Of a stretch of DNA of 33,192 nucleotides, positions 1 through 33,192 are shown one piece after another. The notes under the pieces are model-generated. The model saw only the letters and a list, made by a program, of their open reading frames with translations, made no database searches and had not been told where the DNA came from. This DNA comes from Gammaproteobacteria bacterium. Its GTDB lineage: Bacteria; Pseudomonadota; Gammaproteobacteria; UBA4575. Where the stretch lies: assembly GCA_013001685.1 (NCBI GenBank), contig JABDMD010000185.1:1-33192 (forward strand), read 5' to 3'. How positions within the stretch are numbered: position 1 is the stretch's first letter; every line of letters begins with the position of its first letter. The position numbers and the translations under genes are program-made.

Positions 1-2112
1 TGCCGTGCCAGTGCTTGGATCAGCATCCAAAGCCGAACTCTGACTAACGTCTAGCTCGCTGCTGCTTGGTGAGCTAGGGTTACTCGGCCAACGAAATGGA
101 ATACCAACACCCGTTGAAGGTTTATAAGTAATAATATTTCGACCGGTATCAAAGTTTTGTCCATTGATTACGGTACCTGCATCCCATACTTGTGTGCCTA
201 ATGTTCCATCTAGGTTAATTGGAAAAGCGAGCAATTGACCCGTCCACTCACCACTATCAAATCTTGCTTGATACAGTTGTGACGTGCTGGTGATGGTGCC
301 GGTATTTAATGCCACGGCAGACGCCGAGCTAATGCCATTATCTATAGACTGCAAAATATTGTTAAGGGCAATTGCAAAACTGTTTGTGTCACCGGCACTG
401 AGAAACTCGCCGCGGCCATTGATCGCAGCGTGCCACATATCATCAACCCGAGTCGCATTTTGAGATGGAATCGGGTTCGGCCATGATATGGTTCCATCGG
501 TCAAATCTTGCAACACATTTGGGTCAAAAGCATCAAGCGTTCCCGAAACCCCTAGACCAACAGTATAGGTGGTCATGTGTTGCCAAAAGGCCTCATCCGT
601 AGCGGAGGTGGGGGTTCTGTTGGGCAGATCGGTGCGTAAGTCACGATTCCAAAAATACATCGCCACATCTGCCAAGGTGTTTTGGGGGATAGGGACACCA
701 TCTTTCATGACAGTGCCATTACCGAAACTATCCTGGTATGGATCAGCCGGAGTGTAACTATAGCTTGTCGGCGTTCCACCCGGTGTGTGATTAACAATGG
801 TAGGGCCATTACTGCCGTCAACATTTCCTAGCGAGGTGCCTGACGTTTCGGGTACGTCGAAATCCCAAAAACCGTCGGAGGTTAAAATAGCAGCGCTTTG
901 GCGACACTCAGAATGTGGTGTATTGTCATTAGTGCCCGGTGTATTACCCCATGGGCCGGCGTTATCGGTGCGCGAATAATACAGTCCTATGTCGGCCAGG
1001 GCACGACGCAATGGTGTATCGCCTGTGGTTTCTACTATATAAAGATCATCAAAAAAGGCTTTGCGATCTAGCCCTGAAAATGGACGCACACCCAGTCGCA
1101 ATGTAGTCGGATGAGTTGCCCCATCAACTTGTCTACTGCTCGTATCCGTCCCAGTTTGAATACTCGCGCTAGAATACGCTCCAATAAAACCGGTGTTCAG
1201 CGTGCCAAAACCAACTCGCAGACTGTTACCCTGTTGAGCAAAGGCGCGTCCGGTTCCTGCACGGGCTACGGCAATTCGAGCCCGGTGATATTGGAACCAA
1301 TTCGCAAAATTTTGCGCTTCTTCAGCCGGTGTACGTGTGATACTACTGAAACTGGCAGTCGTTGGCTGAGCAACCGGAGCGGCCAAAGGGTTACTACTGA
1401 GCAAGAGAGTGTTACCTTGAATCTGCACCTTTTTGTAACTCATAGGATCTTCAATGACCCCACTACCGTTGTAAATATAGTAAGTGATTGGCCAATATGT
1501 CATGGCACAAGTTGCATTAATATTGAGCGGGTCACAAGCATTCTCGACCGTATTTATGTCATCTGGAGCTAGTGCATCGAAGGGACTGATCAGATTACGA
1601 TACCAGCGCGCTACTTCAGTTTTCTGTACTAATAAATCCAAACAACCACTAGCTGGTCGCATAGGATCATAGTTGGCACAGTTAGGATTAGCGTTTGCCA
1701 TTTCGACATTGTTTTCATTGACCCAAGGCCTATAGTCTATATCCGGGTTATAAAAAATCGCATTGGTAGCTAATGATCGACGTGCATAGTTATGTAAGTT
1801 ATTGTCTTCAAAAGTCGGAGCACTATTGCGCGCACCACCAGTATCCGACCAGACATTTGGCGGAGCGGGAAACATATTAGCCCTCGTGCGACTTGTTCCT
1901 GGGTTTTGTCCAGTGGGTGTCACCACTTCCTCTCTCATCGAGCCGGAATCATCCAGGATATACACAACATTTGGCGGCACAGCGCCACCTAAAAATAATG
2001 GTGTATCGGAGATATTCAACACGGCGGCTTGGGAGTTTGCTACCCATGCTATGCAGATAACCGCAAATGCAGTTTTGATCATTAAACCAACTTTCCCTAT
2101 CTTTTCCATCAT
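1..2112 (-). CDS. pilY1: PilY1-like type IV pilus tip/biogenesis protein (second copy), truncated by left window edge
   Basis: Reading the minus strand from ATG at 2112 gives MMEKIGKVGLMIKTAFAVICIAWVANSQAAVLNISDTPLFLGGAVPPNVVYILDDSGSMREEV..., with a signal peptide and VWA MIDAS motif DDSGSM. It parallels the 5525-9325 PilY1. The frame stays open to the edge, so it is absent from the ORF track. Confidence 0.85.
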   Translation of the reverse strand, partial: MMEKIGKVGLMIKTAFAVICIAWVANSQAAVLNISDTPLFLGGAVPPNVVYILDDSGSMREEVVTPTGQNPGTSRTRANMFPAPPNVWSDTGGARNSAPTFEDNNLHNYARRSLATNAIFYNPDIDYRPWVNENNVEMANANPNCANYDPMRPASGCLDLLVQKTEVARWYRNLISPFDALAPDDINTVENACDPLNINATCAMTYWPITYYIYNGSGVIEDPMSYKKVQIQGNTLLLSSNPLAAPVAQPTTASFSSITRTPAEEAQNFANWFQYHRARIAVARAGTGRAFAQQGNSLRVGFGTLNTGFIGAYSSASIQTGTDTSSRQVDGATHPTTLRLGVRPFSGLDRKAFFDDLYIVETTGDTPLRRALADIGLYYSRTDNAGPWGNTPGTNDNTPHSECRQSAAILTSDGFWDFDVPETSGTSLGNVDGSNGPTIVNHTPGGTPTSYSYTPADPYQDSFGNGTVMKDGVPIPQNTLADVAMYFWNRDLRTDLPNRTPTSATDEAFWQHMTTYTVGLGVSGTLDAFDPNVLQDLTDGTISWPNPIPSQNATRVDDMWHAAINGRGEFLSAGDTNSFAIALNNILQSIDNGISSASAVALNTGTITSTSQLYQARFDSGEWTGQLLAFPINLDGTLGTQVWDAGTVINGQNFDTGRNIITYKPSTGVGIPFRWPSNPSSPSSSELDVSQSSALDADPSTGTA

Positions 2113-2173
2113 CGTTCTCCCAACTCAAAGATCACATAGCTTTTACATGATTCCTAAAGTTTAAAATCTCCAG

Positions 2174-2710
2174 TTAATTAAATTCCTTGGTAAATTGTGT
2201 TTGCAATGTCGTAGTCGCTAAGTTGTTACCACCGGTACCATGTCCACTGACGCGATACATCACTCTTCCCGGTATGCCCGCCATACCGATATTCAGTGAA
2301 TAAGGTCGAAATTGTTCATACTCCATGTAATACATCGGTTGCGTTGCTACCCCGCCAATAGTGCCTGCAGGTAAATCTGTCATCGCAGTTGGGACCCAAT
2401 TTGCAACTACCGTAGGGTCAATTTGACCCAAACTATAAATATGATCTTGACATGGAGATGTACACGAAGGGGTGCCGACTACATGTGCAGTAAGTCCATT
2501 AAGAAACTGCTCGCCAACACGTAATGCTGTCTCAGAAGATTCAAATGATAGGTTTAGGTTATTGGTGTTACCTGCCATCTTTTCTTCTAGTGAGGTGGTT
2601 TGCATTCCGGTAATCCCCAACATGGTCAACAGCAGTAGCATAATTAAGCTTACTGCTAGTACCGCACCTTGCTGTTGTTTAATTTTTAAAACCTGCATCT
2701 TCATATCCAA
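2174..2710 (-). CDS. pilX: PilX-like minor pilin
   Basis: N-terminal QQGAVLAVSLIMLLLLTMLGITGMQTTSLEEKMAGN, typical of PilX; sits between pilW and pilY1. Confidence 0.8.
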   Translation of the reverse strand: MDMKMQVLKIKQQQGAVLAVSLIMLLLLTMLGITGMQTTSLEEKMAGNTNNLNLSFESSETALRVGEQFLNGLTAHVVGTPSCTSPCQDHIYSLGQIDPTVVANWVPTAMTDLPAGTIGGVATQPMYYMEYEQFRPYSLNIGMAGIPGRVMYRVSGHGTGGNNLATTTLQTQFTKEFN

Positions 2711-2737
2711 AATTAATTCTTAATAATTTCCTAGTAG

Positions 2738-3523
2738 TTATGGCAACTGATTACGAAATGCCACACTGGTAGTAAATACATGTCTGCGCAGGTTATCGTT
2801 AAAGGGCCCAACATTTGTGCCCAGCAAGTTATAAACCGCGGTGTCAGGTGCATTGATGGCTGGATCTACACTGCTTAACAATAATGCTAAACGTACGCTT
2901 ACTACTTGTGGCCAATCACTATTGGCAGTTACCGTATTTGCTGGGATATACATATCCGCAATACGATCTAAATCAGAATCCACGCCATAAAGTATTTGTA
3001 GATTTTGCACACCATCAATAATTTGCTGATCATTTCCTGCCGAATCGATACAGTGTAGTGTGCTATCTGCAGCAATATAAATTGTGTTCACCAAGGTTGC
3101 GCCTGCAACGGGTGCAAGATTGGGATTACATTCGACAACAAACGGAGCTACGCTAGGTTGCTGGAATCGAAAGCTCAAAGTGTCGGAATTTGTTCCTCCA
3201 CCTTCTAAACCAGCAATCACCTGTCCTGCGGTAAGAAAGTCAATATTATTGGCAGGCCCATAGTTCCCTGCATCAACCAAAAATGCTGCGTTATCAGATT
3301 GAAAGCCATCTGCTTTAAAACCTGTTTGTCGAAAACTTATTTGCACCAAATCCATGGCAAAGCGGCCATTTTCCTGTAAACGTGACAAACCTTCTCGCAA
3401 GCTATAGCTTGCTTTGGTGTCAATAAAGATCTTGGTCACACCAAGTAATAAAAGTGAACTTATTGTGATCGCCACTAATAGTTCAACAATGCTGAAACCT
3501 TTTATAGCTAACTTATTCATCAC
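2738..3523 (-). CDS. pilW: PilW-like minor pilin
   Basis: Prepilin motif KGFSIVELLVAITISSLLLLGV; 4-nt overlap with upstream pilV. Confidence 0.8.
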   Translation of the reverse strand: MMNKLAIKGFSIVELLVAITISSLLLLGVTKIFIDTKASYSLREGLSRLQENGRFAMDLVQISFRQTGFKADGFQSDNAAFLVDAGNYGPANNIDFLTAGQVIAGLEGGGTNSDTLSFRFQQPSVAPFVVECNPNLAPVAGATLVNTIYIAADSTLHCIDSAGNDQQIIDGVQNLQILYGVDSDLDRIADMYIPANTVTANSDWPQVVSVRLALLLSSVDPAINAPDTAVYNLLGTNVGPFNDNLRRHVFTTSVAFRNQLP

Positions 3524-4041
3524 GGACTGAAACTTGTTACTACGGTTTGCGCACCTAATGCCGCATTACCTACCGATTGATTTCCTGTCCATGTCACAGT
3601 GATGGTGTGAATTGCATTTGCACCACAGCCCACGGGGAGACATGCAATAGTTGCATTACCACCCGGTATGGCATTACCAAGGAAGGTATACCAAGCGACC
3701 AAGTCTGCAGTCGCCATTTCTGTAGGATTACAAAGGCCTACTGTTGTTGTGCCAGTAAAATTTGCAATGCAATCGAATGTGGGTGCAGCAGGCGCGGCCA
3801 CAACTTCGTAGGCACCCGCAGTAGCAGCAGCACGATTTGCACGCATACGGTCGGCTAAATCATTTACTGCATAAGTAGCTTGGGTACGAACAAAAGCTCC
3901 ATGGTTGTCACGTAACCCCGAGGCATGTAGTCCAGCAAGACCAAGTAAACCGATTGCCAACACAATTACTGCAACCAACACCTCTACTAATGCAAATCCA
4001 GAGTGTCGTTTGATTAAATATTTTGGGGTAAAAAAATTCAT
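3520..4041 (-). CDS. pilV: PilV-like minor pilin
   Basis: Prepilin motif SGFALVEVLVAVIVLAIGLLGLAGLHASGLRDN, characteristic of PilV. Confidence 0.8.
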   Translation of the reverse strand: MNFFTPKYLIKRHSGFALVEVLVAVIVLAIGLLGLAGLHASGLRDNHGAFVRTQATYAVNDLADRMRANRAAATAGAYEVVAAPAAPTFDCIANFTGTTTVGLCNPTEMATADLVAWYTFLGNAIPGGNATIACLPVGCGANAIHTITVTWTGNQSVGNAALGAQTVVTSFSP

Positions 4042-4056
4042 GGTATTTAGCCTTGA

Positions 4057-4623
4057 CTATGTACAGGCATTCACATTGCCGTTTACATCTGCTTGGGGGT
4101 CGGTTGCTGACACAACACGACTACGTCCTGTATTGGTAACCACAATAGCGCGAGCCTGCGGCACAAAACCTCGGTTATCGCACATCACCAATGTATCTGG
4201 ATTAGAAACGGCCGTTCTTAAACGCCCACGCGGATCGAATTGAAATAATGTGACATTGTTTACGACAGAATTTAAGGTAACTCCACTATCCAATCCTGCT
4301 CTTCTGTGAACCTCACAATCATTGTTACCTATGCAATCTGGGGTCACACTAAAAACGTTATTGTTATCGCTATCAGTTACTACCGACCAACCAGTACTCC
4401 AGTTGGAATTACCACTAATTGATCTTATTTGTACGTCGACACCGCGCTTAATGGCCTCACTGCGTGCAATCATTATTGCAGAGACCAATCCATTGGCATT
4501 GGTAGTTACGCGATTGTTTTGTATGGTTATTTGAAAATTGGGCACACCCACAACGAGAATTATTGCCAATATCGATATCGCAATCATTAATTCAATTAAC
4601 GTGAACCCTTTAAATATTTTCAT
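4057..4623 (-). CDS. fimT: FimT/FimU/GspH-type minor pilin
   Basis: KGFTLIELMIAISILAIILVVGVPNF, with the GspH-like ARSEAIKR segment. Confidence 0.8.
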   Translation of the reverse strand: MKIFKGFTLIELMIAISILAIILVVGVPNFQITIQNNRVTTNANGLVSAIMIARSEAIKRGVDVQIRSISGNSNWSTGWSVVTDSDNNNVFSVTPDCIGNNDCEVHRRAGLDSGVTLNSVVNNVTLFQFDPRGRLRTAVSNPDTLVMCDNRGFVPQARAIVVTNTGRSRVVSATDPQADVNGNVNACT

Positions 4624-5020
4624 CTCTCAATACCAATATTATTAACAGCACATACAAAACCACACTCCCTGGATTGCATGAACTACTCGAAATAAAAAAC
4701 AAGTAATACCATTAAAGTACTATTTATAAATGTGGAAGAACCACCACTATGGCGATGCTTCACATACAACTCTCTATGAATACTTTATATTGATTTCTAA
4801 GGAGTTTCTGTGAGCAAGTTGTAATTCGCTAGGAATGTCCGATGAAAAGCACAGTGGCTAAAAAGTGTGACGAATGCATGCAAATTAAAAGGATAGTATG
4901 TATAAAAATAGCGATGAAAGGTGCTATGGGCCAACTTTAACAAAACCAAAAACCTTCGCGTATGATGAATTTATCAAATAAGGACTCAGCACAACCTGTG
5001 TTTAGAGTTTTTTTAGTAAT

Positions 5021-5052
5021 AAAAACTGATTACTGCATCACATTCAGTTTTT
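5021..5052 (-). terminator. Candidate terminator abutting the pilE stop codon
   Basis: AAAAACTGA (5021-5029) pairs perfectly with TCAGTTTTT (5044-5052). On the minus strand the stem ends in a T-rich tract (TTTTTATTAC). Confidence 0.45.
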
Positions 5053-5473
5053 ACCACTTTCCTGATGGTGTTTTAATATTGTGTGAATTATAGATGAGGG
5101 TGCCGTCACCTGCTTGCCCACCTTGAGGTGTAGCTGTTAGTTCTACACACTGATTAATAGTAAACGTAGGACATGCTCTCGCAGTTACTAAATAATATTC
5201 TTTATCTGATGGAACGCTTCCATCACCATTAGGATCTGGATAAGTTAAACCAACAGTACCACCTGCAACTAGATCAGCAGTATAAGTACTGTTGCGAGAA
5301 TAGAATTTTTGTTGTTCGTTCATAATCTCTAGCAATATTCTTTGGCCATCAGTACGACGGTTTTCGATCATTTGAGTCTGGTAACTAGGGTAAGCTAAAG
5401 CGACTAATATAGATAACACCACGATCACGATCATTAACTCTATTAACGTGACGCCTGAGTGTAATTTAGACAA
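5051..5473 (-). CDS. pilE: PilE-like type IV pilin
   Basis: SGVTLIELMIVIVVLSILVALAYPSYQTQMIENRRTDGQ, typical PilE N-terminus; follows pilY1. Confidence 0.85.
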   Translation of the reverse strand: MSKLHSGVTLIELMIVIVVLSILVALAYPSYQTQMIENRRTDGQRILLEIMNEQQKFYSRNSTYTADLVAGGTVGLTYPDPNGDGSVPSDKEYYLVTARACPTFTINQCVELTATPQGGQAGDGTLIYNSHNIKTPSGKW

Positions 5474-5524
5474 AGTATTCGGAGAAAAAACGCTAGCTGA
5501 TATTAGTTACTACTGGATAAGAAT

Positions 5525-8500
5525 TTATTGTCGAATCTCTTTCCAAGAATGTCTACCAAGTAGAGCGCCGGTAGCGCCACCAGTATTAAGGTTAGGGTTT
5601 ATTAGAATGCGATCTATATTGGTATTCGATAACTGTGTAACGCGGTAATTACCAATAAAGGTCGTGTCTCCTGGAGCGCTTTCAAATTGTGTACCAACGA
5701 TAATATGATCCGGACTATTTACAAGATTGAGATTGTCGTCAGCATTAAATAAACCATCAAAATTAATGTCAAAAATCACATTAGTAACGCCACCAGTAAT
5801 AGGATTCACGCTCAACCCAAAACCGCCTGATGGAGGTGCACAGCTCATACCATCATGCGGGATTACAGTACTGAAAAACAGTTGGTCATTACGCAACTGT
5901 AAATTTCGCACAGGTCGCTCGCCAGGAAATTGTACATCTGGAGCGCTTCCTCCTGGCGGGGGAATATCAAAATCGATATACCAACCACGCACTTGATTTG
6001 ATCCTGTGTCTTTATAAATAACAGGGTTGTCAGTAATTGTACGAATCACTAAACCACTATTGCTATCAACAAAAGTTGATAACGATTGCTCCACTACCTG
6101 TGATGGCGAACTAAATTTTGTAATAGGTGAACTATTACTAGGACTATCTAAAAGTCCATAGATAGATTGGATGTCAGTGTTTATTGCATCATCCGTTGTA
6201 AAGTAACTACCAGTACCAACCATCACAATGTAACTATTAGCAATGGAAGGATTCGCTATTACTGTAGGCTTAGTAGTGATCGGTTGAGGCACTGGAGAAC
6301 TTGATTGATACTTTGCGGTGAATAATGTGGAAGCTATATTCCAATTTGAAGTATTTGGATCACTAATATCGATGACGTAAACATTGCCTTGCAAATCGCC
6401 TGCATAAACTCTGTCTACAGTGCCATTGCCATCCGTATCTGTTCCAGTTACACCTCCAATACCATTTGGTGTCGCATTAACACTGCTTGCAATACCATTA
6501 CCCGTATTGATCTTTATAAAGTCACCGGGATCAGTCCAACCATCATATCCTTCATCTATAAATAAAATATAAATTGCCGCCTCACCAAGTGCGCTGGTGC
6601 TGTTGTAGCCGTTACCGAAAATCGCGACCCATTTCTTTTCCCCCGAAACCCCGTCGTCTATATTACTCATGCCTATAACAGGCTGACTATAGGTAAAACC
6701 TAGATCAGCATCATCACTGTCGGTGAACTCCCACAATACGGAATCAGTATTAATGCTGCTGGGGTTAGTAATATCTAGAGCAAAATAACCCTTGCCCCCT
6801 GCTCCCAAACCACTGACCAGTATAGTTCGCCATTCAAATGAATTAACTGTTGGAGGATTTGGGTCGATGAAAACATCATTTACACTCGGTGATGAATCAA
6901 CATAAAAACGATGACTATAGTTTGGATTTGTAAACTCTCCAATCTCACTCAGTAGAATATTTGGTATGTAAGCAAATTTTTCTTGACCCTTACTCAATGA
7001 AAGAGGGTCGGCAAAAAATGCATGCAACATGCCATCATTCGCACCTACATAAACCAATTCATCACGATTTGTATTTGCTGTGCGAAATTCTAAGTAGGTT
7101 TTACCTGCAGCACTTGGATAAGCGCTGCTGGAGCGATTTGCAAAGGGTGGCTCGCCAACAAATACGGGTGCGGAATGTGCAATATCTCCTAACTTACCGC
7201 CAGTAGTAATTCCATTAGCGGTTGAAAATTGACGAACACGCATATCGCCATTGTTAAAATTAGCACCTTCATTGGTTGCATCGCCACGCAAATAATTCAC
7301 ACGTGTTGGTACGATAGGGTTCGCAGGCATTGCTGGAATTGGATTTCCCAGATCTGTCTGTTGAGCCACTGTTAAACCACTGCTTGCTGGAGATCCTGTA
7401 ATGATAAATTCTCTACCACTTTGTGAAACAGGCTCATAAGTTAAAATTAATCGCGAGGCTGCAGACTGAGTATTAAGTGCAGTAGCAGCACTCCATACAA
7501 AATCTGGATTGCCATTAAGATCTACAGCAAAACTACCATCCGGATTAACTCGTTGTGCGGCCAATTCTCCAGAGTTTGTCGATAAATCTGAAAAAGTTCT
7601 AAACACTAATGTATCTTGAGTGATACTTTGAGTATTAAAAGCCATCGCAGTAGTAGACCCTGAATTAGCAGATGCGCGTGCAAAGGCTGACTCTAACTCA
7701 CCAAGTACAGATGGAAAGTCTTTGCCATCAAATGTAGTAATTAAATTACCTCTACCGTTATAAGCAGCATGACGCAAGTCATCGATCTTGCCTAAAAAAG
7801 TAGCTGGTGAAGAATTTGGATCTGTCCAAGTTTCTGTTCCTGTAGCATCGAGCGGAAATGAAGTATCAATACTAGAATTAATATTATTGAATATTGCTAA
7901 TACATTAGAATTGAGATGCTGATGTAAGGAATCACCTACTTGAAGGAAAGCCGGACTATTTGGATCACGACTAAAATCTACGCTCGTAACTGAAACATTG
8001 TCAGCCAATGAACCTTGCAGATCCATTTCATAATAACGCATCGCAACATCCGCAAGCGTATTTGCCCTATTATCTGCGAAGGCACCGCCATCAAAGTTTG
8101 TATTATTTGCACCACCTGTATCTTCATCATCGATGGTAAATGTAGTATTTCTATCAAAGCCATCCGTAACAAAAAAAGTGCTATTCGCTTGGCATTCACC
8201 GCCCGGTGCAGCTAGCGCAGGGCAATTAGCACTGCCAGGACTTGAAGTGCCAGCGCTGTTAAAGATATCTCCACTAACGCAATTAAAATACTTGCCGACC
8301 TTTTCATATGCATCTCTAAGGTTAGTGTCTCCTGAAGAGTTCGATGAGAAAAGCTCATCTAATAGAGTTCTTTTATTTCCAGTTGAAAAAGATAGATTTT
8401 GTAATGTAACACCTAAACCTAAGCCAGTATTTTGGTTTGTGGTAGCATAACCAACACGGGAAAAACTACTATCTGCAACTGCATGACTGGTTAACGCTTT

Positions 8501-9325
8501 TGCCACATATTCGCGTTTACGATAATAAGTAAACCAGTTAGCAAAATTTTGTTGTGTGACTGCATCTTGCGCACTGATTAAGTTTTCAGTCTGCTCCCCA
8601 TCATCAAATATTCCATTACTATTCGCATCGTTCCAATCGTAGTACTTGAAGCCAGCACCACTAATTCGGTTACCGCTAACATCTAGTCCTGCATTCTGAT
8701 TGGTGAGGTTTATAAAGTGTTGAGGGTTATACGGATTGTCTGGAGCATTTGTGATGTCTGCATCAATATAAGGCACGCCGTTAAAATCTACTCCTGCCCA
8801 TGGCATATAAGTTTTATTGGGATCAAAATAAAGTGGATTAAATTTAGAATTGCGAAAGCGAAACGCATTATCATCTGCGACGTAACAATTTTCTATTACC
8901 GTATCGTCTGCAAGGGAGCCATCAGTTGGAAAGAATGTGTCATTAGGAAATCTAACTGCATAAAGATAACCACTAACATAATCGTCACTTGGTGTCGAAG
9001 TAGCTGGATCAACATAAGGTTGGCAAGATGCAGGAACACCACCTTCAGGCACACGATGAGTAATACCGGCAGTATTGCAACTTCCATCTACACTTGGAGA
9101 ACAAAACGCACCGCTATTATCTATGTTTTGAGTAAGCACCTCCCAATCCATACTGCCCGAATCATCTGTCAGTATAAAAATATTGGGCGGCACAGCGGGT
9201 GTGAGCTCTAAAGGCACATTTGATATATTCAATGGTCCTGCATTAACAACGCATGCACAAGATATGCATGCAAACAACGTTGCATGTTTAGTTAATTTAA
9301 TGATTTTTAAAATTTGTAAGGACAT
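5525..9325 (-). CDS. pilY1: PilY1 type IV pilus tip-associated protein with VWA MIDAS, RGD and EF-hand-like calcium sites
   Basis: 1266 aa with DDSGSMDWE (MIDAS), NYLRGD, and DTDGNGTVDRVYAGDLQGNVYVID (the PilY1 calcium-site/beta-propeller signature). Confidence 0.92.
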   Translation of the reverse strand: MSLQILKIIKLTKHATLFACISCACVVNAGPLNISNVPLELTPAVPPNIFILTDDSGSMDWEVLTQNIDNSGAFCSPSVDGSCNTAGITHRVPEGGVPASCQPYVDPATSTPSDDYVSGYLYAVRFPNDTFFPTDGSLADDTVIENCYVADDNAFRFRNSKFNPLYFDPNKTYMPWAGVDFNGVPYIDADITNAPDNPYNPQHFINLTNQNAGLDVSGNRISGAGFKYYDWNDANSNGIFDDGEQTENLISAQDAVTQQNFANWFTYYRKREYVAKALTSHAVADSSFSRVGYATTNQNTGLGLGVTLQNLSFSTGNKRTLLDELFSSNSSGDTNLRDAYEKVGKYFNCVSGDIFNSAGTSSPGSANCPALAAPGGECQANSTFFVTDGFDRNTTFTIDDEDTGGANNTNFDGGAFADNRANTLADVAMRYYEMDLQGSLADNVSVTSVDFSRDPNSPAFLQVGDSLHQHLNSNVLAIFNNINSSIDTSFPLDATGTETWTDPNSSPATFLGKIDDLRHAAYNGRGNLITTFDGKDFPSVLGELESAFARASANSGSTTAMAFNTQSITQDTLVFRTFSDLSTNSGELAAQRVNPDGSFAVDLNGNPDFVWSAATALNTQSAASRLILTYEPVSQSGREFIITGSPASSGLTVAQQTDLGNPIPAMPANPIVPTRVNYLRGDATNEGANFNNGDMRVRQFSTANGITTGGKLGDIAHSAPVFVGEPPFANRSSSAYPSAAGKTYLEFRTANTNRDELVYVGANDGMLHAFFADPLSLSKGQEKFAYIPNILLSEIGEFTNPNYSHRFYVDSSPSVNDVFIDPNPPTVNSFEWRTILVSGLGAGGKGYFALDITNPSSINTDSVLWEFTDSDDADLGFTYSQPVIGMSNIDDGVSGEKKWVAIFGNGYNSTSALGEAAIYILFIDEGYDGWTDPGDFIKINTGNGIASSVNATPNGIGGVTGTDTDGNGTVDRVYAGDLQGNVYVIDISDPNTSNWNIASTLFTAKYQSSSPVPQPITTKPTVIANPSIANSYIVMVGTGSYFTTDDAINTDIQSIYGLLDSPSNSSPITKFSSPSQVVEQSLSTFVDSNSGLVIRTITDNPVIYKDTGSNQVRGWYIDFDIPPPGGSAPDVQFPGERPVRNLQLRNDQLFFSTVIPHDGMSCAPPSGGFGLSVNPITGGVTNVIFDINFDGLFNADDNLNLVNSPDHIIVGTQFESAPGDTTFIGNYRVTQLSNTNIDRILINPNLNTGGATGALLGRHSWKEIRQ

Positions 9326-9343
9326 AGAGCTATTCGCAGTTAT

Positions 9344-9880
9344 CTAAGGCGCACCATAGATCGATTGCAAAATCACTTCAGTGTTATCACTACCGCCGGT
9401 ACCTCTAGCGGTGACGCGATAAAGCTGAATAATTTGTCCTGCTTGATTTTGACCATAATTTTGTACTAGTAAATTTGGCGCAGCACTTGTTTCTGAGATA
9501 TGTTGAATAACATAACGTGGCGCTGTACCCACATTGCTTGGATTAAATCCAGTGTAACTACGTGAATCTGCTGCAGTCCAATTTAAGGTCGATAATAATT
9601 GATCGTTTGAATTATCATATAAGCCATCATTGCCATTAGTATCAAAATCAGCTGGATTAAGGACATTGGTATCTAACAGAGTTTCGCCAGCTTGGAGCGC
9701 AGCCTCTGCAGTTTGTAATGCTACTAAACTATCACGTGTGTTACCTGCCATACGTGTTTCTAAAGTTGAGCTTTGCATACTAGTAACCGCAATTAGTGAC
9801 ATTACAAGTAACATCATTAAACCAACGAACAACACTGCCCCGGATTGTTTTATTCGGATATTTTTATACATAACTATCAT
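9344..9880 (-). CDS. pilX: PilX-like minor pilin
   Basis: QSGAVLFVGLMMLLVMSLIAVTSMQSSTLETRMAGN. Confidence 0.8.
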   Translation of the reverse strand: MIVMYKNIRIKQSGAVLFVGLMMLLVMSLIAVTSMQSSTLETRMAGNTRDSLVALQTAEAALQAGETLLDTNVLNPADFDTNGNDGLYDNSNDQLLSTLNWTAADSRSYTGFNPSNVGTAPRYVIQHISETSAAPNLLVQNYGQNQAGQIIQLYRVTARGTGGSDNTEVILQSIYGAP

Positions 9881-10932
9881 TGCACACGATTTCGTAAGTT
9901 AATTGTCGTATTCACGACGTAGCGTAACCTTCGATCTGCAGGAGTTGTAGGTGCTGAAATTATTGTGCCTGCAACGTTGTAACTATTAGTATCGATTTGG
10001 CTAGTTACCTCTTCACCCGTTGCCATCAGCAAACCCAAGCGCACTGTAATAACATTAGGCCACTCACTTGCAGCTATATCATTAGCCGCCTCAAAACGGT
10101 CTGCGATTTGATCATTATCGACATCAAGGCCATACAAAATTTGCATAGACTCTACGCCTTCTAACAGTTCTTCTTCCCACATTTCTGCAGTTTCAACACC
10201 TGCAATCAATCTTGCTTGGAAGAAACGTTTCTTAAGTGAGTTTATAGCTGGATTTTGTGTGCTTGGCGCAATGAAGTAAATGACTGGCTTGTATGGTGTT
10301 ATTTGAGCATCATCTCCGTACGAACCAATGTTTGTAATAGCATTATCCGGTGCAATAGTAGTGGGACTAGATGTGTAATTAAGAGTGCCTGCAGCAGAAT
10401 TGCGTCCAGATATTTGAAACATAGATGCCTGACGAGGGTCGCAGATAATTGCAATTTCACCCAAACCAAACTCAGTAGTAGGGAAAGGATTTTGTAAGGC
10501 AACAGTATTGGTAACATCGTTGTTAAAGTCCACACTTGTGGAATACAACCCACCTTTCAAAACTGCTATAGCATCAGTATTAGGTACAACATCACTATTA
10601 ATTTCAGAAGGAAAAGTACTTACTCCCCCCTCGTATCCCCGAATTCCATAATTAAAGAAATCCAGAAACCAAGTTGAGTTGCCATTTGTGATTGCATTCG
10701 TAAATGTTGGCGGGAAACGACAAGGCAGATATCCTGCCATACGAATATCACGCGAAATGAACTCCAAACTAAATCTTAAACTTTCCTGCAATCTAGATAG
10801 ATTATCTGTCATCCGATAGGTTTGCTTACTACTTATGTACATTCCAGTAACACCGCTTACCAAAAACAAACCAAGCAATAATGCTACCATTAGCTCAACA
10901 ACAGAAAATCCTTTTTGCTTGTACGCACTCAT
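9877..10932 (-). CDS. pilW: PilW-like minor pilin
   Basis: KGFSVVELMVALLLGLFLVSGVTGMYISSKQTYRM; 4-nt overlaps with both neighbours. Confidence 0.85.
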   Translation of the reverse strand: MSAYKQKGFSVVELMVALLLGLFLVSGVTGMYISSKQTYRMTDNLSRLQESLRFSLEFISRDIRMAGYLPCRFPPTFTNAITNGNSTWFLDFFNYGIRGYEGGVSTFPSEINSDVVPNTDAIAVLKGGLYSTSVDFNNDVTNTVALQNPFPTTEFGLGEIAIICDPRQASMFQISGRNSAAGTLNYTSSPTTIAPDNAITNIGSYGDDAQITPYKPVIYFIAPSTQNPAINSLKKRFFQARLIAGVETAEMWEEELLEGVESMQILYGLDVDNDQIADRFEAANDIAASEWPNVITVRLGLLMATGEEVTSQIDTNSYNVAGTIISAPTTPADRRLRYVVNTTINLRNRVQ

Positions 10933-11420
10933 AGTTCTGCCATTATCATTATGGATTCTGTGTTAGACCCTTCCTGCCACTGCACAGTAACTGTTACGTC
11001 AACTCCATTTCGAACCACACTGCCATCGCCATTAGGTAACACCGTGGTCATATTTAATGGCGCAATGCAAACAGGGTCATTTTCATAAGACCCTAATGCG
11101 CACTTCCACTGGGTAAGCTCAAAAGCTGCAAGTTGGTCTGGAGAACATGTTGCTGTAGTTGTTTGACAATTTGTAAAACTGCCCGGAATAGTGGAAAGAG
11201 CACTTTCGTAATTACCGTTACCAAAACCGACAGGATTGGCGCGCATCTTATCAATTAAGTCATAGGCAAAATAACTTGCTTGTGATTGTAAATAAGCACT
11301 ATGACTGCTTTTCATACTAAACAGCTGCATCCCTGCCATACCCAACAAACCAATTGATAACACAGCAAGTGCTACTAGCACCTCCATTAAAGTAAATCCC
11401 TTGTTTCTATTTCTGTGCAT
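10929..11420 (-). CDS. pilV: PilV-like minor pilin
   Basis: KGFTLMEVLVALAVLSIGLLGMAGMQLFSMKSSH. Confidence 0.8.
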   Translation of the reverse strand: MHRNRNKGFTLMEVLVALAVLSIGLLGMAGMQLFSMKSSHSAYLQSQASYFAYDLIDKMRANPVGFGNGNYESALSTIPGSFTNCQTTTATCSPDQLAAFELTQWKCALGSYENDPVCIAPLNMTTVLPNGDGSVVRNGVDVTVTVQWQEGSNTESIMIMAEL

Positions 11421-11426
11421 AATTAT

Positions 11427-12023
11427 TCATGTCGGTGTACAAGTTGTTATCGGATTACCAGGAGACACCTCAGGCACACCGTTTGCATCTAAAGGTGCTA
11501 ATCGAGTTCTGCCGCCAACAGCTATAAAAATTGCACGAGCTTTATTTGTCAAATTATCTTTGCATAAGACAATTCGCCCGGCAGGTGCCGCACCTTTAGC
11601 GCTGTAATTGAATGTGCTTAAATTGTTTGTCCTCATAGTATAGTTACTTGGCAAACCTTCATTTACACGTAATATTTCTTCTCCTGCATCCGCATAATCA
11701 CCATCTCCATTTCTATCAGAAAAGATAATCCATCCATTCTCATATCCAACCCCACCACAAGTTGCACCATCTGTACTATGGCAAACAGTTACCCCTTTGT
11801 TTCTACGAATTGCTTCACTACGTGCAAAATGTAGCGTTGAGACAAGATCATTTATATGTGCAGTTAGGTGATTACGTTCCATTACACGACCAAAACCAGG
11901 AACACCAATAGTTAACACGATGGCTGCTACAGCTATCGCGATCATTAATTCGATTAATGTAAAAGCAGATTCGTGTTTTTGCATCTTTTTTATAGTTGCG
12001 AACACACGACGTAGAGATAACAA
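11427..12023 (-). CDS. fimT: FimT/FimU/GspH-type minor pilin
   Basis: SAFTLIELMIAIAVAAIVLTIGVPGFGRVMERN plus FARSEAIRRN. The true start may be an internal Met (MQKHESAF). Confidence 0.8.
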   Translation of the reverse strand: MLSLRRVFATIKKMQKHESAFTLIELMIAIAVAAIVLTIGVPGFGRVMERNHLTAHINDLVSTLHFARSEAIRRNKGVTVCHSTDGATCGGVGYENGWIIFSDRNGDGDYADAGEEILRVNEGLPSNYTMRTNNLSTFNYSAKGAAPAGRIVLCKDNLTNKARAIFIAVGGRTRLAPLDANGVPEVSPGNPITTCTPT

Positions 12024-12323
12024 GCCAACTCAACTAGCAGGCTTATTCCATGTTTAAACTCAGTGGTGCTGTTTCTCAGCACACATTCCTTCCTGATTTA
12101 CCCGCCGCGATTCTTCGCGATCTCATAAGTTTTCTAGGATATTTTTATGGGCACATCCAGTGCTTACCACCTAGAGTGTATCTATTGTATTAGGTTCTAT
12201 GAGTAAATTCTTGTTCCAATAGGAAAGAATTTTACTGGCTGCTATGTTATTGCTGTATGGAGAGTTTTTACCCTTATGGAACATAAGGCTTAGGACTAGA
12301 GATCTAAAATTTCGATGTTACAA

Positions 12324-12358
12324 ATAAAAAACCCACGGTTTTGGGACCGTGGGTTTAA
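12324..12358 (-). terminator. Intrinsic terminator downstream of the yajL-like gene
   Basis: AAACCCACGGT (12329-12339), TTTGGG loop, ACCGTGGGTTT (12346-12356). On the minus strand it continues GGGTTTTTTATTTG. Confidence 0.85.
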
Positions 12359-12540
12359 AAAGCCTGCTTCCCTGTAGGCTAATGCATAGATATTTTACTG
12401 GGCTAAATTTGGTTAATTAGTGACCGGGTTCACGCTATTTAAACGGTCAGATACCACGCATCAAGGCCTATATACCGACTGTCAAAATATGGTATTTATT
12501 GTTGGTTACCGAAGAATTAAGCAGCGTGTTAGTAATTTAT

Positions 12541-13095
12541 TTATGCAGCTCGCTGCAATGCGCTTTCTACTTGCTTGCGTTTTTCATCACCCAACAAACA
12601 AGTTATTATTTCCAGTGCAAAATCCATTGCCGTACCAGGGCCGCGAGAAGTTATCACCTTGCCATCTTGTTGCACGGCAACTCCAGTTATTTCAACAGTA
12701 TCATTCTTCAGTACTTCTAATACACCTGGGTATGCAGTCGCTTTTTTATTATTCAGCAACCCTGCGCTGACTAAAACTTTTGGTGCTGCGCAAATCGCAG
12801 CAACATAGTTATTTTTGTCTACTGCATTTTTTAAAATTTTATGAATTCGTTGATCTTCATTTAAGTTATCAGCCCCGAGCAATCCTCCAGGTAGCACGAT
12901 CACATCAAATTCTTCATTGATAACTTGATCTAGCGTAGTGTCAGCGAGAAGCTTTGTGCCGCGCGAAGCAACGATAGGTTTCTCATCTAAACTAGCTGTT
13001 ATTACCTGCATTTCCGCGCGGCGTAACAGGTCTATTATCGTGACTGCTTCTAGTTCTTCGCAGCCTTGAGCGAGAGGGACGAGTACTTTTGCCAT
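12541..13095 (-). CDS. yajL: DJ-1/PfpI family protein, YajL-like
   Basis: MAKVLVPLAQGCEELEAVTIIDLLRRA; nucleophile motif AAICAAPKVL. Confidence 0.85.
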   Translation of the reverse strand: MAKVLVPLAQGCEELEAVTIIDLLRRAEMQVITASLDEKPIVASRGTKLLADTTLDQVINEEFDVIVLPGGLLGADNLNEDQRIHKILKNAVDKNNYVAAICAAPKVLVSAGLLNNKKATAYPGVLEVLKNDTVEITGVAVQQDGKVITSRGPGTAMDFALEIITCLLGDEKRKQVESALQRAA

Positions 13096-13883
13096 GGTGT
13101 TGTCGCAGTATTTGCCAACCTTTTTGAGTTGGCGGTGTTAATAAGTTCACTTACCGTAACTAATTGTACATCTTGTACAGTGCTTTTAGAAAGCTCCTGT
13201 TCAAGTACAAATAAGGTGGTTTGGTGAGGATGACCAATCGCTAAAGCATAACCTTGTTGTTTAGCAATCTTGATGAGTTGTTGTATTTGCTGTTTAACAA
13301 AAACCTTGTCATGCGCAATGGAGTCCAAGAAGACATCTCGTCGCACACTTGGAATGTGGTAGCTCTGAGCCGCATATTCAGCAACGGTTTCAGCGCTGGT
13401 TTTACTATCAACAAAAAATAAATGCTCATCGCGATTCGCAATGGCTTGCATTAACCATTCCATATGACCTGAATTGCTGGTTAATAAACTACCCATGTGA
13501 TTATTAATGCCTTGCGCATGCGGTATTGCATCAATACTAATATCTACTATTCGAGTAAATTCTTGTTTAGACATTTCAGATGTAAGTCCGCCATGACCAA
13601 GCTTTTCTGACTTAGATGCTTGCATAGGCAAATGCAACATCACTTCTTTACCTTTTTTATGTGCTAAATGAGCTAATTTAATCGAATGCGGTCTAGCGGG
13701 AAGAATAGAACAAGTAACCGGCAGACTCGAATTAATAACACGCTTACCTGCTTCAAAATTATTTCCGATATCATCTATGATAATGGCAATAACTGCAGGT
13801 TCGGCTGCAAAACAATGCAATGGGGCTACTGTAAGTAACCCCAAAAAAAAGAATATTAGATTCTTAATAGAGTGCTGGAACAC
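13050..13883 (-). CDS. yibQ: Divergent polysaccharide deacetylase, YibQ family
   Basis: Signal peptide then AVIAIIIDDIGNN... LPVTCSILPARPHS... MLHLPMQA... INNHMGS; clustered with envC and ctpA. Confidence 0.85.
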   Translation of the reverse strand: MFQHSIKNLIFFFLGLLTVAPLHCFAAEPAVIAIIIDDIGNNFEAGKRVINSSLPVTCSILPARPHSIKLAHLAHKKGKEVMLHLPMQASKSEKLGHGGLTSEMSKQEFTRIVDISIDAIPHAQGINNHMGSLLTSNSGHMEWLMQAIANRDEHLFFVDSKTSAETVAEYAAQSYHIPSVRRDVFLDSIAHDKVFVKQQIQQLIKIAKQQGYALAIGHPHQTTLFVLEQELSKSTVQDVQLVTVSELINTANSKRLANTATTPWQKYSSLSLKAAKN

Positions 13884-13890
13884 GTAAGCC

Positions 13891-15219
13891 TTAGAGTTTA
13901 GCTTGTTGTGTACCTGACATAGATTTTAATAATTTTAGCGCTTCTTCCAAAGCATAATCAGTAGCATCATCCTTGGTTTGTTTAGGAACAGTAACTATAG
14001 ATTTTGGCTCTCTTGCCTTTTTATTAACCTCTTGGTTTTCATTTTCCAAATGGCCTTCTAGGTCAGCCTCAGAAATAATGCTTAGCGCAGTACTTTCTTC
14101 ATCAGACGCGCCTTCTATTTTTAATAGAATATCAGGGACAATTCCTTCACTTTGAATCGATCTACCTTGAGGTGTGTAGTATCTTGCAGTAGTTAGTTTT
14201 AATGCCGTACTGTCATTCAGTGGCAAAATGGTTTGCACCGAGCCCTTACCAAATGACGTGGTTCCTAAAATGGTTGCACGTTCGTGATCTTGCATAGCAC
14301 CGGCAACAATTTCAGAAGCCGAAGCAGAACCTTGGTTAATTAACACAACTAATGGTGCACCGGCCAATGAATCTCCAGTGCTAGCAGAATATTTCAATTC
14401 TGAATCTTCAACCCTCCCCTCGGTGTAAACAATTAATTGATTATCTTTTAAAAATACATCAGAAACACCCACGGCACCGGTTAACACGCCGCCAGGGTTA
14501 TTGCGTAAATCTAAAACTAAACCTTTGAGATCGCCTTCGTTTTTCTTTTTCAAACTATCTAGAGCATCTAATAGCCCACGCGTGGTTTTAGATTGGAAGT
14601 TTGAAATCCGCACATAACCATAGCCTGGCTCAAGCACACGATTTCTTACACTACGCACACGAATTACATCACGCGTTAACGTTAAATCTAATGGCGCGTC
14701 TTCGCCTTCACGCACAATAGTTAGCACAATGTCCGAGCCCTTTTTGCCGCGCATTAATTTAACCGCTTCTTCTAAGGTCAAGCCTTTAACAGATTTATCA
14801 TCTAACTTAATAATTAAGTCACCGGCTTTCACCCCAGCACGATCAGCAGGTGTGTCATCAATAGGTGCAATAACTTTTACAAAGCCATTTTCCATACCTA
14901 CTTCAATGCCTAGTCCGCCAAATTCACCAGAGGTTCCTATTTGAAGTTCCCGAAATTGTTCTTCATCCAAATAAGATGAGTGCGGATCCAAACCCGCTAA
15001 CATGCCACGAATTGCATTCTTTAATAAATCGCTATCATCAACATCGGTTACGTAATCTTGTTTGATACGTGCATAGACATCTGTGAAAGTTCGTAAGTCT
15101 TCAAGCGGTAAAGCTGATGCCATTTCTTTATCAGCCCACACATTGTGCGCCATAGCTAAACTCAGCCCGATTACCACTCCCCAGATTATTCCGATGTTTA
15201 GGGGGTGCTTAAAATTCAT
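13891..15219 (-). CDS. ctpA: S41 carboxy-terminal processing protease (PDZ domain)
   Basis: GLGIEVGMENGFVKVIAPIDDTPADRAGVKAGD (PDZ), INQGSASASEIVAGAMQDHERATILGTTSFGKGSVQ (Ser/Lys catalytic region). The ORF opens at 15264, but ATG at 15219 has a GGAGAG ribosome-binding site and starts a signal peptide. Confidence 0.9.
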   Translation of the reverse strand: MNFKHPLNIGIIWGVVIGLSLAMAHNVWADKEMASALPLEDLRTFTDVYARIKQDYVTDVDDSDLLKNAIRGMLAGLDPHSSYLDEEQFRELQIGTSGEFGGLGIEVGMENGFVKVIAPIDDTPADRAGVKAGDLIIKLDDKSVKGLTLEEAVKLMRGKKGSDIVLTIVREGEDAPLDLTLTRDVIRVRSVRNRVLEPGYGYVRISNFQSKTTRGLLDALDSLKKKNEGDLKGLVLDLRNNPGGVLTGAVGVSDVFLKDNQLIVYTEGRVEDSELKYSASTGDSLAGAPLVVLINQGSASASEIVAGAMQDHERATILGTTSFGKGSVQTILPLNDSTALKLTTARYYTPQGRSIQSEGIVPDILLKIEGASDEESTALSIISEADLEGHLENENQEVNKKAREPKSIVTVPKQTKDDATDYALEEALKLLKSMSGTQQAKL

Positions 15220-15432
15220 TACTGCTCTCCTAGAATGTTCTTTTGTCACATGGATACCGTCCATTATGAAAGGAAAAAATAGATTCGCAACATATTAGGT
15301 TGCTTAGTATGACCAATCGTTCACGAAATTAACCTTATATGTACATTATATATGAGTTTATGTATCTTCTGCCCCGACCATCGGCCATAAATGCGCTAAT
15401 TAATGCCTAATGGGAATCAACAAGGATATCGT

Positions 15433-16641
15433 CTAACCTGATGAAGGTCTTCTAGAAACAGCTGCTTTAGCACACCATTTTGCAGGGTTAATTGGACTGC
15501 CCTGTTTGCGAATCTCAAAATAAAGCCCAGATTTATTGTTGCCACCACTGTTGCCTACCGTAGCAACCTTCTCTCCTGCATCCACCCATTCGCCAACTTG
15601 CTTAAATAAGCTTTGGTTGTGCCCATAAAGACTCATATAACCATCACCATGATCAACAATGATGAGCAAACCCAAGCCACGCATCCATTCAGCAAACGCA
15701 ACTCTTCCATGATAAATACTGCGTACATTATTACCTTCGGCACTTGGAATGAAGACACCCTGCCAATTGATGTTGCTGCGTGCAGTATTGCGTTTTTGAC
15801 CAAATTTATTACTAGGTTTACCTACAACAGGCCAATACAACTTTCCTTGCGACTTACTAAATCCTTTGCCTTTATTAAAAACAGGAATATCTGCTAAAGT
15901 GGCACGTAGCTCTTCAATTAACCCTTTGAGTCTTTTTTCATTTCCTTCAAGGCTTGCAAGCTTTTCTTTTTCAGATGAAACATTGCTGTTTAGTGAACTT
16001 ATAGCTGTTTTACGCTGACTTTGTGCCTGTTCCAACAATTGTTTTTCCTTCAATAAACTTACTCTGGATTGCTCAGCCAACTTTTCTTGTTGCCTAATCT
16101 CAATCTGAACTTCGTTAACAGACTGCAAAACCTTCGTGGCCTTATCAATTTCACTTAAACGGGCACGATGCAGATAATCATAATAAATAAGGTTACGCCC
16201 TAGTTTTTCAGGCTCTTGTTGATTTAATAACAACTTAAGTTTTTGCTGGCCTCCATATTGATATTCTGAGCGAACCTGCGCGTATAAAATATCGTGATGC
16301 TTGGACAATTGCTTTTGTAACTGCTTTTCCTCGACCTGTAGCTCGACTATTTTTTCTTGGCTCTGTTTAAGTTCTGTTTCTGTAACGACAAGTTGCTGAT
16401 TTAAATTACCAATACTTTCTTCAGATTCACGCAACAGCTTTTCTAAATCCCCTAGCTCACCACGCTGTTGTTCTAATTTTTGCTGAGACTTGCGAATTTG
16501 CTCTTGCACTTTGCTGAGTCTTTTTTGCGTTTCTTGCTGAGTAGGTTCAGCAAATACTACTCCGATACAAACTGCACAGACCAATACAGACAGCATTATA
16601 AGTACTGCTCTATTCATTTTTAATAGCGGTGTAGGCAACAT
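15433..16641 (-). CDS. envC: EnvC-like murein hydrolase activator (coiled coil plus degenerate LytM/M23 domain)
   Basis: Long coiled coil followed by a LytM-like domain (GRVAFAEWMRGLGLLIIVDHGDGYMSLYGHNQSL...). The first metal-binding HxxxD motif is missing (NINWQGV). Confidence 0.88.
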   Translation of the reverse strand: MLPTPLLKMNRAVLIMLSVLVCAVCIGVVFAEPTQQETQKRLSKVQEQIRKSQQKLEQQRGELGDLEKLLRESEESIGNLNQQLVVTETELKQSQEKIVELQVEEKQLQKQLSKHHDILYAQVRSEYQYGGQQKLKLLLNQQEPEKLGRNLIYYDYLHRARLSEIDKATKVLQSVNEVQIEIRQQEKLAEQSRVSLLKEKQLLEQAQSQRKTAISSLNSNVSSEKEKLASLEGNEKRLKGLIEELRATLADIPVFNKGKGFSKSQGKLYWPVVGKPSNKFGQKRNTARSNINWQGVFIPSAEGNNVRSIYHGRVAFAEWMRGLGLLIIVDHGDGYMSLYGHNQSLFKQVGEWVDAGEKVATVGNSGGNNKSGLYFEIRKQGSPINPAKWCAKAAVSRRPSSG

Positions 16642-16798
16642 AATGTAAAGGGATTATACTGAGTAAATCACTTGATTAAACCTATAAGTCACTGATTTAT
16701 AGAGTTTATTACTGTATTAGACATTTATAATATTAGTCTATACTATATAAATATAAGGTTGCACGGAAGCGTAAACCAACAACATAGGACTCATTGTT

Positions 16799-17113
16799 AT
16801 GAGCATAGCTGCAGAAGATCTTATCTCCAAAGAAGAAGACATTGAGCAAGCCTCACGGTCTCTAAAAGCCATGTCACATCCTTTGCGATTAAAAATTCTT
16901 TGTGTGTTGGGTGATCAAGAAGTCAGCGTACAAGATATTGTCGATTACGTTGGCACTTCTCAAAGCAATATTTCTCAACACCTAGCCATTCTACGTGATA
17001 AAGGTATTTTAGCTTCACGCAAAGATGCTAATCGTGTTTTTTATCGTGTAGGTGATGAACGCACACTCAGTTTAATTAACATGATGCAACAGGTGTTCTG
17101 CTCCACGCATTAA
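16799..17113 (+). CDS. ArsR/SmtB-family regulator, BigR/SqrR-like
   Basis: MSHPLRLKILCVLGDQEVSVQDIVDYVGTSQSNISQHLAILRDKGIL winged helix; Cys35 and Cys101. Confidence 0.85.
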   Translation: MSIAAEDLISKEEDIEQASRSLKAMSHPLRLKILCVLGDQEVSVQDIVDYVGTSQSNISQHLAILRDKGILASRKDANRVFYRVGDERTLSLINMMQQVFCSTH

Positions 17114-17157
17114 TTTCTACTTCGTTTTTCTATACCTGATTTCTAAGTTACTTTCGT

Positions 17158-17583
17158 ATGCAAGAATACATCGAATTTGCTGGGCGACATACCATGCTAT
17201 TTATTGCGCTGGCAGCAGTAATAGCATTAATTATTATGACCGAATTAAAGCGAGCTACTAAAGGCTATAAAGAAGTCCCACCTTCTGAAGCCGTTAGATT
17301 AATAAACAAAGAAAATGCCATGGTGCTGGATATACGTGAAGCCAATGAGCTAGGGCAGGGTAGCATTATTGATTCTAAACATATTGCACTTAGCGCACTG
17401 CCGGATAAATTAGATAGCCTCTCAAGCAATAAAGACCAACCTATTTTAGTTTTTTGCAAAGTGGGTAATCGCTCCGCACAAGCTTGTAAATTGTTATTAA
17501 AGAATAGCTACACCAATGTTTTTGGCTTGAAGGGTGGCATTACCGCTTGGGTGAATGATCAACTTCCCATCACAAAAAAGTGA
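17158..17583 (+). CDS. yibN: Membrane-anchored rhodanese, YibN-like
   Basis: N-terminal TM, LDIREANELGQGSI, active-site VFCKVGNRSA; followed by grxC-secB-gpsA. Confidence 0.88.
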   Translation: MQEYIEFAGRHTMLFIALAAVIALIIMTELKRATKGYKEVPPSEAVRLINKENAMVLDIREANELGQGSIIDSKHIALSALPDKLDSLSSNKDQPILVFCKVGNRSAQACKLLLKNSYTNVFGLKGGITAWVNDQLPITKK

Positions 17584-17593
17584 GTAAAATTCT

Positions 17594-17860
17594 ATGAGCT
17601 CTCCTGAAGTAACAATATATACCGGTCACCGATGTGCATATTGTAACGCTGCAAAGAAAATGCTGGATAGTAAAGGCGTTGCGTATAACGAAATTAACAT
17701 ACATGAAGATTCCGCCAAAGCTGAGGAGATGGTAGAGCGCACAAAGCGTCAAACTGTGCCACAAATATTTATTGGCGATACCCATGTCGGTGGTTTTGAT
17801 GATATGGCCGAGCTAAATACTGAAGGAAAACTAGATGACTTACTGAAATTGAATGACTGA
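17594..17860 (+). CDS. grxC: Glutaredoxin 3
   Basis: YTGHRCAYCNAAKKML (CxxC), TVPQIFIGDTHVGGFDDM. Confidence 0.93.
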   Translation: MSSPEVTIYTGHRCAYCNAAKKMLDSKGVAYNEINIHEDSAKAEEMVERTKRQTVPQIFIGDTHVGGFDDMAELNTEGKLDDLLKLND

Positions 17861-17942
17861 AGAATACCATATGAATTATTTAGAGAAAGCCTAATATAAT
17901 TCAGTCATAATTAGCCATTAATGAAATTGAACATGTAAGAAA

Positions 17943-18407
17943 ATGGCTGACAAACCCGCGCAAAAATTTGAAATTCAAAAAATTTACATAAAAGATCTAT
18001 CCTTCGAGACCCCAAATTCACCAAAGATCTTTACTGAAAAGTGGAATCCTAAAACGGATGTCCATATTCAAACCCAAAATGAAAAACTTGATGAAAATAT
18101 TTTTGAGGTTGCAACAACAATTACGGTAACTGCTACTCAAGAAGAAACTACAGCATTTTTAGTTGAGGTTAAGCAAGCAGGAATCTTTTTCATTGAAAAT
18201 TTTTCTGAAGAACAACATAAACAATTACTAGGGAGTTACTGCCCAAATATACTTTTCCCCTTTGCGCGAGAGACCGTTGCTGAATTAGTTACTAAAGGTG
18301 GATTCCCACAATTGCTACTTAATCCAGTTAACTTTGATGCATTATATAAACAGCATTTGTCTGCTGTTAAAGAGCAAAAAGAAAACCCTGAACAAATTAA
18401 ACACTAA
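17943..18407 (+). CDS. secB: Protein-export chaperone SecB
   Basis: FEIQKIYIKDLSFETPNSP... LLGSYCPNILFPFARETVAELVTKGGFPQLLLNPVNFDALY. Confidence 0.96.
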   Translation: MADKPAQKFEIQKIYIKDLSFETPNSPKIFTEKWNPKTDVHIQTQNEKLDENIFEVATTITVTATQEETTAFLVEVKQAGIFFIENFSEEQHKQLLGSYCPNILFPFARETVAELVTKGGFPQLLLNPVNFDALYKQHLSAVKEQKENPEQIKH

Positions 18408-18410
18408 TTT

Positions 18411-19406
18411 ATGATTAATGCTGCAGTATTAGGCGCCGGTTCTTGGGGAACTGCACTTGCCATACAACTTGCCAATAATGGACATCAAGTTCGAGCTTGG
18501 GATCATGATGAAGAATTAATCTCTGCACTAAATGCAGACAATGAAAACAAACGCTACCTTCCAGGTAATAAATTTCCTACCAAACTTACTGCAGAGCATA
18601 ATCTTGCTACAGCGATAAATCACGCTGATTTCATTTTATCCGTCGTACCAAGTTATGCTATGCGTGTGGTTTGCGAACAATTAGCAGCACTTCAGCATAC
18701 GAATAAATTCATCTGGGCAAGCAAAGGTTTTGAAAAGCAAACCAAAATGATGATGCACCAGGTAGTGGAAGATGTATTAGGAAAAGATATTCAATCTGCA
18801 GTTTTATCCGGGCCTTCATTTGCAAAAGAAGTAGCAGACAGCTTACCAACTGCAGTAACTCTAGCTTCAAATGATATTGGATATGCAAAAGAATTAGCAA
18901 CTTATTTCCATAGTGATAATTTTAGAGTTTATGTAAGTGATGACGTGATAGGAGTTGAACTGGGCGGCACAGTTAAAAATGTGTTGGCTATTGCTGCTGG
19001 CATTGTCGATGGCCTTGGATTTGGCGCCAATGCTCGCGCTGCTTTAGTCACAAGAGGGTTAGCAGAGATGATACGCCTAGGAGTTGCATTGAAGGCTAAT
19101 CCAAAAACTTTAATGGGTTTAGCTGGCATCGGCGATTTAGTTTTAACCTGTACTGATGATCAGTCTAGAAACCGCAGATTAGGCCTCGCTTTGGCACAAG
19201 GGAAAAAAGCGCAACAATACATGGATGAATTAGGGCAGGCTGTTGAAGGATTTCATGCCGCACAAGTTATACATGAAATTGCTAAGGATAATGGTGTGGA
19301 AATGCCAATCTGTGAAAAAGTTTGGAAAGTACTGAATGGACATCTAGAACTCAACACTGCAATTGCTGAGTTGTTAGGTCGAGACATGAAAGAAGAGTTT
19401 TGTTAA
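18411..19406 (+). CDS. gpsA: Glycerol-3-phosphate dehydrogenase [NAD(P)+]
   Basis: AVLGAGSWGTALAIQLANNGH, SGPSFAKEVA, GLAGIGDLVLTC. Confidence 0.96.
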   Translation: MINAAVLGAGSWGTALAIQLANNGHQVRAWDHDEELISALNADNENKRYLPGNKFPTKLTAEHNLATAINHADFILSVVPSYAMRVVCEQLAALQHTNKFIWASKGFEKQTKMMMHQVVEDVLGKDIQSAVLSGPSFAKEVADSLPTAVTLASNDIGYAKELATYFHSDNFRVYVSDDVIGVELGGTVKNVLAIAAGIVDGLGFGANARAALVTRGLAEMIRLGVALKANPKTLMGLAGIGDLVLTCTDDQSRNRRLGLALAQGKKAQQYMDELGQAVEGFHAAQVIHEIAKDNGVEMPICEKVWKVLNGHLELNTAIAELLGRDMKEEFC

Positions 19407-19421
19407 AGAAATTTCTGACTT

Positions 19422-19877
19422 TTATTTAAAATCATTTTGACGCCAGGCTTCATAAAGGATTATCCCTACTGAATTGGCCAAATTGATACTGCGTGACGAC
19501 TCATGCATAGGGATTCGAATTACAAACTTCTGGTCATATTGCTCAAGAACTGTATTTGGTAAGCCGCGTGTTTCTGGTCCAAATATAAACGTATCGCTAT
19601 CTTGATAGCTTGGAATATCATAATTTGTGCGCCCTTTTGTTGAACATGCGAAAATCCGCTGCGGTTTAAGTGCGTCCAGCATGGCTTGGTAATTTTGGTG
19701 CTCCGTTACAGCTGCAAATTCATGGTAATCCAATCCTGCTCTGCGCAGCTTTTTTTCATCAAGCTGAAACCCTAAGGGATGAATTAAATGCAGATCGCAG
19801 CCCATATTGGCGCATAACCGTATAATATTCCCCGTGTTCGGTGGAATTTCAGGCTCATATAGAACGACGTTAAACAT
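19422..19877 (-). CDS. trmL: tRNA (cytidine(34)-2'-O)-methyltransferase
   Basis: MFNVVLYEPEIPPNTGNIIRLCANMGCDLHLIHPLGFQLDEKKLRRAGLDY; SPOUT knot FGPETRGLP, IRIPM, SINLANSVGI. Confidence 0.95.
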   Translation of the reverse strand: MFNVVLYEPEIPPNTGNIIRLCANMGCDLHLIHPLGFQLDEKKLRRAGLDYHEFAAVTEHQNYQAMLDALKPQRIFACSTKGRTNYDIPSYQDSDTFIFGPETRGLPNTVLEQYDQKFVIRIPMHESSRSINLANSVGIILYEAWRQNDFK

Positions 19878-19882
19878 TATTA

Positions 19883-20833
19883 ATGACAGTGAATGATAAA
19901 TTAAAAATAGAATTTTGCGGGTTACACCTCAACTCACCGCTGGTTTTACTATCTGGCTGTGTAGGCTTTGGTGAAGAATATACCCGTATCGAAGGATTCT
20001 CCAATGCAGATGTAGGCGCAATCTGCTTAAAAGGGACAACTGGGAAACTACGCTTTGGAAATGCCCCACATCGTATTACCGAAACGCCAGAAGGCATGCT
20101 AAACGCAATCGGTCTACAAAACCCTGGGGTTGATTATGTTGTTAATGACATTTTGCCTAAATTAGATTTTTCTGAAACACGCTTTATTGCAAACGTATCC
20201 GGTTCAACAATTGAAGAATATGTCGAGGTCACTCAAAAGTTTGATGACTCACCGATAGATGCGATCGAAATTAATATCTCCTGTCCAAACGTTAAAGAAG
20301 GTGGAGTTGCGTTTGGAAATGATCCAGATATGTCAGCACGCGTGGTAGCAGCTTGCCGTGCAGCAACAGAAAAACCCATCATCACCAAGCTTTCACCGAA
20401 TCAAACCGATATTAAGTACAACACCAAACTTTGCATTGAAGCTGGTAGCGATGCTTTTGCAGTAATCAATACTGTAATGGGCATGGCAATTGATATACAC
20501 AAAAAACAACCGATCATTCACAACAACCAAGGCGGCTTATCAGGCCCAGCAATCAAACCAATTGCCTTGTTAAAAGTGCATGAGGTATATCAAGTGTGCA
20601 AACCAAACAACATCCCCATTATCGGACAAGGTGGTATTGTAAATACAACGGATGCAATCGAATTTCTGCTTGCAGGCGCGACAACAGTTGGTTTAGGCAC
20701 AGGATTATTCTACGATCCGCTATGCTGCAAAAAAATTAATGATGGAATTGTTGAATATTTAGAACAAAACAACCATCAACATATAAATGAAATCATAGGT
20801 GGCTTACAAATATATTCCGATTCATCTGGCTGA
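19883..20833 (+). CDS. pyrD: Dihydroorotate dehydrogenase, class 1B-like catalytic subunit
   Basis: LNSPLVLLSGCVGFGEEY... INISCPNVKEGGVAFGNDPDM... ITKLSPNQTD... GGLSGPAIKPIAL... IIGQGGIVNTTDAIEFLLAGATTVGLGT. Confidence 0.82.
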   Translation: MTVNDKLKIEFCGLHLNSPLVLLSGCVGFGEEYTRIEGFSNADVGAICLKGTTGKLRFGNAPHRITETPEGMLNAIGLQNPGVDYVVNDILPKLDFSETRFIANVSGSTIEEYVEVTQKFDDSPIDAIEINISCPNVKEGGVAFGNDPDMSARVVAACRAATEKPIITKLSPNQTDIKYNTKLCIEAGSDAFAVINTVMGMAIDIHKKQPIIHNNQGGLSGPAIKPIALLKVHEVYQVCKPNNIPIIGQGGIVNTTDAIEFLLAGATTVGLGTGLFYDPLCCKKINDGIVEYLEQNNHQHINEIIGGLQIYSDSSG

Positions 20834-20846
20834 ACTTAATATAGTA

Positions 20847-22253
20847 TTAAGATTGAAACATTCCCAATTCCTGAATCTTCCTAGTCAAAGTATTTCTACC
20901 CCAACCCAAAAGCTTTGCAGCTTCTTGGCGTTTGCCACTGGTTTTACGCATCGCTGCTTTAATCATAATCGCTTCGAACTCAGGTAATGCTCGATCTAGT
21001 ATGGATTCATTACCTTTAGATAATTCACGATCAGCCCATTCACTTAACAATGCTTGCCAACTTGCAACATCTGCAACTGACATTTCATCCTTAAGCATTT
21101 CCGCCGGTAAATCTTGCATACGGATTTCTTTACTAGACGCCATTACTGTTAACCATCGGCAAACATTTTCTAACTGACGAATATTTCCAGGCCAAGCTAA
21201 AGCGCTTAAGTACTCAATAACTTCACTAGAAACTTTTTTTGTTTCGGTTTCTAATTCTTTAGCAGAAGCGTTCATAAAATGTTGTAGTAAAGCGGGTATA
21301 TCTTCTTTACGTTCTCGAAGTGTCGGTAGAACAATGCGAATTACATTTAGGCGATGAAAAAGATCTTCACGGAAATCTCCATTACGTACTCGCGCCTCAA
21401 GGTTTTGATGGGTGGCTGCGATGATGCGCACATCGGCTTTGATTGACTGATGTCCACCAACCCTATAAAAATTTCCATCTGACAACACGCGTAACAAACG
21501 AGTTTGTAAGTCAGCGGGCATATCACCAATTTCATCTAAAAATAAAGTTCCGCCATTGGCTTGTTCAAAGCGACCTTTACGCTGTGCTTGTGCACCTGTA
21601 AATGAGCCTTTTTCATGTCCGAATAATTCAGATTCTAATAGCTCACGGGGTATTGCAGCCATATTTAGTGCAATGAAAGGACCATCTGCACGAGGACTAT
21701 TATCATGCAAGGCTCGTGAAACAAGCTCTTTACCCGTTCCAGATGCACCATTAATTAATACAGTTACATTAGAATTTGAAAGCCTGCCAATAGCACGAAA
21801 TACTTCTTGCATAGCAGGTGATTCGCCAATGATATTAGGCAATTCTTCTGCAGCTTCTTCAGGCTTATCCGTTACAACTTCTTCATTCGCAGCTAAGCAT
21901 GCGCGCTTAGTAATCTCTACTGCATCTTCTACATCAAATGGTTTAGGTAAATACTCAAACGCCCCTTTTTGGTATGCACCAACTGCACTTTGCAAATCTG
22001 AGTGTGCCGTCATGATAATTATTGGTAACTCAGGATGATCTAGCTTTATGCGATCTAAGAATTCAAACCCGTCCATGCCTGGCATACGCACATCGGTAAG
22101 AATTGCAGTTGGAGTATCTGTTTCAAGTTCATGAATTGCAGTAACAGCAGATTCAAATGTAGTCACTGGAATCTGCGCTTTTTGAAATGCACGCTCTAAC
22201 ACCCAGCGTATAGCCTGATCGTCATCTATCACCCAAACTTTTGAAATACTCAT
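20847..22253 (-). CDS. ntrC: Nitrogen regulation response regulator NtrC (sigma54 activator)
   Basis: Receiver domain (DDDQAIRWVL, DVRMPGMDG), AAA+ domain (GASGTGKELVSRALH, GSFTGA, GGTLFLDEIGDMP), Fis-type HTH (KRQEAAKLLGWGRNTLTRKIQELGM). Confidence 0.96.
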   Translation of the reverse strand: MSISKVWVIDDDQAIRWVLERAFQKAQIPVTTFESAVTAIHELETDTPTAILTDVRMPGMDGFEFLDRIKLDHPELPIIIMTAHSDLQSAVGAYQKGAFEYLPKPFDVEDAVEITKRACLAANEEVVTDKPEEAAEELPNIIGESPAMQEVFRAIGRLSNSNVTVLINGASGTGKELVSRALHDNSPRADGPFIALNMAAIPRELLESELFGHEKGSFTGAQAQRKGRFEQANGGTLFLDEIGDMPADLQTRLLRVLSDGNFYRVGGHQSIKADVRIIAATHQNLEARVRNGDFREDLFHRLNVIRIVLPTLRERKEDIPALLQHFMNASAKELETETKKVSSEVIEYLSALAWPGNIRQLENVCRWLTVMASSKEIRMQDLPAEMLKDEMSVADVASWQALLSEWADRELSKGNESILDRALPEFEAIMIKAAMRKTSGKRQEAAKLLGWGRNTLTRKIQELGMFQS

Positions 22254-22275
22254 AATTTTATTCTTTACTCTGCAG

Positions 22276-23427
22276 TTATTTTTTTATGTTAAAACGATCT
22301 TCATTATTTAACGGAAGTAGTACACGAAACTGTGTATGTCCCGGCATAGAGTCAAACTCAATTAGCCCGTTATGCAAATTAATCAGGTTTTGAGAAATAG
22401 GTAGCCCTAAACCAGTACCATGTTCATTGCCAGACACCATCGGGAAAAAGATTTGTGGTTTTAACTCTGCACTCACACCTGGACCATTATCGGTAACACT
22501 GATCTCAGCAACCAAGCGGTGCATAACATCACCTAAAGTGTATTGCCGTAATACACGCGTTTTAAGCTGCACTTCTGGCTTTTCATTACTCAGATCACTA
22601 ATCGAGGCACGCACCGCGTTACGAACAATATTTAAAATTGCTTGTACCAACAAATCACGATCGGCATGAATTTCTGGAATGCTTGGATCATAATCCACCT
22701 TAAACTCAACTCCACTAGGTGTTTCGGCAAGAGCTAAATGCCGTATATGCTCCAATACATTGTGAACGTTGAGTGATTGTTTAACGGGTGTAACGTTAGG
22801 TCCAAACATACGATCAACTAGTTTTCTTAAACGATCCGCTTCATTAATAATGACATCGGTATATTCGCGCAGAGAAGCCTCGGCAAGTTCTCCAGCTAGT
22901 AACTGTGCTGCACCACGCACACCGCCTAGAGGGTTTTTTATTTCGTGAGCTAAACCACGCAGCATATTTTGCGTAGCTTGCGTTTCAGATAACAAATGTT
23001 CTTCACGGCTAATTCTCACCATGTGATCGACTTTAGATATTTCAAGCAGAGATAGTGTTTCTTCATTTTTAGTAAGTATTGGAATAGTAGAACAATCGAT
23101 GATTAATTCACCTCCTCCTAAACGTTTCATGCATACTTCACGTTGGGTTATGGGGTGACCCTTTCGAATTGAATCTTGTATGTGGTTTATTAATTCATCA
23201 TCTGTATCTTGAATAAAATCAGTTAAAGGTCGACCCAAAGCATGCCGCACACCAGTACTGACTATCTCTTCAGCAGCAGGATTCAAATATTTAATGCAAA
23301 GATCTTCATCAACCAAAAACACCGCTAATGCTAAGTTGTCTAAAATTTTCTTATGCTGATTTATATCTACCAGAGATTCCATAAATGCTGGGATTTCACC
23401 AAATATGTTAGTAGGTGTTTTTGTCAT
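22276..23427 (-). CDS. ntrB: Nitrogen regulation sensor kinase NtrB
   Basis: PAS domain, GLAHEIKNPLGGVRGAAQLL H-box, NIVRNAVRA, TDNGPGVSAEL, GTGLGLPISQNLI. Confidence 0.95.
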   Translation of the reverse strand: MTKTPTNIFGEIPAFMESLVDINQHKKILDNLALAVFLVDEDLCIKYLNPAAEEIVSTGVRHALGRPLTDFIQDTDDELINHIQDSIRKGHPITQREVCMKRLGGGELIIDCSTIPILTKNEETLSLLEISKVDHMVRISREEHLLSETQATQNMLRGLAHEIKNPLGGVRGAAQLLAGELAEASLREYTDVIINEADRLRKLVDRMFGPNVTPVKQSLNVHNVLEHIRHLALAETPSGVEFKVDYDPSIPEIHADRDLLVQAILNIVRNAVRASISDLSNEKPEVQLKTRVLRQYTLGDVMHRLVAEISVTDNGPGVSAELKPQIFFPMVSGNEHGTGLGLPISQNLINLHNGLIEFDSMPGHTQFRVLLPLNNEDRFNIKK

Positions 23428-23526
23428 AACTTGTCCTTAGCCACTTGATTGCAATAATCGATCCAACAGATCTGCGAGCTATTGGCACATCTAATCAAAG
23501 ACTTAGAGCAATAACGTAGCTGGAAT

Positions 23527-23575
23527 TGCACTAGTATAGTGCATATTGAGAATCAATCTAGTGCAAGATGCACTA
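23527..23575. promoter_or_regulatory. Cluster of NtrC-like heptamer boxes upstream of ntrB
   Basis: TGCACTA-GTA-TAGTGCA (23527-23543) and TAGTGCA-AGA-TGCACTA (23559-23575), both perfect 7+7 inverted repeats. The first matches NtrC-type symmetry TGCACYA-N3-TRGTGCA. Confidence 0.65.
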
Positions 23576-23633
23576 ATTTAGGGCTAAAGCGTGATATTTA
23601 CTGATTAGGTTGAGACTGAATCAACCACTACAC

Positions 23634-24290
23634 TTAATTTGAAGTAGGTGGTGGTGGCGGTCTCGTTGGTAATTTAGTGTTACTAGGAAAATTGAAGGAA
23701 CCGTTACCCGTACCTGCATCGCCACCATTGCCATCACTTGGTGCGATATCAGAATTTAGTAATGCAGAATAACGCTGCAAGGTTACCTTCACAGGCGTGG
23801 CACTAATCTTTGTACTGCCACTAGTATCGACTATTTTTACAGAAATACTATGTGTGCCTCGATCAACATTTTTTAAGGCGGTAATAGTACTGGTTCCGCT
23901 GTATACCTCAGCGCCATCTAAAGTAACTACATATTTATGGCCTTTTCGTGACTGTAGTGCCGGAGCCACACGAAAATTAATAGTCAGGTTGCCTTGGTTA
24001 TCCCGAATAGTGGCCTCATTGCTAGGTGATGTAATCACAAGTTCGGTATAAGGATTTTTATCCTCTTCTTTTTTAGTACTACGATTGCTGCTGGAACTCG
24101 CTAGAGGCTTAGTTGGAATCAAAGTAGGCAATGTATCGACTTCTACTTCTTCGGCATTTGCACATCCACCTGGTGAATCTGTATATACAGTATTTCCTTT
24201 AGCGTCTTTACAGGTATAAATCTCCGCTTGCGCATTACCTGCGCAAAAAAGAATGCAGATGACACTAAAAATGGCAAGACTTATACGCAT
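23634..24290 (-). CDS. Secreted DUF4124-like protein
   Basis: Signal peptide then AEIYTCKDAKGNTVYTDSPGGCANAEEVEV (DUF4124-type), Ig-like middle region, proline-rich tail. Confidence 0.75.
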   Translation of the reverse strand: MRISLAIFSVICILFCAGNAQAEIYTCKDAKGNTVYTDSPGGCANAEEVEVDTLPTLIPTKPLASSSSNRSTKKEEDKNPYTELVITSPSNEATIRDNQGNLTINFRVAPALQSRKGHKYVVTLDGAEVYSGTSTITALKNVDRGTHSISVKIVDTSGSTKISATPVKVTLQRYSALLNSDIAPSDGNGGDAGTGNGSFNFPSNTKLPTRPPPPPTSN

Positions 24291-24368
24291 CCGATCGTTT
24301 CCTTATTAGCTCTAAAAGAATAATACTCGCAGATGCTTATAAGACCCAGGAAAAGCGTCTCAAGTTGC

Positions 24369-24408
24369 AAAAAAAACGCCCCAAGTCCAATTTTAGAGCC
24401 GGGGCGTT
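24369..24408 (-). terminator. Intrinsic terminator of glnA
   Basis: AACGCCCC (24375-24382) pairs with GGGGCGTT (24401-24408); minus-strand 3' side runs GGGGCGTTTTTTTT. Confidence 0.88.
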
Positions 24409-24434
24409 ATTAGCTAAAGTGCTAAAACAGTAGT

Positions 24435-25844
24435 TTAACAGCTGTAATACATATCAAACTCTACAGGATGAGTAGACATACGTAATTCTGTTACTTCTTC
24501 CATCTTTAGTTCTATGTAGCCATCGATGCAGTCATCTGAGAATACGCCACCGGCTTTAAGAAAGTCACGATCATTGTCTAACGCTTCTAAAGCTTGATCG
24601 AGTGAAGAACAGACGGTTGGGATTTTCTTTTCTTCTTCAGGAGGCAAGTCGTATAAATCTTTATCGTTTGCAGGGCCTGGATCAATCTGGTTTTGAATTC
24701 CATCTAAACCAGCCATCATCATTGCTGCAAAAGTAAGATAAGGATTACCTGTTGGATCACCAAAGCGAACTTCAATTCTGCGTGCCTTTGGGTTAGATTC
24801 GTAAGGAATACGAATCGATGCAGAACGATTACGCGCAGAGTATGCCAACATAACCGGAGCCTCAAATCCTGGTACTAATCGTTTGTAGCTATTTGTGCTT
24901 GCATTAGAGAATGCATTAATCGCACGCGCATGCTTAATGATACCGCCAATGTAATACAACGCAGTTTGTGAAAGATTACCGTAAAGATCGCCTTGAAATA
25001 AATTATTGCCTTCTTTAACTAATGACATGTGTACATGCATACCGCTACCGTTATCACCAACGATGGGTTTAGGCATAAATGTCGCTGTCTTACCGTAGTT
25101 ATGCGCAACGTTATGAACTACATATTTTAAAATTTGGTTCCAGTCTGCGCGCTCTGTAAGAGTGCTGTATCGCGTACCAATTTCGCATTGGCCTGCAGTG
25201 CCTACTTCATGATGATGAACCTCTACAGGAACTCCCATTTCTACAAGCACTTGGCACATTGCTGAACGAAGATCTTGTAATGAATCGACAGGAGGAACAG
25301 GGAAGTAACCACCCTTAACACCCGGACGATGGCCAATGTTGCCATCTTCAAAATGCTTACCTGAGTTCCAAGCCGATTCGTCAGAGTCAACTCTATAAAA
25401 TGAACCTGACATCTCAATGCCCCATTTAACATCGTCAAATACAAAAAATTCTGGCTCTGGTCCAAAGTTAACAGCGTCCGCTATACCGGTTGAATTTAGA
25501 TATGCTTCTGCTCGTCTGGCTACAGAACGTGGGTCACGGCCGTAACCTTCCATGGTTGAAGGCTCAAGAATATCGCAACGTAAAATCATAGTGGAATCAC
25601 TAAAGAATGGATCAACTACGGCTGTGCTTGGGTCTGGCATTAAAATCATGTCTGATTCATTAATTCCTTTCCAACCCGCAATCGATGAACCGTCAAACAT
25701 TTTGCCCGACTCAAATATACTTTCTTCTACAGTTGAGGCTGGCACAGAAACGTGCTGTTCCTTACCTTTTGTATCCGTAAACCGGAAATCAACGAATTGA
25801 ATATCTTCGTCTTTTATTTTTTTGATCACATCACTCGCGGACAT
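24435..25844 (-). CDS. glnA: Glutamine synthetase type I
   Basis: [47 protein letters not shown], adenylylation-site motif DLYDLPPEE. Confidence 0.98.
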
Positions 25845-25985
25845 TTAGTTTCTCCTTAGCTTCGACTCTTTATGTGTCTTAATTGGTATTTATAATAGCG
25901 GTGTTAGGTTGTTTTTCTTATGCTTGTGACTAATTGCTAGCCACATTCATGTAGTTACTTAATTTATTATTTTTTAATTATTCTT

Positions 25986-26001
25986 AGCACAATGCGTGCC
26001 A
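25986..26001 (-). promoter_or_regulatory. Sigma54 (-24/-12) promoter of glnA
   Basis: Minus strand reads TGGCACGCATTGTGCT: GG and GC at correct sigma54 spacing, 15/16 to TGGCACG-N4-TTGCW. Predicted TSS is near 25975. Confidence 0.75.
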
Positions 26002-26086
26002 TTAGAATTTAGAACGCACTCTAATAAAGCTAATGCAGCATTATACGCAGCTTTTTGCCAAGATGTGAGAAGGCAAATACTAATAT

Positions 26087-26126
26087 AAGCACTATCTTGG
26101 TGCTAGCCAGCACCAAGATAGTGCTT
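26087..26126. promoter_or_regulatory. Twin NtrC-like enhancer as an 18-bp perfect inverted repeat
   Basis: AAGCACTATCTTGGTGCT-AGCC-AGCACCAAGATAGTGCTT. Each arm holds a GCAC(C/T)-N5-(G/A)GTGC site; site centres at 26096 and 26117 are 21 bp apart. Confidence 0.75.
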
Positions 26127-26465
26127 GATGTAATTTGAAAAATTATTTGGGAAGAAAACGAGTATACGTACATTTGCCTTATGAACTCGTGACGAGAAAA
26201 AAAACAATACAAGATTATTGAAGACCAGGGTCTATTGCCACTCATTCATTTAATAAAAATATCATTATAAAATGTAATGGTTTTATCCCTGCATATGGCC
26301 CACTGAAACGACTATTTATTTGCCGTGATTTGTCACCATAGGTCAAATAATGCAGACAATTTTCGTCCAATTGATAGCTCGATCACATCGCTAACTATTG
26401 CTAAATAACAAGTAAACAACAGCCCATCAGTAGGTTACTGATTCAGCTTAAAGTAAGCATGATGT

Positions 26466-26481
26466 TGGCATAGGCCTTGCT
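26466..26481 (+). promoter_or_regulatory. Sigma54 (-24/-12) promoter, divergent from glnA
   Basis: TGGCATAGGCCTTGCT: TGGCA and TTGCT at exact sigma54 spacing. Predicted TSS is near 26492, just before the GGA-hairpin region. Confidence 0.7.
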
Positions 26482-26547
26482 CTATAGATTACAACAAACT
26501 TTTTTATTGCTCAGGATGAGCATTTTAAGCATGACACGGAGGTCATT

Positions 26548-26676
26548 ATGGGCGTATCAACTGATGTATTCACAATTGTGTATATCGTATGGATCGCCGC
26601 AAGTATGGCAGCGTTAGCTTGGGCTTATCGACACACGGTTAAGAAAAAACTTTGTGGCGACAGCAACCGCGCTTAA
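26548..26676 (+). CDS. Small single-TM protein (42 aa), not in ORF track
   Basis: ATG preceded by GGAGG. Translation MGVSTDVFTIVYIVWIAASMAALAWAYRHTVKKKLCGDSNRA: one hydrophobic helix followed by a KKK cluster. Confidence 0.55.
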   Translation: MGVSTDVFTIVYIVWIAASMAALAWAYRHTVKKKLCGDSNRA

Positions 26677-26960
26677 ATACAGAAAGGATTCATTTTAAAG
26701 CAAGGATGCTTTATCAACACATACGGAAATGTGTGCAATGAAATGTAGAGTGGTGAAATGTGAGAAGCATTCACAGCAGGGAACACCTCGGACAAGGATT
26801 GTCGCCTCTACAATTTAAAAGGAAATGACATGTTGTAACTAAGGATAGTTACACCTTACAAGGATGCAACCTAGATAGCTCATCATCAGGAGAGTGTATC
26901 TAAACCGTCTTAGGGAAGAGGGCTGCGAGACAAGGACGTCGTTCTGCAGCACTATTATTA

Positions 26961-26988
26961 AAGGCAAGCACTTAGCTTGCCTTTTTTA
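26961..26988 (+). terminator. Intrinsic terminator of the CsrB-like RNA
   Basis: AAGGCAAGC (26961-26969), ACTTA loop, GCTTGCCTT (26975-26983), then a T tract. Confidence 0.92.
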
Positions 26989-27086
26989 TTGCCCGCAATT
27001 ACCCAGAAATATAGCTATTAGCAAGCACCAGTGCTGGTAGGCATAGCAGGGCATCGCTATACTCTCGTGCGTGCAACGCGTTAACT

Positions 27087-27998
27087 ATGCCTGATTCCCA
27101 AACTATAAATAAGCTTATAAGCTTTCAGGAGCTCATCCAAAGACTTCAGCAGTTTTGGACTGCACAAGGCTGTGTGGTTGAACAACCTTATGACTTGGAA
27201 ATGGGAGCCGCCACCTTTCATCCAAGTACTTTTTTGCGTGCCATAGGGCCTGAGTCTTGGCGATCCTGTTACCCACAACCTTGCCGTAGACCTACTGATG
27301 GCCGTTATGGTGATAACCCCAATCGCTTGCAGCGTTATTTTCAATTTCAAGTTGTACTCAAGCCTTCACCTGAAAATATTCAAGACTTATATATAGAGTC
27401 ACTGACCTCGCTAGATATTGACCCCTTAGTTCATGACATTCGATTTGTTGAAGACAATTGGGAGTCGCCCACATTAGGCGCATGGGGTTTAGGCTGGGAA
27501 GTGTGGCTAGATGGTATGGAAATTTCTCAGTTTACTTATTTCCAACAAATTGGTGGCCTAGACTGCAAACCAGTTACAGGGGAAATTACCTATGGCTTAG
27601 AACGCATCGCCATGTACTTGCAAAATGTCGACAGTGTGTATGATTTAGTTTGGTCTCAACATAAAGACAATACTATTCTCTACCGAGATATTTATCATCA
27701 AAACGAAGTAGAGCAATCCGCCTACAACTTTGAACATGCGAATACAGATGCTTTGTTTAAATCTTTTGATGCCAGCGAAAAAGAATGCCAACACTTAATC
27801 GAACAAGAAATTCCTGTTGCTGCATACGATCATGTGCTCAAGTGCTCACATGAATTTAATTTATTAGATGCGCGTCAAGTTATCTCAGTTACTGAACGTC
27901 AGCAATATATTTTACGCATTCGCAAACTTGCTCAAAGTGTTGCCAATAACTATTTAGAAAGCCGCGAAAAACTGGGCTTTCCGCTGGAAAAGAAATAG
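27087..27998 (+). CDS. glyQ: Glycyl-tRNA synthetase alpha subunit
   Basis: [44 protein letters not shown]. Confidence 0.98.
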
Positions 27999-28016
27999 CC
28001 CGCTGTGAACTAAAAA

Positions 28017-30092
28017 ATGGACAATAAGAAAGATTTATTAATTGAAATTGGTACCGAAGATATACCAGCAAGATTGCTGCTGAGTATGTCTAATGAGTTT
28101 GGCGAATTAATTTGCAAACAACTGAATGCTGCTGAACTGTCTTATTCCAATCATGAAATTTATTGCACTCCACGTCGTCTAGCCATCGTAGTAAGTGATT
28201 TAGACATAAAACAAAAAAACCAAGTCATTGAACGTAAAGGACCCAAAGCATTAGCGGCCTTTGATAAAGAAGGCAATCCAACTCAAGCGGCAAAGGGCTT
28301 TGCTCGTTCATGCGGAATTGATGCGAAACAACTCGAGGTGGATGATGATCCAGACAATCCTAGACTTACGTTTAGCGAAGAGCGTATTGGCCAAAGCACC
28401 AAAGAGTTATTACCAAATATAATCGAAGAAACAGTAAAGAAGATAAGTGTTCCCAAACGTATGCGCTGGAACCAATCTGGCGCAGAGTTTATTCGACCCA
28501 TTCGTTGGCTATTAGTACTACTGGGCTCAGAAACTGTTGCAAGCACTTTGTTTGGCATCAAAGCGAGTAACGTGACACAAGGACATCGATTTCATGCTGC
28601 AAAAGAGATTGTTGTTAAACATCCATCAGCTTATAAAGAACTGCTAAATATAAAAGGCCATGTGTTAGCAGATTTCAAAGAGCGTCAAGATAATATTTTA
28701 CAGCAAGTTAAAACTCTAGCTAGCCAGGTAAATGGCACACCTTCCTACACACAAGAATTATTAGACGAGATCACGGGTTTAGTGGAATGGCCATGTGCAA
28801 TGCTAGGAGAGTTTGATGCACAGTTTTTAGAAGTGCATAAAGAGCTCCTCATCAGCACCATGCAAGACAATCAAAAATATATTCCATTGTTGAATAAAGA
28901 TGGTGAGCTACTGTCACAGTTTATTATTGTCAGCAATATTAATAGCAAAGACCCCGCCACTGTTAAACATGGTAATGAAAGAGTTATCGTGCCACGCTTT
29001 GAAGATGCAATGTTTTTCTGGCAACGCGATAAGAATGTTAAATTAGAATATAATTTAGAAAAGTTGGGGAGCGTCGTTTACGAAAAACATTTAGGTACAC
29101 TTAAAGACAAAACCGAACGAAATATAAAACTCGTAGCTTATTTAGCCAATTATACAAATGCTGATAAAAACAATTGTGAGCACGCAGCAAAATTAAGTAA
29201 ATGTGACCTTGTGAGTGAGACCGTTAGTGAATTTCCAAAACTTCAAGGCATCATAGGCCGAAACATAGCTTTCCTTAACAATGAAAACGAAGACATCTGT
29301 ACAGCGATTGAAGAGCAATATTTACCTAAACAATCTGGTAGTAAATTACCTACAACACCCGTAGGCATAACACTCGCCTTAGCAGACCGCTTAGACACGC
29401 TGGTGGGGATTTTTGCAATAGGAAAAATACCAACTGGACTTAAAGACCCTTATGGTTTACGTCGTGCAGCTCTTGCTGTTTTACGCATTATCATTGAAAC
29501 ACCATTGAATATTGATCTCAGCGAATGCTTAGAAAAAGCTGCGACTTTTTTCCCTGATAAATTGAATGCTGATAAGGCCGTAGGTGATGTACACGAATAT
29601 ATTAATGAACGCTACCGTGCCTATTTTTCGGATCGAGATATTCCAGTTGATGTGATCGATTCTGTATTAGCAAACCATCCCACACATCCAAGCGATGTGG
29701 CTGCAAAAATTGATGCGCTAATGAGCTTCCGCAAGCTACCAAATGCAGAAAGTCTTGCAGCAGCAAATAAGCGAATTCGCAATATTTTGAAAAAAATCGA
29801 TCGTGATAATATTGGTGAAGTAGACATAAACTTATTTAAAGAAAATGCTGAGAGTACCTTGCATAGTGCTTTAGAAAGTTTATCCGATGATGTAGAAAGC
29901 TTATTCAAAGACAACCAATATGAACAAGCTTTGAGTAAATTGGCCGATTTACGACAACCAATAGATAATTTTTTTGATGGCGTAATGGTTATGGATAAAG
30001 ATGAAAAATTAAAAGCCAATCGAATTGCTTTGCTATCAAGGATAGATTCATTATTTATGCATGTTGCTGATTTTTCTAGACTGCAATCATAA
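28017..30092 (+). CDS. glyS: Glycyl-tRNA synthetase beta subunit
   Basis: DLLIEIGTEDIPARLL, TPRRLAIVV, GKIPTGLKDPYGLRRAALAVLRI. Confidence 0.98.
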   Translation: MDNKKDLLIEIGTEDIPARLLLSMSNEFGELICKQLNAAELSYSNHEIYCTPRRLAIVVSDLDIKQKNQVIERKGPKALAAFDKEGNPTQAAKGFARSCGIDAKQLEVDDDPDNPRLTFSEERIGQSTKELLPNIIEETVKKISVPKRMRWNQSGAEFIRPIRWLLVLLGSETVASTLFGIKASNVTQGHRFHAAKEIVVKHPSAYKELLNIKGHVLADFKERQDNILQQVKTLASQVNGTPSYTQELLDEITGLVEWPCAMLGEFDAQFLEVHKELLISTMQDNQKYIPLLNKDGELLSQFIIVSNINSKDPATVKHGNERVIVPRFEDAMFFWQRDKNVKLEYNLEKLGSVVYEKHLGTLKDKTERNIKLVAYLANYTNADKNNCEHAAKLSKCDLVSETVSEFPKLQGIIGRNIAFLNNENEDICTAIEEQYLPKQSGSKLPTTPVGITLALADRLDTLVGIFAIGKIPTGLKDPYGLRRAALAVLRIIIETPLNIDLSECLEKAATFFPDKLNADKAVGDVHEYINERYRAYFSDRDIPVDVIDSVLANHPTHPSDVAAKIDALMSFRKLPNAESLAAANKRIRNILKKIDRDNIGEVDINLFKENAESTLHSALESLSDDVESLFKDNQYEQALSKLADLRQPIDNFFDGVMVMDKDEKLKANRIALLSRIDSLFMHVADFSRLQS

Positions 30093-30115
30093 TTAATCTT
30101 GGAGTTTAACCCCTC

Positions 30116-30652
30116 ATGAGTGAATTAAAAGCTGTTGTTCTAGATCGTGATGGCGTTATTAACGAGGATTCGGATGGGTTTATAAAATCACCCGAAGAGT
30201 GGATTGCAATTGAAGGCAGTTTACAAGCTATCGCAAAACTTAATTACGCCAAAGTAAAAGTTTTTATTGCTTCTAATCAATCTGGAATCGCACGTGAATT
30301 ATTTGACTACGACATGTTAAATAAGATTCATCAAAAAATGCTCGCCGAACTAGTCCAACACGGCGGACATCTTGATGGGATTTTTTTCTGCCCAGATCTT
30401 GAAGGCGAGTGTCGCAAACCTAAAACTGGCATGTTGGTTGAAATTGAAAAACGTGCACATTTGTCTCTAGAAAAAGCTCCTTTCATAGGAGACTCTTTAC
30501 GTGATGTGCAAGCAGCCATTTCACATGGTTCACAACCTATACTAGTGCGCACAGGTAAAGGTTCAGTAACCGCGTTAAGTGAACAGCTGCCACGTAATAT
30601 TCCTATTTACGATGATCTTGCGCAAGCAGTAGATGCTTTGCTCTCAGAATAA
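30116..30652 (+). CDS. gmhB: D-glycero-beta-D-manno-heptose-1,7-bisphosphate 7-phosphatase
   Basis: VVLDRDGVINEDSDGFIKSPEEW, ASNQSGIAR, IGDSLRDVQAA (HAD family); downstream of glyQS. Confidence 0.9.
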   Translation: MSELKAVVLDRDGVINEDSDGFIKSPEEWIAIEGSLQAIAKLNYAKVKVFIASNQSGIARELFDYDMLNKIHQKMLAELVQHGGHLDGIFFCPDLEGECRKPKTGMLVEIEKRAHLSLEKAPFIGDSLRDVQAAISHGSQPILVRTGKGSVTALSEQLPRNIPIYDDLAQAVDALLSE

Positions 30653-30679
30653 ATATTTAGCACCTAATATTACTTACTA

Positions 30680-31399
30680 ATGTTACAAACTTTACGATCC
30701 TTGCTGTTTTTAGCAGGTATGGCCATTCTTACTTTTGTATTTGGCTTTGCATGCTTACTTACTATCGTTATTCCTTACAGAATGCGCTACCGATTCATTT
30801 CTTATTGGAGTGCTTGCAACTTATGGTGGCTGCGCATTACCTGTGGTTTGGGATACACAGTTACCGGCAAAGAAAATATCCCGAATCATCCATGCATTGT
30901 TATGTCGAATCACCAATCCGCCTGGGAGACAATGGCACTTGGACCTATTTTCCCACCTTTAATATGGGTGGTTAAAAGAGAACTGCTTTTTGTGCCTATC
31001 TTTGGCTGGGGTTTGGCACTTACACATCCTATAGCTTTAAATCGAGGTGCCGGTAGAAAGGCAGTTGGCCAACTGGTAGAACAGGGTGTAAAAAAAATAA
31101 AAAAAGGACACTGGATATTAATCTTCCCAGAAGGTACACGAACTCCACCCGGTACAAAACGTAAATTTAAAATTGGTGGCGCCATGTTGGCAGAAAAAAG
31201 TGGCGCGCCTATCATTCCTGTGGCACATAATTCGGGTAATTTCTGGGCGCGCAGGCAACTCGCCAAAAGTCCTGGTACTATACAGATGGTTATAGGGCCA
31301 GCAATTACTACTGCTGGGAAAACTGCCAACCAAATAAATCAAGAAGTCTATACATGGATAAGTACACAACGGGATGTAATTGAAACTAAAAGGAGTTGA
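30680..31399 (+). CDS. plsC: 1-acyl-sn-glycerol-3-phosphate acyltransferase family
   Basis: SNHQSAWE acyltransferase motif, FPEGTRTPPG. Confidence 0.88.
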   Translation: MLQTLRSLLFLAGMAILTFVFGFACLLTIVIPYRMRYRFISYWSACNLWWLRITCGLGYTVTGKENIPNHPCIVMSNHQSAWETMALGPIFPPLIWVVKRELLFVPIFGWGLALTHPIALNRGAGRKAVGQLVEQGVKKIKKGHWILIFPEGTRTPPGTKRKFKIGGAMLAEKSGAPIIPVAHNSGNFWARRQLAKSPGTIQMVIGPAITTAGKTANQINQEVYTWISTQRDVIETKRS

Positions 31400-31795
31400 T
31401 TAAATTGCATCATCTCTATTAGAAAAATATCTTCTAGTAACTGGCACTGACAGAAACACGATTGCAGCTATTGCCAAAACAATATAAATCAAACAAAAAT
31501 ATTCGGTCAGACCAATATATTTTTGTTGTGGTGCAGCATTTTGTTGGAAAAAATATAGCCACATTAGACAGCCAGTGCCAGAAATAATTAAAACTATATA
31601 AGCTCCTATACGAGCCACCGCATGTCTTTTCAGCAAGCCAATTGAAATTAATATGATAGCAACGCCAATAAATATTGATGTAAACCCGCTTAATGAATAA
31701 ATAGCAATATAGCCGTAAAAAACACTACTTATCCCCGTTAATATACAAATTAACGCAACCATCCAGACACCAACTCGAGTAACTGATTCACTCAT
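31400..31795 (-). CDS. Hypothetical small integral membrane protein
   Basis: Several hydrophobic helices. The ORF opens at 31828, but Met at 31795 (MSESVTRVGVW) gives an ATGA overlap with the upstream gene's stop. Confidence 0.65.
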   Translation of the reverse strand: MSESVTRVGVWMVALICILTGISSVFYGYIAIYSLSGFTSIFIGVAIILISIGLLKRHAVARIGAYIVLIISGTGCLMWLYFFQQNAAPQQKYIGLTEYFCLIYIVLAIAAIVFLSVPVTRRYFSNRDDAI

Positions 31796-32835
31796 GGGCA
31801 GGGGTTGGGTTGTTGTTGATGAATACATTCTATTTTTTCTAAAACTTCATTTGTAAGTTCTACATTACTACTGTCGATATTTTCTTTGAGCTGCTGCATA
31901 GTTGTTGCACCGATAATATTCGCAGTAACAAAAGGTCTAGTGTTTATAAAAGCCAATGCCAATTGTGTGGGTGAATAGCCATACTCTCGCGCTAAGTTTA
32001 CGTAGGCTGCTGTCGCACTTTTACCTTCTTTATTACTATAGCGAGTAAAACGCTCATATAATGTTAGCCGGGCATCTGCAGGCGAGTTGTTAATATATTT
32101 ACCACTTAACACACCAAAACCTAATGGCGAATACGCCAACAAACCCATACGTTCACGATATGATACTTCTGCTAAACCAATTTCATAAGTTCGATTCAAC
32201 AAACTATATGGGTTTTGGATACTTACCATTGAAGGCCAAGAATTTTTTTGCGCGAGCAATTGGTACTGCATCGCACCCCAAGGGGTTTCGTTACTGATGC
32301 CTAGGTGGCGTACCTTGCCTTGCTCAACCGCTTTAACTAAACATGCATAAGCATCTTCCATAATTGACACATCTGACGAAATTGTTTCTGCTTCATTATG
32401 TTTATAGCCTAAAGGCCCAAAATAATTAGTATTCCTTGCTGGCCAGTGGATTTGGTATAAATCGATATAATCTGTTTGCAAGCGCTCAAGGCTGGAATCC
32501 AATGCAGCATTAATTTGCTTAGGTATTAACTGTGCGCCGCCACGTAAATACGGCATCATCCCCGGACCAGCAACTTTTGTGGCAAGAATAATTTCTTTTC
32601 GTTTGCCAGTTTTTTTTAACCAAGTACCTATATATTCTTCTGATTTACCTTGTGTGTGCTCCAACGGTGGCACCGGATACATTTCTGCAGTATCGAAAAA
32701 ATTTATCCCTTGTGAAACTGCATAAGCCATATGTTCATGTGCTTCAGCCTCAGAATTTTGTTCGCCATAGGTCATAGTGCCAAGACAAATTTTACTAACT
32801 CGAATATCTGTTTTACCTAATTCATTAAATTGCAT
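31792..32835 (-). CDS. Aldo/keto reductase, Tas-like
   Basis: KICLGTMTYGEQN, NFFDTAEMYP, DYIDLYQIHWP, LGISNETPWG. Confidence 0.92.
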   Translation of the reverse strand: MQFNELGKTDIRVSKICLGTMTYGEQNSEAEAHEHMAYAVSQGINFFDTAEMYPVPPLEHTQGKSEEYIGTWLKKTGKRKEIILATKVAGPGMMPYLRGGAQLIPKQINAALDSSLERLQTDYIDLYQIHWPARNTNYFGPLGYKHNEAETISSDVSIMEDAYACLVKAVEQGKVRHLGISNETPWGAMQYQLLAQKNSWPSMVSIQNPYSLLNRTYEIGLAEVSYRERMGLLAYSPLGFGVLSGKYINNSPADARLTLYERFTRYSNKEGKSATAAYVNLAREYGYSPTQLALAFINTRPFVTANIIGATTMQQLKENIDSSNVELTNEVLEKIECIHQQQPNPCP

Positions 32836-32849
32836 GCGCTACGTTTTTA

Positions 32850-33192
32850 TTAGTTAAATAATATGAGCACACCTGTGTACCCATATAAACGATTGTGGAA
32901 AATTTCGCCATTAGCAAAAAACCCAACTAAAGGAAAATCCCCTAACTCATCTTGAATCATTTTCAATTCTTCAGAATCATTGCCAAATTGATAACGTCCT
33001 CGACCAAGACAAGTATAATATAGTCCCCCATGCGGCTTGCTTTGTAAGCGTGACTTCATCGTACCCAACATTCTTAACATATCTTCACGCGCACTATTGC
33101 CATCACGTCGGCAGAACATAAACTTGCTGCCCTCATACAAATAATCTCCCACTGCAATAAGCTTTTCTTCTTCATCAAAACCAATAATATTT
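32850..33192 (-). CDS. FIST_C-domain-like protein, truncated by right window edge
   Basis: GLYYTCLGRGRYQFGN... FPLVGFFANGEIFHNRLYGYTGVLILF. The frame stays open upstream of the listed 33152 start (IIGFDEEEKLIAVGDYLYEG). Confidence 0.75.
   Translation of the reverse strand, partial: NIIGFDEEEKLIAVGDYLYEGSKFMFCRRDGNSAREDMLRMLGTMKSRLQSKPHGGLYYTCLGRGRYQFGNDSEELKMIQDELGDFPLVGFFANGEIFHNRLYGYTGVLILFN

Follow-up and report, generated by a model that had tools for sequence, protein, structure and literature searches.

A perfect palindrome of two NtrC-type sites at glnA faces a divergent sigma54-type promoter that has PilR-like sites of its own

Introduction

Enhancers of sigma54 promoters work from a distance, whichever way they are oriented, and in the glnA enhancer of Escherichia coli the NtrC sites are located at about -108/-140, about 32 bp apart. 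The published consensus of the E. coli NtrC box is TGCACCAnnnTGGTGCA (PMC8743547), and the hallmarks described for Pseudomonas PilR are TGT-N11-AGA and GTCT elements (PMC6058289). As regards decoy RNAs, CrcZ and CrcY are under the activation of CbrB (PMC8657755), and rsmY and rsmZ of P. stutzeri were reported to be without an RpoN box (PMC8249394); no precedent for a CsrA-sponge RNA transcribed from a sigma54 promoter was found in the openly licensed literature.

Here we describe the region upstream of glnA in a gammaproteobacterial genome, contained in a stretch of DNA of 33,192 nucleotides that was analysed as a whole (the window), and its counterparts in genomes of the same family. This region comprises a palindrome made of two NtrC-type sites and, on the other side from glnA, a divergent promoter preceding a GGA-rich, CsrA-sponge-like transcript, referred to below as the sponge. 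Sites, promoters, phasing and conservation were computed for this work, and the coordinates are collected in Table 1.

Table 1. Positions of the features of the glnA-ntrBC region and of the divergent transcript in the window
Feature	Coordinates	Strand	Remarks
ntrC (NR(I)), expected binder of the palindrome	20847..22253	-	NCBIfam TIGR01818 and NF008176
Probable ntrB (glnL)	22276..23427	-	upstream of ntrC; sensor-kinase sequence by eye
Third NtrC-type site	23528..23542	+	about 100 bp upstream of ntrB
glnA, glutamine synthetase	24435..25844	-	orthologues in 16/19 family genomes
glnA sigma54 promoter TGGCACGCATTGTGCT	25986..26001	-	1 mismatch to TGGCACN5TTGCW; conserved across the family
Probable sigma70 -10 box for glnA (TATAAT on the minus strand)	26040..26045	-	in the interval that separates the NtrC sites from the glnA sigma54 promoter; -10 element only
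Perfect 18+18 bp palindrome, whole element	26087..26126	.	two inverted NtrC-type sites; single copy
NtrC-type site GCACTATCTTGGTGC, glnA-proximal	26089..26103	+	about -121 from the glnA TSS; 87 bp to the glnA sigma54 element
NtrC-type site GCACCAAGATAGTGC, glnA-distal	26110..26124	+	about -142 from the glnA TSS
PilR-like site 1 of the sponge promoter (TGACAAATCACGGCA)	26321..26335	-	centre -165; same position in 5/5 g1/g4 genomes
PilR-like site 2 of the sponge promoter (AGACAATTTTCGTCC)	26354..26368	+	centre -132; same position in 5/5 g1/g4 genomes
Sponge sigma54 promoter TGGCATAGGCCTTGCT	26466..26481	+	1 mismatch to TGGCACN5TTGCW; TSS about 26492
Small ORF, 42 aa, first part of the sponge transcript	26548..26673	+	probable single membrane span; conserved in 5 genomes
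GGA-rich CsrA-sponge-like RNA segment, ACAAGGAUG-type motifs	26677..26958	+	GGA excess
Intrinsic terminator of the sponge transcript	26960..26988	+	GGCAAGC-N5-GCTTGCC-T6; present in g1 relatives

The palindrome and the glnA enhancer

An inverted-repeat search identified two arms of 18 nt, 26087-26104 and 26109-26126, which are 100% complementary and separated by a 4-nt centre; an estimate from base composition puts the chance expectation for perfect short-loop inverted repeats of 18 bp at about 1e-5 to 1e-4 in 33 kb. Each arm contains one NtrC-type site, both perfectly matching the consensus GCAC(C/T)A-N3-T(G/A)GTGC, with 21 bp between their centres. In the window GCACN7GTGC occurs three times, versus 0.54 expected, and the strict motif GCACYANNNTRGTGC agrees with the published box of E. 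coli and is matched perfectly at only three places in the 2.64-Mb genome, namely the two palindrome sites and 23528-23542, all of them within the glnA-ntrBC region. When one mismatch was allowed, GCACYANNNTRGTGC gave 19 matches in the genome and the reversed pattern used as control gave 8. NtrC, which is expected to bind these sites, is encoded in the window itself: its sequence scores 726.6 bits with TIGR01818 (cut-off 558.6) and 696.3 with NF008176 (cut-off 620). Upstream of ntrB, the site at 23528-23542 is accompanied by a one-mismatch partner at 23570-23584, 42 bp away, a pair reminiscent of the E. coli glnL operator, and an NtrC-type site is found at the equivalent place in most relatives.

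Comparison of the relatives revealed two arrangements of the NtrC pair at glnA. In g1, g4 and g6 the spacing of the sites is 21 bp and their distance to the glnA sigma54 element 86-88 bp, whereas in g2, g3 and g5 the two figures are 30-32 bp and 61-71 bp, which is also near constant; the spacing figures for G006 were taken from locus coordinates. The gap between the NtrC pair and the sponge promoter varies instead from 263 to 384 bp among relatives. This combination of a rigid phasing to glnA with a drifting distance to the sponge indicates that the palindrome belongs to glnA. Moreover, the g6 genomes keep the 21 bp and 86-88 bp layout although they have no sponge RNA in the glnA interval, and the NtrC layout is therefore independent of the sponge. 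The block GCATTATACGCAGC, at the probable sigma70 -10 box of glnA, is invariant in five genomes.

A previous reading of this DNA, made from its letters only and called here the sequence-only reading, had described a perfect 18+18 bp palindrome of two NtrC-like sites with centres 21 bp apart, as was borne out by the inverted-repeat search and the motif scan, and had proposed a glnA enhancer layout, which agrees with the conservation of paired NtrC sites at a fixed distance from the glnA sigma54 promoter. The distances that it gave, -121/-142 from the glnA start and -375/-396 from that of the sponge, are correct if transcription begins 12 nt after the -12 element. Taken as a whole, the palindrome is very likely the NtrC enhancer of glnA, and its occupancy by phosphorylated NtrC is predicted from these features. 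Under nitrogen limitation, phosphorylated NtrC dimers would fill both sites, assemble on one face of the DNA, two helical turns apart, and contact E-sigma54 through a DNA loop, thereby switching on the glnA promoter at a distance of 87 bp.

The divergent transcript

Nine genomes, belonging to four genera, have the sponge sigma54 promoter with 0-1 mismatches, while its spacer varies freely; the conservation of the promoter despite such a variable spacer is strong evidence that it is used, and this divergent sigma54 promoter is likely to be real. The separate transcript that it would produce opens with a 42-codon ORF, probably for a membrane protein, and the GGA-rich RNA behind it probably sequesters CsrA. 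The ORF opens the sponge transcript in g1 and g4 (five genomes), and its substitutions, distributed 62/35/126 over the three codon positions, are concentrated at the third. The 42-aa protein has no Pfam match, and a search for related loci with its alignment gave matches in only three gammaproteobacterial MAGs. Its Shine-Dalgarno sequence is located in a GACACGGAGGTC hairpin resembling a CsrA site (the hairpin is GACAYGGAGGTC), so that translation of the ORF may be repressed by CsrA.

The 473-nt transcript contains 15 GGA, versus 8.8 in shuffled sequences; across the nine genomes there are 8-17 GGA per transcript, about 1.4-2 times the shuffles, with P of 0.009-0.09 per genome. On the basis of motif and structure, the divergent RNA probably sequesters CsrA, which is encoded in 15 of the 19 family genomes and was not found in this draft assembly. 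The transcript matches no Rfam family at gathering score, the best being PrrB_RsmZ with 18 bits against the 44 needed.

Some variants of the locus were observed in the relatives. In the glnA-glyQ interval of G010 (L022), the sponge sigma54 promoter is deleted and the GGA motifs are decaying, with the upstream TGTCA element intact. G004 and G009 (L027, L028) keep a short GGA-rich RNA beside glnA without the sigma54 promoter; in these small genomes, which lack PilR, it is probably driven by a sigma70 promoter. In G007 (L023) a further NtrC-like site, GCGCTATGTTGGTGC, lies near the predicted RNA start, immediately past the sponge sigma54 promoter on its downstream side.

A UvrY/GacA orthologue was not found in the 19 family genomes, where the best matches are 31-35% identical (30-35% for all those listed), and the two of them that were examined sit beside NarX-like kinases. 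A scan for the UvrY box gave nothing above chance. That no such orthologue was found in the family suggests that sigma54 control may replace the usual GacA route.

Candidate activators of the sponge promoter

A second inverted-repeat motif, TGACAANNNTTGTCA, was defined from six pilA promoters located next to pilSR, belonging to this genome, three relatives of the same genus, G015 and G007, and the matrix was built from those sites only. All six carry TGACAA-N3-TTGTCA or a version with one mismatch, centred exactly at -153, and the only perfect match to TGACAANNNTTGTCA in the genome is the one at pilA; at 2 mismatches there is no genome-wide excess (142 matches, versus 146 for the control). Adjacency to pilSR and conservation are the basis on which we assign this motif to PilR.

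Upstream of the sponge promoter, the pilA motif has its best matches at -132 and -165 (plus or minus 1) in each of the five genomes of g1/g4; in g3/g5 they lie at -189/-190 and at -211/-212, the upstream partner being weak in G007 and G015. Compared with shuffled sequences, the matches at the sponge have P of 0.000-0.02 in eight genomes out of nine; the sites of this genome are the weakest of the set, with 3 mismatches each and P of 0.083. The two sites at -165 and -132 are the most likely enhancer of the sponge promoter, and the odds lean slightly towards PilR as main activator of the sponge in this genome, judging from the motif and its position. If the promoter is driven by these sites, synthesis of the sponge would respond to PilS-PilR signals (type IV pilus) and not to nitrogen status.

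According to an inventory of enhancer-binding proteins, PilR is found in seven of the nine genomes having the sponge sigma54 promoter (G000-G003, G006, G007 and G015) and in none lacking that promoter. The search gave no PilR for G005 (a single contig, 99% complete) or for G013 (95%), and both of them keep the promoter, together with a TGTCA element related to the PilR-like sites; PilR therefore cannot be the activator in all relatives, and the element may be bound by some other protein. In G010, the TGTCA element is kept in the absence of both PilR and the sponge promoter, which suggests that another factor may bind it in that genus. Mapped on a GlnA tree, PilR changes three times and so does the sponge promoter, and their association is in the expected direction; it is not significant, resting on few independent losses (3 pairs).

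Other enhancer-binding proteins are encoded in this genome, namely an NtrX-like regulator with its kinase on C35 (L036) and an FmdR-like protein on C168 (L035), beside a urea/amide-type ABC transporter gene. Proteins of the latter type were considered as sponge activators and rejected: the conserved block upstream of the neighbouring transporter gene is AGAAAC...TTGAAAC-like, and not TGTCA.

Weighing of the alternatives

The best explanation of the locus, with a probability of roughly 0.6, is that the palindrome serves glnA and that the sponge is most likely driven, in this genome, by its own PilR-like enhancer, with NtrC possibly contributing a further input through a loop of about 380 bp. 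The sequence-only reading had recognized two divergent sigma54 promoters, which the promoter scan confirmed with one mismatch each, and a CsrA-sponge-like RNA, in keeping with the GGA excess, from which CsrA binding is deduced; its further claim, that a single enhancer co-activates glnA and the sponge, does not stand as the leading mechanism, given that the NtrC pair is phased to glnA and is kept where there is no sponge. In such a shared arrangement NtrC on the palindrome would activate glnA and would also reach the promoter of the sponge RNA through a loop of about 380 bp, which would link CsrA activity to nitrogen status. Both promoters are indeed of the sigma54 type, whose enhancers are established to work from afar and either way round, and NtrC is the only type of enhancer-binding protein common to all nine genomes with the sponge sigma54 promoter. 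The -24/-12 elements kept in G005 and G013 must have some activator, and G013 has only NtrC and an FmdR-like protein, the presumed site of which is a different motif. However, the NtrC sites are in no fixed relation to the sponge promoter, a variability that lowers this claim without excluding it, because sigma54 enhancers are flexible in distance; NtrC-like sites are found in all family genomes examined that have the glnA locus, whereas only nine have the sponge sigma54 promoter; and the latter has phased sites of its own. Joint activation by NtrC is thus rather unlikely; since PilR was not found in G005 and G013 and NtrC is common to all the genomes, NtrC control of the sponge is weakened rather than refuted. 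The sequence-only reading had itself indicated that a different activator site driving the plus-strand promoter would speak against it, and the analysis comes close to this in silico: a phased pilA-type pair proper to that promoter is present, and its action on the promoter is predicted. In a combined scheme, overlapping both with the best explanation and with joint activation by NtrC, the sponge promoter would receive input from NtrC as well as from PilR or another factor binding the TGTCA element, with the palindrome serving as auxiliary enhancer. Both pairs of sites lie upstream of the same promoter and are conserved in the nine genomes, but glnA alone fully explains the conservation of the NtrC sites, making this scheme unlikely. 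That the palindrome contributes in any way to sponge activation is doubtful.

A different reading takes the palindrome as a transcribed hairpin, a terminator or the end of a mobile element, and not as an enhancer. With 18-bp arms and a 4-nt loop, such a perfect inverted repeat would be able to fold; however, the palindrome is upstream of both sigma54 start sites, it is not followed by a T-run on either strand, and among relatives the NtrC motif is kept and the hairpin is not. Whole-genome blastn returned only its own reverse match and the palindrome, being single copy, is not a dispersed repeat or a mobile-element end. This reading is accordingly very improbable. Weak Rfam miRNA matches on the palindrome were discarded as chance hits that reflect the hairpin shape alone. 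What is conserved in relatives is the two-site enhancer and not the perfection of the palindrome, and perfect arms are not needed for enhancer function. Only G009 is comparable, with the NtrC sites of glnA in a perfect inverted repeat having 19-bp arms and sites 30 bp apart; its glnA upstream region (L028) represents a second, independent case. In the other relatives the two sites are unlike each other, apart from G001, where they are near-identical but in direct orientation. The probable origin of the perfection is template-switch correction, acting between two sites that were alike and each nearly palindromic, as a side effect; as a glnA enhancer the palindrome is ordinary, if very well formed.

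Significance and comparison with known systems

A tentative interpretation, to which we give slightly less than even odds, is that in this gammaproteobacterial family a CsrA-sponge RNA escaped from GacA/UvrY control and is now transcribed from a sigma54 promoter, together with an ORF for a small membrane protein. PilR, the facing NtrC enhancer or both would switch it, and CsrA activity would thereby be set directly by pilus and nitrogen signals. If confirmed, this would mean that the Csr system was rewired from GacA to sigma54 enhancer-binding proteins, and sigma54 control would provide the sponge with a switch that stays off unless its activator is present. The presence of two phased enhancers in one intergenic region also offers a natural test of how neighbouring sigma54 enhancers avoid cross-activation.

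Similarly to glnAp1/glnAp2 of E. coli, the glnA promoter region described here has two NtrC sites upstream of the sigma54 promoter and a sigma70-type -10 box nearby; unlike in E. coli, the sites are 21 bp apart (about 32 in E. coli) and form a perfect inverted repeat, and a divergent sigma54 sponge RNA is found on the other side of the enhancer. The sponge promoter resembles in turn the PilR enhancer of pilA, having the same inverted-repeat motif at a similar distance upstream of a sigma54-type promoter, but its sites are paired and have fewer consensus matches; the motif of the pilA promoters is not the same as the hallmarks of Pseudomonas PilR (PMC6058289).

Like CsrB/CsrC and RsmX/Y/Z, which are controlled by BarA-UvrY or GacS-GacA, the sponge has multiple GGA, many of them in hairpin loops, and a terminal hairpin. 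CsrA is encoded in most relatives and was not found in this draft assembly. Unlike CsrB/CsrC and RsmX/Y/Z, the sponge has a sigma54 promoter and a small ORF, it has no Rfam match at gathering score, and an activator of the UvrY type was not found here. Although CrcZ titrates Hfq-Crc and not CsrA, and the activator differs, CrcZ/CrcY represent the nearest functional analogue of the sponge, as decoy RNAs produced from a sigma54 promoter through an activator of the NtrC family.

Follow-up and report, generated by a model that had tools for sequence, protein, structure and literature searches.

In gammaproteobacteria, the usual account of Csr/Rsm sponge RNAs places them under the control of GacS/GacA (BarA/UvrY). 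In enterics, csrB makes use of IHF as well (PMC5109040), and RpoN seems to act as a repressor of rsmZ in P. stutzeri (PMC8249394). Other RNAs that bind RsmA are derived from mRNAs. RsmW of P. aeruginosa comes from the 3'UTR of the PA4570 mRNA, titrates RsmA and has raised levels in a gacA mutant; it gives bands of 120 and 400 nt and contains seven GGA motifs, three of them on outer loops (PMC4950607). RsmU of Xanthomonas campestris lies in the 3'UTR of a comEA-like mRNA and has three to four GGA motifs (PMC7694677). A sigma-54-dependent sponge is found in CrcZ/CrcY of Pseudomonas, whose activator is CbrB; CrcZ titrates Hfq/Crc and can also bind RsmA/RsmN (PMC8871633).

Here we describe a locus in a window of 33,192 nt, the whole stretch of DNA analyzed. 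The predicted transcript between glnA and glyQ is ~498 nt, which exceeds the length of the CsrB/CsrC and RsmX/Y/Z sRNAs. It resembles CsrB/CsrC of enterics and RsmX/Y/Z of Pseudomonas in its many GGA hairpin loops, intergenic position and intrinsic terminator, and differs from them in its conserved ORF (those RNAs being non-coding), its sigma-54 promoter, the lack of an Rfam match and a host family with no UvrY/GacA, their activator, over cut-off. As with RsmW, the titrating RNA would form the 3' part of an mRNA for a small protein and would not depend on activation by GacA; the gene is a different one, and the abstract of the RsmW report does not mention a sigma-54 link (PMC4950607). RsmU is comparable as an mRNA-derived, RsmA-binding RNA restricted to one genus, but its host mRNA encodes ComEA, its GGA motifs are few, and the paper mentions neither sigma-54 nor RpoN (PMC7694677). 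With CrcZ/CrcY the locus would share sigma-54-dependent expression of a protein sponge, in CrcZ/CrcY under an NtrC-type enhancer-binding response regulator (PMC8871633). CrcZ differs in target protein, activator and location. To our knowledge, no ORF is known in CrcZ. In the open-access literature we found neither a sigma-54-driven CsrA sponge nor this combination of features. The excess of GGA loops, their first rank genome-wide, the synteny in five species and an explained gap at csrA make a CsrA sponge the best reading of the locus, and that the RNA is a CsrA-binding sponge transcript is, taken alone, highly probable. For the whole statement, a sigma-54-dependent, probably PilR-activated RNA of ~500 nt that would be both a microprotein mRNA and a CsrA sponge, we regard the chances as even.

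The assembly that holds the window (G000) was compared with three genomes of the same genus (G001, G002 and G003) and one of a sister genus (G006); the named records are metagenome-assembled genomes of uncultured Gammaproteobacteria. DNA with 71-82% similarity lies between glnA and glyQ in each of the four relatives, and the sponge architecture there is shared by five species, which belong to two genera. Elsewhere in 55 relatives, there was no DNA similarity to the locus except two 30-nt terminator-like matches. The matches in G004 and G012, which cover the terminator only, are not homologues. A covariance model of the 3' domain (R1), searched with strict filters, matched G000 only among 369 genomes of the class, so the RNA seems to be lineage-specific. 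The 9-bp terminator with T tract given in the preliminary description of this DNA is borne out by the sequence pattern (Table 1), and together with the sigma-54 element it would provide the RNA with its own promoter and terminator, as expected of CsrA-titrating RNAs. A recognizable terminator was not seen at the G006 locus (L016 1470-1500), and the RNA of that species may therefore run on towards glyQ. After the terminator and before glyQ, all five species have TATACT with conserved flanks (27050-27070 in the window), which looks like glyQ's own promoter.

Table 1. Features of the glnA-glyQ intergenic region, in window coordinates; the predicted transcript and the elements named by likeness are assignments from sequence.
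Feature	Position	Strand	Sequence	Basis and variation
glnA-side sigma-54-like element	25987-26001	-	TGGCACGCATTGTGC	recurs, with NtrC-like sites, in four relatives
Activator box 1, PilR-box-like	26320-26336	+	TTGCCGTGATTTGTCAC	core TGCC..nATT.GTCACCA invariant in five species
Activator box 2, PilR-box-like	26353-26369	+	CAGACAATTTTCGTCCA	GACAA-N3-TTGTC dyad in relatives
IHF-like site between enhancer and promoter	26425-26437	+	CATCAGTAGGTTA	TCA-N-T-N2-GTTA invariant in five species
Sigma-54 -24/-12 promoter	26466-26481	+	TGGCATAGGCCTTGCT	sole strict match in the window on both strands; conserved in five species
Predicted transcript (dual mRNA/CsrA-sponge RNA)	26492-26989	+		promoter, GGA hairpins, terminator, glnA-glyQ synteny
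Hairpin 1	26508-26522	+	TGCTC-AGGAT-GAGCA	P(loop) = 0.98; lost in G006
Hairpin 2	26531-26546	+	ATGAC-ACGGAG-GTCAT	small-ORF Shine-Dalgarno GGA in the loop, P = 0.98; GGAGGTCA invariant in five species
Small ORF, 42 aa	26548-26676	+	MGVSTDVFTIVYIVWIAASMAALAWAYRHTVKKKLCGDSNRA (one hydrophobic, membrane-helix-like stretch)	conserved in all five species
Hairpin 3, short	26682-26691	+	GAA-AGGA-TTC	GAA.GGATTC invariant in five species
Hairpin 4	26696-26713	+	TAAAGC-AAGGAT-GCTTTA	P(loop) only 0.25
Hairpin 5	26717-26734	+	ACACAT-ACGGAA-ATGTGT	intact in all four species of the genus; missing in G006
Hairpin 6	26791-26803	+	GACA-AGGAT-TGTC	GGA loop retained with shifted stem in G006
Hairpin 7	26834-26853	+	TGTAACT-AAGGAT-AGTTACA	most variable stem between species, GGA loop constant
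Hairpin 8	26856-26869	+	TTGCATGGATGCAA (in G002)	weak in G000; loop count and species comparison
3' domain with hairpins 9 and 10	26871-26955	+	AGATAGCTC...GGAGAG...CTTAGGGAAGAGGGCTGCGAGACAAGGAYGTC...GCAGCA	best conserved part, 83% mean column identity
Intrinsic terminator stem-loop, then T tract	26960-26984	+		sequence pattern; kept in G001, G002 and G003

Positions 26492-26990 contain 15 GGA triplets on the sense strand (12 of them as ANGGA) and none on the antisense strand. Seven are in loops closed by 4 bp or more, compared with 1.91 ± 1.36 in dinucleotide shuffles, of which one in 500 was as high; for stems of at least 5 bp the count is five (0.62 ± 0.76 in shuffles, 0 of 500 as high), and no other trinucleotide is found in these loops as often as GGA. 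At least seven hairpins presenting GGA, as claimed in the preliminary description, are thus confirmed, and the check for conservation in relatives came out in the same direction: at the same glnA-glyQ site the four relatives have 11, 9, 8 and 7 GGA triplets in loops closed by at least 4 bp, against about two in shuffles. The closed same-genus genome G002 was scanned whole on both strands (8,000 bases are N), and its orthologous locus ranks first, with 12 GGA loops per 500 nt while the next best has seven. It also leads when stems must have 5 bp or more (eight loops versus five) and among intergenic stretches of 250 nt (eight versus five). Separately, intergenic DNA of G002 holds a dispersed repeat of GGA-loop hairpins (e.g. 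GTGCAGGATGCAC, GACTGCATGGATGCAG and GAGACAGGATGTC; sites at L124 near 13816 and on contig C1 near 2172035, 2133967 and 1269249), copies of which could be further CsrA-binding elements.

In Boltzmann sampling, the GGA triplets at 26514, 26538, 26686, 26725, 26843 and 26934 have a hairpin-loop probability of at least 0.75. Alternative pairings compete in single-sequence folding with the hairpins at 26704, 26796, 26862 and 26889, and it is such a competing fold that lowers the loop probability of hairpin 4. Most stems are invariant between species and hence give little information on pairing. Clear compensatory change is found mainly in hairpin 7, where TAACT/AGTTA and, in G006, GTGGC/GCCAC surround an unchanged GGA loop with several pairs differing; G003, which has TACTC-AGGAC-GAGTG at this point, was left out of the comparison. 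Over the poorly aligned whole 3' part, RNAalifold returned a positive covariation term (2.64), which amounts to no net covariation support, so we claim covariation for hairpin 7 alone. Diversity of stems around a kept loop had been taken as a sign of selection; it is seen between hairpins and, for hairpin 7, between species, but the other stems are mostly invariant from one species to another.

The preliminary description had made the sponge depend on csrA in the genome, and the gene is present in the genus. The Pfam CsrA family is detected in every same-genus relative, where by reading the gene lies downstream of alaS and lysC, but not in the G000 assembly (rated 99% complete). Its absence from G000 is due only to an assembly gap: contig C42 stops at the base aligning just before csrA (end of L042), and C44 resumes past it (start of L043). 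With the gene in relatives and an assembly gap in G000, the absence of csrA was rejected as an argument against a sponge. Among 19 genomes of the family, no protein exceeded the NCBIfam cut-off for UvrY/SirA/GacA (NF007018), the best scoring ~127 bits versus the 280 required; one of 14 control genomes passes it. In G000 and G002 the top candidates are NarL-like by score, and a GacA/UvrY activator was rejected for this reason. That the profile finds no GacA does not prove, though, that its role is filled by no other activator.

The position of the sigma-54 promoter reads TGGCAY-N5-TTGCTCTAT in the other four species. Its predicted start at 26491-26492, ~12 nt past the -12 element, coincides with the left boundary of the RNA in the preliminary description. 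The GG/GC elements at -24/-12 are accompanied by rpoN (an ORF with the RpoN box in G002) and by enhancer-binding proteins. Intergenic DNA of G002 has seven strict sigma-54 matches, the sponge promoter among them, and three of the seven lie 35-38 nt before flagellar-type genes (FlgB-, FliD- and FliL-like by reading). We consider it very likely that this promoter drives the sponge transcript. Between the activator boxes and the promoter, the conserved element listed in Table 1 resembles the IHF consensus and is a candidate IHF site.

The earlier statement that no listed ORF explains the region proved incomplete, with the 42-aa ORF occupying part of it. Its product has 69-80% identity in the four relatives, with dN/dS of 0.11-0.46, exceeds no family cut-off in Pfam or NCBIfam, and in a wide homologue search is confined to two genera of the family; we predict a membrane microprotein. 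A conserved ORF with a Shine-Dalgarno sequence inside the predicted transcript implies either an mRNA with a long 3'UTR of GGA hairpins or a dual-function RNA. The sponge segment lies in the putative 3'UTR, as GGA hairpins continue from the ORF to 26955, just before the terminator. Since the loop of hairpin 2 holds the GGA of the microprotein's Shine-Dalgarno sequence, microprotein synthesis would be under repression by CsrA as well.

Several other explanations of the RNA were weighed against a sponge. The GGA-hairpin repeats of G002 come second to the sponge locus in intergenic GGA-loop density, and they invite the thought that the locus itself is a dispersed repeat, or GGA-rich DNA that arose by chance and has no function. 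This is extremely improbable: the sponge is single copy, its sequence is unrelated to those repeats, and five species share its genomic place together with a conserved ORF, promoter and loops. Another reading is a GacA-dependent member of the CsrB/RsmZ family that has diverged too far for Rfam. A permissive Rfam search of the window did return, besides chance-level matches, a weak RsmZ similarity at 26834-26989 (18 bits, E=0.13), but 44 bits are required, unrelated control genomes also give sub-threshold matches at permissive E, and the sigma-54 promoter and the missing UvrY/GacA count against it as well, so we regard such a relationship as very improbable. RF00166 stayed below cut-off in nine genomes of the family, and the window has no Rfam match at the gathering threshold, which agrees with the expectation that the RNA falls outside existing covariance models. 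The label 'CsrB/RsmY/RsmZ-type' could accordingly not be kept as a family assignment, given also the internal ORF, whereas the underlying idea of a CsrA sponge gains from the GGA-loop rank, the conservation in five species, csrA in the genus and the terminator. More weight is due to the proposal that the RNA is simply the mRNA of the 42-aa protein, with GGA hairpins acting only in cis on translation or stability and too little RNA to titrate CsrA. The conserved ORF and the hairpin at its Shine-Dalgarno sequence speak for it. Cis control by CsrA, however, usually requires few sites close to the start codon, and here the majority of the GGA hairpins, with the best conserved part among them, come after the ORF, at distances of up to 260 nt; we judge a purely cis-acting role to be distinctly unlikely.

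For the activator of the sponge, the choice lies chiefly between PilR and NtrC. Box 2 starts exactly 33 bp after the start of box 1 in each of the five species. In intergenic DNA of G002 the dyad GACAA-N2to4-TTGTC occurs three times: in the sponge enhancer, in a CsrA hairpin within the sponge, and between pilR and pilA. TGACAA-N3-TTGTCA stands just past the pilR stop codon in the four same-genus genomes (G000 to G003), and G015, from another genus, has a variant of it; G006, whose pilR locus ends at a contig edge, is outside this comparison. In G001 the dyad is ~134 bp before a TGGCAC-type element. With a matrix built from the pilA dyads alone, the sponge boxes come first of the 228,987 intergenic pairs of G002 spaced by 33 bp, and at spacings of 18-59 their score is reached by no further intergenic pair; box 2 singly ranks 33rd of 276,952 positions. 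Because the pair was tested after being noticed, its ranking counts as support and not as proof. PilR orthologues (E ≤ 1e-120) are found in all five sponge-bearing genomes and in 2 of 14 others, G007 and G015, in which no sponge was found. G000 also encodes FleQ-like, FleR/FlrC-like and NtrX-like enhancer-binding proteins and one unnamed; in this genome the Fle-type and PilR proteins were named by reading, with no NCBIfam equivalog over its cut-off. Any of these might be considered as activator, but it is to the pilR-pilA interval that the dyad matched. The same sponge RNA could instead be activated from NtrC sites shared with the divergent sigma-54 promoter of glnA, and would then report nitrogen limitation. 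The divergent neighbor is indeed glnA-ntrB-ntrC, NtrC scores over its cut-off, and NtrC-like GCAC-N7-GTGC sites occur at 26089-26103 and 26110-26124, with at least one in each of the five species; such a double site could act on both promoters. These sites are, however, at the usual distance from the conserved glnA-side element (TGGCAC-N6-TGC) and ~345-380 bp upstream of the sponge's -24 element, and the sponge has its own, different conserved boxes nearer by. NtrC acting through these promoter-proximal boxes was rejected, as they do not fit NtrC, and the position of the NtrC-like sites assigns them to the glnA-side promoter. Control from the shared sites appears rather unlikely, and PilR is probably the activator, with NtrC next.

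In the mechanism that we propose, an enhancer-binding protein, with PilR favored and NtrC next, would act together with IHF to start RpoN-dependent transcription of the sponge RNA. Up to ten or so GGA loops would then bind CsrA dimers, free CsrA would fall, and mRNAs repressed by CsrA would be relieved. At hairpin 2, CsrA would keep the microprotein from being translated as long as the RNA is not in excess over CsrA. In P. aeruginosa, PilSR reacts to the level of pilin and may also signal contact with a surface (PMC6058289). We tentatively suggest, at somewhat less than even chances, that in this GacA-less lineage PilS-PilR senses the level of pilin or contact with a surface and has a direct effect on CsrA by way of an RpoN-dependent sponge that is itself a CsrA-gated microprotein mRNA. 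The locus suggests that a lineage without a recognizable GacA may keep CsrA titration by means of sigma-54 and a pilus-type response regulator, with the sponge fused to a microprotein gene in the same RNA. If true, this would be a re-wired Csr input and would illustrate how evolution can exchange what feeds into a global post-transcriptional regulator. The sponge RNA was missed by covariance-model annotation, yet it ranks first in a scan of GGA-loop density.

The second-best PilR-box-like dyad of G002, GTGACAATGTTGGTCAC (C1:489077-489093, L078), lies ~40 bp before a small-protein gene with a signal-peptide-like start.
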